Below, in pieces: positions 1-64,000 of a stretch of DNA of 64,000 nucleotides. The notes under the pieces were generated by a model. It was given only the letters and a program-made list of their open reading frames with translations, searched no databases and had not been told where the DNA came from. Both the position numbers and the translations under genes were made by a program. Origin of the DNA: Salinivibrio kushneri (GTDB lineage: Bacteria; Pseudomonadota; Gammaproteobacteria; Enterobacterales; Vibrionaceae); assembly GCF_005280275.1 (NCBI RefSeq), contig NZ_CP040021.1, positions 831,001 through 895,000 on the forward strand, written 5' to 3'. Position 1 is the stretch's first letter, and each line of letters starts with the position of its first letter.

Positions 1-842
1 TGGTGGGCAAAAACGGTGAGCGTTATCAGCTCCCCACCGATGAAGCCGAACGTGATGAAGCCGATGAGGCTTTGCGCCGCGAGCTTAACTTCACCTGGCG
101 CGAAACCTTGCCATCACACAATGAGGTGATTGCCGGAGACTGGCCAACCGAGAATGGTGTATCAGTGGAGGCCGACATTGCCGAGCGCTTGGAGATTGAG
201 ATTGGCGACAGCCTGACCTTTAGCGTGACCGGCCAAGACTTTACCGCCACGGTGAACTCGATTCGTGAAGTAGAGTGGCGCAATATGCGGCCTAACTTCT
301 ATTTTATTTTCGACCGCGAGACGCTCGCCGACAAACCCGCCAACTGGCTGGTGAGCTTCAGGCTCGATGAATCGCAAACGCCCTTGCTCAATCGCTTGGC
401 GCGGGAGTATCCGACAGTCACGCTGCTTGATTTGCGCACCATGAGCAGCCGTATTCAGTCGATTTTGCGTCAAATTGGCTTGTCGCTTTCGGTGTTGGCG
501 GGGCTGGCGGTGATCAGCGGCCTGTTACTGCTGCTCACCTTGCTGCGTATTAGCTTGAGCGAGCGTCAGCAGGAGATAAACCTCTATCGCACCTTGGGCG
601 CGAGCCGCACTCGTATTCAGCGTACCTTATGGAGCGAGTACGGTGTGATGGCCTTGGTGTCTGGCCTTATGGCGGTACTCGGCGCAGAAGCGGCGATGGT
701 TGGCTTGCTTAAGTGGGGCTTTGAAATGGAGGTACGCCTGCACCCAGAGCTTTGGGCGGTGTTGCCGGTGTTGGCGGTGGCGCTGGTGTTTGTCACGGTG
801 GCCTCGATGCTGCGTAAACTGATTGATCCGCAACGGCGTTAA
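1..842 (+). CDS. ABC transporter permease, YbbP-like, C-terminal part (5' cut by window edge)
   Basis: The reading frame is open from the first base, so the gene starts outside the window; about 280 residues remain of a family usually near 800. The visible part holds a periplasmic domain (about residues 1-150) and then the C-terminal FtsX-type permease domain with three hydrophobic segments. Between the first two segments is the conserved cytoplasmic stretch ERQQEINLYRTLGASRTRI, which in this family contacts the ATPase. By family this is the membrane subunit of a YbbA/YbbP-type exporter of unclear substrate; the ATPase would lie upstream. It ends in a TAA followed by a shared terminator. The YbbP assignment is by resemblance of the C-terminal domain only. 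Confidence 0.75.
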   Translation, partial: VGKNGERYQLPTDEAERDEADEALRRELNFTWRETLPSHNEVIAGDWPTENGVSVEADIAERLEIEIGDSLTFSVTGQDFTATVNSIREVEWRNMRPNFYFIFDRETLADKPANWLVSFRLDESQTPLLNRLAREYPTVTLLDLRTMSSRIQSILRQIGLSLSVLAGLAVISGLLLLLTLLRISLSERQQEINLYRTLGASRTRIQRTLWSEYGVMALVSGLMAVLGAEAAMVGLLKWGFEMEVRLHPELWAVLPVLAVALVFVTVASMLRKLIDPQRR

Positions 843-876
843 CCGGGGCGGTAAGCATCCTTGTTTCACGCATAAC

Positions 877-912
877 AAAGCGGGTATCAAGAAAGTTGAT
901 ACCCGCTTTTTT
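877..912. terminator. Bidirectional intrinsic terminator
   Basis: Perfect inverted repeat with 14-base arms (877-890 and 896-909), a 5-base loop, an A-run on one side and a T-run on the other. It lies between the converging ybbP-like gene and yfcH and can serve both. Confidence 0.85.
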
Positions 913-971
913 GTATACAACGTCTAGCAAAATCCGGCTAATAACACCGCTTGTGCGAAAGACAAAAGCCG

Positions 972-1868
972 CTACTTAAACAAAGACTGCATCGCTTCTT
1001 CCACCTTGGGGTGCTGGAAATTAAAGCCCGCGTCCTCCAACGCATGGGGTAGGGCGCGCTGGCTATCGAGCAGCAAGTGCGAGGCTTCCCCCATCATGGT
1101 TTTAATCGCCAGAGTAGGGACAAAGAACACGTGTGGGCGTTTTAAAGCACGGGCAAGCGCCTGACTAAAACGTTTATTGGTGACCGGCTCTGGCGCGGTG
1201 CAGTTAAACGGCCCTTTAAGCTCAGGGGTATTGAGCAGGTGGATAATCGCGCCGACCATATCATCAATATGGATCCACGGCATGTATTGCTGGCCTTTAC
1301 CAATGGGGCCGCCAAGGCCAAGTTTATACGGCAGCATCATCCGTTTGAGCGCGCCACCTTCAGCGCTTAACACCACGCCGGTGCGCAGCAAGCACACCCG
1401 CGTCTGTTGCGAGGCACCTTTCAAGGCAATTTTTTCCCATTGATGACACACATGCTGGGCAAAATCATCGGCATGAACCACCAAGGTTTCGTCAAAGCTG
1501 CGATCTTGCTGATCGCCGTAATATCCTACTGCCGAGCCGCTGATAAAGGTGTGAGGTGGGGTGCTGCTGGCATGGATTTTCTCGACCAGCTTTTCCGTTA
1601 ATCCCCAGCGACTGGTGCAGATGATGCCTTTTTGTTGCTCACTCCAGCGTTTATCGGCAATCGGCTCGCCCGCCAGATTGATAACCGCATCAATATCATT
1701 CAGGTGAGGGAGGTCATCAAGGCGCTCTAACGGCGTGACTTTATCGCCAAAGCACTGGGTGACCTTTTGCTTCGAGCGCGATAACACAGTGACCTGATGC
1801 TCGGTCAGCAAGCGAGGAATTAACGCCTGACCAATCAGGCCAGTGCCGCCAGTGATTAACAGTTTCAT
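972..1868 (-). CDS. yfcH: YfcH-like SDR-family nucleotide-sugar epimerase homologue (TIGR01777)
   Basis: This 298-residue protein opens with a Rossmann dinucleotide-binding signature, GGTGLIGQAL (residues 7-16), and carries the SGSAVGYYG stretch typical of the TIGR01777 family. The last ~50 residues match the DUF1731 C-terminal module (PHALEDAGF...). The length fits E. coli YfcH (about 297). It is presumably cytosolic and NAD(P)-binding; the substrate is not known. The ATG at 1868 has an AGGA about 8 bases upstream. It is transcribed alone, divergent from the DUF1538 operon and convergent with the ybbP-like gene. Confidence 0.85.
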   Translation of the reverse strand: MKLLITGGTGLIGQALIPRLLTEHQVTVLSRSKQKVTQCFGDKVTPLERLDDLPHLNDIDAVINLAGEPIADKRWSEQQKGIICTSRWGLTEKLVEKIHASSTPPHTFISGSAVGYYGDQQDRSFDETLVVHADDFAQHVCHQWEKIALKGASQQTRVCLLRTGVVLSAEGGALKRMMLPYKLGLGGPIGKGQQYMPWIHIDDMVGAIIHLLNTPELKGPFNCTAPEPVTNKRFSQALARALKRPHVFFVPTLAIKTMMGEASHLLLDSQRALPHALEDAGFNFQHPKVEEAMQSLFK

Positions 1869-2094
1869 GCCTGATGTCCTAACGTCGAGTAATGGGTGAT
1901 ATAGATAACGCTAAGAGGGTTTTAGACTTAGCGCAAGTGATTGCTTTGTATCCTGTTACGTACCGCAACCAAAATCGGTTTGATCGCGCAGTTTTCTCCT
2001 CTGCCCCTCGCACGCCAAATTGGGAGTGCTAACATAAATATGCGCATAAAAAGTGTGCTTTTCATTTTACTACGCAGGGAGTCATGTCGCCTAC

Positions 2095-2820
2095 ATGCAA
2101 GCGTTATTCAAATCATTGCTAGGAAGCTTTCGCGATCTCTTACCCATCATCCTAGTGATCGGCTTTTTTCAAGTGATTGTCCTGCAACAACCGCTGCCCA
2201 ACTGGATTTCGATTACCTTTGGCTTGGTGCTGGTGGTCGTGGGGCTGACCTTATTTGTATACGGCTTAGACATGGGGCTATTCCCGATTGGCGAATCCAT
2301 GGCACATTCGCTGGCACACAAAGGCAGTTTAGGGTGGTTAATTGCGTTCGCGTTTTTGCTCGGTTTTGGCACCACTATTGCGGAACCCGCACTTACCGCG
2401 GTGGCGGCGGAAGCGGCAGATGTCGCCGCTAACGGCGGGATGATAAACACCACAGAGGCAGCCAAAGATAGCTACGCCAATGGGCTGCGGCTAACCGTGG
2501 CGCTTTCGGTCGGTTTTGCGATTGTGCTGGGGGTGGTGCGAATTATGAAAGGCTGGCCGATCCACCGTTTAATCATTGGCGGCTATTTGTTGGTGGTGGC
2601 AATGACCATGGTCGCACCGCCCAGCATTATCGGCATTGCCTATGACTCGGGTGGGGTGACCACCTCGACCATCACGGTGCCATTGGTGACCGCGCTTGGC
2701 GTGGGGCTGGCGACCGTGATCAAAGGGCGTAACCCCATGGTGGATGGCTTTGGCTTGATTGCCTTTGCCTCGCTATCGCCGATGATCTTCGTGATGGCCT
2801 ACGGCATGGTGGTGGCATGA
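2095..2820 (+). CDS. DUF1538 membrane protein, first of a pair
   Basis: About 241 residues with roughly six hydrophobic segments. It recognisably belongs to DUF1538, a family of integral membrane proteins without an assigned substrate. Signature stretches are [15 protein letters not shown] and [20 protein letters not shown]; both recur in the next gene, so the two proteins are paralogous halves. I chose the ATG at 2095 (protein starts MQALFKSLL). An in-frame GTG at 2053 would add 14 poorly hydrophobic residues, and a GGAG lies 13 bases before 2095, so the start is uncertain. It overlaps the next gene by 4 bases (ATGA), indicating translational coupling. Transport of a small solute is inferred from topology and from the PII-like partner. 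Confidence 0.8.
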
Positions 2821-3599
2821 ACAATCCACTCACTCTGTTTCTCGACACCTTTTTCTCCACCGTGCGCGATGTGATCCCGATTATCGCGATCATCTTTGGC
2901 TTTCAGCTGTTTGTATTGCGCAAAGCGCTCAACAACCCCAAACGGATCTTTCTCGGCTTTTTCTATGTGATCTTGGGCTTGAGCCTGTTTTTAATGGGGC
3001 TGGAGCTGGCGCTATTCCCGCTGGGATCGTCGATGGCCGAGCAGCTGACCGCTCCCGATTTTGTCGGCGCAGCGCTCAAAGCCGGCGGCGAGATTAATTG
3101 GCAAGCCTACTACTGGGTGTATCTGTTTGCCGCGGCGATTGGCTTTAGCACCACAGTGGCTGAGCCCTCGTTAATTGCGGTGGCAATCAAAGCAGCCAAG
3201 GTTTCGGGCGGGGCGATCCGGGTGAATGGGTTGCGCGCCTCGGTGGCGCTCGGGGTGGCAATGGGGATTGCCTTGGGGTGCTATCGCATTGTGGTGGGCG
3301 ATCCGCTCCATTATTACATCATCACCGGCTATGTGGTGGTGGTGATCCAAACCTATTTTGCTCCGCCGTTTATCGTGCCTTTGGCCTATGATTCTGGAGG
3401 GGTGACCACCTCAACCGTGACCGTGCCTTTGGTGACGGCGCTCGGGCTGGGGCTAGCCTCTACCGTACCGGGAAGAAACCCGATGCTTGATGGTTTTGGC
3501 TTAATTGCGTTTGCTAGTTTGTTTCCGATGATCACCGTGATGGGTTATGCCCAAATCACAGCCTATTTACAGAAAAAGCACGCACAGCGTTCATCGTAA
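2817..3599 (+). CDS. DUF1538 membrane protein, second of a pair
   Basis: A 260-residue DUF1538 protein with hydrophobic segments spread over its length. It repeats the two signatures of its upstream partner: [21 protein letters not shown] and [20 protein letters not shown], followed in both by a [16 protein letters not shown] block. In some genomes DUF1538 occurs as a two-domain protein, so the split pair probably forms one heterodimeric membrane unit (inference). The ATG overlaps the preceding stop. The stop at 3599 is followed by a good GGAGA site for the PII-like gene. Confidence 0.82.
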
Positions 3600-3608
3600 G
3601 GAGAGCCT

Positions 3609-3959
3609 ATGCGGTTCAAATTAATCATGGCGTTTATTGAAGATGCCAAAACCGATGCGGTGCTCGATGCCGCCAGACAAGCCGGCGCTACCGGCGCGAC
3701 CATTATTAACAATGCGCGTGGCGAAGGCTTGGTGAAAAAGAAAACCTTTTTAGGGCTGACGCTGGATGTGCAGCGGGACGTAGCCATCTTCCTAGTGGAA
3801 GAGCACTTAGCGCGCACCATACTTGAAACCATTAATGATGTAGGCGAGTTCGATGCCACCTCCGGCAGTGGTATCGCGGTGCAAATTGATGTGGAAGATG
3901 CCGTGGGCGTGGCCCACCAAATGCGAGAATTAACCGAAGTGGTGAAGGACGAGTTATGA
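3609..3959 (+). CDS. PII-like signalling protein linked to DUF1538 transporter
   Basis: A 116-residue protein with the size and beta-alpha-beta ferredoxin-like pattern of PII proteins: MRFKLIMAFIEDAKTDAVLD, then a GATGATIINNARGEG turn, and a second half ending in an IDVEDAVGV strand. It lacks the canonical uridylylated Tyr of the T-loop, and the T-loop region is short. PII and PII-like proteins (GlnK, SbtB) form trimers that bind adenine nucleotides and gate membrane transporters; the operon position suggests this one controls the DUF1538 pair (inference). The start has GGAGA 5 bases upstream. It overlaps the CBS gene by 4 bases. Confidence 0.8.
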   Translation: MRFKLIMAFIEDAKTDAVLDAARQAGATGATIINNARGEGLVKKKTFLGLTLDVQRDVAIFLVEEHLARTILETINDVGEFDATSGSGIAVQIDVEDAVGVAHQMRELTEVVKDEL

Positions 3960-4378
3960 AACAACATAAAACGGTAAGAGATGTGATGCATGCCCATGCC
4001 GTGTGTATTGATGGGCTCACCACAGTCGAAGAAGCGATCCGCATTGCACGCCAAGAAGATGTCAAAGCACTGATTATTAATAAACGCGATGATGGCGACG
4101 AGTTCGGCCTGGTGTTAATGAACGACATTGCCAAAAAAGTGCTCGCCAAAAACCGCGCACCATCACGGGTGAATGTTTATGAGGTTATGACCAAACCCGC
4201 GCTTAGCGTCTCCCCCGATATGAATGTGAAATACTGCGCCCGTTTATTCGAACGCTTCGGCATCAGCCGCGCCCCCGTAATCGAAAACGGCCAAGTCCTT
4301 GGCATGGTCAGTTATAACCTGATCGTGATCTACGGCATGCTCGCCGAAGAAGTGGATAGTCAGCATAGGAAGGATTAG
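3956..4378 (+). CDS. Two-CBS-domain regulatory protein
   Basis: A 140-residue protein made almost entirely of one Bateman module. CBS1 covers about residues 5-62 (TVRDVMHAHAVCIDGLTTVE) and CBS2 about residues 70-127 (VYEVMTKPALSVSPDMNVKY, ending ENGQVLGMVSYNLIV). CBS pairs bind AMP, ATP or SAM. Placed last in the DUF1538 operon with an ATGA overlap to the PII-like gene, it gives the system two separate nucleotide-sensing subunits. No transmembrane segment or enzymatic domain is present. Confidence 0.85.
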   Translation: MKQHKTVRDVMHAHAVCIDGLTTVEEAIRIARQEDVKALIINKRDDGDEFGLVLMNDIAKKVLAKNRAPSRVNVYEVMTKPALSVSPDMNVKYCARLFERFGISRAPVIENGQVLGMVSYNLIVIYGMLAEEVDSQHRKD

Positions 4379-4509
4379 GGTAGGTGTCACTGTGATTTTT
4401 AAGGGAGTAGGGGCTAGCTCATTTATGCCCCAAAGCGTCTCAGCCGAGGCATTATGATGGCGCGGTTAAGTCGTTTATATCCTAACATTGGTAATGTGAC
4501 GTACTTTGA

Positions 4510-4547
4510 GTAACTAAATTGCTTGTCCGCTTCCGGTAACTAAATTG
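4510..4547. repeat. Pair of 12-bp direct repeats upstream of the DUF4238 gene
   Basis: GTAACTAAATTG occurs at 4510-4521 and again at 4536-4547, period 26. This is 50-90 bases before the GTG of the next gene, so a tandem operator or promoter-proximal repeat is possible. The rest of 4380-4599 shows nothing I can name. Confidence 0.5.
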
Positions 4548-4599
4548 TTGCGATACGCTACCCATATGTATGAAGATGCTTTGATATGATGGCGATAGA

Positions 4600-6975
4600 G
4601 TGACTAAAACAAGAGATAACCATTTTGTGCCGCAATGGCACCAAAAAGGCTTTATGGATGAGCGAGATAATCAGCTTTGCCACTTAATGCGCCGAGACAT
4701 TGACCTGAAGAATGGTGAAACCAAAACGGTCTATTCCAAGAAATGGCAAACTTCCGCTCAACGTTTCTATAAAAAAGATCTCTATTCAACATTTTTGGGA
4801 ACAGAAGTTAATGATGAGATCGAACAAAAACTCTTTGGTCCTATTGATGACAATGGCTGTAGAGCTATTCGTGCATTCCTAACTGACGACCAATCTCAAT
4901 GGCATCAGAATTTTCAGAATCTATTCATTTATCTTGATGCTCAAAAGCTAAGAACACCAAAAGGTTTAGACTGGGTTCAGAGTAAATACCCAGATCTAAC
5001 TCAGCTACAACTCATGATGGAAATGCAATCTCTGCGGTCTATGCACTGTACTTTTTGGGCTGAAGGTGTACGGGAACTAGTATCTGCTGAGAATTCTGAC
5101 GTTAAGTTTATAGTGTCAGACCATCCAGTGACAATTTACAACTATGCCTGCTCTCCAGATTCTGAGTTGTGTGGATACCCTAGTGATCCTGATATCTCCT
5201 TAAAGGGGTCGCAAACCATATTCCCTTTAGATAAGAATCGATGTTTGATTCTGACGAACCTTGAATATGCTCAGGACCCAGATAACGCAAATCCGCTTCA
5301 GCAACGAACCAATGCCACCCGTATTCGTCAAAGCATGGTCAACACCATTGAGTTTATCAACTCTCGTAAATTAACCTCGGACGAAGTGAGAAAAATTAAC
5401 TACGTTATTAAAAGTAGAGCTCAATCATCAGTTGCAGCAGGCAAAGAGGAATGGCTATACCCTGAAAATGATTTAACTTGTGATTGGGCTGATATAAGGC
5501 ACGTCCTGTTGCCTCCTTCTGGTGAACTGCACAGATATGGTGGTGAAATGTTTGCCAAGTTTGAAGATGGCTCCGTGCACTATCAGGATGCATTTGGCCG
5601 GATTACACCTCCAAATGATTACCTGAACAAGAATATCGACGAAGCTCAGATTGGTAGAAATTCCCTTTGTGGTTGTGGCCGAAAGTACAAGAATTGTTGT
5701 CGTAACGTTCCTGTAGACCTGCGCGCTACTTGGGATGTCGCAAGTATTCGTGAGCGAAATCTAGCATTTTGCAACTGTATTCGTAATGTTCTTGGTTTAG
5801 ATAGCGGTAAAACATGGTTGGATGTCAGGCGCGAACTATCTGACGATCAGATATCCAAAATCTACGGTTTCTATTCATCCTTGTGGCCTCGTGAAACTGA
5901 TATTTACTCGCTGCTGCCCAAGCCCGATGGAAAGTTTAGAGGGCTGTATACAGGCCCAGTAGACGTGCGGGTGATTGGTGCTCATGCATTACCGTTGGCG
6001 TCTGTATTTGACGAATTTTTGATAGAATCACCAATAACCAACTCTAACAATATCAGGCCAGAGTTTAGCCCTAAACAATCACCAAGTAAGTATAAATATC
6101 AAGCATTAAAGGACTTCCTATTCATGCTTGAGATAGAGCCGTTTATTGGGCTTGGCCTAGTTAACCTTATTCCCAATCCAAGCGAATTTGATCTCAGTCT
6201 AATGAGAGCCATGATGGACATGGCTAGGGATCGGGCTCGCCCAGACGAGATAATCTGCGAGCAAGATCGGCGGCTATACCTTCGTCTTTCAACTGAAGAC
6301 TTGCTAAATTCAATGGCGATGATGCCTAGAGGCGCGAAAATCCAAGTACTAGTGCATCAGTTTGGGTTAACTGAAGAAATGGCAACAGATAGCATTTCAA
6401 AATTAGAACGCTATGCAGAGGCTTCACCACTGATGATGTTGCAACAGATGAATGCTGGAGAAGGCGGGCAGTTCATGCAGTTTAGAATGGGGCCAAATTA
6501 TGAAATGGCACTGTTTGTTGCACAGGTAACAGGTTCAGTAATAATCACAGACAGTAATTCGAGATGGCGAGAATTAGTTTCAGCACAACACAGGGAGCAG
6601 GGAATAATAAACTATCCATGGAATGATGCTTTGAGTCAATTAAGCTCAATTCCTATCGATTACCAGTTCCTAGAAACGTTGCAGAAATCTCAACGTCACT
6701 TCTCTATAGCCAGAAATCTTATACAGACGGCAGATCGTATGGTCTTGGGCGACGATCGTGATGTAGCTAAATTGACTCGATTAGCTGGTCAGGCTAGAGA
6801 GCTTGTTGACCAACTCGGACAAGTTAACGATCAGTTAGTGACCAGCTCATTCAAAGTACTCAGCCCAGAGGGTGGATTCTATGACAGTAATGTTCAACGG
6901 TTATTGGCTCAGTCTAGATGTCTGAGATATGACAATCGAGTCAGGTCGATTTACGGTATTGGTCTTCCAGAATAA
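4600..6975 (+). CDS. DUF4238 / SEC-C domain protein, accessory, function unknown
   Basis: A 791-residue cytosolic protein. The N-terminus NHFVPQWHQKGF (residues 6-17) matches the opening of DUF4238, which runs to about residue 280 and includes a conserved SDHPV stretch. At about residues 350-368 there is a SEC-C zinc-binding motif (GRNSLCGCGRKYKNCC). The remaining ~420 residues resemble no family I recognise and are rich in predicted helix. Codon use is more AT-rich than the flanking genes and it stands alone, consistent with horizontal acquisition. The GTG at 4600 is the only plausible start nearby; two ATGs just before it are in other frames and hit a stop. The ribosome site is weak. DUF4238 proteins have no settled biochemical role. 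Confidence 0.75.
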   Translation: MTKTRDNHFVPQWHQKGFMDERDNQLCHLMRRDIDLKNGETKTVYSKKWQTSAQRFYKKDLYSTFLGTEVNDEIEQKLFGPIDDNGCRAIRAFLTDDQSQWHQNFQNLFIYLDAQKLRTPKGLDWVQSKYPDLTQLQLMMEMQSLRSMHCTFWAEGVRELVSAENSDVKFIVSDHPVTIYNYACSPDSELCGYPSDPDISLKGSQTIFPLDKNRCLILTNLEYAQDPDNANPLQQRTNATRIRQSMVNTIEFINSRKLTSDEVRKINYVIKSRAQSSVAAGKEEWLYPENDLTCDWADIRHVLLPPSGELHRYGGEMFAKFEDGSVHYQDAFGRITPPNDYLNKNIDEAQIGRNSLCGCGRKYKNCCRNVPVDLRATWDVASIRERNLAFCNCIRNVLGLDSGKTWLDVRRELSDDQISKIYGFYSSLWPRETDIYSLLPKPDGKFRGLYTGPVDVRVIGAHALPLASVFDEFLIESPITNSNNIRPEFSPKQSPSKYKYQALKDFLFMLEIEPFIGLGLVNLIPNPSEFDLSLMRAMMDMARDRARPDEIICEQDRRLYLRLSTEDLLNSMAMMPRGAKIQVLVHQFGLTEEMATDSISKLERYAEASPLMMLQQMNAGEGGQFMQFRMGPNYEMALFVAQVTGSVIITDSNSRWRELVSAQHREQGIINYPWNDALSQLSSIPIDYQFLETLQKSQRHFSIARNLIQTADRMVLGDDRDVAKLTRLAGQARELVDQLGQVNDQLVTSSFKVLSPEGGFYDSNVQRLLAQSRCLRYDNRVRSIYGIGLPE

Positions 6976-7166
6976 ACCATATTAAGAGCCGACAGCTAGT
7001 TCGGGTAAGTACAGAACTATACCACCTATGCTAGACACGCCTTTAGGAGACTTTCCATACCTAAATTAATTCATAATTTGCTAAATTAGCAAGACCGTCT
7101 AAACAGTTTTGTTCATTTATAAGCTAAAGTCTCAATGGCTTACCCTCTAGCGCCACTCCACCAAGC

Positions 7167-7190
7167 AGCCCGCACTATTCAGCGCGGGCT
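7167..7190. terminator. GC-rich hairpin, terminator-like, without a clear T-run
   Basis: Arms 7167-7176 and 7181-7190 pair with one mismatch around the loop ATTC. A very similar hairpin with the same loop stands at 10044-10070, on the other side of the accessory block. It lies in the 275-base gap after the DUF4238 gene, which otherwise holds only a small CGCAGT/ACTGCG hairpin at 7243-7258. Confidence 0.5.
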
Positions 7191-7250
7191 CACTCATTTG
7201 ATGGATTGTATCGGCTGGTTTAACAACTTTTGACAGCAGCGCCGCAGTGA

Positions 7251-7574
7251 CTACTGCGCGTTTGTTGACTTAGACCAAGCCTCGACTCCACTCCCTAAGG
7301 CATCCACAATCGCCATCAGTGTCTTGAGGGATTGCCTTTTTGGCTGAGTGTGCGGTAGAGCGTTTCTCGTGAAAGACCGGTTTGCTTGGCAACATCTGCC
7401 ATTCTTATGGCGCGTGCGATCACACCCAGAGCATCGGCGATAAATGCGGGGTCGCACGCTGGCATCTCTTCATCTAAGTAAGCTTGAAGTGCTTCTTGAT
7501 TGTCCAAGAATGCCGCTGGAGCAAAAGTGCGTCATGGAGGTTTGGGCGTTGTTATCATAACGGTCTGTCTTCAT
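7251..7574 (-). pseudogene. Frameshifted HigA-type addiction-module antitoxin remnant
   Basis: Read on the minus strand, three frames together give an antitoxin of the XRE-like addiction-module antidote family (TIGR02684 type). A start MKTDRYD lies at 7574; a second frame encodes FLDNQEALQAYLDE...; the helix-turn-helix MADVAKQTGLSRETLYRTLS follows, then GNPS. A third frame resumes at LKTLMAIVDALGS to the stop at 7251. One shift lies near 7531 and one near 7328. The family's proteins run about 95-100 residues, which the joined frames match. No RelE/HigB-type toxin gene is visible beside it, so the module is dead. Two sequencing errors are the alternative reading. Confidence 0.65.
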
Positions 7575-7622
7575 GCGAATAAGTCAATCGGGTTGCTGAT
7601 GACAGTGTAGAGAAAGAACAGG

Positions 7623-7652
7623 AACGCCACTCGATTCTAACCGAATGGCGTT
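7623..7652. other. 11-bp inverted repeat between the antitoxin remnant and the MFS gene
   Basis: Arms 7623-7633 and 7642-7652 (AACGCCAcTCG and its near complement, one mismatch), 8-base loop. There is no T-run on either strand, so termination is doubtful; it could still end the minus-strand MFS transcript. Confidence 0.45.
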
Positions 7653-7702
7653 ACAGGTCGAAATTTTATCAGTGTTTTAGCGATAGCTCATCCATGATGA
7701 AC

Positions 7703-9244
7703 CTATATATCTGATGCTTCAGCAGGTGATCGTTTCGGCTCTTTACGCAAGAGTCCGAATACCATTAAACTAACCAGTAAGGCGATTGATCCGAGTACAA
7801 CATTTGTGGCTGTAAACGCATAGTTATAGGTGCGAATCACTTCTTTTAATAGAAACTCTTGATTGACTCCAGAGGTTGCTTCAACCATCGAAACAAAGTT
7901 ACCGGATGTAATGCTATTCACCCATTCGCCGATGTTTGGTAATTCAAGTGCACGTAAGTTAACTGGAACAATCTCAGACAAAGTTGAACTGAGTAATGAC
8001 CCATACAAGGCGACTGCAATGGCTTCACTTCCTAGTCTAAAGGTATTCAATAATCCTGCTGCCATACCTATTTCATTTGAATCAACACAACTTAGCGCTT
8101 CTCCATCTACAAGCCCGGCGGACATTCCCATCCCTATCCCGATTAATAATAAAGAGATAGATAAAACTGGGAGGTTAAGAACAATATCAATGGATGATAA
8201 CAGTAGTGATGTTCCTATCAACATGCTTAAAATACTTATATACATTAGAAGCTTAGAACTCACTCCTCTTGATGCCAATTTTCCGGCAATCAAAGGAAAT
8301 ATTAGAACTGGTGACGTTAGAAAGATCATCATTAGTCCAGCTTTTGAGGCTGGTAGTTGCATAGGGCCTGTCAGATAGGTCGGGAAATAGGTTAACAAGG
8401 TGACGAAAGTGAAACTCGCGACGACCGGAACTAAAATAAACCCTAAAAACTTACGATTTTTAAGTAGGCTTAAATTAAGTACAGGGTTTTTGGCTAATTG
8501 AGCACGGATAAGAAATAGAATAAAAAGTATAGCGCCGCTGGCTAGCGTTAGCAGGCTTTCTGAGCTTTCCCATCCCCAGTCATAACCTTTTGACAGAGCA
8601 AGCATCAGCAAGAACATACTTGAAATGAAAAGTAGTGAACCCAAGAAATCTACTTGTGAAAGGCGTACATCCGCTGCTTCATCTGAAGGGATTTTAGTAC
8701 TAACCAGCAGTACAGAAAAAAGCGCGACTGCATGCATGGCGAAAATTACTTGCCAGCTCCACATTTCTAACAATAGTCCTGAAATTGTAGGACCTAATGT
8801 AATGCCTAACCCTGCTGTCGTCCCAAATAATGCGAATGCTTTGGTACGTTGATTTCCTTCAAATACATGTACAAAAATGGCACTACCACATGAGAAAATT
8901 GCGGCTCCTCCTACACCGGCTAAAGCTCGAAAGATATCGAGCCACAGGGCATTGTTGGCCAAAAAAGAACCAACTGATGCTAATGTGTAAATCAATGCAC
9001 CAGCAATAAAAGAGCGCTTTCGACCAAAAATATCAGAGAGTTTCCCCCAAATCAGTGTAAAACAAGCGAACGTCAGGTTGAAAGCATTCACCACCCATTG
9101 AAGACTTGCAAGGTCAGATTGCATATCTGCACTAATATAAGGCAGTGCAATCGCGGTACCTGAAATAGAGCTTGGTACAACAAATACAGCTAATAGTACG
9201 GAAAATAAGATAAGTAGATTTGTATTTTTATTAAGTGTAGTCAT
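7703..9244 (-). CDS. MFS multidrug efflux transporter, DHA2 (14-TMS) family
   Basis: A 513-residue membrane protein with about 14 hydrophobic segments. The MFS motif A follows the second segment (GKLSDIFGRKRS, about residues 67-78), and the first segment is followed by the DHA2-type WVVNAFNLTFA. The length fits the EmrB/QacA group. It is predicted to be a proton-driven drug or organic-cation exporter in the inner membrane; the substrate cannot be read from sequence. Codon use is AT-richer than the core genes. It is divergent from an ArsR-family gene, with palindromes between the two, so repression by that regulator is likely. Confidence 0.85.
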   Translation of the reverse strand: MTTLNKNTNLLILFSVLLAVFVVPSSISGTAIALPYISADMQSDLASLQWVVNAFNLTFACFTLIWGKLSDIFGRKRSFIAGALIYTLASVGSFLANNALWLDIFRALAGVGGAAIFSCGSAIFVHVFEGNQRTKAFALFGTTAGLGITLGPTISGLLLEMWSWQVIFAMHAVALFSVLLVSTKIPSDEAADVRLSQVDFLGSLLFISSMFLLMLALSKGYDWGWESSESLLTLASGAILFILFLIRAQLAKNPVLNLSLLKNRKFLGFILVPVVASFTFVTLLTYFPTYLTGPMQLPASKAGLMMIFLTSPVLIFPLIAGKLASRGVSSKLLMYISILSMLIGTSLLLSSIDIVLNLPVLSISLLLIGIGMGMSAGLVDGEALSCVDSNEIGMAAGLLNTFRLGSEAIAVALYGSLLSSTLSEIVPVNLRALELPNIGEWVNSITSGNFVSMVEATSGVNQEFLLKEVIRTYNYAFTATNVVLGSIALLVSLMVFGLLRKEPKRSPAEASDI

Positions 9245-9452
9245 AGATTATAAACCCTATAGACTTGTCATTATTGGTAGGTTGTCCGGGCGTCTTAAAA
9301 TAATACCCTCCGACCATGGTATAGAGCCGCCTTCCACTGAGCTGCGCTGCAGTTGATTTAACTTCGAACAAATTGTTGCACCTTTAAGGTCCATCTATAC
9401 CTCTTACCTCTCTGTGCGTTACTAAAGATGTCGTAACGCTTTTACGTATTCA

Positions 9453-9467
9453 TTTCAAAGTTTGAAA
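9453..9467. promoter_or_regulatory. Candidate operator, perfect palindrome
   Basis: TTTCAAAGTTTGAAA is a perfect 7+1+7 inverted repeat in the gap between the divergent MFS and ArsR-type genes, placed to control both. Apart from this and the repeat at 9514-9531, the 346-base gap (9245-9590) shows nothing else I can name. Confidence 0.5.
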
Positions 9468-9513
9468 AAATGCATTCATATGAGAACATACAGGTGTTTT
9501 GGTATCATCGTAC

Positions 9514-9531
9514 GTTCGATAAGTTTCGAAC
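9514..9531. promoter_or_regulatory. Second inverted repeat in the MFS/ArsR gap
   Basis: GTTCGA (9514-9519) and TCGAAC (9526-9531) are separated by 6 bases, 60 bases before the ArsR-type start codon. A palindromic ACATATGT follows at 9535-9542. Confidence 0.4.
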
Positions 9532-9590
9532 CTTACATATGTATGAAAAGCATGTCAATGTGTTTGTATTTTTGAGCAGGTAGGAATGTC

Positions 9591-9902
9591 ATGGCAAAAG
9601 TTGAAACAGGAACGCAGAACAGCGGAGATGAGCTGCTGGAGATCTTGAAGGCGCTTGCACACCCCATTAGGTTAAAAATCATCGTTGACTTAATCAGTGA
9701 TGAGGCTGATGCAGAAAGGCATTGCACCTCTTTTGGCCTCACGGTTACGAAAGCAACGCGGTCACATCATTTTAAAATTCTGAAAGATTCAGGCCTTATT
9801 ACTCATGTTGATCGTGGCAACCGGTCGTTCGCTAAACTTCGCAGGGAGGAGTTAGAAGCGGCTTATCCGGGGTTGTTAAATATGCTAAAAAGCAGCTACT
9901 GA
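9591..9902 (+). CDS. ArsR-family winged-helix regulator
   Basis: A 103-residue winged-helix protein. After a short polar N-terminus comes ALAHPIRLKIIVDLISD, then the recognition region TKATRSHHFKILKDSGLITH and a wing with DRGNRSFAKLRREEL. The ELCVCDL metal site of true ArsR repressors is absent. It therefore probably senses something other than arsenite, perhaps a substrate of the divergent efflux pump (inference). The start ATG has AGGA 6 bases upstream. Base composition resembles the neighbouring MFS gene, suggesting they travelled together. Confidence 0.8.
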   Translation: MAKVETGTQNSGDELLEILKALAHPIRLKIIVDLISDEADAERHCTSFGLTVTKATRSHHFKILKDSGLITHVDRGNRSFAKLRREELEAAYPGLLNMLKSSY

Positions 9903-9951
9903 CTGTGCATGCATGTTTTAGTAAACAATCGCTAATAATATGGACACTGCC

Positions 9952-9979
9952 ACTCACCTACAGATAACAGTTGGTGAGT
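9952..9979. other. Hairpin downstream of the ArsR-type gene
   Basis: ACTCACC (9952-9958) pairs with GGTGAGT (9973-9979) over a 14-base loop. There is no T-run; it may be a weak terminator or mRNA-end structure. Confidence 0.35.
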
Positions 9980-10043
9980 TATACGAGGAAGACGTCATCG
10001 TACCCTCAGAGATAGCTTTAGCTAAACCATTCACACCACCAGA

Positions 10044-10070
10044 AAGCCTGCGCTATTCAGTGCGGGCCTT
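10044..10070 (-). terminator. Terminator-like hairpin after the metQ remnant
   Basis: AAGCCTGCGCT, loop ATTC, then AGTGCGGGCCTT; imperfect 11-12 base stem. It directly follows the minus-strand metQ-like remnant and so may be its old terminator. It closely resembles the hairpin at 7167-7190. Confidence 0.5.
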
Positions 10071-10071
10071 G

Positions 10072-10182
10072 TCATTTCAGTGTGTTGAGCCTGCTGGATG
10101 ACCACTCCACCGCTACTTCACCGTCAAATATTCTCATCGCTGCGTTGTAAACCGTGTCGTTTTCTTGAACGAACTCCTCTTC
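10072..10182 (-). pseudogene. Remnant of a metQ-like (NLPA lipoprotein) gene, C-terminal end only
   Basis: On the minus strand 10102-10173 encodes FVQENDTVYNAAMRIFDGEV followed by AVEW, which aligns with the last residues of the intact MetQ in this window (FVKAYQTDAVYNAAMEVFDG, then AVVKGW). The match continues at the DNA level: GGTTTA-AACGC-GC-ATG and TTTGACGG are shared. Two in-frame stops lie just upstream, and no signal peptide or N-terminal part is present. The frame runs past the normal W end to a stop at 10072. This is a decayed paralogue or horizontally acquired homologue rather than a working gene. Confidence 0.65.
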
Positions 10183-10286
10183 TCACTATGTCTCTTTTTG
10201 CTGCTTTTATGTCGCGTAGTGTCAAGTTATGACGCTGTATTCCCGACACACTGTGGCCAGTTTAATCAAGCGACAAGAGGCCGAAC

Positions 10287-11198
10287 ATGAATCGCAGCGT
10301 CATCCTTACCTGCGCCGTCACCGGTGCGGGCGATACCACGGGCAAAAACCCCAATGTGCCAGTCACGCCAAAACAGATTGCCGATAACTGTATTGAGGCG
10401 GCGCGTGCTGGTGCCAGTGTCGCTCATATTCACGTGCGTGACCCTGAAACAGGCGGCATTAGCCATAATATTGATCACTTCCGTGAGGTGATGGAGCGCG
10501 TTCGCGAATCAGACGTCGATATTGTCATGAACATCACCGGCGGTGGCGGCGGTGATTGGATGCCGGACGCTCAAGATCCAAGCCGTGGTGGCCCGGGCAC
10601 CGATATGCAAACCCCAGCCGAGCGTCATGCGCCAGTGGGCGAGCTATTGCCTGAGCTGTGCACCTTAGATTGCGGCAGCCTGAATTTTGGTGACATGGTG
10701 TACATTAACACCGCCGACTGGCTACGTGAGCAAGCCCGTATGGTGCAGGCCGCGGGCGTGAAAGCAGAGCTGGAGTGCTTTGACTTAGGCCACGTTTGGT
10801 TTGCCCGCCAGCTACAAAAAGAAGGTTTGCTCGAGGGCGATCCGTTGTTTCAGCTTTGCTTAGGCATTCCTTGGGGCGCAGAAGCGGACACCGAAACCAT
10901 GTTGGCCATGCGCAATAAGCTGCCTGAAAACGCCAACTGGGCGGCGTTTGGAATTGGTCGCCATCAGATGCCGATGGTGGCGCAAGCCATGTTGCTGGGT
11001 GGCCATGCCCGCGTGGGCTTGGAAGATAACCTCTACTTAGAAAAAGGGGTAATGGCGACCAACGGCGGCTTGGTAGAAAAGGCGAGCACCATCATTGAAA
11101 ACCTTGGCGGTCGTATTATGACGCCCGCACAAACGCGCGCTGCGCTGAAACTGGTTGATCCTAAGACGGGTAAGCCGGTTGAAGGAGGTGACCAATGA
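10287..11198 (+). CDS. cdhC: 3-dehydrocarnitine cleavage enzyme (BKACE family, DUF849)
   Basis: A 303-residue beta-keto acid cleavage enzyme. The HIHVRD motif (residues 47-52) supplies two zinc-ligand histidines, and GLEDN near residue 245 the conserved Glu. In this family dehydrocarnitine and acetyl-CoA are converted to betainyl-CoA and acetoacetate. The carnitine role is supported by context: the next genes are a carnitine dehydrogenase, a hotdog thioesterase and a BCCT transporter, matching cdhC-cdhA-cdhB of Pseudomonas aeruginosa. The ATG follows an AGAGG site. It overlaps cdhA by 4 bases. Other BKACE substrates exist, so specificity is inferred from neighbours. Confidence 0.88.
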
Positions 11199-12151
11199 GC
11201 AAGCAGTTAGCGGTCATCGGCACTGGTGTGATTGGTAATGGTTGGATTGCGCGTGCCTTGGCGCAGGGCTGGGACGTGATTGCCTATGACCCTGACCCAC
11301 AAGCGCCCACTCGCACCCGTGCCTTTGTGACCAATGCCTGGCCATCGTTAGAAAAACTGGGCCTTGCCGAAGGCGCGGATCCTGCTCGGTTAACCTTTGT
11401 TGATAGCCTTGAGCAGGCGGTGAAAGAGGCCGACCTGATCCAAGAGAACGTGCCGGAGCGCATTGATATTAAGCGCGAGACCTTGGCGGCAATTGATGCT
11501 GCTGCGGCGCCAAGCGCGATTATTGGCTCATCGACCTCTGGCTTTAAACCCACCGAGCTGCAGACGGATTGCCATAACCACCCAGGGCGGGTGATGGTAG
11601 CGCATCCTTTTAATCCGGTGTATTTGTTGCCGCTGGTTGAATTAGTGGGCGGCGAGGCTACTCAATCGGATCATATTGACTGCGCCCATGCACTTTACCA
11701 AGCGCTGGCAATGCGTCCCTTGGTGGTTAAGCGCGAAATCGAGGGGCATATTGCAGACCGCTTGATGGAAGCGCTATGGCGTGAAGCCTTGCACCTGGTT
11801 AACGACGGGGTGGCCACTACTGAAGAGATTGATGCGGCAGTGGTTTATGGCTGTGGCCTGCGCTGGTCACTGATGGGCACCTTCTTAACTTTCCATCTGG
11901 CCGGTGGTGAGCAGGGCATGCGCCATATGCTAGAGCAGTTCGGTCCGGCGCTAAAACTGCCGTGGACCAAGCTGGAAGCGCCTGAGCTGACCGATGATCT
12001 GATTGATAAAGTGGTCGAAGGCTGTGAACACCAAGCCGCGGGTCGTCCTGTTTCTGAGCTAGACCGTCGCCGTGATGCGTTTTTGGTCGAGCTTTTAGAC
12101 TTGGCGCAGAAGTATTGGCCCGAGGCTGAAGGTTTGGAAGGGCGCATCTAA
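11195..12151 (+). CDS. cdhA: L-carnitine dehydrogenase
   Basis: A 318-residue enzyme of the 3-hydroxyacyl-CoA dehydrogenase family that oxidises L-carnitine to 3-dehydrocarnitine with NAD+. The Rossmann signature GTGVIGNGW lies at residues 8-16, followed by a beta-strand ending in an acidic residue (YDPDP), which favours NAD. The [12 protein letters not shown] and [12 protein letters not shown] segments and the [18 protein letters not shown] block are typical of the family. A strong GGAGGTGA ribosome site lies inside the end of cdhC. Its stop overlaps the next start by one base (TAATG), so the three cdh genes are translationally coupled. Confidence 0.9.
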
Positions 12152-12612
12152 TGGCACTGTTAACGATAGACGTCGCCCCCGACTGGGTCGATTATAACGG
12201 ACACATGAACGATGCCGAGTATGCGCGCGTGTTCTCGCTGGGTGTCGATGCACTAATGGCTACCATTGGCTTGGATGACGCAGGCCGCACCCAGCATGGC
12301 TATACCATTTATACCCTAGAAACCCATTTGTGTTACCGACGTGAGGCGCATCAAGGCCAGACCTTGGTGGTCGACGTGACCGTGTTAGCGCGTGATCAAA
12401 AGCGTCTGCATGTGTTTATGCAAATGCGTGATAGCCAAGGTGAGGTGCTGGCCACCAGCGAGCAGATGCTGATGGGCATCGATACGCAAACCGGTCGCCC
12501 CGCACCGTTTCCGGATGCTGTCTCCAGCCTGATTGAGCGGCTGCCTACCGCATCCGACAATGAGTGGCCCCAGCTTGCTGGGCGTCGCATCGGCCTACCC
12601 AGTAGGCAGTGA
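12151..12612 (+). CDS. cdhB: Hotdog thioesterase, probable betainyl-CoA thioesterase
   Basis: A 153-residue single-domain hotdog protein of the 4-hydroxybenzoyl-CoA thioesterase type. The signature DYNGHMNDAEYARVF (about residues 14-28) contains the Asp/His region of the active site. In carnitine degradation it would release glycine betaine from betainyl-CoA; the assignment depends on its place between cdhA and the BCCT gene. It starts at the last base of the cdhA stop. Confidence 0.82.
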   Translation: MALLTIDVAPDWVDYNGHMNDAEYARVFSLGVDALMATIGLDDAGRTQHGYTIYTLETHLCYRREAHQGQTLVVDVTVLARDQKRLHVFMQMRDSQGEVLATSEQMLMGIDTQTGRPAPFPDAVSSLIERLPTASDNEWPQLAGRRIGLPSRQ

Positions 12613-12649
12613 GCGCGTCGTCACCAAGATGGTGAGCCATCATGAGGTC

Positions 12650-12671
12650 CCGCCCAGCAGAGCCTGGGCGG
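12650..12671 (+). other. GC-rich stem-loop in the leader of the BCCT gene
   Basis: CCGCCCAG (12650-12657) and CTGGGCGG (12664-12671) form a perfect 8-bp stem with a 6-base loop, between cdhB and the BCCT ribosome site. There is no T-run. It could mark an mRNA processing or stability boundary. Confidence 0.5.
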
Positions 12672-12702
12672 ATTACGGGATCGCCGGCCCGACTTCCGGC
12701 TC

Positions 12703-12709
12703 AAGGAGG
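12703..12709 (+). promoter_or_regulatory. Strong ribosome binding site in front of a non-AUG codon
   Basis: AAGGAGG, a near-perfect Shine-Dalgarno sequence, sits 7 bases before ATC at 12717 and 4 bases before ATT at 12714. Both are in frame with the BCCT gene; no ATG, GTG or TTG lies at a workable distance. This decides the start chosen for the transporter. Confidence 0.75.
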
Positions 12710-12716
12710 AATCATT

Positions 12717-14396
12717 ATCGCTACTTCAACACCCCCAAACTCACCCCAACGTGGTGACAGCCAGCAGGCTGCTACCTCGACCGATTATATGGTCACCGAG
12801 CTTGCGCAAGGTGGCTTCTTCCAAGGCATGCACCGCGGCATGACCATTTGTTCAGCCGTATTGGTACTGGCGTTTGTGCTGTTCACCGGCTTTCAATCCG
12901 AGACGGCCAGTGTCTTGTTCGGTGCCACGCGCACCTGGATTGAAAGTACCTTTAGTGGCTACTACCTGGTCACCGTGATGCTGTTATTGACCGTGTGCGG
13001 GTTTATCGTTTTCAGCAAGTACGGCAACGTGCGGCTCGGCCCTGACGACAGTCGTCCAGAGTTTAGTAACTTCTCTTGGTTCTCGATGTTGTTCTCTGCC
13101 GGCATTGGTATTGGCATCCTGTTTTTTGGGGTGGCCGAACCCATCTTTTATCTCGATAACACCGGTGGATTTGGTTATCCCAACAATCCCCACGCCGACA
13201 TGGCGGGCGCGGCGGCCATTGGCTATGAGCGCGCCATCGATGCGCTGCGGGTCACCGTGTTCCACTGGGGGCTGCATGGCTGGGCCATCTATGTGATTGT
13301 CGGTATGTCGCTGGCGTATTTTGCCTACCGTAAGCAACTCCCTTTGGCCCTGCGCTCGGCGCTTTATCCTTTTATCGGCGATCGTATTTTCGGTGCCTGG
13401 GGCCATCTGTTTGACATCCTTGGGGTGCTGGGTTGCGTGTTTGGTGTGGCGACGTCGCTCGGGCTTGGCGTGAGTCAAATGGCCGTGGGGCTGGAGCGCT
13501 TGATGGGAATCGCCTCTGGCTTATCGACCCAACTGGTGTTGATTGCGGTGATTTCGTTTATCTCGATTGTGTCGGCGGTCTCTGGTGTGCGCCGCGGGAT
13601 CCGTATTATTTCGCAGATGAATATTTGGGTGTCGGTGTTTGTGGTTGGCGTCTTTTTAATTGGCGGCCCCACACTGTGGTTGTTCGGCGCGTTTGGTGAA
13701 ACCTTACTCGACTATGCGATTAACTTTATCCCGATGGGGCTGTGGTTTGCTGATGAGCCGGGTACGGTAGATTGGCAGCAGGCCTGGACTATTTTCTATT
13801 GGGGCTGGTGGCTTGCCTGGGCGCCCTTTGTAGGGTTGTTTATTGCGCGTATTTCCAAAGGGCGCACCCTGCGTGAGTTCGTGTTGGGGGTATTGTTTGT
13901 GCCTACCTTGCTGATCTTTGTCTGGTTGGTGATTTTTGGCGGCAATGCGATTTACCAGGAGCTGTATGCCAGTGGTGGTGTGGGCAGTGCCGGCATTATC
14001 GACTTGGTTAATGCTTGGGAGCTGCCAGCGGCCTTATTTGCGGCAGCTGATGGCATTGTTGGCACTGGCACGTTCGGCTGGATACTCTCGGCTCTGATGG
14101 TGTTCTTGCTGATGAGCTGGTTTGTGACCTCGTCGGACTCGGGCACCTTGGTGCTGACGACAATCTTATCTCTGGGTGACGAGGAGCCGCCGCGGCGTTT
14201 CCGTGTTATTTGGGGCGTAGTAATTGGCTTGGTGGCAGCAACGCTGCTAATGGCCGGCGGCCTTAAAGCGCTACAGACGGCATTGATCGCCGCCGCCTTG
14301 CCACTGAGCGTGGTGATTCTGGTGATGACCACCGGGGTGTTGATCTCACTGTTTGGTGAGTCGCGCCGCTCGCTGGTCGCGCCTAAAAAAAGCTAG
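12717..14396 (+). CDS. BCCT-family carnitine/betaine transporter
   Basis: About 559 residues with twelve predicted membrane segments. BCCT hallmarks include SAGIGIGILFFGVAEPIFYL, HWGLHGWAIY and the tryptophan-rich FYWGWWLAWAPFVGLFIARI. It most likely imports carnitine, and possibly glycine betaine, for the cdh enzymes. The start is odd. The best ribosome site precedes ATC GCT ACT TCA (IATS...), as if the usual ATG had become ATC. Alternatives are ATG at 12642, which lies before the leader stem-loop and has no good site, or ATG at 12789, which keeps all the membrane segments. An AUC start or a single-base sequence error explains the data best. Last gene of the cdh operon. Confidence 0.85.
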   Translation: MATSTPPNSPQRGDSQQAATSTDYMVTELAQGGFFQGMHRGMTICSAVLVLAFVLFTGFQSETASVLFGATRTWIESTFSGYYLVTVMLLLTVCGFIVFSKYGNVRLGPDDSRPEFSNFSWFSMLFSAGIGIGILFFGVAEPIFYLDNTGGFGYPNNPHADMAGAAAIGYERAIDALRVTVFHWGLHGWAIYVIVGMSLAYFAYRKQLPLALRSALYPFIGDRIFGAWGHLFDILGVLGCVFGVATSLGLGVSQMAVGLERLMGIASGLSTQLVLIAVISFISIVSAVSGVRRGIRIISQMNIWVSVFVVGVFLIGGPTLWLFGAFGETLLDYAINFIPMGLWFADEPGTVDWQQAWTIFYWGWWLAWAPFVGLFIARISKGRTLREFVLGVLFVPTLLIFVWLVIFGGNAIYQELYASGGVGSAGIIDLVNAWELPAALFAAADGIVGTGTFGWILSALMVFLLMSWFVTSSDSGTLVLTTILSLGDEEPPRRFRVIWGVVIGLVAATLLMAGGLKALQTALIAAALPLSVVILVMTTGVLISLFGESRRSLVAPKKS

Positions 14397-14537
14397 CCGC
14401 CAAAAATAGCTGGCCGCGAAAAAATAGCGGTTTAAGGCGTCGCACCAAGACGCGCTAAACGCGAGACAAGCTGCTCATTCTGTTGCCGATTAGGGTGGCG
14501 GGGTGAGCGGCTTTTTATCTATCTTGTTTTTCTTCTT

Positions 14538-15509
14538 TTACTGGCTTTGGGCTTTGCGCATCTGGCGCGGTGACACACCGTAATGGCTGCGAAACGCGCG
14601 GGAAAAACTCGAGCTTGAGCTAAAGCCACACGCCAACCCCACGGACAACACATCGAGATCGGTTTCTTTTAGCAAGTAGTGGGCACGCTCTAGCCGCAAC
14701 CCCAAATACCAGCTTCGTGGTGACTGGTTCAGCTCGCTATCAAAAAGCCGTTGCAGATGGCGAAGTGAGATACCACTGCGCTGAGCCACCTCGGCCAAAG
14801 GCAGGGGGGATTCTATATGGCGTTCCATCACATCCACCGCGTCGACCAGACGTCGGCGATGGGTGCCTAAACGGCGGGCGAGTGTCATTCGCTGTTGATC
14901 GCGCCGAGTACGAATGCGCTCGTGCACTAGCTGTTCAGAGACGTCGATCGCTAACTGGGTGCCGTGGCGACGCGCAATCACATCCAGCGCCATGTCCATC
15001 GCCGCTGCGCCCCCTGCGCATGAAAAACGCCGCCGTCCCAGTTCAAACAGCTCATCTGAGGTGCTTACCTCCGGAAAGCGCTCTTGAAACGAGGGCAGGC
15101 TTTCCCAATGTAAGGTGACCCGCTCACCCTTGAGCAAGTCGGCAGCGGCCAGCAAAAAGCAGCCGGTATCGAGCCCGCCGAGCGCGCAACCTGCCGCATC
15201 AAGGCGGTGCAGCCAGCGCATTAAGGGGCGACTTAAATAGGCTTCAGGATCAAAACCGCTACACACGGCCAGCGAGGGCAGGTCATGCACGGCATCAATC
15301 GCTTTGTCGGCCAGCAATGACATACCGTTAGACGCCTTCACTGGTTTGCCATCTTCACTGATCATTTGCCAATCAAATAGCGGCTTGCCACTGATCTGGT
15401 TGGCAATACGCAGTGGCTCGACGGCAGAGAAAAAGGCCATCATCGAGAAGCGGGGCAGTAAAAGAAAGCCGATGCATTCTGGCATCGAGCCTGTGTATTC
15501 AAGACGCAT
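14538..15509 (-). CDS. cdhR: CdhR-like transcription regulator (GATase1/DJ-1 + AraC HTH)
   Basis: A 323-residue GlxA-type regulator. An N-terminal DJ-1/PfpI-like domain (about 10-190, with CIGFLLLPRFSMMAFFSAVE and a GGLDTGCFLLA nucleophile-elbow-like stretch) is followed by an AraC helix-turn-helix domain at about 220-315 (LAEVAQRSGISLRHLQRLF and VGLACGFSSSSSFSRAF). In Pseudomonas, CdhR activates the carnitine genes. Here it lies just downstream of the cdh operon on the opposite strand, which supports that role. GbdR and SouR are close relatives, so the exact ligand is inferred. The 141-base gap to the BCCT gene shows no clear terminator. Confidence 0.82.
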   Translation of the reverse strand: MRLEYTGSMPECIGFLLLPRFSMMAFFSAVEPLRIANQISGKPLFDWQMISEDGKPVKASNGMSLLADKAIDAVHDLPSLAVCSGFDPEAYLSRPLMRWLHRLDAAGCALGGLDTGCFLLAAADLLKGERVTLHWESLPSFQERFPEVSTSDELFELGRRRFSCAGGAAAMDMALDVIARRHGTQLAIDVSEQLVHERIRTRRDQQRMTLARRLGTHRRRLVDAVDVMERHIESPLPLAEVAQRSGISLRHLQRLFDSELNQSPRSWYLGLRLERAHYLLKETDLDVLSVGLACGFSSSSSFSRAFRSHYGVSPRQMRKAQSQ

Positions 15510-15780
15510 GACCGCAAACGAACAAAGAATGGTAGAAATAATGATGAGGGGCAGCCACTAGCCGGGTCAAGATAAGGTGAGCATTTGATTGATAAAAGTA
15601 TTAAATCGTTTGGCTGCCAAACGCGTGACGGTGAGGTGTACAAAAATTAACTAGACTGTATCGATATCACCAGAATATACTCCGATTCCTCTTTCTACAT
15701 AAGGCATATTTTGTGGATCCAACACGCGTCGATTGTCACTCCCCTTCACTGGTACGTTGTCACCAACAAAGGATGCAGTC

Positions 15781-17154
15781 ATGATTGAACCTATGATTAC
15801 CCTCCTGCTCGGTCTTTTCTTTATTTTGTTAATTATTGCCGCCAATGGCTACTTTGTGGCGCAAGAGTTTGCCTATATGGCGGTCGATCGCGCAAAGCTT
15901 GCGACCTTAGCCGCGACGGGCGATGCGTCGGCAAAACGGGCGCTGGCGGTGACAAAACGGACGAGCTTTATGTTATCTGGCGCGCAGCTTGGTATCACGG
16001 TCACCGGCTTGGTGTTGGGCTTTGTTGCCGAGCCGTTGGTCGGCGAGTCGATGGGCGTTTTATTGCAACAACTAGGCTTGTCGCTGGAAGCGGGGATCGC
16101 GATTGGCACCATGGCGACGCTCGCGGTGGCGATGATTGTGCAAATGATTTTGGGTGAGCTTTACCCGAAAAACTTAGCCATTGCCAATGCTGAACCCATG
16201 GCGCGTATGATGTCGCGTTCGACACTGATTTATATGTCGGTGTTTGGTTGGATCATCAGTTTCTTTGATAAATCCGCCAACCTGGTGCTACGGATGGTGG
16301 GGATTCAACCGGTGCATGATCTTGATATGAGTGCCTCAGAAGACGACTTACACCATATTATTGCCGACTCGCGAGAGAGCGGGGATTTGCCGGTGGAGTT
16401 GTCACTGATGATGGATAGGATCCTGGATTTTCCTGCGCGCGATGTTGAGCATGCGATGGTGCCGCGTTCGCAAGTTGATTGGGTGTCGCCAGAAACCAAG
16501 CTGTCCGAATTGTTGGCGCTGATGGCGCAAGCCCACACTCGTTATCCTGTGCTTGATAATAATGATGCGCCTGTGGGCGTGGTTCACCTGTCAGATGTCC
16601 TCGCGAAAACAGAGGCGGATTCAAATGATACCGTGGCGTCAGTGATGCGTCCTGCCAGTGTCCTCCCCACATTAATGCCGTTGCCAAATGCGCTGGATCA
16701 GTTGGTGCGCACGACCAATCAACTGGCGTGTGTGATTGATGAATATGGCGGCTTTGCTGGCGTATTAACGATTGAAGACTTGGCCATGGAGATCGTGGGG
16801 GAAATTACCGACGAACATGATAGTGATCATGCCGAGGCGGTTGTCCCTGAAAGCGACAATATTTGGTTAATGGACGGTGATGTGCACATCGACGAAGTGG
16901 AGCGTGCGATTGGTTATGATCTGCCGCGGGGTGATGTCGAAACCATAGCTGGCGTATTGATTGCGGCGTGTGGCGCATTGCCAGCCGTAGGGGATACGGT
17001 GACCATTGCGCTGCCGATTGACCCATCCGAACTGGCGGAGAGTCAACCAATTATGCGCCATCTTGAAGTGGATGTATTAAGCATTGAACGGCACATTCCC
17101 ACGTCGGTGCGGGTCACGCTTATTGAGCAGCCCATTGTGGAGGATAATCAATGA
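15781..17154 (+). CDS. CNNM/CorC-type (DUF21-CBS-CorC_HlyC) membrane protein
   Basis: About 457 residues. Domain order: DUF21/CNNM membrane domain (1-200, three or four segments, beginning IEPMITLLLGLFFILLIIAA), two CBS domains (about 205-340, with the MVPRSQVDWV entry), and a C-terminal CorC_HlyC transporter-associated domain (about 355-450, IWLMDGDVHIDEVERAIGYD). Such 'hemolysin family' proteins are now linked to Mg2+ or Co2+ efflux and homeostasis rather than lysis. The ATG at 15781 has AAGGA about 8 bases upstream; a TTG 48 bases earlier is less likely. It overlaps the next paralogous gene by ATGA. Confidence 0.85.
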   Translation: MIEPMITLLLGLFFILLIIAANGYFVAQEFAYMAVDRAKLATLAATGDASAKRALAVTKRTSFMLSGAQLGITVTGLVLGFVAEPLVGESMGVLLQQLGLSLEAGIAIGTMATLAVAMIVQMILGELYPKNLAIANAEPMARMMSRSTLIYMSVFGWIISFFDKSANLVLRMVGIQPVHDLDMSASEDDLHHIIADSRESGDLPVELSLMMDRILDFPARDVEHAMVPRSQVDWVSPETKLSELLALMAQAHTRYPVLDNNDAPVGVVHLSDVLAKTEADSNDTVASVMRPASVLPTLMPLPNALDQLVRTTNQLACVIDEYGGFAGVLTIEDLAMEIVGEITDEHDSDHAEAVVPESDNIWLMDGDVHIDEVERAIGYDLPRGDVETIAGVLIAACGALPAVGDTVTIALPIDPSELAESQPIMRHLEVDVLSIERHIPTSVRVTLIEQPIVEDNQ

Positions 17155-18167
17155 CCGATCCTTTAGTGGTCAGTGTGGTCACGCTGGCTTTGATTGTGTT
17201 GAGTGGCTTTTTTGTCATTATCGAGTTTGCCTTGATGGGCGCGCGTCGACATCGTTTGGAAGAAATGGCGGTAGAGAGTGGGTCGGCGCGGGCAGCGCTG
17301 CGTGGCATGAATGATTTGACCTTGATGCTGGCAGGGGCGCAATTAGGGATCACCTTTTGTACCTTTGCGCTAGGGGCGGTCACTAAGCCAGCGGTGGATG
17401 TCTGGGTAGGGCCCGTCTTTCTCGCGGTTGGCTTACCCGCTTGGGCGGCTGATGCGGCGGCCTTCGGATTTGCGCTGTTTGTGGTGACATTTTTGCACCT
17501 CGTCGTGGGTGAGATGGCACCGAAGTCTTGGTCGATTGCTCATCCAGAAAAGTCAGCCTTGGCAATCGGTGTTGTCTCGCACGCTTATGTGTGGCCGTTA
17601 CGTCCGTTACTTCGCTGGATCAATCGTATTGCCAATCGCTTGGTGAAAGCCTCAGGGGTTGAGCCGGTAGAAAGCGCCGCGGTCGGGGGACAAGATATTC
17701 AGACCATTCGTCAATTGGTTGAGCATTCTGGGCAAGTGGGAACCTTGCAACCAGCGATTCAACGGCAATTGTCGGGGTTGATCGATCTGAGTTCGATTGC
17801 AATCGAAACCTTGGTCACCCAGGGGCAGGTGATGGCACATGTTGATAAACATGCAACGGTGGCAGAGGTGCGTGCTGTCGCCGTGGCGTCAGGGCATCTG
17901 CGTATTTTAATGACTGGCAACGAGGGGCTAAAGCCGTTGGTGGTGCACGTGCGGGATACGCTACTCGAACCGGCAGACCGACTCGCACGCGATGTCGCTC
18001 GCAATGCATATGTGTTAGATGCCAACACGCCCATCTACGAAGCGCTAGCGCGCATGCGTGAGGCCAGCGTTCAGCTTGCGGTGGTCAGTAAAGAGGGGGA
18101 AATGATTGGCGTGGTGACGCTGGCAGATATTTTAAAACGCGTGCTTCCGGTCACGGCAGCAAGTTAA
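17151..18167 (+). CDS. CNNM-type membrane protein lacking the CorC_HlyC domain
   Basis: A 338-residue paralogue of the preceding gene: DUF21 membrane domain (1-190) and a divergent CBS pair (about 205-335, ending AVVSKEGEMIGVVTLADIL). It stops right after the second CBS domain, so the C-terminal CorC_HlyC domain of its neighbour is missing. The ATGA overlap suggests the two are made in fixed ratio and may act as a heterodimer (inference). Paired genes of this kind occur in several bacteria. Confidence 0.83.
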   Translation: MTDPLVVSVVTLALIVLSGFFVIIEFALMGARRHRLEEMAVESGSARAALRGMNDLTLMLAGAQLGITFCTFALGAVTKPAVDVWVGPVFLAVGLPAWAADAAAFGFALFVVTFLHLVVGEMAPKSWSIAHPEKSALAIGVVSHAYVWPLRPLLRWINRIANRLVKASGVEPVESAAVGGQDIQTIRQLVEHSGQVGTLQPAIQRQLSGLIDLSSIAIETLVTQGQVMAHVDKHATVAEVRAVAVASGHLRILMTGNEGLKPLVVHVRDTLLEPADRLARDVARNAYVLDANTPIYEALARMREASVQLAVVSKEGEMIGVVTLADILKRVLPVTAAS

Positions 18168-18193
18168 CCCGCTATTGGCCAAGATTAAAAAAC

Positions 18194-18222
18194 GCCACAG
18201 TTACTTCACCAGTCACTGTGGC
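18194..18222. terminator. Intrinsic terminator between converging genes
   Basis: GCCACAGT (18194-18201) and ACTGTGGC (18215-18222), 13-base loop, flanked by A-runs upstream and a TTTTG stretch downstream. It serves the CNNM pair and/or metQ. Confidence 0.7.
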
Positions 18223-18291
18223 ATTTTGTTTAGCTATCGATACTCGTTAGCGTCGAGGCGTTCGTCTGAGCGAACATATTGTGACGCTAGC

Positions 18292-19107
18292 TTACCAGCC
18301 TTTTACCACCGCGCCGTCAAAGACTTCCATTGCGGCGTTATAAACCGCGTCAGTTTGGTAGGCTTTAACAAAGGTTTTCACGTTTTCAGCGTCGACGTTG
18401 TCTTTGCGCGCCACAATCAGGTTCACGTAGGGTGACTCTTTGTCTTCAACAAAGATGCCGTCTTTGTTTGGCGTTAGGCCCACGCCGGCGGCAAAGGTGT
18501 TGTTGATGATAGCCAAGTCTACGTCTTCCAGCGAGCGAGGCAGTTGTGGGGTTTCTAGCTCGATGATTTCTACGTTTTTGGGGTTCTCAACGATATCCAG
18601 CTTGGTGGCGTTGATGCCTGCGCCTTCTTTAAGCTTGATGATGCCTTGTTGCTCAAGCAATACCAGTGAACGGCCTAGGTTCGATGGGTTGTTTGGCACG
18701 GCAATTTTACCACCTTCTGGTAGATCCTCGACGCTATCTAGCTTGTAAGAGTAGGCCGCAATCGGATACACAAAGGTGTTGCCAGCAATCGCGAACTCAT
18801 AGCCACGATCTTTGATTTGTGCGTCCAAGTAAGGTTTGTGTTGGAAAGCATTCACGTCGACTGAACCATCGTCCAGTGCCGCGTTCGGCGAGACGTAATC
18901 GGTAAAGGTGATTAGCTCTACATCAAGGCCGAGCTTTTTCGCTTCTTTCACCGCGTGTTCAGCCACTTGTGCTTCTTCGCCGGCCATCACGCCCACGGTG
19001 ATGCTGTTATTATCGGTCGCGGCTTGTTCTTTCTCACCGCAGCCAGTCAGCACCAAGGTAGAGGCAAGGCCAAGCGTGGCGAGTAGCGTTTTAATGGTGG
19101 TTTTCAT
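18292..19107 (-). CDS. metQ: Methionine ABC transporter substrate-binding lipoprotein MetQ
   Basis: About 271 residues of the NLPA lipoprotein family. A type II signal peptide ends in the lipobox LVLTGC, giving Cys at about residue 22. Family stretches include ITVGVMAGEEAQVAEHA, DVNAFQHKPYLDAQ and KIAVPNNPSNLGRSLVLLEQ. It binds D- or L-methionine at the outer face of the inner membrane and feeds MetI/MetN. The ATG at 19107 has GGGAGA about 7 bases upstream; 28 additional in-frame codons further up have no signal character and are excluded. Last gene of metNIQ. Confidence 0.92.
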   Translation of the reverse strand: MKTTIKTLLATLGLASTLVLTGCGEKEQAATDNNSITVGVMAGEEAQVAEHAVKEAKKLGLDVELITFTDYVSPNAALDDGSVDVNAFQHKPYLDAQIKDRGYEFAIAGNTFVYPIAAYSYKLDSVEDLPEGGKIAVPNNPSNLGRSLVLLEQQGIIKLKEGAGINATKLDIVENPKNVEIIELETPQLPRSLEDVDLAIINNTFAAGVGLTPNKDGIFVEDKESPYVNLIVARKDNVDAENVKTFVKAYQTDAVYNAAMEVFDGAVVKGW

Positions 19108-19153
19108 TGTCTGTCTCCCTGTTTGCAACATATTCGTCATTATTGTGTTTGAT

Positions 19154-19840
19154 TTAGCGGTGATCGGCGCGTCGCACCAAGTAATCACCAAAAGATTGAA
19201 TCGCTTGTACTAAGACCACCAGCATCACAACGGTGATCAGCATGACGGTGGTATCAAAGCGTTGATAGCCGTAGCGGATGCCCACATCTCCAAGGCCGCC
19301 GCCACCGACGGCACCGGCCATGGCCGAGTAGCTCACCAAGGTGACCAAGGTAATGGTGGCGCCATTGATGATGCCTGGCAGTGCTTCAGGTATCAGCACT
19401 TTATAAATAATCTGGAACGGGTTCGCGCCCATCGCTTTGGCCGCTTCTTCTAGCCCTGCCGGTAGTTCCAGTAACGCCCCCTCAACCAAGCGGGCAATAA
19501 ATGGAATCGCGCCGACGGTCAGTGGCACAATCGCCGCCGCGGTACCGATCGAGGTGCCAACCACCATGCGGGTAAAGGGAATAATCGCGACCAGCAAGAT
19601 AATAAAGGGGATGGAGCGACCAATGTTCACGACTGCGCCAAGCACCTGGTTAACTTGTGGTTGACCCAGCAAACCACCGGGTTTGGTCACATGCAGTAAC
19701 ACGCCTAGTGGGATGCCAATCACAAACCCCATGATGCCGGAGGCAAACACCATATACAGAGTTTGGCCGGTAGCCTCGAGGAGCAAGTTGATAAGGGCGC
19801 TGTTTTCATTAACCCATTGGGTGAGTTGATCAATCAACAT
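19154..19840 (-). CDS. metI: Methionine ABC transporter permease MetI
   Basis: About 228 residues with five predicted membrane segments. The EAA loop reads [20 protein letters not shown], the contact site for MetN. The ATG at 19840 follows GGAGG by about 9 bases, which rejects the 19 extra in-frame codons upstream. Its start overlaps the last 11 bases of metN, so the two are coupled. Confidence 0.92.
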
Positions 19841-20864
19841 AGCCAAGTACCTCCGTGTTGACATGGTGCTTGTTGAGGTAAGTAATGGCGTTTTCAACCG
19901 CCTCTTTGGGGCCCATGATCTCCGCGAGGAGTAGGCCGAATTTCACGCCACCGGCATAGTCGATATCTGAGCTTAAAATGCTGATGTCGATATCAAACAG
20001 GCGTGAGATCTGGCTGATTAATGGGTCATCGACAGTCGCACCGGTAAACTCGAGGCGCACTAACGGGTAGCTGCCTTCAAAGTATTCTTGTTGTAAGCGC
20101 TGGGCGAAATCATGCGGCACTGACAAGTCGAGGGTTGAGCGAATAAATTGTTTCGCCAAGTCGGATTTGGGGTGCGCAAAAATCTCGCCCACCGGGCCGG
20201 ATTCAACCAGCTCACCGTCGCCAATGATGGCGACGTCGTCACAGATACGTTTGACCACGTCCATTTCGTGGGTGATCAGCAAAATGGTGAGGTTGAGCTT
20301 TTGGTTGATGGTTTGCAGCAGTGACAAAATCGATTGGGTGGTGGCCGGATCCAGTGCGCTGGTGGCTTCATCACAAAGCAAGACATTAGGGCTTGGCGCC
20401 AGTGCGCGGGCAATGGCGACACGCTGTTTTTGTCCGCCACTGAGGCTGGCAGGATACACATCACGCTTATCGGCCAAGCCGACCAGATCGAGCAGTTCGC
20501 TTACGCGGGTTTCTATCTCATCGCGGCTCGAGCCACTTAGCTCAAGCGGTAGGGCGATATTGTCGAAAACGGTGCGTGACGAAAGCAGATTAAAGTGTTG
20601 GAAAATCATCCCGATTTTACGGCGCGCTTGGGTCAACTGGCGGCTGGGTAGCGCGGTGAGGTTTGTCCCACCCACTTTGACTGAGCCGCTGGTTGGGCGC
20701 TCGAGCAGGTTAACCATCCGGATCAGGGTACTTTTCCCAGCACCGGAGGCACCGATCACACCAAATACTTTCCCCTTGGGAATAAATAAGTTGATGTCAT
20801 TAAGGGCATGAATTCGGCGCTCCCCGAGTTCGAATACCTTGTTGAGGTTGGTTATCTCAATCAT
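19830..20864 (-). CDS. metN: Methionine ABC transporter ATP-binding protein MetN
   Basis: About 344 residues. Walker A is GASGAGKST (about 38-46), the signature SLSGGQKQR lies near 140, and Walker B is [14 protein letters not shown]-terminal NIL/ACT-like regulatory domain (about 262-342) lets cytosolic methionine inhibit transport in this family. The ATG at 20864 has AAGGA 6 bases upstream; a GTG one codon earlier is possible. First gene of metNIQ. Confidence 0.93.
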
Positions 20865-20946
20865 CACATGTCCTTGGCGAATAATTTGATCACAGCAGAC
20901 TCACTCAGCGGCTTGTGCCACATTCTTGCTGTCGCTCTGGTTATTG

Positions 20947-20975
20947 ATGCTATGAGTTAGTCAAAATTAAGTCAA
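20947..20975 (-). promoter_or_regulatory. Sigma-70 promoter of metNIQ
   Basis: On the minus strand TTGACT (complement of 20970-20975) and TAGCAT (complement of 20947-20952) are separated by exactly 17 bases, about 85 bases before metN. Confidence 0.65.
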
Positions 20976-20984
20976 TGGATATTT

Positions 20985-21000
20985 TTACTTCTGGACGTCT
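20985..21000 (-). promoter_or_regulatory. Candidate MetJ box pair
   Basis: On the minus strand AGACGTCC (7 of 8 to the met box AGACGTCT) is followed by AGAAGTAA (5 of 8). They sit as adjacent 8-mers just upstream of the metN -35 element. MetJ needs tandem boxes, so this placement fits methionine repression. Confidence 0.55.
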
Positions 21001-21111
21001 AAATGGCAATAAGTCCAATCGCTTGGTTATAAACTCAACAGTCAGCTTGATCTCAAACGATAAAGGGCGTTTACTAGAGGCCCCTGTAGTGCTTTGTTCT
21101 GATTACGCTTT

Positions 21112-21750
21112 ATGCCAACTGCTTTGATTGATACCACCATGCTTTCCTTGTTTATCCCGACCTTTTTCCTCGTCTCGGTGACGCCTGGGATGTGTATGAC
21201 CCTCTCGATGACGCTGGGAATGACCATCGGGGTTAAGCGTAGCCTGCATATGATGTGGGGCGAGTTAATTGGCGTGGGGCTGGTGGCGATTGCCTCGGTG
21301 ATTGGAGTGGCGGCGATGATGCTTAATTATCCGTCTATCTTTCAGGTTTTCAAATACGTCGGTGGTGCCTATCTGGCGTTTATCGGGGTGCAAATGTGGC
21401 GATCTCGCGGGAAAATGGCCATTCCTGAGGAGGATGACGCTAGCCCCAGTGAAGCGTCTGCGTGGTCCTTGGCGGCCCAAGGGTTTGTCACCGCGATTGC
21501 TAACCCGAAAGGCTGGGCGTTTATGATCTCACTGTTGCCCCCGTTTATTAATCCTAAATTAGCGCTGCCTAGCCAGTTAAGTGTGCTGGTGTTGATTATT
21601 CTGCTGACCGAGTTTAGCTGTTTGATGCTGTATGCCAGTGGCGGTCGCACGTTGCGCCAATTTCTGCAGCAAAGAGGCAACGTGCAATTACTCAACCGTG
21701 TCGCGGGCACCTTGATGGTGGGTGTTGGCGTTTGGCTGGCGCTGGGGTAG
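21112..21750 (+). CDS. LysE/RhtB-family amino-acid exporter
   Basis: A 212-residue protein with about six hydrophobic segments. It carries the family opening FIPTFFLVSVTPGMCMTLSM, the KYVGGAYLAFIGVQMWRS stretch and AIANPKGWAFM. RhtB-type proteins export homoserine, threonine, leucine or related amino acids; the substrate is not readable. No good ribosome site precedes the ATG at 21112 or the in-frame ATG at 21139, so the start is uncertain. It diverges from metN and converges with the M20 hydrolase gene. Confidence 0.82.
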   Translation: MPTALIDTTMLSLFIPTFFLVSVTPGMCMTLSMTLGMTIGVKRSLHMMWGELIGVGLVAIASVIGVAAMMLNYPSIFQVFKYVGGAYLAFIGVQMWRSRGKMAIPEEDDASPSEASAWSLAAQGFVTAIANPKGWAFMISLLPPFINPKLALPSQLSVLVLIILLTEFSCLMLYASGGRTLRQFLQQRGNVQLLNRVAGTLMVGVGVWLALG

Positions 21751-21757
21751 GGCGTGA

Positions 21758-22897
21758 TTAGCCTGTGATGCAGCCGTGATGCTCAGCGACCAACGCGGTA
21801 AAGAGCGCTTTGGCGGTGGGGAGGATCGCATCTGGGAAATCATAATCAGGGTTGTGCAGCTGTGGATGATGCTCACCACTGCCAATGCCAAATAACGCCC
21901 CTGGCCAACGAGCAAGAAATTCGGCCACATCCTCCGACCAACGCATGGGCTCGGTGAGCCTGTGAACGGCTAACCCTAACGACTGCGCGGCATTGACCAC
22001 ATGCTGCGTATGGTGCGTGCTGTTCTCGGCCGCGATAAAGGGCTCATGCCAGCAAACACTGACCGTTAATCCTGCCCGAGCCGCCAGCGTGTTCACTTTG
22101 TCGATTAAGTCGGCCTTCATGGCGTGAAAGCAGGCGTTGTCATCACTGCGTAACGTGGCCATCACGGTCGCCTGGCCGGGGGCGACGCCGTAGGCAGGCT
22201 CTCCTAACTGGGCGTGAACCAAGGTGACGAGGCTGTTGGCGTCAGGGTAGGCGTCGGGCAGTTGTGTCAGGGTATGCAGCACGCCTGTCATCGCACTGGC
22301 AGGGCTGATCCCACGCTCTGGGTAGGCGGCATGAGAAGTTTTTCCGTACAACTCAATAGCGACTCCGGTCGAGGCACAGGCAAAGGTACCGGGGCGTACC
22401 ACGATTTGATGCTGACTAAAGCCGGGGAGATTGTGAAAGGCGTAGACGTTATCAATCTGCGCGTTGGTAAGTGCGGGGGACTCGCACATACGCGCTGCGC
22501 CTTCGCCGGTTTCTTCGGCAGGCTGAAAGGCGAGCAGCACAGTGCCACGAGCGGGTGGCGTGTGGCGAAGCTCGGCGGCGACGGCCAGCAACGCCGCGGT
22601 ATGACCATCGTGGCCACAGGCATGCATCACGCCTGAGTGCTGGGAACAATAAGCCAGTGATCCAGGCTCTTCAATCGGCAGCGCATCGAAATCGGCACGT
22701 AGCAAGGTGGTGGGCCCTGGTGCCGCGCCTTGAATGGTGACCAGGATCCCGTGACCGCCGACATCAGTGGCAGGGTGAAAGCCAAATTGCCGCAACTGGG
22801 CAGCGATAGTGCGGGCGGTGAGGGCTTCGTGGTTAGACAGCTCAGGGGTTTGGTGCAGGGTATGCCGTAGTGTGACGGGATCGAATTCGTTAGCCAT
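21758..22897 (-). CDS. M20-family amidohydrolase / peptidase
   Basis: About 379 residues of the M20D group (hippurate hydrolase, N-acyl-amino-acid amidohydrolase). Metal-ligand motifs visible are HACGHDGHTA near residue 90, QPAEETGEGA near 125, and AFHNLPG near 150; the lid domain follows. It probably hydrolyses an N-acylated amino acid in the cytosol. The ATG at 22897 has GGAG 7 bases upstream; a TTG four codons earlier is less likely. It ends 8 bases from the converging lysE-like gene. Confidence 0.82.
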   Translation of the reverse strand: MANEFDPVTLRHTLHQTPELSNHEALTARTIAAQLRQFGFHPATDVGGHGILVTIQGAAPGPTTLLRADFDALPIEEPGSLAYCSQHSGVMHACGHDGHTAALLAVAAELRHTPPARGTVLLAFQPAEETGEGAARMCESPALTNAQIDNVYAFHNLPGFSQHQIVVRPGTFACASTGVAIELYGKTSHAAYPERGISPASAMTGVLHTLTQLPDAYPDANSLVTLVHAQLGEPAYGVAPGQATVMATLRSDDNACFHAMKADLIDKVNTLAARAGLTVSVCWHEPFIAAENSTHHTQHVVNAAQSLGLAVHRLTEPMRWSEDVAEFLARWPGALFGIGSGEHHPQLHNPDYDFPDAILPTAKALFTALVAEHHGCITG

Positions 22898-22970
22898 CTT
22901 CGACTCCAAAACCAGAATGGATACGCCATGCTAGATCGCGTTGGCATGTAACGTTGTGAACGCAAACGCA

Positions 22971-22999
22971 AAAAAGCCAGCAACGGGTGCTGGCTTTTG
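22971..22999 (-). terminator. Terminator of ackA-pta
   Basis: AAGCCAGCA (22974-22982) and TGCTGGCTT (22988-22996) form a 9-bp stem with a 5-base loop, followed on the minus strand by TTTTT. Confidence 0.85.
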
Positions 23000-23026
23000 T
23001 TTTATCTCGACAGGGCGTTGTGCAAA

Positions 23027-25189
23027 TTACACTTGGCCGTTGTCTTCCGCTTGTTTCGCTTGGATAGCGGTCAGTGCCACTGTGTAAACAATGTCATCAA
23101 CCAATGCGCCACGCGACAGGTCGTTCACCGGCTTGCGCATGCCTTGCAGCATTGGACCGATAGACACCAGCTCAGCAGAACGTTGTACCGCTTTGTAGGT
23201 GGTGTTACCTGTGTTCAAGTCTGGGAAGACGAACACGGTCGCTTTACCGGCAACCGGTGAATCCGGTGCTTTCGACTTAGCCACATTTTCCATGATGGCC
23301 GCGTCGTATTGCAGTGGGCCGTCAATCACTAGATCAGGGCGCTTCTCTTTGGCAAGACGGGTGGCTTCGCGAACTTTATCTACGTCAGCCCCTTTGCCTG
23401 AGCTACCGGTCGAGTAAGAGATCATTGCCACGCGCGGCTCAATACCGAATGCGGCGGCAGAATCGGCTGATTGAATTGCGATTTCAGCCAGTTGTTCTGC
23501 GTTTGGATCCGGGTTAATCGCACAGTCACCGTAAACCAGCACTTGCTCAGGCAGCAGCATGAAGAAGACCGACGACACCAAAGAGGCGTTCGGCGCTGTC
23601 TTGATGATCTGCAGCGGTGGGCGAATGGTGTTAGCCGTCGTGTGCACGGCACCGGAAACCAGACCGTCGACTTCGTTGGCTTCTAGCATCATGGTACCCA
23701 GTACCACTGTGTCTTCCAGATGCTCTTGCGCAATCACTTCGGTGATGCCTTTGCTCTTACGCAGCTCAACCAAGCGGGCCACATATTTGTCACGCGCTTT
23801 CACTGGATCGATGATTTCGACACCCGCGCCCAGGGTGACGCCTTGCTGATCGGCAACACGTTTAATTTCTTCTGGGTTACCTAAAAGCACACACTCAGCA
23901 ATTTTACGCTCGGCACAGATAGCGGCGGCCTTGATGGTGCGTGGCTCGTCACCTTCCGGCAGCACAATGCGTTTGGCGGCTTTACGCGCAAACTCGGTGA
24001 GCTGATAACGGAAGGCCGGTGGGCTGAGGCGACGCTCGCGGTTAGAGCCAGAGCTTAGTGACTCAATCCAGTTGCCATCAATGTGGCTGGCTACATGGTC
24101 GTTCACAAACTCAACACGCTCTTTGTCGTCAGCCGGGACTTCGAGGCTGAAGCTTTGCAGGTTGAGCGAGGTTTGCCAGGTGTTCCCTGCAGTGGTGAAC
24201 ACCGGTAGGCCCGTTTCAAAGGCACGATCACACAGTGCTTTGAGCTGGTCAGGGATGGCATAACCACCTGTCAGCAACAAGGCACCGATTTCTACGCCGT
24301 TCATCGCAGCTAGACACGCGGCGACGATCACGTCAGGGCGGTCAGCCGAAGTCACGAGCAAGGAGCCTGGGCGGAAGTGTTCAACCATATTAGGGATTGA
24401 ACGCGCACAGAAAGTAATGCTCTTGATGCGACGTGAGTGAATTTCGCCTTCGTTGATAATGGTGGCGTTCAAGTGCTTGGCCATATCGCTAGCACGAGTG
24501 GCGATCAGGTCGATTTTCCATGGCACACAACCCAGTACACGGATTGGGCTGGAGTTGAAAATCTGCATCACTTCAACGTTGGTTGGACGTGCGCCGTCCG
24601 CTTCGTCAAAGATTTCTGACAGATCAGGGCGGGTGCGGCCAGCATCATCCACAGGCGCATTGAGCTTGTTGATGATCACGCCAGAGATATTGCCGTTTTT
24701 GCTGCCGCCAAAGTTGGTGCAAGCAAACTCGATACGCTCTTTTAGCTGGGCTGGGTTGTCGGTACCTGGTGTGGTGACAAAGACAATTTCTGCATCCAGC
24801 GTCTTAGCAATCTCGTAATTGATTTGGTTGGCAAACGGATGGTTACGCGTGGTAACCAAGCCTTCAACCAATGCCACTTCGGTGTTTTGGGTGGCGTGTG
24901 TGAAGCGTGCAAGTACTTCTTCAAGCAACACGTCTTCTTGATCAGAGCGCAGCAGATTTTCGGCCTGGTTCATCGACATTGACTCGGCGACTTTCATATC
25001 ACTGTTGGCGTGAATGATTTCCGTCGTCAGGTCTGTCACATCGGTGTCGCTACCGTGATGTGGCTGGGCAATGGGTTTAAAAAATGAGACGCGAACGCCT
25101 TTACGCTCCATCGCTCGCATGACGCCGAGGCTGACACTGGTCAGGCCGACGCCGGAGCCGATTGGGATTAGCATAATAGTACGGGACAC
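23027..25189 (-). CDS. pta: Phosphate acetyltransferase
   Basis: A 720-residue, three-domain Pta. The N-terminal P-loop-like domain starts [19 protein letters not shown], the DRTGG domain lies in the middle, and the C-terminal catalytic PTA_PTB domain begins near residue 390 ([16 protein letters not shown]...) and includes [20 protein letters not shown]. It converts acetyl-CoA and phosphate to acetyl phosphate and CoA. Length and layout match the long enterobacterial type. It follows ackA after a 90-base spacer that contains two hairpins. Confidence 0.95.
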
Positions 25190-25217
25190 GTTGACTTCCT
25201 CTCACTATCTGATTGGC

Positions 25218-25269
25218 GTGCCGGACAGGCCGGCACAAATATAAAAACGGCTGAGTGGAATCAGCCGTT
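25218..25269 (-). terminator. Two hairpins between ackA and pta, one terminator-like
   Basis: AACGGCTGA (25246-25254) and TCAGCCGTT (25261-25269) give a perfect 9-bp stem. On the minus strand it runs straight into TTTTTAT, a complete intrinsic terminator or attenuator before pta. A second perfect 7-bp hairpin, GTGCCGG/CCGGCAC, lies at 25218-25236. Partial termination would lower pta relative to ackA. Confidence 0.7.
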
Positions 25270-25279
25270 GGGAATGGTC

Positions 25280-26476
25280 TTACAGGCCAGTTAGGCGCGC
25301 AGTGTCTTGCGCAATGACCAACTCTTCGTTGGTTGAAATCACCATCGCAGGTACACGGCTTTCGTCTGTGGTAATCACGCCTTCGCCACCAAAGCGGGCT
25401 TTCAGGTTGCGCGCTTTGTCGACATCAACACCCAGTAGCGACAAGCGCTCAAGTACTAGTTCGCGGATTGGACCTGAGTTCTCACCGATACCGCCGGTAA
25501 AGACAATCGCATCAAGACGGCCGTCTAGGGTCGCGGTGTAGCTGGCTACGTACTTAGCAAGGCGGTGACAGAACACATTCATTGCGCGAGTGGCTTCTTC
25601 TTTCTCGCCATAGTTGTCTTCGACAAAGCGGCAGTCAGAGGTCACTTCGGTCAAGCCTTGCAGGCCAGACTCTTTGGTCAGCATGGTGTTGATTTGCTCA
25701 ACGCTATAGCCCAGTGCATCGTGCAGGTGGAAGATAATTGCAGGATCTAAATCACCAGAGCGGGTGCCCATGACCAGACCTTCCAATGGGGTCATGCCCA
25801 TTGAGGTGTCGACGGATTTACCGTTTTTAATCGCACAAACTGACGCGCCGTTACCCAGGTGGCAGTTAATGATGTTGACTTCATCAACAGGCTTGCCAAG
25901 CTGCTCAGCGGCGGCGTTAGCGATAAAGTAGTGCGAGGTACCATGCATGCCATAGCGACGGATGCCGTGCTCTTTATAAAGGTTATAAGGCAGCGCATAC
26001 AAGTAGGCTTCTTCTGGCATGGTTTGATGGTATGCCGTATCGAATACCGCCACGTTTTTCAGCGCTGGGAAGGCTTTTTTCGCCGCTTCGATACCTACGA
26101 TATGGGCTGGGTTGTGCAGCGGTGCAAAGCTGGCTGCATCGTGGATCCCTTTCAGTACATCGTCCGTAATTAATGCTGACTGAGTAAAGTGCTCACCACC
26201 GTGAACAACGCGGTGGCCGATGGCACCTAGGTTCTCGGCAAGCTCAGGCTTAGAGGCAAGAATGGTATCAACAATGAAGTTCAGTGCTTCATTGTGTGCG
26301 GCACCTTCGCCGAGTTGGGCTTCATGCTTACCGTCCATTTTCCACTTAATGCGGGCTTCTGGGAGGTGAAGGCATTCGGCTAGACCGGTAAGATGCTCAT
26401 CGCCTGATTGAGCGTCGACAATGGCGAACTTCAAAGAGGAGCTTCCGCAATTGAGTACGAGAACCAGCTTGGACAT
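25280..26476 (-). CDS. ackA: Acetate kinase
   Basis: A 398-residue member of the ASKHA fold. The phosphate-1 motif reads [13 protein letters not shown] (about 6-18). [14 protein letters not shown] and the [20 protein letters not shown] signature are present, as is a catalytic-Arg region near TRSGDLDP. It makes ATP and acetate from acetyl phosphate. First gene of ackA-pta; the start has AGGTAGT upstream. Confidence 0.96.
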
Positions 26477-26702
26477 GTATGACTACCTATGTTTCGTAAG
26501 ACAGAGTGTATTGAACAAAAAGGATAGTGGACAAACAGAGACACTACCTTTTTAAAAAAAGAATTATCTCATGCGTTGTCGCGGGGAAGAACCATCTTTA
26601 TCCGTCCTGGATAAATGAACGCTCCGTCGAATACAACCAGATTAGGTTGCGAGACAATCGAATCCGAGCAACAATGATAAAGTGCGCTAAGGATAGCGGG
26701 AC

Positions 26703-26716
26703 TTGATACAGATAAC
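26703..26716. promoter_or_regulatory. FNR-like site in the ackA/yfbV gap
   Basis: TTGATACAGATAAC matches 8 of 10 fixed positions of the FNR consensus TTGAT-N4-ATCAA. It lies in the 355-base AT-rich gap between the divergent ackA and yfbV genes. Nothing else in the gap is identifiable. Confidence 0.35.
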
Positions 26717-26831
26717 AAAAATTTTTTGAGCAATACTGGTTAATTTTGAAAGTTTTTAAACAGTTTGTTTAATTTTTATTGTAAAAGTTGAGTGACAGCG
26801 AGTCGAGTCACACTGAGTAAGTGAGGTAGGT

Positions 26832-27281
26832 ATGACAACGAATAAGTCAATCTGGCGCTGCCTGCAAGACGGTCAGAAGTACATGCAGGAATGGCCAATG
26901 AGAAAGGAGTTGGCACCGGTTTTTCCCGAAAATCGAGTGATCACCATGACTCGTTTCGCGATTAAAGTCATGCCTGCCGTGGCGGCAATCAGTGTATTGC
27001 TGCAGATGTCGGCCAATAATGTGCAAGGGCTACCGCAAGCGGTGATTGTGGCCTTATTCGCGTTAAGCCTGCCGGTGCAAGGTTTGTGGTGGTTGGGTAA
27101 GCGTCGTGATACGCCTCTGCCGCCGGCGCTTGCGGGTTGGTATCGCGAGCTGCATCAAAAGATCACCAGCGAAGGCCATGCGATGCAGCCCATTAAAAGC
27201 CAACCTAAGTACAAAGAGCTTGCACATGCGTTAAGCCGCGCGTTTAAAGTGGATCGCGCCGCGTTGGAGCGCTGGTTCTAA
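26832..27281 (+). CDS. yfbV: YfbV (DUF412), terminus macrodomain insulation protein
   Basis: A 149-residue protein with two hydrophobic segments (about residues 44-62 and 70-88) and the family opening [17 protein letters not shown]. In E. coli YfbV sits in the inner membrane and limits Ter macrodomain spread. Its divergent placement next to ackA is the conserved gammaproteobacterial arrangement. The start has GAGGTAGGT upstream. A strong terminator follows. Confidence 0.9.
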
Positions 27282-27340
27282 CAGACACGCGGCGTCGTCG
27301 CGATCGAATAGCTATCGACTAGGTATAGAGAAGAATCGAC

Positions 27341-27372
27341 AAAAAACGCCGACCAGTTGGTCGGCGTTTTTT
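27341..27372. terminator. Bidirectional intrinsic terminator after yfbV
   Basis: Perfect 15-base arms (27341-27355, 27358-27372) with A-run and T-run, two-base loop centre. It serves yfbV and the converging chaN-like gene. Confidence 0.92.
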
Positions 27373-27398
27373 GTCTGTGGAAAAGCGTGAGCGCTGAG

Positions 27399-28367
27399 CT
27401 ATTTGGTTACGCGCTTACACTGCGCGTCACCTTGCCCCTGCATTTGGCTCACCGCTTGACGCATTTCATCCATCGACAGCCAACGCTGTGGCATGGGCAG
27501 TACGTGCAAGCGCAAGTCTGGCGCGTCGTCGCTCAGCATGGCTTGGTCGCTCACCGCGGTGATCAGTGCAATGCGCAGTTCAGGGTTGCGGGCGTGAATT
27601 TGTGCGGCGGTTCCCAACCCCTCAGCCACGTGAAAACGCCCGGCGACATGCACAATTTGGCTGTTGGGGTGAGAGTCATGATACGCGACGATGCTTTCGG
27701 CCATGGTGGCATCCCACGCAAGCTGAGCGGCATATTGCGCGTCTGTTTGGCTGGCGCTGCCATGGTGCATATTGGCCTTAAACTTGCGCTTATAGGCAGA
27801 ATCTTGGGTATCTACGGTGTCAGCAAACCAGCTACGCTGTTGCTCGGACAGACTATCCAGGTAGGACAAACCTTGTTGACCAATACAGCGCACCAGTCGC
27901 TTGGGGGCGTTGGCAGCAATCACCTCGATTTGACGTTGCTTGGCCAGCTCAATTAAGGGGCGGTAGCTGCCGTCATAGTTATCCCAGGCATTGGCCTGTC
28001 GTTTTAACGTGTCTTCGCCTATCTCGCCAGCAAGATATTGGTTAAGGACTGGCTGTGCATCGCGACTGAACTGCTCCATCGACAGGGCCACCGAATGCTC
28101 TGAGGCGAGCTGACTGAGTAGTTCAGTTTGAAAGCGGTGTACACCAGGATGGCCGTGCCACTCGCCAATAAGCACCACATCGGCATCCGCAACTTGAGCG
28201 GTCACTTGGGTCAGGCGCAATGGCTCGCCGTTTGCGCGGGTGACTTGGTAGTCAAATAAGGTGGCAAGCGCATCGGTTTTCGCATGGAGCGCTGAGCTAG
28301 TGAATGCGATGCAGGCTGCGGCGAGCAAGGTATTGATGAGACGAACCGATACACGACCTTGTTTCAT
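27399..28367 (-). CDS. ChaN-like exported protein (iron-regulated lipoprotein family)
   Basis: A 322-residue protein with an N-terminal signal (about 10-29, ending SSALHA). The ChaN/Cofac_haem_bdg domain shows DVVLIGEWHGHPGVHRF and ALSMEQFSRDAQPVLNQYL. Campylobacter ChaN binds haem; a role in haem or iron handling is a family inference. Residues LAAAC near position 18 could act as a weak lipobox, otherwise the product is periplasmic. A GGAGA ribosome site precedes the ATG. Confidence 0.8.
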   Translation of the reverse strand: MKQGRVSVRLINTLLAAACIAFTSSALHAKTDALATLFDYQVTRANGEPLRLTQVTAQVADADVVLIGEWHGHPGVHRFQTELLSQLASEHSVALSMEQFSRDAQPVLNQYLAGEIGEDTLKRQANAWDNYDGSYRPLIELAKQRQIEVIAANAPKRLVRCIGQQGLSYLDSLSEQQRSWFADTVDTQDSAYKRKFKANMHHGSASQTDAQYAAQLAWDATMAESIVAYHDSHPNSQIVHVAGRFHVAEGLGTAAQIHARNPELRIALITAVSDQAMLSDDAPDLRLHVLPMPQRWLSMDEMRQAVSQMQGQGDAQCKRVTK

Positions 28368-28382
28368 GGCTTTTCTCCTTGG

Positions 28383-29210
28383 CTATGATTGCTCTGCGGC
28401 GTGATGACGATATACGCGCAGGGTGAAGTCGGCGTCGCACTCAAAGGCCTCGCTGTTGGCTAAGGTGTCACGCCACTCATCTGATGCGCGCCAAGCAAAG
28501 GGCGTCATCTGCAGTAGCGTGAGGGCTTGCTCGCCGGCTAATGTCATCGGGTAATGTAGTGAGTGCTCACTTTCCAGCTGGAAGCCTGACAATGACTCCG
28601 GTGGCGTTTCGTGTAAGCGCACTTCTTGATAGATACCGGCTTTTAGCTGAAATAGATGACGTGGACCTGGCGTGACCGTCACTACCACGCCGCCAGGCTT
28701 AATCACGCGATCTAACTCTTCACCGTTACAGGGCGCATAAATGCGTACCACACCATCAAGGCTGTTGTCGGCAAACGGCAAGCGCTGGGAAGAGGCGACC
28801 GAGAACTGACACTGTGGATACCATTTGGCCGCATAACGTACCGCCACTTTGGCAATATCTAATCCGTGTACCGACCATTGTTGCGCTGCGGTTTGATCGG
28901 CAATTGCGTGGGTGTAATAACCTTCGCCACAGCCCACGTCTAAGATGGTTTTGTGCTCGCCATCGAGCGCTTGGGTGAGGGCGTCAATCATCGCTTGGCG
29001 CATGGGGGCATAATGACCGGCATTTAAAAACGCCCGACGGGCTTGGGTCATGGCTTTATTATCGCCCGGATCTTTAGAGCGCTTAAATTGTACCGGAAGC
29101 AGATTGAGGTAGCCTTCTTTGGCGCGGTCAAATTGGTGATTGTTAGCGCAATAGGCGCCACGTGACCTAGCTTGCAGGGGCTGTTGGCACAGCGGGCATC
29201 GATAAATCAT
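28383..29210 (-). CDS. rlmA: 23S rRNA (guanine-745-N1) methyltransferase RlmA
   Basis: About 275 residues. The N-terminus carries a zinc-binding module (YRCPLCQQPL and CANNHQFD, four ligands) followed by GYLNLLPVQ. A SAM-binding methyltransferase domain then shows LDVGCGEGYYTHA. It methylates G745 of 23S rRNA. The start at 29210 (MIYRCPLC) matches the family; the 51 extra in-frame codons upstream overlap the yfbU terminator and are excluded. Confidence 0.92.
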   Translation of the reverse strand: MIYRCPLCQQPLQARSRGAYCANNHQFDRAKEGYLNLLPVQFKRSKDPGDNKAMTQARRAFLNAGHYAPMRQAMIDALTQALDGEHKTILDVGCGEGYYTHAIADQTAAQQWSVHGLDIAKVAVRYAAKWYPQCQFSVASSQRLPFADNSLDGVVRIYAPCNGEELDRVIKPGGVVVTVTPGPRHLFQLKAGIYQEVRLHETPPESLSGFQLESEHSLHYPMTLAGEQALTLLQMTPFAWRASDEWRDTLANSEAFECDADFTLRVYRHHAAEQS

Positions 29211-29292
29211 GGTTGTTCGGTGTGTTAGCGTGAATGGGCTTAAGGGTACGGGCTTGCGAGGCGTTCGACAAGCGCGGCGCGAGCAAATTAAA

Positions 29293-29313
29293 CAGCCGCC
29301 TGGTGGGCGGCTG
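29293..29313 (-). terminator. Terminator of yfbU
   Basis: CAGCCGCC (29293-29300) and GGCGGCTG (29306-29313) form a perfect 8-bp stem, followed on the minus strand by TTTAATTT. Confidence 0.7.
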
Positions 29314-29340
29314 GCAATAAAGAGGGTTGCTTGCTCTGGT

Positions 29341-29841
29341 TTAGGCGGCGAGGATCTGCTCAATCTCGGTTAAGCTTAAGTGGAATTGGCGCGGGCACTC
29401 ACGCCACACGTTCAGCATGCGACGGTACTTTTCCAGCATGGGCATTTGGCTGTTAAAGCGGTGCTCGCCTTGATCAAATTGCGGATAGAGCCCCTCTGTA
29501 TCGACAAGAAAGCGGACATAATGCACTAAAGCACCTTCAGTGGCGGCGTCAAAGCCCCAGAACTGCACGCGACGTGGTGATAAGGCGGCTTGGTTGGCGT
29601 CGTCCAGAAGGTTGTAAGAGGCCTGTATCGCATGGTGCATTTCCATGATATCGATGATCTCACGGCATTGGGTTTCACATAACGCCTCGAACTGGCTGAT
29701 CACTTCCGCCATTTGCAAGCCGTAACCGCGCTCAATAATGGTTTGTAAGCGGCGATACTTTTCGCTATTAGAGGGATCGAGGTGGCACATTAATTGGTAT
29801 TGATTAGATAAAATCAGACGTTGTGCAGGGGTCATATCCAT
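29341..29841 (-). CDS. yfbU: YfbU family protein
   Basis: About 166 residues closely following E. coli Yfb[50 protein letters not shown] and [18 protein letters not shown]. The function is poorly defined; YfbU is mostly helical and is usually found near ackA-pta and yfbV, as here. The ATG at 29841 has AGAGG about 9 bases upstream and gives the family length; eight extra codons upstream are rejected. Confidence 0.9.
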
Positions 29842-30023
29842 CGCGGTTGGCCTCTTAACTTTCAAATGTACAATAGTCGTTCATCAATTGATGAGGGAAT
29901 AAATAAAGACTACCACCTCAATGAGGGGGAAATCTTGATCTGAGCTATGTCCGTAGCACGTTTATCACCCGCTAGTGGTTGTGTCAGTCAAAGGTATAAA
30001 AGGTCAGTGACTAGGGATTGAAT

Positions 30024-30689
30024 ATGTTTGAGTTCGCCGAAATGAGCGGTTGGCAATGGGGCGGCTGGTTATTGTGGGCAGCGGTGCTGTATCGGACCTA
30101 CCCACCAGAGTTTTTCGCTAAGCTGCGCCAGGAAACCGGGTATCAGCATTTGGCGTTTTCCTCCGCGGTGGTGTTGTTTGCGCTGTGGGCGCTCCAAGCG
30201 GGGATCAAAGAAGGCCTGGATATCCACTTTTTAGGCGTGACCACCTTAGCCTTGTGTCACGGCTGGCGCATTGCCATTTGGATTGCCACTGTGCCATTGG
30301 CGTTGATGGCGGTGTTTGGTTTTGTTCCCGTTGCTGATGTGGGCATGACCGCATTGACCACGGCCGTGCTACCTATCACCTTTAGTTATGGCATTTTCGC
30401 GCTCAGTTACCACTATTTAACCCGGCATTTGTTTATTTACATCTTTATCGCTGCATTTATCGGCGCGGCGCTCACGATAGTGTTCCAGCTGTCAGTGACC
30501 TCGTTGTGGTATTGGTTAGCCGATAGGCACAGCTGGCAAGAGATTGTGCATAACTACCTGCAAATTGCGCTACTGATGTGGTTCCCTGAGGCGCTATTAA
30601 ACGGTATGGCAGTGACGGTGATGGCGGTGTACCGCCCGCATTGGTTGCGTACCTTTTATGACCGTGAGTATTTATCGCCAGAGCGTTGA
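30024..30689 (+). CDS. CbiM-like integral membrane protein (putative ECF-type permease)
   Basis: About 221 residues with six or seven hydrophobic segments. It resembles Vibrio proteins annotated as energy-coupling-factor permeases of the CbiM type (LGVTTLALCHGWRIAIWIA, and LLMWFPEALLNGMAVTVMAV near the C-terminus). No ECF ATPase or T-component lies next to it, so a working importer would need parts from elsewhere. The ATG at 30024 has GGGA 7 bases upstream; a TTG two codons earlier is also in frame. Substrate unknown. Confidence 0.65.
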   Translation: MFEFAEMSGWQWGGWLLWAAVLYRTYPPEFFAKLRQETGYQHLAFSSAVVLFALWALQAGIKEGLDIHFLGVTTLALCHGWRIAIWIATVPLALMAVFGFVPVADVGMTALTTAVLPITFSYGIFALSYHYLTRHLFIYIFIAAFIGAALTIVFQLSVTSLWYWLADRHSWQEIVHNYLQIALLMWFPEALLNGMAVTVMAVYRPHWLRTFYDREYLSPER

Positions 30690-30837
30690 TGGCAAAGCCT
30701 TAGGCGTTTACAGGGTATATCGATTAAATTTTCTTATTGAGACGAACAAAAAAGTTCGCTGTATTTATTCTGGATAATGGTACATATTTGCGGCCCCGGC
30801 CGTCCGTGCCACTTATCTGAGAATTGAACAAACTGTC

Positions 30838-32028
30838 ATGAACAATCTATCCTCTGCACAAAATGGCAGCGGCGTAGCCCTGTCTGTGTTTCCATGGGTG
30901 CCACTAGTGAGCTTATCGGCATTTGCGGTCGCGAGTGGTTACTTGATGAGTTTGATTCCATTGGCGTTAATGCCGCTTGGGATGCCAGCGGAATTGGCCG
31001 CTTGGCTGGCGAGCGCCTTTTATGCGGGACTATTGTTCGGTGCTTTGTGGAGCGCCCGTATCGTTGCGCGTATGGGGCATCGTCAGGCATTAGTTTTGTT
31101 TATGAGTGTGGTGTTGCTGTCTATTGCCGCGATGGCAACGATCAAAGCACAGGGCGTATGGCTAGTGTCACGATTTGTGGCCGGTATCGCGGTCGCAGGC
31201 GTGTTTGTCACCATTGAGTCATGGTTACTGATCGCGGATTCTGATCGTCAGCGCGCCAAGCGTTTAGGCTTTTACATGGCAGCCTTATATGGCGGTAATG
31301 CCTTGGGTCAGTTGGGCGTCGGTTATGTCGGTGTGACAGGGGCCCAGCCTTATTGGTTGATTGGTAGCTTGGTCACGGCAGCGATTATCGTGCCCTTATT
31401 TATGCGTCATGGTGAGCCATCGCAGGCGATGATGGGCGCTGTTGAACACTCGGGCACCTTAGGAGCCATTCGTAAAGCTGCCTATATTGCCTGTATCGTG
31501 TCGGGGCTCACGTTAGGCGCGATCTATGGGTTATTACCCCTTTATCTTGCTGAACGTGTCGACGATCACCAACAGATTGGGGCAATGATGGCGTTAGTCA
31601 TTATGGGCGGCATGGGTGTTCAGCCGTTATTGGGTGCCATCTCGACGAGAGTCAATCGAGTCCTGTTGATGTTCTATTTCTGTGTGGTGGGATTGCTTGC
31701 CGTGGCCACCATTACACTTGCTAACAGCAACGTGTGGCTTGGTGTTGGACTCGTGATGCTTGGTAGTGCCGTGTTTGCCATTTATCCTACCGCGATTGCT
31801 TATGCGTGTGCCACGTTGGCACCGGGGAAAATTGTCGCGGCCACTGAGGCGCTTCTCCTCGCGTACAGTGTTGGATCCGTCAGTGGTCCGGTATTCGCGC
31901 AGCAAGCATTTTCGGGTGAGCAAGGATTGATGATGTACTTAGCCAGTTGTTTGCTCAGTACGGCGGTGTATATGTGGGTCGCTTACTTAAGAGGACGCCG
32001 GCAGATGACTAACTGGAGTGCCGCCTGA
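30838..32028 (+). CDS. MFS transporter, YcaD-like
   Basis: A 396-residue MFS protein with about 12 segments. Features shared with E. coli YcaD include ARIVARMGHRQALVLF (motif A region), a RFVAGIAVAGVFVTIESWLL stretch after segment 4, GLTLGAIYGLLPLYLAE, and LLLAYSVGSVSGP. YcaD-type proteins are putative sugar or amino-acid family transporters without firm substrate. It stands alone and ends at a bidirectional terminator. Confidence 0.8.
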   Translation: MNNLSSAQNGSGVALSVFPWVPLVSLSAFAVASGYLMSLIPLALMPLGMPAELAAWLASAFYAGLLFGALWSARIVARMGHRQALVLFMSVVLLSIAAMATIKAQGVWLVSRFVAGIAVAGVFVTIESWLLIADSDRQRAKRLGFYMAALYGGNALGQLGVGYVGVTGAQPYWLIGSLVTAAIIVPLFMRHGEPSQAMMGAVEHSGTLGAIRKAAYIACIVSGLTLGAIYGLLPLYLAERVDDHQQIGAMMALVIMGGMGVQPLLGAISTRVNRVLLMFYFCVVGLLAVATITLANSNVWLGVGLVMLGSAVFAIYPTAIAYACATLAPGKIVAATEALLLAYSVGSVSGPVFAQQAFSGEQGLMMYLASCLLSTAVYMWVAYLRGRRQMTNWSAA

Positions 32029-32050
32029 CAACGGCGAGTGCGAAAAACAA

Positions 32051-32077
32051 CACGCCTCAGAACTGCGCTGAGGCGTG
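32051..32077. terminator. Bidirectional terminator between MFS and focA-CBS genes
   Basis: CACGCCTCAG (32051-32060) and CTGAGGCGTG (32068-32077), perfect 10-bp stem with a 7-base loop, TTTTG on the plus side and a TTGTTTTT stretch on the minus side. Confidence 0.85.
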
Positions 32078-32090
32078 CTTTTGCGTTTGA

Positions 32091-33539
32091 TTAGGCGCTA
32101 ACAAGTCCCTCTTTAGCATCGGCAGGGAGAATATCCATGGCGTTGCCGTATAACGGTGCCAAAGCCCGAACCACATCTGAGCGACTTATCACCCCTACCA
32201 AGCGCTCGTCTCTCATCACCGGATAAATATAAGGGCGTGATAAGGTTTGCGTTTTAGCGCGTTCTAATGCCGACTGGGTGGTAAAGCGCGTAGCAATGCC
32301 CGCATCACTGACAGGGTACAGTACTTGGTTGTCAATGCTCATATACTGCGCCAGTTCAATCACCGATTGGTCTGCCTCAACGGTTTGTACCTCAGTGCGC
32401 ATTAAGTCTTCGACTTTGGTGTCCATATCGGGTTGGTAATCATTCCACCATAAATCGACGAATACATCTTGCACCGAGAAAAAGCCGACTAATTCATTTT
32501 GCTTGTCGACCACCGGTGCGCCTTGTAACTGATAGCGGTTGAGTTGCTCTAATGCATCGGCCACAAACTGGTGGCTTTGTAAGGCGCAGTGAACAGGCTT
32601 CATGTTTTTTTCAATGGTTAAGGTTTCTTGGGTCATAGTAGGTCTCTCAGAATAATTTGCAGACGGGAGCGTCAATGCAGAAATGTGTGCGGTTTTGTGT
32701 TCTCTTTCTGGATTAATAATTAGCCAGTACCCCATGCCGACAAGGCCTGCGCCGCCGACAATATTGCCGAGGGTGACAGGGATTAAATTGGCACTGATAA
32801 ACTGGATCAGGTTTACGTCACTAAAGGCTGCGGGAGAGCTGCCCACCGCTTGCCAAAAGCTGTCTGGTGCGAAGGTGGCGATGCTCATGCCCAATGGCAC
32901 CATGAACATATTGGCCACACTGTGTTCAAAACCGGTGCTGACAAACATGGCGACAGGCAAAATCACCATCACGGCTTTGGTCAGCGGATTTTGCGAGGTG
33001 AATGTCATCCAAATCGCCAAACAAACCAACAAGTTACAAAGCACACCAAGAGAGAATGCTTGCAGCCAGCTGTGATGCAGTTTGTGCTGAGCCACATGAA
33101 GAGCGTTGAGCCCCCACTGCCCATCATCAAGCTGGTATAAACCCGCCGCCATCACGATCAGCACCAACAAGAGCGCGCCACATAAGTTGCCGATATACAC
33201 CCTTGCCCAGGTATAAAGCAGGTTGCGTGTACTGATTTTGCCGTTGGCGCGCGCGAGCATGGAGAGCACGGTACTGGTAAACAATTCCGCGCCGCCCAGT
33301 ACCACAAGAATTAATCCCATGCTAAAGGCCAGCCCGCCCATCAAGCGGGTGAGTCCCCAACCGGCTGTGCTCCCCGTGGTCACCGTGAGGTAAAACACGA
33401 ACGCCAACCCGATAAATAGACCAGCCATCATCGCCAACCCGACGGCCATACGAGTCGATTTGCGCGGTTTACTCTCAGCGTATTGCTCGGCTTGCACCAG
33501 CAGTGCAGCGGGGCCGTCAGTGTGGATAGGGGTTACCAT
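32091..33539 (-). CDS. focA: FocA-type formate/nitrite channel fused to a CBS-domain pair
   Basis: About 482 residues. Residues 30-285 form a complete FNT channel with six segments, the GGAELFTSTVLSM signature and GFEHSVANMFMVP carrying the central-pore histidine. A linker of about 25 residues follows. Then comes a Bateman module (about 318-475) with VADALEQLNRYQLQGAPVVD and YPVMRDERLVGVISRSDVV. FocA proteins usually end near 280-285 residues without CBS domains. The ATG at 33539 has GAGGAGG upstream. An internal ATG at 32636 has GAGAG 7 bases upstream and could make the CBS part separately, suggesting an ancestral two-gene arrangement. Neighbouring pfl genes favour formate as substrate. Confidence 0.88.
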   Translation of the reverse strand: MVTPIHTDGPAALLVQAEQYAESKPRKSTRMAVGLAMMAGLFIGLAFVFYLTVTTGSTAGWGLTRLMGGLAFSMGLILVVLGGAELFTSTVLSMLARANGKISTRNLLYTWARVYIGNLCGALLLVLIVMAAGLYQLDDGQWGLNALHVAQHKLHHSWLQAFSLGVLCNLLVCLAIWMTFTSQNPLTKAVMVILPVAMFVSTGFEHSVANMFMVPLGMSIATFAPDSFWQAVGSSPAAFSDVNLIQFISANLIPVTLGNIVGGAGLVGMGYWLIINPEREHKTAHISALTLPSANYSERPTMTQETLTIEKNMKPVHCALQSHQFVADALEQLNRYQLQGAPVVDKQNELVGFFSVQDVFVDLWWNDYQPDMDTKVEDLMRTEVQTVEADQSVIELAQYMSIDNQVLYPVSDAGIATRFTTQSALERAKTQTLSRPYIYPVMRDERLVGVISRSDVVRALAPLYGNAMDILPADAKEGLVSA

Positions 33540-33702
33540 CGGCTGCCTCCTCTTTTGGCAATGCGTGCCCGACCTTGAAGACAAAAAAACATACTGGTTG
33601 TACTCCTTTTTAGACTGAATGTGAATAAATCCAGCCTATTCGCCTGGTTATCAGGAGTAAAATTGATATTGCTTAGGGTAATAATCACAAAAACTGATAA
33701 TC

Positions 33703-33713
33703 TGATGTCATCA
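33703..33713. promoter_or_regulatory. Palindrome before the LysR-type gene
   Basis: TGATGTCATCA is a perfect 11-base palindrome 23 bases before the LysR start, in the focA/lysR divergent gap. It could be an autoregulatory site. Confidence 0.35.
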
Positions 33714-33736
33714 AAGTCAGACAGTAAGGATCCTAG

Positions 33737-34642
33737 ATGCGCTACTCACTCAAGCAGCTCGCTGTGTTTGAGGCGATTGCCGCGATGGGCAGTGTGAGCC
33801 GTGCTGCCGACCATTTAGCGTTAACGCAGTCGGCGACCAGCATGGCGCTTTCACAGCTCGAAAAGCTACTTGGTAGGCCGCTCTTTGAGCGCCAAGGCAA
33901 GCAAATGCAGCTCACCTATTGGGGAGCATGGTTGCGACCAAAAGCACGACAACTGCTGTTTGATGCGCAACAAATTGAAGCAGGATTTGATGGACAGCAC
34001 ATTATTAGTGGTGATATTGCCTTAATTGCCAGTCAGACCGCCGCAGAGCACCTAATCCCAGACCTTATCAGTATTATTGATAGTGATTTTCCCGAGCTGA
34101 GAATCGACTTTACGGTGAAAAATACGCAAAAGGTGATTGATAGTGTGCGCCGCTATCAACACGATTTAGGGATCATTGAAGGCCGTTGTGATGACAGCCG
34201 GTTGAAACAACAGGTGTGGTGTCATGATCATTTGGTGGTGGTGGCAGCCAAGCATCACCCTTACGCGCAGCGCGATCAAGTAAGTTTGGCGCAACTTGAG
34301 CAAGCGCAGTGGGTATTGCGAGAGCCGGGGGCCGGGACACGGCATAGTTTTGATAGTGCCATTCATGGCGTTATCGAAGATCTTGATGTGCGGCGAGAAT
34401 ATGAGCAGGTGCCGGTATTACGTACCTTGGTGGCCAATTCCAACTACCTCAGCTGCTTACCCTATCTTGATGTCGAGAAGTGGATAGAGCGCGAAGAGCT
34501 GGTGGCGCTGAATGTGCCGGAGCTAAATATGCGCCGGACACTGTCGTTTATCTGGCGAGCGGATGCCGCCGATAATCCCTTGCGTGATTGTATTATTCGA
34601 GAAGCCATTCGGATGACCAAAGCCCGCCGTCGAGAGATGTAA
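33737..34642 (+). CDS. LysR-family transcription regulator
   Basis: A 301-residue LTTR. The winged helix-turn-helix occupies residues 1-62 (LKQLAVFEAIAAMGSVSRAA, LTQSATSMALSQLEKLLG) and the periplasmic-binding-like effector domain 90-295. It diverges from the focA-CBS gene with about 200 bases between the two starts, so it probably controls that channel (inference from LTTR habit). It resembles YeiE-type regulators, but the ligand cannot be assigned. Confidence 0.83.
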   Translation: MRYSLKQLAVFEAIAAMGSVSRAADHLALTQSATSMALSQLEKLLGRPLFERQGKQMQLTYWGAWLRPKARQLLFDAQQIEAGFDGQHIISGDIALIASQTAAEHLIPDLISIIDSDFPELRIDFTVKNTQKVIDSVRRYQHDLGIIEGRCDDSRLKQQVWCHDHLVVVAAKHHPYAQRDQVSLAQLEQAQWVLREPGAGTRHSFDSAIHGVIEDLDVRREYEQVPVLRTLVANSNYLSCLPYLDVEKWIEREELVALNVPELNMRRTLSFIWRADAADNPLRDCIIREAIRMTKARRREM

Positions 34643-34672
34643 GTATCAAGGCGCGAAAAACAAGGATAAAAA

Positions 34673-34695
34673 AGCCGGCCACGAGGTGACCGGCT
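34673..34695 (-). terminator. Terminator of pflA
   Basis: AGCCGGCCAC (34673-34682) and GTGACCGGCT (34686-34695), one mismatch, 3-base loop, running into TTTTTTAT on the minus strand. Confidence 0.8.
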
Positions 34696-34718
34696 GATGG
34701 GGGCTGAGGGGCGTCAGG

Positions 34719-35459
34719 TTAATACATGACGTTATGACCATAACTGGCAATAATCGCTTTGACGTTATCCATCACTTCTTTTGATGGGGGCGAGACGTCT
34801 TGCAGTTCGTAATCATGGCCCAGTGCTTCCCATTTGTGTGCACCGAGCTGGTGGTAGGGAAGTAACTCGACTTTTTCGATGTTATCCATGTCTTGAATAA
34901 ATTGGCCGAGACGATGGGCAGAGTCATCATCATCGGTATAACCAGGGACGACCACGTAACGAATCCAAGTTTTTTGCCCAATTTTGTGCAGGTATTTGGC
35001 AAAGTCGAGCGTTCGTCGGTTTGATACACCGACTAAATCTTCATGAACCTCATCATTGAGCTGTTTGAGATCCAGCATCACCAAGTCGGTCGCATCAAGG
35101 ACTTCATCAATCACCGGGGTGTGTTTGCGAATATAGCCGTTGGTATCTAAACAGGTGTGGATCCCTTCCGCGTTAGCGGCTTGGAAAAAATCACGCACAA
35201 ACTCAGGTTGCAACATGGCCTCACCGCCAGATGCGGTCACCCCGCCACCAGAGGCGGTAATAAAATGGCGATAGGCACGCACATCTTTCATTATTTCATC
35301 CACGGTGACTTCTTTGCCGCCATGCGTGTCCCATGTATCACGGTTATGACAGTATTTGCACCGCATCAAGCAGCCTTGCATAAAGACAATAAAGCGGATG
35401 CCAGGGCCATCTACGGTGCCACAGGACTCAAACGAATGGATGCGACCAATTGTCGACAT
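34719..35459 (-). CDS. pflA: Pyruvate formate-lyase 1-activating enzyme
   Basis: A 246-residue radical SAM enzyme with the CX3CX2C cluster motif in [15 protein letters not shown] (near residues 30-44). Next come [20 protein letters not shown] and a YHQLGAHKW block typical of PflA. It generates the glycyl radical on PflB under anoxia. The start is preceded by GGAGACAGCT. It is separated from pflB by a chemoreceptor gene on the other strand and so has its own promoter, unlike focA-pflB-pflA of E. coli. Confidence 0.94.
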
Positions 35460-35789
35460 AGCTGTCTCCAGACTGCGAATGGCTATGCCGTCATTTTATT
35501 ACAAACCCAGTGTGAAGATAAGGGAATTCCCGGCTTTTTCGCACTTCTCGCCTTGTATTGCCCCCTCATTACACGCCCGACTCAAGCTTGATCACAGTTC
35601 CAATTTTTTATTGCCCAATGAGTGAGACGTTAACCAGATAAATTCCATACAGATTTTGTGACTTTTCCCTTTTTTGTCCAAACTGACGTGCGACACGTCG
35701 CCAAAGCGATACATGCTTATGCCAGGTTGCATGCAAGCAGGGATATGCTTGGTGTCAGGCTAGGATCAAAGCAAATGCTAGGACTTATA

Positions 35790-37412
35790 ATGAAAAGAAT
35801 CAGTGATCTGAGAGTGAAAAATAAGCTTGTTGCACTAATGCTGGTTGCCGTTGTGTTGCTGGCAGGGATCAGCGCGTACACCATCAACAAAGAGCGGGAG
35901 CAATCCTATGCTGAGCGGACGGCCTCGTTGCGCGCCAATATTGAGGTGGCGCAAAGTGTGGTGGCCTATTACCGACAGCAGGCACCACAAATTGGCGAAC
36001 AAGAAGCCAAAGCACAAGCGATCGCGCAGCTTAATAAACTGCGTTACGACAGTAATAACTACTTTTGGGTGCTTAAACCTGACCTTACCATTGTGAACCA
36101 CCCGCTAAAGCCTAAGCTAAACGGCACCAGTGCGGATGGGCTGACCGATGGTGAAGGGAAGCATCACTGGCGTGAGATGGTGGAAGTCAGTCAAGGTGCG
36201 CAGGGTGGTGTGCTTGATTATACCTGGCGCTCACCTGAGGGCGAGATGAAGCCGAAAATCTCCTACGTTAAAAGGGTTGATGGCTGGAATTGGATTATTG
36301 GCTCAGGCGTGCATGTCAGTGATATTGAAGCACGGGTGATACAATCTGCGTGGCAAATCGGTGGTTTAACCCTGTTATCTGGCGCTATCTTGCTGGTAGC
36401 CGGTGGGTTTGTCAGCCGCGATATTGTGATGCCATTGGATGAGCTGGTAGAAAAATTCGATCGCATTGCGGGTGGCGATCTTCGGATAGAGTGTGGCTAT
36501 ACCCGCCACGACGAAATAGGCAAGCTCGCTCGACGGATGGATACCGCGATGAGCAGTGTACGAGAGGCGTTGCGCGTCGCGCATGACGAAGCCAAACAAT
36601 CGTCGACCATGGCGTCTTCAATAGCGTCGGCCAGTGAGGAAAGTGCACAAAGTATTCAATCTCAACGTGCGCAACTTGAGCAGTTGGCCACGGCGATGAA
36701 CGAAATGACGGCCACCGTGGCCGATGTTGCCGATCACGCCGAGCAAACCGCGCAAGCCACCAATGACATTTCCTCAATGGCGGACGATGGCAACCATAAG
36801 CTAGACAGCACGGTGGCCAGTATTCGTGAGGTGGCTGAGCGTATTGCCGCGGCGGATAAACTGGTGAATCAAGTGAAACAAGGCGTGATGGAGATCAGTG
36901 ATGTGGCGACGGTGATCCAGGGCATCTCTGAACAAACCAATCTCTTGGCGCTTAACGCCGCCATTGAAGCGGCCCGCGCCGGTGAGCAAGGCCGAGGCTT
37001 CGCGGTGGTCGCTGACGAAGTGCGCTCGCTTGCACAAGGCACGCAAAAATCGACCACCCAAATTCAAGGCACCATAGAATCACTGACCAACAACGCGATT
37101 GAAGCGGCAGAGGCGATGACATCAAGCCATCAATCCAGTGAAGACAGTGTCAATACGGCGCTAGAAACCCAAGAGCAATTGAAAGCCATGGTGAGTGCCT
37201 TGCATGGCTCGAATGACCGCGTGGTACAAATTGCCGCCGCGGCAGAAGAGCAGGGGACGGTGTCAGAAGAAATGAACCAAAACGTGAGCAACATTCACAA
37301 CTCAGCCAACGAAATTAGCGGTGCCGCCTCGCACCTTGCTGAGCAAAGCCAACTGCTTGCTGATTCAGCCCGTGAGTTGGATAGTAAGTTGGATCGCTTT
37401 GAAGTGGTGTAA
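35790..37412 (+). CDS. Methyl-accepting chemotaxis protein with single Cache domain
   Basis: About 540 residues. Order: membrane segment at about 13-32; periplasmic sCache_2-type sensor (35-185, with [20 protein letters not shown] and [15 protein letters not shown]); second segment about 190-212; HAMP linker to about 265; and the cytoplasmic signalling hairpin near 380-425 ([35 protein letters not shown]). There is no C-terminal CheR pentapeptide; it ends DRFEVV. The ATG at 35790 has AGGA 6 bases upstream; 44 extra in-frame codons lack signal character. Lying between pflA and pflB, it may sense a small carboxylate (inference). Confidence 0.88.
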
Positions 37413-37521
37413 CCGCTGATTATCCCTGGCGGGTGTGTTGACTCGCCGTTAGCCGAGGCCGACGCGCTGGAGGCAAGTCTGGATAAATCGGGGAAACAGA
37501 GCGATAAATAGGCCGATAAAC

Positions 37522-37550
37522 AAAAACCGCCAGCATTGCCGGCGGTTTTT
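37522..37550. terminator. Bidirectional terminator between MCP gene and pflB
   Basis: AAAAACCGCC (37522-37531) and GGCGGTTTTT (37541-37550) around a 9-base loop, with T-runs readable in both directions. Confidence 0.85.
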
Positions 37551-37578
37551 TCTTTGAGCGTTAACCCTTCTTTATCGC

Positions 37579-39855
<2,277 letters not shown>

Positions 39856-39962
39856 GTTGCACCTACCTGTACTCTTTTCAAAAAGATATGTATTGGGACC
39901 AGGTTCAGTCATCGTATTTGTCAGTATGGCTGACGCCTGCGACCCATCGATTTATCCGGATA

Positions 39963-39980
39963 CCCCGCCCGAAAGCGGGG
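39963..39980 (-). other. Hairpin between the DUF3360 gene and pflB
   Basis: CCCCGC (39963-39968) and GCGGGG (39975-39980) flank a 6-base loop just after the DUF3360 stop. There is no T-run, so partial read-through to pflB is plausible. Confidence 0.45.
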
Positions 39981-39988
39981 CAATGTTA

Positions 39989-41500
39989 TTACAACAAAGA
40001 TGGAATGCCGGGAATCATTCCGACTGCCAACATGGCAGCAATACAAATGATCACTGTGGCGGTTGGAATCACCAGACGGTCAACGGTAGAGAGCGTTGTC
40101 GGGCGCTCTTTATCACCGATAAGGCCGTTGTTGTCCAAGAGCATAGTGACTGCCCAACCAAAGACTGGATTAACAGCCATGGAGGCGAAAATACAAATAC
40201 CCGCTGCTTGGCTCGACTTAGCGTCTTTCACCATCTGCATGCCTGCTTCAAGCAAGGGCAAGAAAACACCTGACAGTAGCGCGATGGTCATCACGGGTGG
40301 CCAAGTGGCGACATCCATTGGATAGCCAATCAAGGCAACGGCAATACATAACAGGCCCAATACAATGGCACCGCCAGGGATGGGTCGACGCGCAATCGCC
40401 GCTGGAATCATGTAGGTTCCCCACGATGAGGTGATATTACCGCCACCCACTGAGGCCCCGACCATTTGACGAATAGAACAACCTGTCATGGTGTCATCCA
40501 CGTCCATCAATACTTTTTCGGCTTTCTTAGGATAATTTAGTTCCTGGAATATACGGTGACCAAGAAAGTCCGGTGACCACATCGCCACGGCCAGCAGTGC
40601 AAACGGCAAAGAAGCAAGAAAGTGCGACAGGTTTGGAAGGCCGAGTTGCCAGCCTTGCTCGGTTGAGCCCCACCAGTACACCGGATTAAGGTTAGGTACA
40701 CCCGGTTGAGTGACAAATTCTAGTGACGAGCCCGCACCCAGCGCGGTAGCAATTAATCCACCGGTGACCGCACAGACGGGAATCGCGAGCCAGCGTTTAC
40801 CGATGCGCGCCAAGAAGGCATAGATCACAATCGACACGGCGAGAATCAAAATGGAGATATAGCCCATATCAATGGCCGCGCCCCATGCGAGCAGGCTCTC
40901 AATTTGGCCTTTGGCACCCCCAAAGCCCAAGAATATCAGCAAACCACCAGCCACCCCCTGGCTCGTTAAGTTCACTAATTTAGAGCCGCCTTTGAGATAA
41001 CTGAGTATCAGGCCAAAGGCACCGATTAGAATCCCCAATGCCAATGGGTGCGCCCCTGCTAACGCGATGGTACCAACCAGTGGGATCATCGGTCCGTGGT
41101 TGCCCGCTAAGTTGGCGCGTGGGTTAATAAACCCGCACAACAGGACACAGAACAGAAGCGCTGGGATAAGCATTTCTACCCGCGCCACTTCGACGGCAAA
41201 CGCTTTCCCTAGGGTGATGTGATCCCACGCGGCGGTTAAGCCATCCGCCCAAGACATCATCACGGCGGAGTACATGGCGATAATGCCGATAGTACCCGCT
41301 AGAGCAGGAACAAGGTCTTCGATTTCAAAACGGAAGTCACGGCCAGGCAGGTTCAAACCCCAACGGCGCGGACGCATAATTTGTAGTTCGTGATTCAGGT
41401 AGTCAGCGCGGGAGGCAAATGAAGAAGCCGGCTTGTGCTTCTTTTGATATTCGCTCTTTTCTTCGTGACTCACACTGCGGTCTTGAGCATGTGTTGCCAT
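39989..41500 (-). CDS. DUF3360 family membrane transporter, function unknown
   Basis: About 503 residues with a polar N-terminus of about 70 residues and then 10-14 hydrophobic segments. It matches DUF3360, a Vibrio-centred family. The repeat-like layout, NLAGNHGPMIPLVGTIAL and ASVGGGNITSSWGTYMIP recall the UraA/SulP fold (nucleobase or sulfate carriers), but this is resemblance, not proof. The ATG at 41500 has GAGGAA 5 bases upstream; 36 in-frame codons before it fall in the leader. It is the gene directly upstream of pflB on the same strand, behind an FNR-type promoter. Confidence 0.78.
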   Translation of the reverse strand: MATHAQDRSVSHEEKSEYQKKHKPASSFASRADYLNHELQIMRPRRWGLNLPGRDFRFEIEDLVPALAGTIGIIAMYSAVMMSWADGLTAAWDHITLGKAFAVEVARVEMLIPALLFCVLLCGFINPRANLAGNHGPMIPLVGTIALAGAHPLALGILIGAFGLILSYLKGGSKLVNLTSQGVAGGLLIFLGFGGAKGQIESLLAWGAAIDMGYISILILAVSIVIYAFLARIGKRWLAIPVCAVTGGLIATALGAGSSLEFVTQPGVPNLNPVYWWGSTEQGWQLGLPNLSHFLASLPFALLAVAMWSPDFLGHRIFQELNYPKKAEKVLMDVDDTMTGCSIRQMVGASVGGGNITSSWGTYMIPAAIARRPIPGGAIVLGLLCIAVALIGYPMDVATWPPVMTIALLSGVFLPLLEAGMQMVKDAKSSQAAGICIFASMAVNPVFGWAVTMLLDNNGLIGDKERPTTLSTVDRLVIPTATVIICIAAMLAVGMIPGIPSLL

Positions 41501-41519
41501 AATTTCCTCGTCGTACAGA

Positions 41520-41535
41520 AAGCAAACGCTTTCGA
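41520..41535 (-). promoter_or_regulatory. PurR-box-like palindrome in the DUF3360 leader
   Basis: AAGCAAACGCTTTCGA matches 12 of 16 positions of the PurR operator ACGCAAACGTTTGCGT. The overlapping repeat GAAAGC-AAAC-GCTTTC (41518-41533) is also perfect. It sits 20 bases before the start codon. Another LacI-family repressor could equally use it. Confidence 0.4.
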
Positions 41536-41606
41536 AACAGTGGCTTAGCCAGTCTTTATGTGTTTTTAACGCTGGCCTTATGGCCGTGTTCTGTTTCGTT
41601 ATCAGC

Positions 41607-41648
41607 ATGCTAACAACAGGGTGAGCGTAGAATGTTGACTTGGATCAT
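41607..41648 (-). promoter_or_regulatory. FNR-type class II promoter of the DUF3360-pflB unit
   Basis: TTGACTTGGATCAT (41635-41648) matches 8 of 10 fixed positions of the FNR site. On the minus strand a -10 element TAGCAT (complement of 41607-41612) lies with its centre 32 bases from the FNR centre, exactly the spacing of a -41.5 activator site. The transcript would start near 41600. Confidence 0.6.
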
Positions 41649-41927
41649 TACCGTGTAATTTTTTTACGTGCTACGCCCACTTATGCCAAGGTTTTTACCG
41701 CTTTATTGGCCTTCTTTTGCCATCAAATCAGTCTTTGTGTAATTTAGTTACTAATCGAGGCGCCAAATATGTGCTACAAAACAGCAAGATAAACGCGCCC
41801 GGTGTAAAGCGGGCGTGGTGGCATCTTGAATCTGGGTCAATAAATAAAGACAGTCCCTGCGTGCTCGCTGTAGTGAATAAAAAAGATAGGTTATAGTCGA
41901 TATATTGTCCTCTAAAAATGGATCCTT

Positions 41928-43157
41928 ATGGTGCGCCGATTGTTCCGCCTTGTTGTTTGTCCTCGCATGCTGATGCCAACGTGGCGTCGTTTGAGCTTGG
42001 GCGCGTTATTGCTTTGCCCTGTCATGGTCGTGCAGGCGGCGGGGGTAGACACGGTGAGCGCCGCCATTCAAAACGGCGATTATCAAGATGCGCTTACCCA
42101 GGCGGACACCTTGCTGACCCCATCGGAGCAGCAGGCGTTAGTACCCTCTGAGCGTGCAGAGTTGCAACGTTTGCAAGCCATTGCCCACCTTTACCTTGAT
42201 CAGCGTGCAGAAGCGTATCGCGCGTATCGTCAGGCGTTGACACTGAACGGACTGAGTAAAGCGAGTGAAGCGGATGCGTTGACGGCGGTGATTAGCTTGG
42301 CGTTTCGGGTCGAGCAATATGAAGAAGTATTGAACTATGCTCGCCAACTTCGTGATAAGCATACACTGCAGCCAACCTCTGCCCGTTTCGCGATGCAGGC
42401 TGCTTATGCGCTATCGCGTTTCGATGTGGCGATTGAGTATGCGCGCCAGCTGCAAAAACTCGGTGCGGAGGATGCCTTTATTCTGCAAACCAAAGGGCTT
42501 AGCGAGATGGCGCTATCACGCTTTAAGGCGGCAGCAGCGACATTCGATAAGTTGGTCAATCAACCCGATGTGGCCCCTCGTTGGTTAGAGCAGGCCGCAC
42601 GCGCCCACGCCAAAGCGGGCTCGCACCAAACGGCACGTCAGTACTTAGCGCGCGCCCATGCCGATATTTCCCTTTATCGTACGCTATCGGCCTCGTTGCT
42701 AGAGCAAGATGCATCACAGCAGGCGTTGCGGTATTGGCAACAGGGATTACAGCAATTGACCCGGCTGCCCACGCGTGAAGAGCAGTTATTTCTGGTGCAG
42801 TGTTTGATTAAAACAGGCCAGCGCGTGGCAGCGCTAAACCGGATCAGTGAAGTAAATTTGAGCGAGCCAGATAAGCAAACGCTCAAACTACAGGTGATGC
42901 TTGCGTATCAGCTTAATCACTGGCAGGAAGTGATTGATACCGCGCAAGTGGCGCTCTCTTATGGTCTAAAAGATGATCGTATGCTTTGGCAGTGGTTATC
43001 CATCAGTGCGATTAAAGCCGGGGACTATGCGCTGGCAGACTATGCGTTAGAACAGTGGGAGGCGCGTGATCCCACCGGCCTTGCCGAGCGCTGGCGTGAT
43101 ACCTTAGAGCTGCTTAAAGCGAAGCGAGCGAAACGTCGCGACGCGCGTCTGTCATAA
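41928..43157 (+). CDS. Exported tetratricopeptide-repeat protein
   Basis: A 409-residue protein with a basic N-terminus and a hydrophobic signal (about 22-37, ending VVQAAG), then helical TPR-like repeats through the length (for example AIQNGDYQDALTQADTLL, AHLYLDQRAEAYRAYRQAL, LSEMALSRFKAAAATFDKL, AIKAGDYALADYALEQWEA). It probably works as a periplasmic scaffold; no enzymatic motif is seen. The ATG at 41928 has GGA 6 bases upstream; an internal ATG at 41967 is possible. Its partner is unknown, since it stands alone. Confidence 0.75.
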   Translation: MVRRLFRLVVCPRMLMPTWRRLSLGALLLCPVMVVQAAGVDTVSAAIQNGDYQDALTQADTLLTPSEQQALVPSERAELQRLQAIAHLYLDQRAEAYRAYRQALTLNGLSKASEADALTAVISLAFRVEQYEEVLNYARQLRDKHTLQPTSARFAMQAAYALSRFDVAIEYARQLQKLGAEDAFILQTKGLSEMALSRFKAAAATFDKLVNQPDVAPRWLEQAARAHAKAGSHQTARQYLARAHADISLYRTLSASLLEQDASQQALRYWQQGLQQLTRLPTREEQLFLVQCLIKTGQRVAALNRISEVNLSEPDKQTLKLQVMLAYQLNHWQEVIDTAQVALSYGLKDDRMLWQWLSISAIKAGDYALADYALEQWEARDPTGLAERWRDTLELLKAKRAKRRDARLS

Positions 43158-43424
43158 GGAGGTTGCCTACGTTAAAGGCGGCACTGTCTTTTTTAGTAGA
43201 CGTTTAACTATGGTGTTCACAGTTTTGTTACGCACCGTGGATCGTATTGAAATGAAATAAATTGCACGTCTCTCCCCTCTAATGCCAATTTTTATCAGCT
43301 TTCTCGATAAAAAGAACCCGCTTTCTTCAAGTTAACTTCTATACTTACCTCGGTTAAAGCCGCTTTATCGCGGTTAATGGCTGACACAGCAATTGTTGGT
43401 TTTTTCAGCAGTAAATTTTACAAT
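43158..43424. other. Start of the 428-base gap upstream of the amino-acid ABC operon
   Basis: AT-rich, no open frame of note. One weak ArgR-like 14-mer (TGAAATAAATTGCA, 43253-43266) is present. Otherwise I see nothing here. Confidence 0.4.
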
Positions 43425-43455
43425 TGACTTTTTATGCAGTAATAGTGACTATAAT
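43425..43455 (+). promoter_or_regulatory. ArgR-like box and -10 element of the ABC operon
   Basis: TGACTTTTTATGCA (43425-43438) matches 8 of 10 fixed positions of the ARG box TGAAT-N4-ATTCA. A perfect TATAAT follows at 43450-43455. An overlapping TTGACT at 43424 is 20 bases from it, too far for an ideal -35. Arginine repression of the importer is the inference. Confidence 0.45.
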
Positions 43456-43585
43456 GAATGCGCTTTAAAGGTTAACAAAATGTTGCTCATTGGATTGAGG
43501 GGTGATATTTTCGATCCATACTCAGTGCATTTGGTGCGCTTTAACCACAAACACAATAGATTTCACGGATGACAGGAGTTAGCGC

Positions 43586-44356
43586 ATGACGGATGCTGTG
43601 GCGCTACAGGTAAAATCACTTAAAAAAAGCTTTGGGCAGCATCAAGTGCTCAAAGGTATTTCCCTCGACGCCCACCGCGGCGACGTGATTTCCATTATCG
43701 GCTCTTCCGGCTCTGGCAAGAGCACCTTTCTTCGCTGTATCAATTTGCTGGAAACCCCCACGGGCGGTGAAATTTGGGTCAATGGTGAGTTGATCAAAAT
43801 GAAAAACAACCGTGCCGGTGAACCCGTTCCCGTCAGTGACAAGCAAGTGCAACGCATTCGTTCGCGTCTGGCGATGGTGTTTCAAGGGTTCAATCTTTGG
43901 TCGCATATGACGGTGCTGCAAAATGTTATCGAAGCACCCGTGCATGTGCTAGGCGTGCCCAAGGCACAAGCGATTGAAGAAGCAGAAGCGTTATTACACC
44001 GCGTTGGGCTTTATGAGCGCCGCGACTACTACCCAGGCCATTTATCCGGGGGCCAGCAACAACGTGCAGCGATTGCGCGCGCACTCGCGGTAGAGCCAGA
44101 AGTCTTGCTGTTTGATGAGCCAACCTCCGCGCTGGATCCTGAATTAGTAGGAGAAGTGCTGGGGGTGATGCGTTCACTGGCTGAGGAAGGGCGCACCATG
44201 CTGGTGGTGACCCATGAAATGAGCTTTGCGCGCGATGTTTCTAACCATGTGATGTTTTTGCACCAAGGATTAGTGGAAGAGCAAGGCAACCCCAAAGAGT
44301 TGTTTGATTCGCCAGAATCAGAGCGTTTGCAGCAGTTTATCTCATCGATTTATTAA
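43586..44356 (+). CDS. Basic amino-acid ABC transporter, ATP-binding protein (HisP/ArtP type)
   Basis: A 256-residue polar amino-acid uptake ATPase. Walker A is GSSGSGKST (39-47), the Q-loop AMVFQGFNLWSHMTVLQNV, the signature HLSGGQQQRAAIARAL and Walker B VLLFDEPTSALDPELV; the switch histidine is in VVTHEMSFARDV. Length and the MKNNRAGEPVPVSDKQV insertion resemble HisP. First gene of a four-gene operon (ATPase, binding protein, two permeases). The substrate is judged to be arginine/lysine/ornithine/histidine from the family and the ArgR-like site. Confidence 0.9.
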   Translation: MTDAVALQVKSLKKSFGQHQVLKGISLDAHRGDVISIIGSSGSGKSTFLRCINLLETPTGGEIWVNGELIKMKNNRAGEPVPVSDKQVQRIRSRLAMVFQGFNLWSHMTVLQNVIEAPVHVLGVPKAQAIEEAEALLHRVGLYERRDYYPGHLSGGQQQRAAIARALAVEPEVLLFDEPTSALDPELVGEVLGVMRSLAEEGRTMLVVTHEMSFARDVSNHVMFLHQGLVEEQGNPKELFDSPESERLQQFISSIY

Positions 44357-44440
44357 TCTATTTAGTAAAAATATCAATAGCATAACCATGCAATAGGGCA
44401 ATGCCCTGACAACATCGTAAAAACGACAGGAGACAGGAAG

Positions 44441-45217
44441 ATGAAAAAATGGCTAGTTGCCGCCGCTGTAATGGCCGCGGTTGGGTCAACCTCCGTAGCA
44501 GCCAAGGATTGGAAGGTCGTACGTTTTGGTATCGAAGGGGCGTATCCTCCATTTAGTTGGACCACTAACGAAGGCGAGCTGAAAGGCTTTGATGTCGATA
44601 TGGCCAATGCACTCTGCGAAGAGATGCAGGCAAAGTGTAAGATTGTGGCGCAGGATTGGGATGGCATTATTCCATCGCTGCTGGCACGTAAATACGATGC
44701 CATTATCGCTGCGATGTCGATTACCGAAGAGCGGAAGCGAAAAGTTGACTTCACCAACAAATACGCGCTGATCCCTAATAAATTTGTGGCCGAAAAAGGC
44801 ACGGATCTGACCTTTACCAAAGAGGGCTTAGAGGGCGTTAAAATTGGTGTACAACGTGCGACGACGCACGATAAATACCTGACTGATAACTATGGTGACT
44901 CGGTGGATATCGTTCGTTACGGCACCTTTGACGAAGCCTATCTGGACCTAAAAGCAGGCCGTATTGAGTCAATCCTTGGCGATGCGTCGGCACTCCAACA
45001 AGGGCTGCTCGACAAAGAGGGGGGTGACGAGTTTGCATTCATTGGCCCGTCACTCACTGACCCTGAGTGGTTTGGTGAAGGCTTTGGGATTGCGACACGT
45101 AAGCAAGACAAAGAACTGACCAAGAAGCTCAACCAAGCGATCGATTCGTTGCGTGAAAAAGGCGTGTATGACGAGATTGCTGCCAAGTACTTTGACTACG
45201 ACGTTTACGGCGAGTAA
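44441..45217 (+). CDS. Periplasmic lysine/arginine/ornithine-type binding protein
   Basis: A 258-residue family 3 solute-binding protein. The signal peptide ends about residue 21 (GSTSVAAKD). Family stretches are RFGIEGAYPPFSWTTNEGEL, GFDVDMANALCEEM with the paired cysteines of LAO proteins at CEEMQAKC, and DGIIPSLLARKYDAIIAAMS. A GGAGACAGGAAG ribosome region precedes the ATG. A stable stem-loop directly follows the gene. Confidence 0.9.
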   Translation: MKKWLVAAAVMAAVGSTSVAAKDWKVVRFGIEGAYPPFSWTTNEGELKGFDVDMANALCEEMQAKCKIVAQDWDGIIPSLLARKYDAIIAAMSITEERKRKVDFTNKYALIPNKFVAEKGTDLTFTKEGLEGVKIGVQRATTHDKYLTDNYGDSVDIVRYGTFDEAYLDLKAGRIESILGDASALQQGLLDKEGGDEFAFIGPSLTDPEWFGEGFGIATRKQDKELTKKLNQAIDSLREKGVYDEIAAKYFDYDVYGE

Positions 45218-45226
45218 TAGGCAGGC

Positions 45227-45248
45227 GGGCAGCATGAAAGTGCTGCCC
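45227..45248 (+). other. Stem-loop after the binding-protein gene
   Basis: GGGCAGCA (45227-45234) and TGCTGCCC (45241-45248) form a perfect 8-bp stem with a 6-base loop and no T-run. In ABC operons such a structure often protects the upstream binding-protein mRNA and lowers permease expression. Confidence 0.65.
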
Positions 45249-45255
45249 GATTCAT

Positions 45256-45996
45256 ATGATTGATTTGAAAGGTTACGAGTGGTCCCTGCTCGAAGGCGCA
45301 TGGGTGACCCTTCAGGTTGCGCTGCTCTCGTTAGGTCTTGCCATGCTACTGGGTATGCTGGGTGCACTGGCGAAACTCTCCAAATTTGGCTGGCTGCGTG
45401 GGATAGCGACCGTCTATACCACAGTGATACGCGGGATCCCTGATCTGGTGCTGATGATGCTGATTTTTTACGGCGGGCAAATGCTGCTAAATAACAGTTT
45501 GTATGGCATCAATGAGTGGCTTAACGAATACATGGCCGGTCAAGATCCCAATCACGACTGGACATCTTATTTACCCGATTACATCGATGTGAGCCCATTT
45601 ATTGCCGGGATCCTAACCATCGGGTTTATCTTTGGTGCTTACATGGCGGAAACCTTCCGTGGCGCGATTATGGCGGTGGATTCAGGAGAGATGGAAGCCG
45701 CACGTGCCTATGGCATGAGCAGTAGTTTGGCATTCCGCCGTATTCTGCTGCCGCAGATGATCCGACATGCGCTGCCAGGCTTTGGTAACAATTGGTTGGT
45801 TCTGCTCAAAACCACCGCGCTGGTATCAATCATTGGCCTTGATGACATGGTGCGAAAAGGGGCGCTGGCGGCCGGCTCAACCCAGATGCCCTTTACGTTT
45901 TACTTTACCGTTGCCCTGATTTTCTTGCTCTTTACCAGCATCTCGACCACGGGACTGCGCTGGATGGAGCGCCGTTTTAGCATTCACACGCGGTAG
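45256..45996 (+). CDS. Amino-acid ABC transporter permease (HisQ/ArtQ type)
   Basis: A 246-residue permease with five or six segments. The EAA region reads GEMEAARAYGMSSSLAFRRI, followed by LPQMIRHALPGFGNNWL. It opens with the family's LLEGAWVTLQVALLSLGLAM. The start lies 8 bases after the stem-loop and has little ribosome-site sequence, fitting lower expression than the binding protein. The next permease gene follows within 6 bases. Confidence 0.9.
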   Translation: MIDLKGYEWSLLEGAWVTLQVALLSLGLAMLLGMLGALAKLSKFGWLRGIATVYTTVIRGIPDLVLMMLIFYGGQMLLNNSLYGINEWLNEYMAGQDPNHDWTSYLPDYIDVSPFIAGILTIGFIFGAYMAETFRGAIMAVDSGEMEAARAYGMSSSLAFRRILLPQMIRHALPGFGNNWLVLLKTTALVSIIGLDDMVRKGALAAGSTQMPFTFYFTVALIFLLFTSISTTGLRWMERRFSIHTR

Positions 45997-46002
45997 GTGA
46001 CC

Positions 46003-46680
46003 ATGGATTTTTCTCTTGTACTCGAAACCTGGCCGATATACTTAGACGGCCTTTGGACCACCGTGTGGTTGGTGGCTTCTGCGTTGGTGATTGGCTTAGT
46101 GGTGGCGGTGCCGGTGGCGGTGGCGCGTAATGCGCAATTTCCTTTATGGCGCTATCCCGCATGGGCGTTTATTTACTTTTTCCGTGGCACGCCGCTGTTG
46201 ATTCAACTGTATTTGATTTACTACGGCTTAAGTCAGGTAGTGAATGTTGAAGATACCTTGTGGCAACATGCTTGGTTCTGCGCCTTGGTAGCCTTTGTGC
46301 TCAACACAGCCGCTTATACCGCTGAAATCATCCGTGGCGCCATCAATGGCCTTCCTAAAGGGGAAGTCGAGGCGGCGATTGCTTATGGCATGAGCCCCTA
46401 CAAAGCTTTTTCGCGCATTGTGTTGCCGAGCGCGATGCGACGTGCGTTGCCCGCGTACAGTAACGAAGTGGTGTTTATGCTCCACGGCTCAGCGGTGGCA
46501 GGGATTATCACCATTGTCGATTTAACCGGTGCGGCTCGGATTGTGAACTCGCGATATTATGCGCCGTTCGAGTCGTTTTTGACTGCGGGTGTGTTCTATA
46601 TGGCGCTGACATTTAGCATCCTTTGGATGTTCCGCTTAGCGGAGCGCCGCTTTCTGCGCCATTTAAAGCCGCTGAGCTAA
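46003..46680 (+). CDS. Amino-acid ABC transporter permease (HisM/ArtM type)
   Basis: About 225 residues with five segments; EAA region GEVEAAIAYGMSPYKAFSRI followed by LPSAMRRALPAYSNEVVFML. It partners the preceding permease in a heterodimer. The ATG at 46003 has AGGTG about 5 bases upstream; a GTG two codons earlier is also possible. Last gene of the operon; a strong terminator follows. Confidence 0.9.
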   Translation: MDFSLVLETWPIYLDGLWTTVWLVASALVIGLVVAVPVAVARNAQFPLWRYPAWAFIYFFRGTPLLIQLYLIYYGLSQVVNVEDTLWQHAWFCALVAFVLNTAAYTAEIIRGAINGLPKGEVEAAIAYGMSPYKAFSRIVLPSAMRRALPAYSNEVVFMLHGSAVAGIITIVDLTGAARIVNSRYYAPFESFLTAGVFYMALTFSILWMFRLAERRFLRHLKPLS

Positions 46681-46700
46681 TTAGCTTAATCTCAAATAAG

Positions 46701-46740
46701 AAACGCCGCAGTGATCCCTGATCATCTGCGGCGTTTTTTT
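46701..46740. terminator. Terminator between the ABC operon and xthA
   Basis: AAACGCCGCAG (46701-46711) and CTGCGGCGTTT (46726-46736), followed by a run of seven T; the loop region itself pairs partly. It also ends xthA from the other side. Confidence 0.9.
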
Positions 46741-46763
46741 ATCCAAAGTGCGTGCCTTGGGGC

Positions 46764-47567
46764 TTACTTAAAGGTCGCCCAAATCGGTGCGTGATCTGAT
46801 GGCTTTTCAATCCCACGCAGTTCGTAGTCAATCCCCGCTTCAATACAGCGGCTGGCCAGATCTTGGGTGGCTAACACCACATCAATACGCAGGCCGCGAT
46901 TATCGTCAAAGCCGCGAGAGCGGTAGTCAAACCACGAGAACTGATCGTTCACGCTAGGATGCAGGGCACGGAAGGTGTCAACAAACCCCCAATCCATCAG
47001 AGTGCTCAGCCACTCACGCTCTTCGGGCAAGAATGAGCACTTGCCGGTGCGTAGCCAGCGTTTAGCATTTTGCTCGCCAATGCCGATGTCATCGTCTTGC
47101 GGGCTGATATTGATATCGCCCATTACCACCAGCTGCTCACTCGGGTCACGGCCAGCTAAATAGGTCATGAGGTCTTGATAAAACTTCCGCTTGGCGGGGA
47201 ATTTAGTTTCGTGGCTGCGGTTTTCCCCTTGTGGGAAGTAACCATTGAGCACAGTGATCGGCTTGCCGTGTTCGTCTTCAAAGGTCGCCATGATCATCCG
47301 GCGTTGAGCGTCTTCGTCATCAGTGGCAAAGCCTTTTTGTACGCTGATGGGGGACTTCTTACACAGCATTGCCACGCCATAATGGGCTTTTTGGCCATGA
47401 AAGTGCACTTCATAACCCATGGCTTCGACGTCAGCAAGGGGGAAGGCGTCGTCATGAACTTTGGTTTCTTGTAACCCGATCACGTCAGGTTGATGCTTTT
47501 CAATCAAGGCTTGCAATTGATGCAAACGAGCACGAATACCATTGATATTGAATGAAATGATTTTCAC
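46764..47567 (-). CDS. xthA: Exodeoxyribonuclease III
   Basis: A 267-residue AP endonuclease of the ExoIII family. Motifs: [13 protein letters not shown] (5-17), the metal-binding Glu in [42 protein letters not shown] and the C-terminal [11 protein letters not shown] with the catalytic Asp-His. The length equals the E. coli enzyme (268). It repairs abasic sites and trims 3' ends. Confidence 0.95.
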
Positions 47568-47685
47568 GTGTGAGGCTGCCTTTGTTGTCTTGTTAATAGC
47601 AAGACACTTTACCAGCTTCGTTCAATGAACGGAAAGGCGGCCTCTATTTCTACCGGTTATGGAAACGCGCGATATGGTCTAAGCG

Positions 47686-47886
47686 TTAGTGCGCGAGAGC
47701 AAACTCACCCAAGCATTCGCCTTGGCTAAAAATAGTGCCAAGCTCGGTGCTGGGATCAAACTGTAGCGTCGGTTGGGATAATGTTGGTAGGCGATGTAGC
47801 AAGTGCTTGAGGATAATATCCCCATTAAATTGATGGATCGCGACCTGCCAATTGGCAAGGTTAGGGAGTGAAAAGTTAACTATCAA
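47686..47886 (-). CDS. Small hypothetical protein, TTG start
   Basis: A 66-residue frame with no family I recognise. It starts at TTG, but a good AAGGA lies 6 bases upstream, which is why I keep it. The product is moderately hydrophobic and has no signal peptide or membrane segment; it ends ECLGEFALAH. It lies upstream of xthA on the same strand, 118 bases away. It may be a chance frame. Confidence 0.4.
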   Translation of the reverse strand: MIVNFSLPNLANWQVAIHQFNGDIILKHLLHRLPTLSQPTLQFDPSTELGTIFSQGECLGEFALAH

Positions 47887-48418
47887 TGGCGTTCCTTACT
47901 GTTTTGTTTGTGTTGTTAGCGGTTTTCGTTTGTGTTTGCGTACGGCGTAAATGATACCAGTGACGCAGTCTGCCGTTAGTCGCGGCCATATTTTATCTCC
48001 ATGAGTTAAATGATTATTGCTCTGCCCCCTCAGTGGTTATCCATCATGAGCCGCGCAAATGCGCCGGTCCCTTTGGAATGAGCGATCACCATCAATACAG
48101 TGATACCCACCAATGAGTGATAGCAAAAGGGTTGTTAACGGGTTATCAATCTAGGAAAAAAGCGAAAGTGGATTACTGCAGAGAGTCTATGCGGGAAATA
48201 GCGTGGTCTGTCTCGACTTTGACTTGATGTCTTTTGATGCTCCGTATCTAGAGCTTTAGCCACACTACAGCATTTTATGCGGATGTAAAGGGCTTTTTAG
48301 ACCGCAACGAGATAGCGATAGTGCTGTGTTTGTCATTCTAGCCACTATTCTACTTGCTGTGTGATTTGACATATGGTTTTTCATATATATGATTTATCGT
48401 ATATATTGAAAAGAGAAA
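47887..48418. other. 532-base gap before the ars cluster
   Basis: Apart from the candidate operator at 48370-48407, no gene, terminator or repeat can be supported here. Confidence 0.4.
48370..48407 (+). promoter_or_regulatory. Candidate ArsR operator/promoter of arsR1
   Basis: CATATG (48370-48375), the perfect palindrome CATATATATG (48382-48391) and a further TATATAT lie within 50 bases of the arsR start. ArsR sites are typically AT-rich dyads near the promoter. Confidence 0.45.
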
Positions 48419-48760
48419 ATGCAGATGTGTCAAACGCTTAGTTTTTACAAGGCTTTATCCGAGCCCACTCGGCTGACCTCTCTATTGTTGCTCTCACAGC
48501 ATGGTGAGTTATGTGTATGTGATCTGATGGAGGCGTTAGCCCTAAGCCAACCAAAGATTTCTCGGCATTTGGCGGAGCTACGTAAGCACCAATTGGTTGT
48601 CGGAGAGCGTCGAGGAAAGTGGGTCTATTATCAGCTTCATCCTGCATTACCTGAGTGGATGCGCGGTGTTTTGCACACTACCGCTATCAACAATCCTTCA
48701 CTTCTCTCGCCTTTCACGCCACTGATGCAGGGAAAGACGGCTTGTGAGGATAATCAATAG
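48419..48760 (+). CDS. arsR: ArsR family arsenical repressor, first copy
   Basis: A 113-residue winged helix protein with the type 1 metal-binding motif ELCVCDLMEAL (near residues 30-40) within the recognition helix region, followed by [20 protein letters not shown] and the wing ERRGKWVYYQL. By family it releases DNA on binding As(III) or Sb(III). The start has AAGAG upstream. It precedes the ACR3 gene with a 63-base gap. Confidence 0.9.
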   Translation: MQMCQTLSFYKALSEPTRLTSLLLLSQHGELCVCDLMEALALSQPKISRHLAELRKHQLVVGERRGKWVYYQLHPALPEWMRGVLHTTAINNPSLLSPFTPLMQGKTACEDNQ

Positions 48761-48823
48761 TTAACCTATCGCATCATGATGGTGCTTATTATTCAACGTC
48801 AGTAATCACCAAGGATTTGTATT

Positions 48824-49885
48824 ATGTCTCAATCTGAAACCTGTGCGCCGTCGGCCGCCCAAAAGATGGGATGGCTTGATCGGTATTTAACAGTATGGAT
48901 TTTCCTCGCTATGGCCATAGGGGTCAGTATAGGGTGGGTCTATCCAGAAGTGGCGACCCTCAGTGAGCGCTTATCGGTCGGCAGCACCAATGTACCGCTG
49001 GCGATTGGCTTGATTTTAATGATGTATCCGCCACTGGCAAAAGTGAATTATCGCTTACTGGGCTCGGTCACGCGCGATAAAAAAGCCATCACGCTGTCGC
49101 TGATCATGAACTGGATCGTGGGTCCCATTCTCATGTTCGCGCTGGCGGTGCTGTTTTTACGTGATGAGCCAGGCTACATGGCGGGAGTGATATTGATTGG
49201 TCTTGCCCGTTGTATCGCCATGGTCTTGGTGTGGAACGATATCAGTGGCGGTAACAAAGAGTATGGCGCAGCCCTAGTGGCACTGAATAGTTTATTTCAG
49301 ATCCTGACCTACAGTGTGATGGCATGGCTATTTATCACCGTTTTACCCCCCATGCTGGGTCTACAAAGTTTTGTGGTGGATGTGACCATGGGGGACATCG
49401 CGCAAAGTGTGCTGATTTACTTGGGTATCCCTTTTGTAGCGGGTTATTTATCACGCACCGTGCTGGTCGCTAAAAAGGGTGAGCAATGGTACGAAGATGT
49501 CTTTTTGCCACGTATCTCACCGATGACGTTAATCGCTTTGTTGGCGACCATTGTGTTGATGTTTAGCCTAAAAGGGGAAGCGATTGTTGCGTTGCCGCTT
49601 GATGTGTTGCGTATCGCTGTGCCGCTGGTGACCTACTTTGTGCTGATGTTCTTTATTAGCTCCTTTGTGGGCAAAAAACTGGGGATCCCGTATGACCGCA
49701 ACGCGTCAATTGCGTTTACTTCATCCGGCAATAACTTTGAATTGGCGATTGCGGTGGCGATTGCGGTGTTTGGCATTCACTCTGATCAAGCCTTTGCAGG
49801 AGTGATTGGGCCGCTGGTGGAAGTGCCGGTGTTGATTGCCTTGGTGAATGTCGCGTTAAGGATGAAGCGGCGTTATACGATTTAA
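48824..49885 (+). CDS. acr3: ACR3-family arsenite efflux transporter
   Basis: A 353-residue protein with ten predicted segments. Family features: [15 protein letters not shown], the catalytic-cysteine region [20 protein letters not shown], and [21 protein letters not shown]. It exports arsenite from the cytosol. It is placed between two ArsR genes. Often named arsB in annotation, though the fold is ACR3. Confidence 0.94.
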
Positions 49886-49948
49886 TATGAAGCTTTTATG
49901 AATTCCGCCCTGTCCCAGTTGCATGCATGCTTGGGTTTATTAATATAC

Positions 49949-49964
49949 GCATATCCATATATGC
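49949..49964 (+). promoter_or_regulatory. Candidate operator before arsR2
   Basis: GCATAT-CCAT-ATATGC, inverted repeat with 6-base arms, 28 bases before the second arsR start. It is similar in AT-rich style to the dyads before arsR1. Confidence 0.45.
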
Positions 49965-49991
49965 ATTTAGTAAAGCGTTATGAGAGAGCCT

Positions 49992-50333
49992 ATGTTGCCT
50001 CACCAGTTTTTCAAATTGTTGGCCGATGAAACGCGCGTGCGATGTTTGTTGCTCATTGCTCGTGAAGGGCAGTTATGCGTGTGCGAACTTACTGAAGCGC
50101 TAGATACCTCGCAGCCGAAGATCTCACGCCATTTGGCGCAACTGCGGGCCAGTGGTGTGTTGGTTGATACGCGCCAAGGGCAATGGGTGTTTTATCGCTT
50201 AGCCGCTGATTTACCCGGCTGGATGCGCAAACAAATTCAGGGGTTAGTTGATTCCAACTGCCTAAAAGACACTTATCAAGAAGATATTACGCGGCTTGCC
50301 AAGATGGCGTCTCGCCCTACCTGCTGCGTGTAA
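49992..50333 (+). CDS. arsR: ArsR family arsenical repressor, second copy
   Basis: About 113 residues, paralogous to the first copy: [20 protein letters not shown], then [20 protein letters not shown]. It ends in an extra cysteine pair (PTCCV), absent from the first copy, which could contribute to metalloid binding. ATG 49992 has GAGAG just upstream and is preferred; ATG 49980 lacks a site. It heads the GAPDH-arsJ operon, with GAPDH following 11 bases later. Confidence 0.88.
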
Positions 50334-50344
50334 AGGAGAGAGCA

Positions 50345-51352
50345 ATGACAATTAAAGTCGGGATTAATGGGTTTGGCCGTATCGGTCGTTTGGCATTACG
50401 GGCAGCATTTGATTGGCCAGAGCTCGAGTTTGTGCATATTAACGATGTGGCGGGAGATACCGAAACGCTGGCGCATCTGCTGGAGTTTGATTCGGTGCAA
50501 GGGCGCTGGCACCACGCGGTGAGTGCAGAAGGCAACCGCGTGCAGATTAACGGCCAAACACTGACGACAAGCCAAGAAAAAGCGATTGATGCCGTCGATT
50601 GGTCAGGCTGCGATGTGGTGATTGAGGCAACGGGAAAACACCGTGACGCAGATTTGCTGCAACAATACTTGGACCAAGGCGTAAAGCGCGTGGTGGTCTC
50701 TGCACCGGTCAAAGATGAGCGTGTGGCGAATATCGTAGTGGGCGTCAATGACGCGATTTTTGATCCCAGCAAACATCGAATTGTTACTGCGGCGTCGTGT
50801 ACCACGAACTGCCTGGCACCGATTGTGAAAGTGATTCATGAAAAGCTGGGCATTGCGCAGTCGACCTTCACCACTATTCATGATTTAACCAATACCCAAA
50901 CGATTTTAGACGCGCCGCATAAAGACTTACGTCGCGCCCGTGCGTGTGGCATGAGCTTGATCCCGACCACCACAGGTTCGGCGACCGCTATCGTAGAAAT
51001 TTTCCCGGATCTAAAAGGCAAGATTAATGGCCATGCGGTGCGTGTCCCCCTTGCCAATGCGTCGTTGACGGATGTGATCTTTGATGTGGAAACCGATACC
51101 ACCGCCGAAGAGGTGAATGCACTGTTGCAAGAGGCTGCCGACGGCGAGCTTAAAGGCATTCTTGGCTTTGAGGCGCGTCCTTTAGTCTCGATTGATTACC
51201 GTGGCGATCAGCGCTCTACTATTGTCGATGGTTTATCCACCATGGTAGTGGGCAAGCGTATGGTCAAAATCTATGCGTGGTATGACAACGAAATGGGTTA
51301 TGCCACGCGTACCGCTGAGTTAGTGCGCAACGTCGGTCTTGTCGATCAGTAA
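50345..51352 (+). CDS. ArsJ-associated glyceraldehyde-3-phosphate dehydrogenase
   Basis: A 335-residue phosphorylating GAPDH. The Rossmann start is [17 protein letters not shown]; the catalytic cysteine is in [10 protein letters not shown] (near residue 155). [12 protein letters not shown] lies near the C-terminus. Beside arsJ, this enzyme type uses arsenate in place of phosphate to make 1-arseno-3-phosphoglycerate, which ArsJ exports. The housekeeping GAPDH would be elsewhere. An AGGAGA ribosome site precedes the ATG. Confidence 0.92.
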
Positions 51353-51433
51353 GTGATACTTTGTAACGCTGGCGGTGCATGCAGTGCATCGCCTTTATTT
51401 ACCGCTTTTATCAAACCTAAATAGACGGCGACT

Positions 51434-52657
51434 ATGTTTGCTCAATTAAGCCAATCTGTACGCCAGTACATGCTGGTTACCTTTAACTATTGGAACTTCA
51501 CAATCACCGACGGTGCCCTGCGGATGTTGGTGGTGCTGTACTTTTATGACTTAGGCTACGGCACCTTAGAAATTGCCTCGCTATTTTTGTTTTACGAATT
51601 CTTTGGGGTAGTGACCAATCTTGTCGGCGGCTGGTTAGGGGCTCGATTAGGGCTTAACCGCACCATGAATATTGGCCTAGGCATGCAAATTGTGGCGCTT
51701 ACTATGCTGGCGGTACCCGCGGCGTGGCTCACCATCCCTTGGGTAATGGCAGCACAAGCGCTATCTGGGATTGCGAAAGATCTCAATAAGATGAGTGCCA
51801 AAAGTGCGATCAAAACCCTGGTGCCCGATAATGCACAGGGTGCGCTGTTTAAGTGGATTGCGATCTTGACGGGTTCTAAGAACGCGCTCAAAGGGGCAGG
51901 CTTTTTTGTCGGTGGCGCACTGCTGTCTTTCATTGGCTTTCAATACGCGGTGGCAGCCATGGCCGGTGTGCTGACTGTGGTCTTTATTGGCAGTGTGGTG
52001 TCACTAAAAGCGGATTTAGGTAAAGCCAAAAGTAAGCCTAAGTTTTCAGAAATATTTTCCAAGTCGCGCAGCGTCAATATCCTCTCAGCGGCACGCATGT
52101 TTCTCTTTGGTGCGCGAGACGTGTGGTTTGTCGTCGCCTTACCGATTTATTTGGGCAACACATTCGGCTGGAGCCATAGTATGGTCGGTGGCTTTCTTGC
52201 GCTATGGGTGATCGCTTACGGCGTGGTGCAAGGCATTGCCCCGAAAGTGACTGGGCGCCAAGCTGGCCATTCGCCGGGCGGTAAAGCGGCGTTAGGTTGG
52301 GCAAGTTTATTGGCCGTGGTGGCCGGCGTCATTGCTTATGCAATTGGTGAACAGTGGCATCCGCAAGGGGTGATTATCGTTGGACTCATGGTGTTTGGGG
52401 CGATATTTGCGATTAACTCTTCACTGCATTCCTACCTGATTGTCAGCTACGCCAAAGGTGACGGTGTGTCACTGGATGTGGGGTTCTATTATATGGCGAA
52501 CGCCATGGGACGCTTAATTGGCACCGTGTTATCCGGTTGGATTTTCCAAGTGTGGGGGCTGGCAGCCTGTTTGTGGGTCTCTTTCGCCTTCTTGTTCATC
52601 ACGACGGTGATTTCGCTGTGGTTACCCAAAACGCCGGCCGTGATAGCCCACACTTAA
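51434..52657 (+). CDS. arsJ: Organoarsenical efflux MFS transporter ArsJ
   Basis: A 407-residue MFS protein with about 12 segments that opens with VTFNYWNFTITDGALRMLVV and carries GIAKDLNKMSAKSAIKTLVP, both typical of ArsJ. With the GAPDH it gives an arsenate-specific detoxification route needing no arsenate reductase. No ribosome site is obvious before the ATG at 51434, and an 81-base gap separates it from the GAPDH gene. Confidence 0.92.
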   Translation: MFAQLSQSVRQYMLVTFNYWNFTITDGALRMLVVLYFYDLGYGTLEIASLFLFYEFFGVVTNLVGGWLGARLGLNRTMNIGLGMQIVALTMLAVPAAWLTIPWVMAAQALSGIAKDLNKMSAKSAIKTLVPDNAQGALFKWIAILTGSKNALKGAGFFVGGALLSFIGFQYAVAAMAGVLTVVFIGSVVSLKADLGKAKSKPKFSEIFSKSRSVNILSAARMFLFGARDVWFVVALPIYLGNTFGWSHSMVGGFLALWVIAYGVVQGIAPKVTGRQAGHSPGGKAALGWASLLAVVAGVIAYAIGEQWHPQGVIIVGLMVFGAIFAINSSLHSYLIVSYAKGDGVSLDVGFYYMANAMGRLIGTVLSGWIFQVWGLAACLWVSFAFLFITTVISLWLPKTPAVIAHT

Positions 52658-52705
52658 GCCAATAGGGGCAAGCATGCATATGCTTACCCCAGTTTCAAAC
52701 TACGG

Positions 52706-53059
52706 CTACTCATTAAGCATGTTGCTAATTTTCTTCTGCAGCTCTTTATCTTCACGTGCTTGACGAAAAACAGCGTTATATTCTTCTATCGTCAGGCCCG
52801 TTGCTTCAATCGCTTGCGCCATTTCTTTTTGCGTCTGTGCCATTAGCGCTTTCGCTTTTTCTTCACTACGAATGCTCTCGAGCTTACTTTGATAGTCTTT
52901 AGACATTGAAACAACCTGTTCAGCGGCCTCTGCATAGCTGCTTATCACTTGGTCGGTCAGCTGATCCGCTGACAGTTCGTTTGTTTCGTTGGCAGCAAAA
53001 CTTGGCAGACTGGCTGCAACAACAAACGCAAAAGATAGGGTCGCTAATAAACGTTTCAT
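52706..53059 (-). CDS. DUF4168 secreted protein
   Basis: About 117 residues: signal peptide 1-22 (ending LPSFAAN) and a mostly helical, charged mature part with the DUF4168 pattern (QEMAQAIEATGLTIEEYNAV region, ending REDKELQKKISNML). The family is periplasmic or outer and uncharacterised. The ATG at 53059 has GGAGAG 8 bases upstream; a GTG ten codons earlier is rejected. It converges with arsJ and is not clearly part of the ars cluster. Confidence 0.8.
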   Translation of the reverse strand: MKRLLATLSFAFVVAASLPSFAANETNELSADQLTDQVISSYAEAAEQVVSMSKDYQSKLESIRSEEKAKALMAQTQKEMAQAIEATGLTIEEYNAVFRQAREDKELQKKISNMLNE

Positions 53060-53270
53060 TAATACTCTCCTTTTATTCATCACGGTCACCCTAAAAGAGA
53101 TGGAGAGTGACGGTCAAACGCGAATAAGCAATCAGACAAATTCTCACAAGATCATGACATTGTTGATGCTGTAAGGATTGCTCAGGTTTTTCGAATAACT
53201 CCAACAAGTTGCTCTGCCGACTTTCCCTCGCGCACTCCTTATACTGTATAGCGTAGAGAAAGGAGGACGT

Positions 53271-54248
53271 ATGGGAAAACTGATAGACGGTATTTGGCAT
53301 GATGTGTGGTATGACACCAAGTCTTCGGGAGGGCGATTTGTCCGTGAAGACGCGGGTTTTCGTCATTGGGTGACCGCCGATGGCCAAGCTGGACCCAGTG
53401 GCGATGCGGGCTTTAACGCTGAATCAGGCCGCTATCATCTGTATGTGTCTCTTGCTTGTCCGTGGGCGCATCGGACCCTGATTATGCGTCATTTAAAAGG
53501 GCTTGAGCCTCATATTGATGTCACTGTGGTGGCGCCTGAAATGTTAGAGCATGGCTGGACGTTTTCTGAGCCCGAGCCATTGTATGGGTTCCATTATGCT
53601 CATCAGCTCTATACCCACGCGAAGCCGGATTACACGGGGCGAGTCACCGTGCCGATTTTATGGGATAAGCAAACTCAGACCATTGTCAGTAATGAATCAG
53701 CCGATATCATTCGGATGTTTAATTCGGCGTTTAATGATATTACGGGTAATCATGACGATTATTACCCAGAAAACCTGCGTGCAGCGGTTGATCAGTGGAA
53801 TGAATTTGTTTACCCCAACGTGAACAACGGCGTGTATAAATGTGGCTTTGCCACCGAACAAGCGGCTTATGAAGACGCCTTTGATCAGCTATTCAGTGCA
53901 TTGACGGTATTGGACGACCATCTGAGTCGCAACCGCTATCTGGCCGGCAATCAGATCACAGAAGCAGACTGGCGGCTGTTCACAACGTTAATTCGCTTTG
54001 ATCCTGTCTACGTAGGCCATTTCAAATGTAACAAGCAACGTATTGCCGATTACTGCAACTTGTTCTGTTATATGAAAGAGTTGTTTCAGGTGCCAGGCGT
54101 GGCCGAGACGGTCGATATGCATCATATCAAAACCCATTACTATTACAGTCACGGCAACATTAATCCGACACGCATTGTGCCTAAAGGGCCAGAGCAAGAT
54201 TTGTGGTCGCCGCATGGGCGTGCATCAGTCAGCTCTCGTGGCAAGTGA
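53271..54248 (+). CDS. yqjG: Glutathionyl-hydroquinone reductase (Xi-class GST)
   Basis: A 325-residue glutathione transferase of the omega/Xi group. The N-terminal thioredoxin-like domain has the catalytic motif SLACPWAHRTLIMR (near residue 63-76); VPILWDKQTQTIVSNESADI follows, then a helical C-terminal domain. It reduces glutathionyl-hydroquinones using glutathione. An excellent AAAGGAGG site precedes the ATG by 6 bases. Confidence 0.92.
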   Translation: MGKLIDGIWHDVWYDTKSSGGRFVREDAGFRHWVTADGQAGPSGDAGFNAESGRYHLYVSLACPWAHRTLIMRHLKGLEPHIDVTVVAPEMLEHGWTFSEPEPLYGFHYAHQLYTHAKPDYTGRVTVPILWDKQTQTIVSNESADIIRMFNSAFNDITGNHDDYYPENLRAAVDQWNEFVYPNVNNGVYKCGFATEQAAYEDAFDQLFSALTVLDDHLSRNRYLAGNQITEADWRLFTTLIRFDPVYVGHFKCNKQRIADYCNLFCYMKELFQVPGVAETVDMHHIKTHYYYSHGNINPTRIVPKGPEQDLWSPHGRASVSSRGK

Positions 54249-54275
54249 TTGAGCCGTTGACAAAAAACAACGAAA

Positions 54276-54299
54276 AAGGGCCAGCAGATGCTGGCCCTT
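54276..54299. terminator. Terminator between yqjG and the tRNA-Tyr array
   Basis: AAGGGCCAGCA (54276-54286) and TGCTGGCCCTT (54289-54299), perfect 11-bp stem with a 2-base gap at the tip, T-run on the minus strand after the tRNAs. Confidence 0.88.
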
Positions 54300-54304
54300 A
54301 AAGA

Positions 54305-54389
54305 TGGTGGTGGAGGAAGGATTCGAACCTTCGAAGGCTGAGCCGTCAGATTTACAGTCTGATCCCTTTGACCGCTCGGGAACTCCACC
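54305..54389 (-). tRNA. tRNA-Tyr (GTA), copy 3 in transcription order
   Basis: 85 bases including an encoded CCA. The acceptor pairs GGTGGAG with CTCCACC, the anticodon loop reads CTGTAAATC with anticodon GTA, and there is a long variable arm as expected for bacterial tRNA-Tyr; TTCGAATCC is the T loop. Confidence 0.95.
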
Positions 54390-54408
54390 GGAGTCTTACT
54401 TTGTAAAG

Positions 54409-54493
54409 TGGTGGTGGAGGAAGGATTCGAACCTTCGAAGGCTGAGCCGTCAGATTTACAGTCTGATCCCTTTGACCGCTCGGGAACTCCACC
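54409..54493 (-). tRNA. tRNA-Tyr (GTA), copy 2
   Basis: Identical in sequence to its two neighbours over 85 bases, CCA encoded. The 19-base spacer to the next copy contains GGAGTCTTACTTTGTAAAG, which recurs with small changes in the other spacer. Confidence 0.95.
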
Positions 54494-54515
54494 ACGGAGT
54501 CTTGCTTTGTAAAGT

Positions 54516-54600
54516 TGGTGGTGGAGGAAGGATTCGAACCTTCGAAGGCTGAGCCGTCAGATTTACAGTCTGATCCCTTTGACCGCTCGGGAACTCCACC
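54516..54600 (-). tRNA. tRNA-Tyr (GTA), copy 1
   Basis: First of three tandem copies on the minus strand, 85 bases, CCA encoded, anticodon GTA. The promoter is expected at 54601-54660 but no consensus element stands out. Confidence 0.95.
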
Positions 54601-54885
54601 ACGCGATTGGGGCGAATCTTACCAAACCGATTGGAGCTGTAAAGGGTTTTCTTAACCTCAGGTTGCGGTTGGTGCTTTTTTCAACGTCTTGCGTCCAAAA
54701 TCAGCAGTAAGCGTTGTTTTTATCGCTTTTTGAAACCTGCCTTCGTTTACATAGTCTGAGTGCTATGTGGCAAAATCTCGAATTTGGATGTAATAACGAG
54801 AAAAAACAACGTCTTTACAATTCTTTAAGGACAAAAAAAAGTAGATCAGTACACTGGTGCTATTCAAATAATAAGGTGTGATGTA

Positions 54886-56007
54886 ATGAAAAAAGGGATG
54901 CTACTGGGCGCCGTGATGTTGGCCGGCGTTGCCTTCTGGCAGTGGGGAGGTATACAGCCCTCGAACGAGGAAGCCTCTGCGCCACCACCGGGTGCGCGAT
55001 CTGTGGATGTGATGACTGCACAAGTGGAGACCAAATCGATTGCGCCGTCGCTGTCGTTGGTGGGTAACGTTAAAGCCCACCAACAGATTAATATCGAATC
55101 GGAAGTGTCGGCGCGCATTGAAACGGTGCACGTAAAACCGGGAGAAACGGTTGAAAAAGGGGCGCCTTTGGTGACATTTAATCGTGGCAAAGCCCAAGCA
55201 GCGGTACTGGAAGCGTCAGCTTATCTCAATGATGAGCAGCGCAAGCTAAAAGAGTACACCAAGCTGGCGCAGCGTGGTGCCTTAACGCAAACCGAGTTGG
55301 ATGCACAGCAAGCCAGTGTCAATATCGCCAAGGCGCGTTTGCAATCGGCGCAATCTGATTTAGATGATCACCGTTTAATCGCGCCCTTTTCGGGTCGCAT
55401 TGGTTTGTTTGATTTAAGTGTCGGTCAGCGCGTGGATGTGGGTGAAACCCTCTTTAGCCTCGATAATCTGTCGCGAATGAATTTGGATATTCAAGTCCCA
55501 GAGCAGTATTTCAGCCGCTTATATCCTGATATGCCCGTGGCAGTGACCTCTCAAGCTTGGCCGGACAAAACGTTTGACGGTGAGATTCAGGTCGTGGACT
55601 CGCGCATCAACCAAGACGCGTTATCTGTCGGTGTTCGCGTTGCGCTGGATAACCCGGAACGCCAATTACAGCCTGGTATGCTGATGGAGGCGAAACTGAC
55701 CTTGCCTGAGCAGCAAGCGGTTATTGTCCCGGTGCAAGCCCTGCAATATTCCGGTACACGTCGCTATGTATTCCGTATTGATGACGAAGGCATTGCTCAT
55801 CGCACTGAAATTACCCTCGGTGCGCGCATTGATAACCAAGTGGTGGTGAGTCAAGGGCTCGAATCGGGTCAAAACATCGTCGTACAAGGCCTGGTAAATA
55901 TGCGCGATGGCGCACAAGTGTCGGTATTGAATGCGGAAGCGCCCAAAAACCAAGCTGATGACCAAAGCCGTGTCAGTGAGTCCGCGTCAGAGACGGAGGC
56001 AAGCTAA
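54886..56007 (+). CDS. RND efflux periplasmic adaptor
   Basis: A 373-residue membrane fusion protein. An N-terminal signal/anchor (4-20) is followed by a barrel-sandwich domain around a helical hairpin (about 60-170, SVSARIETVHVKPGETVEKG and RGALTQTELDAQQASVNIAK, then LIAPFSGRIGLFDLSVGQRV), then beta-barrel and membrane-proximal domains. No lipobox cysteine. It links the RND pump to an outer-membrane channel, which is not encoded here. It overlaps the permease gene by one base (TAATG). It resembles the VexC type, but the number of Vibrio RND systems makes a name unsafe. Confidence 0.88.
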   Translation: MKKGMLLGAVMLAGVAFWQWGGIQPSNEEASAPPPGARSVDVMTAQVETKSIAPSLSLVGNVKAHQQINIESEVSARIETVHVKPGETVEKGAPLVTFNRGKAQAAVLEASAYLNDEQRKLKEYTKLAQRGALTQTELDAQQASVNIAKARLQSAQSDLDDHRLIAPFSGRIGLFDLSVGQRVDVGETLFSLDNLSRMNLDIQVPEQYFSRLYPDMPVAVTSQAWPDKTFDGEIQVVDSRINQDALSVGVRVALDNPERQLQPGMLMEAKLTLPEQQAVIVPVQALQYSGTRRYVFRIDDEGIAHRTEITLGARIDNQVVVSQGLESGQNIVVQGLVNMRDGAQVSVLNAEAPKNQADDQSRVSESASETEAS

Positions 56008-59000
56008 TGTGGTTGTCTGATGTCTCGGTAAAACGGCCAGTGATGGCGATTGTGTTGAGTTTGCTGTTATGTGTTTTCGGGGCGGTTTCTTTCTCGACCT
56101 TATCAGTGCGTGAGATGCCGGATATTGATAGCCCAGTGGTGAGTATCTACACCGGCTATTCCGGCGCCTCGGCCAGTATTATGGAAAGCCAGGTTACACA
56201 GTTGATTGAAGATGAGCTGTCCGGGATAAGCGGCATTGATGAAATTACGTCAGTCAGTCGCAACGGCTCATCACGGATCACGGTAGAATTTAACCTCGAT
56301 CATCCGCTGACCGAAGGCGTGAGTGACGTGCGCGATGCCGTGGCACGCGCACAAGGCGGACTACCTGATGATGCCAATGATCCGATTGTGTACAAAGACA
56401 ACGGCACTGGTGAAGCGGCGGTATATATCAACTTGGCCTCGTCAGAAATGGATCGTAACCAGCTCACCGAATACGCCCAACGCACCTTGGAAGACAGATT
56501 TAGTCTGATCTCTGGGGTGAGTTCGGTCGATCTATACGGTGCGCTGTATAAAGTGATGTATGTCAAGCTGGATCCCACCCAAATGGCGGGGCACGGTGTC
56601 ACTACCCAAGATATTCTCGATGCATTGCGTAGTGAGAATCTAGAGAGTCCCGGTGGACAGATTCGTAACGACGTGATGACCATGCCGGTGCGTAGCGACC
56701 GGTTATATCGTGATGCAGAAGACTTTAAACAACTGGTGGTGCGCACCACGGCCGATGGCACGGCGATTTACTTGTCGGATGTCGCGGAGGTGGCAATTGG
56801 CTCACGCAATGAAGATGCCACCTATAAAAACAACGGCATCAATAATTTAAGTTTGGCGCTGATCCCACAATCCGATGCCAATCCGCTTGATATTTCCGAC
56901 CGCGCTCACAAGCTTGTCGATGAAATGCAGGCCTTCCTGCCCGAAGGCACGCGTCTGTGGGTCGATTACGATACTACGGTGTTTATTGAACGCTCGATTG
57001 AAGAGGTGTATAGCACCCTCTTTATCACAGGGGCGTTGGTGGTATTAGTGCTGTATATCTTTATCGGCCAAGCGCGCGCCACCTTGATCCCAGCCGTAAC
57101 TGTGCCGGTGTCCTTGATATCTGCCTTTATTGTTGCTTCGGCGATGGGCTTTTCCATCAACCTGCTGACCTTAATGGCGTTGATCTTAGCGATTGGCCTG
57201 GTGGTGGATGATGCCATTGTGGTGGTCGAAAATATCTTCCACCACTTACAACAAGGCGATCCACCCTTGGTGGCCGCTTACCGTGGCGCACGGGAGGTGG
57301 GCTTTGCGGTGATCGCCACCACCGCGGTGTTGGTGATGGTGTTCCTCCCCATTACCTACATGGATGGCATGATTGGTAAGTTGTTCACCGAGTTTGCCGT
57401 GATGCTCGCCGTCACCGTGCTCTGTTCGTCCTTAATAGCGTTGACCCTCACGCCGGTGCTCGGCAGTAAATTGCTGCGCTTAAATGTAACATCCAGTCCT
57501 GTGAACCGTGCTATCACTCGTGGGTTTGATGTGCTTGAAGGCTACTACCGCCGTGCGTTGGGGCATGTACTGCGCTGGCGTTGGTTGGCACCTGTAGTGA
57601 TCTTGCTCTGTATTGGCGGCAGTGGCGTGTTGATGCAGCACTTACCATCGCAATTAGTGCCACAAGAAGATCGTGGGGTGTTGCTGGCGTTTGTCCGTGG
57701 TGCGGAAGGCACCGCCTATAACCGCATGGTGGGCAACATTGAGCAAATTGAGCAGCGCTTGATGCCCTTAGTTGAAGCGGGCACTTTGAGTTCGGTGAGC
57801 TTGCAGACGCCAGCGTTTGGCGGTCGAGCGGGAGATCAAACGGGCTTTGTGATCATGCTATTGCCGGACTGGGATGAGCGCGATCGCTCCGCTCAAGATA
57901 TCTTGGCGGAAGTCCGTCAGGTGTTAAATGGTGTGCCAGATGTGCAAGTGTTCCCGTTTGCGCCTGGCTTTGGTGGGGGGAGTTCAGAGCCCGTGCAGTT
58001 TGTACTCAGCGGCCCGGATTATCCTGAACTTCATCGCTGGGCAGAAAAATTGGGCGAAATGGGTCGCGAGGCGGGCATGATTGACAGCCCGGATTACGAC
58101 TACAACCAAAACACCCCTGAGCTGGTGGTCAAGGTGGACCGTCGTCGCGCCTCTGAACTTGGGATTTCGGTGCGGGATGTTTCCGATACGTTAGAAGTGA
58201 TGCTTGGTGGGCGAGCCCAGACTAGCTATGTGGATCGCGGTGAAGAGTACGATGTGTATGTGCGCGGCGATGAAAAGGCCTTTAGCAGTAAAGGCGATCT
58301 CAGTCGTATTTATATGCGCAGTCGTAGCGGTAAGTTGGTTTCGCTCGATGCGGTAACCACGGTGGAGGAAACAGCGTCCGCGCAGCGTTTAAGCCATACC
58401 AACAAGCAAAAATCGATCACCTTATCGGCGCATTTAGGCGAGGGAGTGACGCTGGGCCAAGCACTGGATTATCTGGATAGGGTCGCGGCTGAGAATCTAC
58501 CGGCCGATATCTCGGTGGGCTATTCAGGGGAGTCGAAAGATTTTCGTGACAACCAAACCAGTGTGCTGGTGGTATTTGGTTTAGCGCTCTTGGTGTCGTA
58601 CTTGGTGTTAGCGGCGCAATTTGAAAGCTTTATCAACCCCTTGGTGGTGATGTTGACGGTGCCCATGGGGATGCTGGGCGGCTTTTTAGGCCTGTGGTTG
58701 ACCAACCAAGGGATCAATATTTACAGCCAAATTGGTCTGATTATGCTGATTGGGATGGTAACGAAAAACGGTATCTTGATCGTGGAGTTTGCCAACCAAT
58801 TGCGTGACCGCGGCATTGCATTTGAAAAAGCGATTATCGATGCGTCAGTCCGTCGTTTGCGGCCGATTCTGATGACGGCGTTTACCACCTTGGCAGGGAT
58901 GATACCACTGATCCTCTCCACCGGCGCGGGAGCGGAAAGTCGTATCGCGGTTGGGACAGTGATCTTCACCGGTATGGCCTTTGCGACCTTTGTTACCTTG

Positions 59001-59156
59001 CTGGTGATCCCAGCGATGTATCGTCTGCTCTCCATTCATACTCACTCGCCTGAGTATGTGGCGCAGCAATTGGATAAAGCGCTCGCGGTAGAAACTGTGC
59101 ATCGGGCCAGTCATGGTGAGTTTGATACCCATCCGCATGATGAGCCGCACAAATAA
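56007..59156 (+). CDS. RND multidrug efflux permease (HAE1 type)
   Basis: A 1049-residue pump with the usual 12 segments and two large periplasmic loops. It begins MWLSDVSVKRPVMAIVLSLL. The proton-relay aspartates are in GLVVDDAIVVVENIFHHL (near 403-404). Other HAE1 stretches are LPSQLVPQEDRGVLLAFV, GYSGESKDFRDNQTSVLV and LMTAFTTLAGMIPL. Length matches AcrB (1049). Predicted substrates are drugs, bile salts or detergents. A terminator follows within 30 bases. Confidence 0.93.
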   Translation: MWLSDVSVKRPVMAIVLSLLLCVFGAVSFSTLSVREMPDIDSPVVSIYTGYSGASASIMESQVTQLIEDELSGISGIDEITSVSRNGSSRITVEFNLDHPLTEGVSDVRDAVARAQGGLPDDANDPIVYKDNGTGEAAVYINLASSEMDRNQLTEYAQRTLEDRFSLISGVSSVDLYGALYKVMYVKLDPTQMAGHGVTTQDILDALRSENLESPGGQIRNDVMTMPVRSDRLYRDAEDFKQLVVRTTADGTAIYLSDVAEVAIGSRNEDATYKNNGINNLSLALIPQSDANPLDISDRAHKLVDEMQAFLPEGTRLWVDYDTTVFIERSIEEVYSTLFITGALVVLVLYIFIGQARATLIPAVTVPVSLISAFIVASAMGFSINLLTLMALILAIGLVVDDAIVVVENIFHHLQQGDPPLVAAYRGAREVGFAVIATTAVLVMVFLPITYMDGMIGKLFTEFAVMLAVTVLCSSLIALTLTPVLGSKLLRLNVTSSPVNRAITRGFDVLEGYYRRALGHVLRWRWLAPVVILLCIGGSGVLMQHLPSQLVPQEDRGVLLAFVRGAEGTAYNRMVGNIEQIEQRLMPLVEAGTLSSVSLQTPAFGGRAGDQTGFVIMLLPDWDERDRSAQDILAEVRQVLNGVPDVQVFPFAPGFGGGSSEPVQFVLSGPDYPELHRWAEKLGEMGREAGMIDSPDYDYNQNTPELVVKVDRRRASELGISVRDVSDTLEVMLGGRAQTSYVDRGEEYDVYVRGDEKAFSSKGDLSRIYMRSRSGKLVSLDAVTTVEETASAQRLSHTNKQKSITLSAHLGEGVTLGQALDYLDRVAAENLPADISVGYSGESKDFRDNQTSVLVVFGLALLVSYLVLAAQFESFINPLVVMLTVPMGMLGGFLGLWLTNQGINIYSQIGLIMLIGMVTKNGILIVEFANQLRDRGIAFEKAIIDASVRRLRPILMTAFTTLAGMIPLILSTGAGAESRIAVGTVIFTGMAFATFVTLLVIPAMYRLLSIHTHSPEYVAQQLDKALAVETVHRASHGEFDTHPHDEPHK

Positions 59157-59180
59157 CGATGTGTTGACCCTCGACACAAA

Positions 59181-59205
59181 AACCGCCTCATTGCGAGGCG
59201 GTTTT
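59181..59205. terminator. Terminator between the RND operon and queC
   Basis: AAACCGCCTC (59181-59190) and GAGGCGGTTT (59196-59205), perfect 10-bp stem with a 5-base loop, then TTTT. Confidence 0.9.
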
Positions 59206-59238
59206 TTATTGCTTGTCGCTGCCAGTGGATGCGCGCTG

Positions 59239-59934
59239 TTACGCGTTTTCGGCTTGTTTGCGTTGCAGTGCGGCTTGTACGTCCGTTTGATTGGCGAGGT
59301 AATCATCTAAGCCACGCTGACGCAAGTGGCAGGCTGGACACTCACCACAGCCAGTGCCTTTAATCCCGTTATAACAGGTTAGGGTGTGGTCGCGCACAAA
59401 ATCGAGAGCGTGATACTGATCGGCCAGTGCCCAGGTCTCGGCTTTATTCAGCCACATCAGCGGCGTCACTAAGGCGAGTTGTCTGTCCATGCCGCGCTCA
59501 AGAGCTTGCTGCATTGATTGAATAAAATCGTTACGACAATCAGGGTAGCCCGAAAAGTCGGTTTCGCAGACACCGGTGATCACCGCCTCAGCGCCAATTT
59601 GATAGGCGTAGATACCCGCTAAAGTCAAAAACAAGATATTACGTCCCGGCACAAAGGAATTGGGCAGGCCGTTTTCGTTCAGCGCGTTGGAAACAGGAAT
59701 ATTGTCGCGTGTGAGCGAGCTAATCGCCAATTCATTGAGCAAACCAACATCCAATACCTTGTGCGCACTAACTTTGCGGTTTGCAGCAATCTCACGGGCA
59801 ACATCAATTTCTTGTTTGTGGCGCTGGTTATAGTCGAAAGTGAGGCAGTGCACTTCGTCGTACTCTGCCTGCGCTTGAATCAAACAGGTGGTTGAATCCT
59901 GTCCTCCGCTAAATACCACAACGGCTTTTTTCAT
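59239..59934 (-). CDS. queC: 7-cyano-7-deazaguanine synthase QueC
   Basis: A 231-residue N-type ATP pyrophosphatase. The PP-loop is [13 protein letters not shown] (6-18). The zinc site is formed by cysteines in [20 protein letters not shown] (near 188-207). It makes preQ0 in queuosine biosynthesis. No preQ1 riboswitch could be recognised in the 282-base gap upstream (59935-60216), in which I see nothing else. Confidence 0.95.
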
Positions 59935-60216
59935 CGGTTTGTCCTTTGGCGGTGCTACTCACCCAGTGTTACACAGAGCACGGATGGTACCCCTGTGTGG
60001 TATCGACAGCAAGCCAGATGCGATGATCTGAGTGTTGCGTTATCACAAACAAAACCCCCTGTTCCTGTGAGCGTCAAGTGCTACAGTAACGGTATTTAGA
60101 TGTCACGATTGATCGAGCGATGAAAGTAGAACGAGTAACTGATGCCAAGAAACAAATGTCCAAATGGCTCAGCGGCTGACTGCGCGTCAGGTAACGCGCA
60201 GTGTTCGTCTTTATGT

Positions 60217-60651
60217 TTACTGTTTCGCGACAAAGGCTTTTAACCCTTCGAGCGTCTCGACTGGGATAGGGCAGCTTTTACCGGTTTTAAAATCGCAATA
60301 GACAATCAAGGCCTCGCCCTCGGCCACACAGCGCTCTTGATTGTGACTGTAGATTTCATACTTCATCGCATAGCGCTTTTCTTGAATATCCTCGACCCAA
60401 GCGACGGTGGTGATGGTATCTGGATACACCAAAGGGGCGCGATAATCGCAGCGGGTTGAGGCGACCACGGGACCAACATTCAGCCGTTTGGCGAGATCGA
60501 ACACTTCCAATTTTTCAAGCATCACCACACGCACATCTTCAAAATAGCGAAAGTACACGGTGTTATTGATGTGTTGCATGGCATCCATGTCGTTCCAGAC
60601 AATCGCCTGCGTATGAGAGAGCGGGTAGTTTTCTACTGGGATATTAGCCAC
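60217..60651 (-). CDS. Acyl-CoA thioesterase, 4HBT hotdog family
   Basis: About 144 residues. Signature DMDAMQHINNTVYFRYFEDV (near 21-40) holds the catalytic Asp-His region; RCDYRAPLVYPDTITTVAWV follows. It probably hydrolyses short or aromatic acyl-CoA; the substrate is open. I chose GTG at 60651 because GGAGG lies 8 bases upstream; in-frame codons further up run through the ribosome site itself. Confidence 0.82.
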   Translation of the reverse strand: MANIPVENYPLSHTQAIVWNDMDAMQHINNTVYFRYFEDVRVVMLEKLEVFDLAKRLNVGPVVASTRCDYRAPLVYPDTITTVAWVEDIQEKRYAMKYEIYSHNQERCVAEGEALIVYCDFKTGKSCPIPVETLEGLKAFVAKQ

Positions 60652-60882
60652 AAGACAATCCTCCTTAATTGTGTGCCTTGATTGCACACCAAGCCCAATG
60701 ACAAGACAAGCTGCGCAGGTATAAATACGGAGCTTTGTCTAACAATGACGTAACAAAATACATAAGTCGACAAAGTGGTTATCAGGGTGTGTGGCGCTAA
60801 TCGGTTAATGTGGCAGCAATCAGACTCTGGTATGATACGTCCCCTTTGGCCGTGCTTGGGCGCGGCATGATTTACTTTTGCT

Positions 60883-62277
60883 GTGGATACGACTTTGACT
60901 GATACCGCTTTTTCCTCGCTTGCGTTACCCGCTGATTTACTCGATAACTTAGCAACCTTGGGTTATACGCACATGACACCGATTCAGGCGCAGAGCTTAC
61001 CGTCTGTGCTCAATGGCAAAGATATTATTGCCCAAGCAAAAACCGGCTCGGGGAAAACGGCGGCGTTTAGTCTGGGCGTGTTAGCCAAACTGAACGTGAA
61101 ACGCTTTCGCGTGCAATCTTTGGTGCTGTGTCCAACCCGTGAGCTAGCCGAGCAAGTGGCGGTTGAGATGCGTAAGTTGGCGCGTGGTCGTCATAATGTC
61201 AAAGTGCTGACGCTGTGTGGCGGGGTATCGATTGGTCCACAAATTGGCTCACTGGAGCATGGTGCACACATTATTGTCGGCACTCCGGGGCGTGTGGATG
61301 ATCATTTATGCAAGGGCACCTTGCGTCTCGATGACGTTGAGACTTTGGTGTTGGATGAAGCCGACCAGATGCTGGATATGGGCTTCCAAGAGACCTTGGA
61401 TGCCATCATTGCGCGAGTTCCCGCTCATCGTCAAACCTTGTTATTTAGCGCTACCTTCCCGCGCTCGATCAATGCGATTGCTCAGCGAGTGCTGAGCCAC
61501 CCTGTCTCCGTTAAAGTGGATGAGGTGCAAACGCAAAGTACAATCTCGCAGCACGTCTATAAAGTCGATGACAATAAGCAGCGTTATCAAGCGTTAAAGC
61601 TACTTTTATTGCACTTTCAGCCGCAAAGCTGCGTGGTGTTCTGTACGACCAAAGCCCAAACACAACAAGTTTGCGATAACCTAGAAGATGATGGTTTTAG
61701 CGCTGTTGCCTTGCATGGTGATATTGAACAGCGTGGCCGTGAGCGCACCTTAGTAAAATTTGCCAACAAAAGTGCGTCCGTGCTGGTAGCCACTGATGTG
61801 GCCGCGCGAGGCTTAGATATTGATGACATGGATATGGTGATCAACTATCAGCTCGCCCACGATCCGCAAACTCACGTGCACCGCGTCGGCCGTACCGGTC
61901 GCGCTGGCAAAAAAGGAGTAGCGTGTTCGCTATATAACGATGCCGAGCACTATAAGCTGGCGATGATTGGCGATCAGTATGACCGCGATTTTCTCCCTGA
62001 AGCCCTGCCGTCGCAACATTTGCTCGACACCGTGCCCTATCAGCCTGAGATGGCAACCTTGATGATTGACTCAGGTAAAAAACAAAAAGTACGCGCGGGT
62101 GATATTTTGGGCGCGCTGACCGGTCAAGCGGGCATTGACGGTAAGCAGGTGGGTAAAATCAATGTGCTCGATAATGTGGCGTTTATTGCTGTGTCCCAAT
62201 CTTGCGTTAAAGCTGCATTGCGTAAGCTCAATGATGGAAAAGTGAAAGGCCGCACCATCCGCGCCCGCCGGATTTAG
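60883..62277 (+). CDS. dbpA: ATP-dependent RNA helicase DbpA
   Basis: A 464-residue DEAD-box helicase. Motifs: Q motif with TPIQAQSLP, AKTGSGKTAA (I), PTRELAEQV (Ia), GTPGRV (Ib), LDEADQML (II, DEAD), SATFP (III), ARGLDID (V), HRVGRTGRAG (VI). The C-terminal RNA-binding domain (about 390-464, KKQKVRAGDILGALTGQAGI, ending RARRI) recognises 23S rRNA hairpin 92. It acts in 50S assembly. The start is uncertain: GTG at 60883 has no clear site, and TTG at 60895 would begin nearer to E. coli DbpA. Confidence 0.92.
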   Translation: MDTTLTDTAFSSLALPADLLDNLATLGYTHMTPIQAQSLPSVLNGKDIIAQAKTGSGKTAAFSLGVLAKLNVKRFRVQSLVLCPTRELAEQVAVEMRKLARGRHNVKVLTLCGGVSIGPQIGSLEHGAHIIVGTPGRVDDHLCKGTLRLDDVETLVLDEADQMLDMGFQETLDAIIARVPAHRQTLLFSATFPRSINAIAQRVLSHPVSVKVDEVQTQSTISQHVYKVDDNKQRYQALKLLLLHFQPQSCVVFCTTKAQTQQVCDNLEDDGFSAVALHGDIEQRGRERTLVKFANKSASVLVATDVAARGLDIDDMDMVINYQLAHDPQTHVHRVGRTGRAGKKGVACSLYNDAEHYKLAMIGDQYDRDFLPEALPSQHLLDTVPYQPEMATLMIDSGKKQKVRAGDILGALTGQAGIDGKQVGKINVLDNVAFIAVSQSCVKAALRKLNDGKVKGRTIRARRI

Positions 62278-62316
62278 TTTGTAAGAACGCATCAAAGACA
62301 TAACCAAGGAATAAGC

Positions 62317-62733
62317 ATGACGAACAAGGATGTTGTTCTCGCGTTTTGGGAAGCCATGCAACGAAATGACTTCTCAAAAGCGAGTGAGTACTTCAGTGAT
62401 GACTATCAATGCTTCTGGCCTCAGTCAGGAGAATTGATCGTTGGGCGCGATGACTTTGTCGCACTAAACACGGCCTATCCTGCAAATGGTCTTTGGACAT
62501 TCTCCGTTTACTCTTGTATCGCTGAAGGCGATAGGGTGGTGACAGATGTTGGAGTGACTGATGGTGTCGTAAACGATCGAGTCATTACTTTTCATACACT
62601 GAAGGCTGGCCGTATCACGTATCAACAAGAGTTTTGGCCTGACGACATGCCAGCACCTGAATGGCGATCCAATTGGGTGAGGCGTGTTGGCAATGGTCTG
62701 AATCTTTCTAAGCACGGATCGCAATCGCGATAA
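62317..62733 (+). CDS. NTF2-like (SnoaL-fold) protein
   Basis: A 138-residue protein with the cone-shaped NTF2-like pattern: VVLAFWEAMQRNDFSKASEY (helix pair), then DDYQCFWPQSGELIVGRDDF and beta strands with ITFHTLKAGRITYQQEFW. The family includes small enzymes and ligand carriers; nothing here fixes a function. A good AAGGAA site precedes the ATG. It stands between dbpA and a DUF1003 gene. Confidence 0.72.
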   Translation: MTNKDVVLAFWEAMQRNDFSKASEYFSDDYQCFWPQSGELIVGRDDFVALNTAYPANGLWTFSVYSCIAEGDRVVTDVGVTDGVVNDRVITFHTLKAGRITYQQEFWPDDMPAPEWRSNWVRRVGNGLNLSKHGSQSR

Positions 62734-62844
62734 GAAGGGCATCACTTGCGGAGTCCCTACGTTAGTCTACTCTATTTCAATTGCTTAATGATTAGAGCTG
62801 CATAGTACCTTGTTAGTAATGTGCACGTTGACATGGAGTCACAG

Positions 62845-63342
62845 ATGAAAAAATATTTTGAGAACTTAGCCAAAGCTTTGCTCGGCCAGCCATTTGGTAG
62901 CCTTAGTTCGGGAGAACAAAAAGTTATTGAAAGCATTGCCAATAACACGGCAGTGTCTGAGAACGTCAACAAGTCCTTCCACGAAAGTTTGACCACTGGG
63001 CAAATGGTGGCGGACAAAATTGCCTCATTTGGTGGCTCTTGGTCATTTATCGGGCTTTTCTTCGCATTCATCATTGGCTGGATTGTCGTGAATACGGTTT
63101 GGTTAGTGGGAGACGCGTCATTCGATCCCTATCCCTTTATTTTGCTGAACCTTGGGTTATCCAGTCTGGCGGCTTTCCAAGCGCCGATCATCATGATGTC
63201 GCAAAACCGCCAAGCGGCAAAAGACAGGATGGAGCAAAAAGCTACCTACGAAATCAATCTAAAACTCGAGCTTGAACTAATGCGCCTGCACGACAAATTT
63301 GATGCCTTGCAGGCCGATGTCCGTCGAGGCGAGCGAGAATAA
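62845..63342 (+). CDS. DUF1003 membrane protein
   Basis: About 165 residues with two hydrophobic segments (near 65-85 and 95-118) and the DUF1003 core SWSFIGLFFAFIIGWIVVNT, LNLGLSSLAAFQAPIIMMSQ and NRQAAKDRMEQKATYEINLK. The C-terminal helix is charged and probably coiled (LELELMRLHDKFDAL). Function unknown. ATG 62845 has GGAG 6 bases upstream; two earlier in-frame starts (62821 and 62833) lie over that site. Confidence 0.82.
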   Translation: MKKYFENLAKALLGQPFGSLSSGEQKVIESIANNTAVSENVNKSFHESLTTGQMVADKIASFGGSWSFIGLFFAFIIGWIVVNTVWLVGDASFDPYPFILLNLGLSSLAAFQAPIIMMSQNRQAAKDRMEQKATYEINLKLELELMRLHDKFDALQADVRRGERE

Positions 63343-63385
63343 TTCACTCGCCTTTTCGTGAAACCCAGTTAGAGACGATGGCGCG

Positions 63386-64000
63386 TTACCCCAACACCGT
63401 CTGCAAATCATGGGTCGCTTGGTCGAGATCCCCAATGTGCTCGCGTACCCAATCAGGGTTGTAATAGGTGTCTAGGTAGCGCTCGCCGCTGTCACACAGC
63501 AAGGTGACAATAGAGCCTTTCTCGCCTTTAGCGCGCATTTCATTGGCCAGCATCAAGACGCCGTACAGGTTGGTACCGGTGGACGCGCCGGCTTTGCGGC
63601 CAAGCTGGCTTTCTAGCCAGTGAATGGTGGCGATACTGTGAGTGTCCGGCACTGTGGTCATTCTATCAATCACGCCGGGAATAAAGCTGGGCTCGACACG
63701 TGGCCGTCCAATCCCTTCAATGCGGCTGCTTTTATCGGTGGTCAGTGCGCTGTCGCCGGTGAGGTAGTAATCGTGAAACACCGAGTGCTCAGCATCGGCC
63801 ACCATCAGCTGAGTCGGTTGGCAGCGATAACGAATGTAGCGGCCAATGGTCGCTGAGGTGCCACCGGTGCCCGGGCTCATCACAATCCAGCGAGGGATAG
63901 GGAAGCGCTCGTACTGCATTTGATCAAATATGCGGTTGGCGATGTTGTTATTGCTACGCCAGTCCGTCGCGCGCTCGGCATAGGTAAACTGGTCCATGTA
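63386..64000 (-). CDS. PLP-dependent cysteine synthase-family protein (Cds1-like), C-terminal part
   Basis: The gene runs off the right edge of the window; about 205 C-terminal residues are visible. Fold type II PLP stretches include [25 protein letters not shown], and the glycine-rich phosphate loop [16 protein letters not shown]. The sequence recalls Cds1-type cysteine desulfhydrases rather than CysK. It converges with the DUF1003 gene; the 43-base gap shows no clear terminator. Confidence 0.8.

Follow-up and report, generated by a model that had tools for sequence, protein, structure and literature searches.

What is carried by two adjacent DUF1538 membrane proteins, and why are their genes followed by a PII-like gene and a CBS-pair gene? 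Within the window (the whole stretch of DNA analysed, 64,000 nucleotides of a salt-loving bacterium), the ORF coordinates read from the sequence placed four plus-strand genes in the tight order DUF1538-A, DUF1538-B, PII-like and CBS pair. The genes and their relevant parts were as follows:

2095..2820, plus strand: umpA-like gene for a DUF1538 membrane protein of 241 aa, predicted N-in/C-out (Pfam DUF1538, E 2e-69; NCBIfam UmpA, 371.9 bits, below the cut-off of 490; segment net charges +1, 0, +1, −2, +3, 0, +1, 0)
2371..2388, plus strand: TTIAEP motif of UmpA, residues 93–98, equal to the invariant columns T112, T113, A115, E116 and P117 of alignment A2
2644..2670, plus strand: DSGGVTTST motif of UmpA, residues 184–192, conserved in alignment A2
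2817..3599, plus strand: umpB-like gene for a DUF1538 membrane protein of 260 aa, predicted N-out/C-in (Pfam DUF1538, E 1.6e-66; NCBIfam UmpB, 340.2 bits, below the cut-off of 500; AF2 pLDDT 91.5; segment net charges −1, +4, −2, +4, 0, 0, 0, +3)
3150..3167, plus strand: TTVAEP motif of UmpB, residues 112–117, invariant columns, at a helix break of the model (H95–114 / H117–129)
3390..3416, plus strand: DSGGVTTST motif of UmpB, residues 192–200, conserved columns, at a helix break of the model (H184–196 / H202–216)
3609..3959, plus strand: PII-like gene, 116 aa, PII (ferredoxin-like) fold with non-canonical ligand residues (Pfam P-II, E 9.5e-10)
3723..3776, plus strand: T-loop region of the PII-like protein, residues 39–56 including KKKTFLGL, a proposed transporter contact (function inferred)
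3956..4378, plus strand: CBS-pair (Bateman module) gene, 140 aa, two CBS domains (Pfam CBS, E 2.5e-18)

ATGA overlaps of 4 bases each joined umpA to umpB (2817–2820) and the PII-like gene to the CBS gene (3956–3959), and 9 bases (3600–3608) separated umpB from the PII-like gene. The four-gene operon of the preliminary description was thus borne out exactly by the ORF coordinates and the Pfam matches. A Na+ or Li+ riboswitch was sought, and no Rfam family reached its gathering score in positions 1–7000 of the window or in nine relatives; a scan of 18 divergent loci returned two tRNAs and nothing else. Promoter-like sites (2 versus 3.1 expected) and terminator-like sites (6 versus 3.5 expected, sd 2.0) carry no weight in the argument.

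Both membrane proteins matched DUF1538 (PF07556) with 233.5 and 224.0 bits (gathering score 22.6), over profile positions 1–211 and 1–210 of 211. They were approximately half identical (49% identity, UmpA as query to UmpB), and the TTxAEP and DSGGVTTST motifs were common to both. The NCBIfam models UmpA (E 1.1e-111) and UmpB (E 6.8e-102) matched nearly full length, with scores below the equivalog cut-offs (NF041627/NF041628); the UmpA cut-off was reached by none of 369 genomes. UmpAB of Halomonas zhaodongensis, after which these models are named, was reported in 2017 as a heterodimeric DUF1538 Na+(Li+,K+)/H+ antiporter (PMC5484666). The paper and the models rule out the idea of an undescribed transporter, which had been put forward from the sequence alone, and do not support that of an unknown substrate: Na+(Li+,K+)/H+ antiport is known for the Halomonas homologues. 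Since the equivalog cut-offs were missed, which sets this pair apart from the Halomonas one, its substrate identity rests on moderate homology. Otherwise the two pairs are alike: both consist of adjacent, overlapping DUF1538 genes (overlap of 1 base in Halomonas; PMC5484666) with seven predicted helices per protein, the C-terminus of UmpB is longer and hydrophilic, and three R, two D and one E are conserved in both proteins. Halomonas UmpA alone or UmpB alone had poor activity (PMC5484666). The Halomonas fragment rescuing E. coli has no PII-like or CBS gene listed, so both would be dispensable for basic activity; a term search of the article found no occurrence of PII, P-II or CBS.

Alternatively, a transporter of the UmpAB kind could carry another substrate (e.g. 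bicarbonate, ammonium or an organic ion, Na+-coupled) whose metabolism is sensed by the PII-like protein, and antiport in E. coli KNabc would be a side activity. The Halomonas pair was indeed discovered through a salt-rescue screen in E. coli (PMC5484666), the cargo of the PII-regulated transporters AmtB, Amt1, NrtABCD, UrtABCDE and SbtA is bicarbonate or a nitrogen compound (ammonium, nitrate or urea) (PMC10710835), CPII and SbtB, both linked to bicarbonate, are among the folds near the PII-like model, and the missed equivalog cut-offs leave room for such a difference. However, Na+, Li+ and K+ antiport of the Halomonas pair was assayed with everted membrane vesicles (PMC5484666), and DUF1538 is among the 20 most informative genes of a predictor of bacterial growth pH, together with the Mrp, Kdp and Trk families (PMC13255231). 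We consider another substrate unlikely, and a UmpAB-type Na+(Li+,K+)/H+ antiporter encoded in one operon with its own regulators probable.

The two membrane proteins had also been described as looking like two halves of one transporter, a view supported by the existence of single-chain A-B fusions, in which 18–28 aa separate the two domain matches. Of the 167 sequences filed under first members, 164 had an alternating charge score above zero, the exceptions being two misfiled B-type proteins and one sequence scoring 0; all 166 second members scored below zero. Relatedness inflates these counts; a less affected test on group means placed the first- and second-member means, with opposite signs, each as the most extreme of 70 balanced assignments. 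The segment limits of the charge test were fixed after the sequence and model of this operon were known, and the test used neither domains that contained stops or were shorter than 210 aa nor loci L083–L114 and L201–L300. An open frame of more than 450 aa was labelled as fused, which includes L054 and L189, probably not fusions. The weak point of the test is loop 4, which is positive in both proteins and more so in UmpA; the C-terminus of UmpA is neutral. Opposite charge bias in homologous halves and fused forms, the features computed for an antiparallel pair, were thus both found, and the opposite charge alternation in UmpA versus UmpB, with single-chain fusions, is new. Because the loop charges alternate oppositely, an antiparallel 7+7-helix UmpA-UmpB dimer is predicted, an arrangement that the discussion of the Halomonas paper, in its accessible part, does not propose and that would fit the poor activity of either protein alone (PMC5484666). 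DUF606 and other antiparallel pairs likewise have homologous halves, opposite charge bias and a gene pair or fused chain (PMC3962082), and they differ from DUF1538, which has seven helices per half; DUF1538 does not appear in the available portion of that review.

In the solved structures searched, the predicted half-fold was not clearly matched, which does not prove a new fold. The best Foldseek match of the UmpB model had an E of 1.0. With VIA-align, the best Z was 5.5, to a soluble chain, and the MgtE membrane domain gave a middling Z of 4.7–5.3 over 104–114 residues; neither value carries weight as evidence, and structure comparison of the UmpB model did not establish a relation to SbtA. 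No DUF1538 match was obtained among solved sequences up to E 5. At the sequence level the family has no relative of solved structure, and the opposite-topology prediction offers a concrete model.

The PII-like protein matched Pfam P-II with 39.2 bits (cut-off 25), and its AF2 monomer model (pLDDT 80.5) adopted the PII (ferredoxin-like) fold. GlnK/CPII were the best Foldseek rows and SbtB was also matched, all with E values of about 1e-5; VIA-align superposed the model on M. tuberculosis PII (3lf0_C) with a Z of 12.4 (93 residues, rmsd 2.5). By sequence, solved proteins gave a PII match at E 0.22 only. A trimer, as is usual in the family, is presumed. Aligned with GlnB and GlnK of the host genome, the protein had a T-loop that was 5 residues shorter and carried KKKTFLGL near their ELYRGAEY. 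As already noted from the sequence, no uridylylation Tyr was present at the GlnB position; equivalents of Tyr51, K90, R101 and R103 (GlnB numbering), which we take to be the T-loop site and the basic ATP-phosphate ligands, respectively, were all missing. Nucleotide binding is therefore not to be assumed, since the basic phosphate-binding residues are gone. An ordinary GlnB/GlnK is ruled out; the host genome encodes two further proteins of that kind, with GRQKGHTELYRG T-loops. Among 30 sequences, F47 and G49 of the T-loop were invariant and T46 and L50 nearly so. Residues such as R37, E39, F47 and E64 were invariant in the DUF1538-linked PII proteins and absent from the aligned GlnB and GlnK. 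What is new is a modelled PII fold in which Tyr51 and the basic residues that bind phosphate in GlnB/GlnK are lost.

The PII-like gene adjoined DUF1538 in 79 of the 80 nearest loci (the best 80 of 355, near relatives), and a CBS gene in 78. In a wider set of 80 Pseudomonadota loci (L121–L200, from 79 of 126 positive genomes, the best-scoring among the matches listed, with Vibrionaceae dropped and some other listed matches left out), these numbers were 77 and 52. All 40 gammaproteobacterial loci (L261–L300, from 36 families and 40 of 126 positive genomes, among the matches listed) had the PII-like gene by DUF1538, at L268 1.4 kb downstream of UmpB, and 39 had the CBS gene. Six of eight plasmid records with a match were examined, and the PII-like gene adjoined DUF1538 in each (four clostridial), the CBS gene in none. 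Three Pseudomonadota loci without adjacent PII (L149, L187, L189) belonged to genomes with PII-like genes elsewhere (G121, G093, G084, respectively). At the genome level, the PII-like protein was present in 121 of 126 genomes with DUF1538 versus 12 of 272 without; in the four of these 12 that were examined (G022, G117, G129, G181), no DUF1538 lay beside the PII gene. Conversely, all 23 weak PII-like matches in DUF1538-positive genomes (L218–L240) adjoined a DUF1538 gene, a set picked at PII-like matches in such genomes and hence testing part of the converse. The locus and genome surveys rule out chance clustering: the linkage of PII-like and DUF1538 genes is real and far beyond chance. The preliminary description had asked whether DUF1538, PII-like and CBS genes keep their order across genomes: in the sets examined the PII-like gene was a near-constant partner, and the CBS gene was usual and not universal. 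DUF1538 genes mostly without PII-like or CBS neighbours, named there as a refutation, were looked for in the surveys and not found. No paper on a PII-DUF1538 link was found in the literature searched, of which most subscription journals were outside the scope, and such a paper may exist.

Adjacency could also reflect a shared salt or pH stress response, with the PII-like and CBS proteins never touching the transporter and acting elsewhere (enzymes, transcription). Many soluble targets of PII proteins are known. One branch of the PII-like family, with the same T-loop motif that is read as a docking element, has no DUF1538 neighbour and at L205 has in its vicinity an SH3-domain gene and a gene for an amino-acid kinase that resembles argB; at L214, L215 and L216, a PII-CBS pair occurs without DUF1538 beside it. 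PII-NG next to CzcABC was proposed to sense metals and to regulate, rather than to gate (PMC7726332). A dedicated partnership, by comparison, is expected to give adjacency across two phyla, fused and split forms, and a PII subtype tracking the transporter subtype. Adjacency was near-constant across two phyla in fused and split architectures, and in five genomes with two transporter subtypes each (G010, G101, G113, G136, G188) the PII subtype followed the transporter subtype. Separate targets therefore appear improbable, and action of the PII-like protein on the antiporter remains the preferred reading.

The CBS-pair protein contained two CBS stretches (Pfam), and its closest solved sequence was the cyanobacterial CBS-CP12 (PDB 5nmu, E 3.1e-22). 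The CBS pair aligned gap-free across 118 residues; however, CBS-CP12 has 208 aa versus 140 aa here, and its first-domain Thr and second-domain Asp are both Leu here. We take the adenylate-sensing CBS motif to be G-h-h-[ST]-x-x-D. In the first-domain motif, 115 of 128 CBS relatives had Asp and 104 had Leu or Val in place of T/S; in the second-domain motif, 112 had S/T and 77 had Asp. The protein of this operon has Leu at the T/S position of the first and at the Asp of the second. No CBS gene was present at 28 of the 80 Pseudomonadota loci (at L151 and L169, the sequence extends just 214 and 2 bases beyond PII), and 25 of these 28 kept PII. In place of CBS, a second PII domain or a second PII-like gene occurs in some relatives, and in the architectures of some others a second sensor was not found. 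That the PII-like protein is an enzyme making or removing a signal for the CBS protein as the actual gate, for which one may cite the SAM and SAM-AMP lyases of the PII fold (PMC12255297) and the invariant residues missing from aligned GlnB/GlnK, is highly improbable given the retention of PII at loci without CBS and no catalytic site identified in the PII-like protein.

The best reading is an antiporter gated by the PII-like protein, in most cases with CBS for a second sensor, the regulation being putative. UmpA and UmpB would insert in opposite directions to form one 14-helix inverted-repeat transporter, with a candidate cation/proton site made up of invariant acidic residues and the broken helices at TTxAEP and DSGGVTTST. 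On the cytoplasmic face, the PII-like trimer may dock via its conserved short T-loop (KKTFxGL) and throttle transport, like GlnK on AmtB and SbtB on SbtA. A second, perhaps adenylate, signal would come from the CBS-pair protein and, in some relatives, from a second PII domain or PII-like protein instead. Na+/pH homeostasis would thereby be coupled to the metabolic state of the cell; that the grouping recurs in very different bacteria suggests a pump switched by cell state. Tentatively, the operon may belong to a widespread class of PII-gated monovalent-cation antiporters: antiparallel Na+/H+ exchangers of 7+7 helices, encoded by two genes or as a fusion and controlled by a non-canonical PII with an interchangeable second sensor (CBS pair or second PII). 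Na+ and pH homeostasis would then be set directly by metabolic status. If the PII-like protein acts on a Na+(Li+,K+)/H+ antiporter, PII signalling extends to monovalent-ion and pH homeostasis, and such action would explain why the gene set stays together in many bacteria.

There are precedents for PII control of transporters (PMC8352866, PMC10710835). As in GlnK-AmtB, a small PII protein is encoded next to its transporter; in the host genome, inspection by eye showed an AmtB-like start after the GlnK-like gene. In contrast to GlnK-AmtB, the transporter here is unrelated, and the PII-like protein has a shorter T-loop and lacks the four GlnB residues named above. SbtB and SbtA likewise share one operon, Foldseek matched the PII-like model to SbtB among others, and in that system the T-loop enters the inter-domain cleft (PMC8352866). 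Some SbtB homologues conserve a CGPxGC redox motif at the C-terminus (PMC8352866), which is absent here, the 116-aa PII-like sequence containing no Cys, and a second sensor (CBS) is present. For PII-NG beside CzcABC (Geobacter GSU2134–2137), CzcABC exports divalent metals and the accessible part of the report mentions no CBS partner (PMC7726332). The likeness is that a gene of the PII superfamily and the operon of a proton/cation antiporter cluster together (PMC7726332), a published parallel to the present arrangement.

The operon at 2095-4378 of the window comprised four genes on the plus strand, encoding two DUF1538 membrane proteins, a PII-like protein and a CBS-pair protein:

972-1868, strand opposite to the operon: NAD-dependent epimerase gene, upstream neighbour
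2095-2820, plus strand: first DUF1538 membrane protein (UmpA), 241 aa
2817-3599, plus strand: second DUF1538 membrane protein (UmpB), 260 aa
3609-3959, plus strand: PII-like protein, 116 aa
3956-4378, plus strand: CBS-pair protein, 140 aa
Downstream neighbour: DUF4238 gene (Pfam)

The first and third gene junctions were 4-base overlaps and the second a 9-base gap, as in the preliminary description and confirmed in the sequence. Neither the epimerase nor the DUF4238 gene looked like part of the four-gene unit. The nearest named genomes were Salinivibrio; in S. siamensis, UmpB was listed as 100% identical and the CBS protein was 92% identical.

The membrane pair had previously been considered an undescribed transporter with an unknown substrate. 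Neither claim held, because the pair matched the NCBIfam UmpA and UmpB models nearly over their full length (E 1.1e-111 and 6.8e-102, respectively) and, in the available text of the UmpAB paper (PMC5484666), expression in E. coli showed UmpAB from Halomonas zhaodongensis to be a cytoplasmic-membrane heterodimer that catalysed Na+(Li+,K+)/H+ antiport over the range pH 6.5-9.5. The comparison set in that text included two Vibrio species, and a term search of the paper for PII, P-II and CBS returned none. By homology, the window pair is a known kind of transporter (UmpAB-type), to which the same antiport may be assigned. Both window proteins scored below the strict equivalog cut-offs of their models; with these scores on one side and the Halomonas antiport on the other, we considered a different physiological substrate unlikely. 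The genome nearest to the UmpA model (G691, Gammaproteobacteria, 422.7 bits) contained the full operon set.

A PII-like gene was located within 400 bases of DUF1538 in 79 of 80 near-relative loci (the best 80 of 355 from a contig search), with a CBS gene as well in 78; the two exceptions, L059 and L080, were at contig ends. Within the Pseudomonadota, DUF1538 was present in 126 of 398 genomes and 43 of 213 genera. A phylum set of 80 loci from 79 of these 126 genomes, without Vibrionaceae, had an adjacent PII-like gene in 77 loci and a CBS gene in 52; the three genomes without the adjacent gene held PII-like genes elsewhere. Genome-wide, 121 Pseudomonadota contained both families, 5 DUF1538 alone, 12 the PII-like gene alone and 260 neither. 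UmpA matches were found in 126/369 gammaproteobacterial genomes (99/272 genera). In a class set of 40 gammaproteobacterial loci from 36 families (the search tool's own), a PII-like gene followed the UmpA-UmpB pair in 40/40 and then a CBS gene in 39/40; the pair was fused in six, and 1.4 kb separated UmpB from PII in L268. DUF1538 genes in these sets nearly always had a PII-like partner. The previously described grouping of DUF1538, PII-like and CBS genes was upheld for the PII-like gene in all three sets; the CBS gene was a usual but not constant member.

The converse sample consisted of 40 loci at PII-like matches. DUF1538 directly adjoined the PII-like gene in 23/23 of L218-L240, which were weak matches to the window PII subtype, all from DUF1538-positive genomes. 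The remaining 17 loci (L201-L217) were picked since no adjacent DUF1538 was listed for them, and DUF1538 was beside the PII gene in 0/17, with a DUF1538 fragment approximately 3.5 kb away in L208; the sample opened 4 of the 12 PII-only genomes and left 8 unopened. PII-like and CBS genes were paired with no DUF1538 beside them in L214, L215 and L216. Divergent PII proteins accompanied divergent transporters in five genomes with two transporter subtypes each (G010, G101, G113, G136 and G188). Weighing the unaccompanied sensors against the near-constant partnership, we judged it quite improbable that the PII-like and CBS proteins act on other targets.

One branch of this PII-like family lacked adjacent DUF1538; it was found at L205:3847-6018, L201-L204, L206-L213 and L217. 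In L205, its neighbours were an SH3-domain gene and an amino-acid-kinase gene resembling argB (Pfam); by eye, an argB-like ORF was also near the PII-like gene in L202, L203, L208, L210, L211 and L213, and L206 and L207 had different neighbours. Since acetylglutamate kinase is under PII control in other systems, the argB-like neighbours are a lead.

Seven helices per Halomonas Ump protein were predicted in the available text of PMC5484666. The AF2 model of UmpB (pLDDT 91.5) had helices breaking within the motifs TTVAEP and VTTST. Net charge was scored for the N-terminus, the six loops and the C-terminus, eight segments whose limits were taken from the model after the window sequence had been seen. 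Mean net charge was positive at the N-terminus and loops 2, 4 and 6 of UmpA, and at loops 1, 3, 5 and the C-terminus of UmpB, weakly also at loop 4. The alternating score was >0 in 164/167 sequences filed as first members and <0 in 166/166 second members; of the three exceptions, L185 and L045 were UmpB-type in the wrong slot and L118 scored 0. Each group mean was the most extreme among 70 balanced assignments, with opposite signs, and the window pair scored +8 and -14. In fused-labelled frames, 9/10 first halves were >0 and 12/12 second halves <0, and the two domain matches were spaced by 18-28 aa in nine fused chains. The odd helix number, the opposite bias and fusions whose short spacers could hardly accommodate an additional helix fit an antiparallel inverted-repeat transporter, the arrangement of DUF606 and similar pairs in the available text of PMC3962082. 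The orientation of UmpA and UmpB is predicted. UmpB possibly represents a new fold, judged from a model search covering one half of the proposed dimer. Against solved structures, the UmpB model (2817-3599) gave no clear match (Foldseek E 1.0 and VIA-align Z 5.5 at best).

The PII-like model had a PII fold (pLDDT 80.5; Z 12.4 to M. tuberculosis PII), with GlnK, CPII and SbtB among its Foldseek rows; the sequence profile reached E 0.22 at best against solved PII proteins. Aligned with the genome's own GlnB and GlnK, its T-loop was five residues shorter, Tyr51 was gone, and K90, R101 and R103, which we take to be the basic ATP-phosphate ligands, were replaced. R37-G38-E39-G40, F47, G49, E64, H66 and others were invariant in 30 PII-like sequences, one of which (L044) looked frame-shifted at its start. 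Conservation of the KTFxGL T-loop may reflect docking to a fixed partner, a suggestion weakened because PII-like genes without adjacent DUF1538 have KTFxGL too. CBS-CP12 was the nearest solved sequence to the CBS protein (E 3.1e-22). The ligand motif of the CBS protein was degraded in the first domain for most relatives and, for the window protein, in the second, so ligand binding is putative.

With moderate confidence, we hypothesized that the operon encodes a Na+(Li+,K+)/H+ antiporter formed by two antiparallel halves, UmpA and UmpB, which the PII-like protein would gate at the cytoplasmic face and for which the CBS protein would be a second input. The observed homology, linkage, charge pattern, fusions and PII fold are its basis, from which we infer orientation, complex, gating, ligand and direction of control. 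Already known are UmpAB itself, PII-transporter pairs including AmtB and SbtA (available text of PMC10710835 and PMC8352866) and the clustering of PII-NG genes with CzcABC proton/cation antiporters (available text of PMC7726332). A literature search of open-licence papers found none linking PII with DUF1538.

Gene architecture varied. Fused UmpA-UmpB (open frames of 504-574 aa) with PII and CBS genes occurred in L123, L129, L154, L172, L179 and the six class loci. In four clostridial plasmid-record loci, a fused UmpA-UmpB frame (499-529 aa) preceded an open frame of 223-231 aa for a PII protein; the PII profile matched this twice in L117 and L118 and once in L119 and L120, and Pfam assigned two P-II stretches to L118. 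In 21/23 loci of L218-L240, the PII-like gene accompanied a longer fused form (567-642 aa), the exceptions being L227 (shorter, 377 aa) and L234 (split). A further downstream gene, weakly similar to the PII-like family (17-37 bits), was present in 10/23; of three such genes in Pfam, one was P-II (25.7 bits, cut-off 25) and two had no family. UmpA-UmpB-PII without CBS was found in 25/80 loci of the phylum set, of which two were truncated at a contig end, and L154 had two transporters, a PII for each and a single CBS. We read the PII-like gene as the regular partner and a second sensor, either CBS or PII, as a common but optional addition.

In L200:1995-6526 and L154, DUF1538 systems of differing subtypes stood side by side, and each had a PII-like gene of its own. 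In L177, where CBS was absent, an OmpR-type response regulator gene (3917-4588, Pfam) was located close 3' of the PII-like gene, and ORFs resembling it by eye followed PII in the CBS-less L143, L181, L186, L191 and L196. Downstream of the window operon, 4600-6975 encoded a protein of 791 aa that matched DUF4238 at its N-terminus and had no Pfam family over the remainder.
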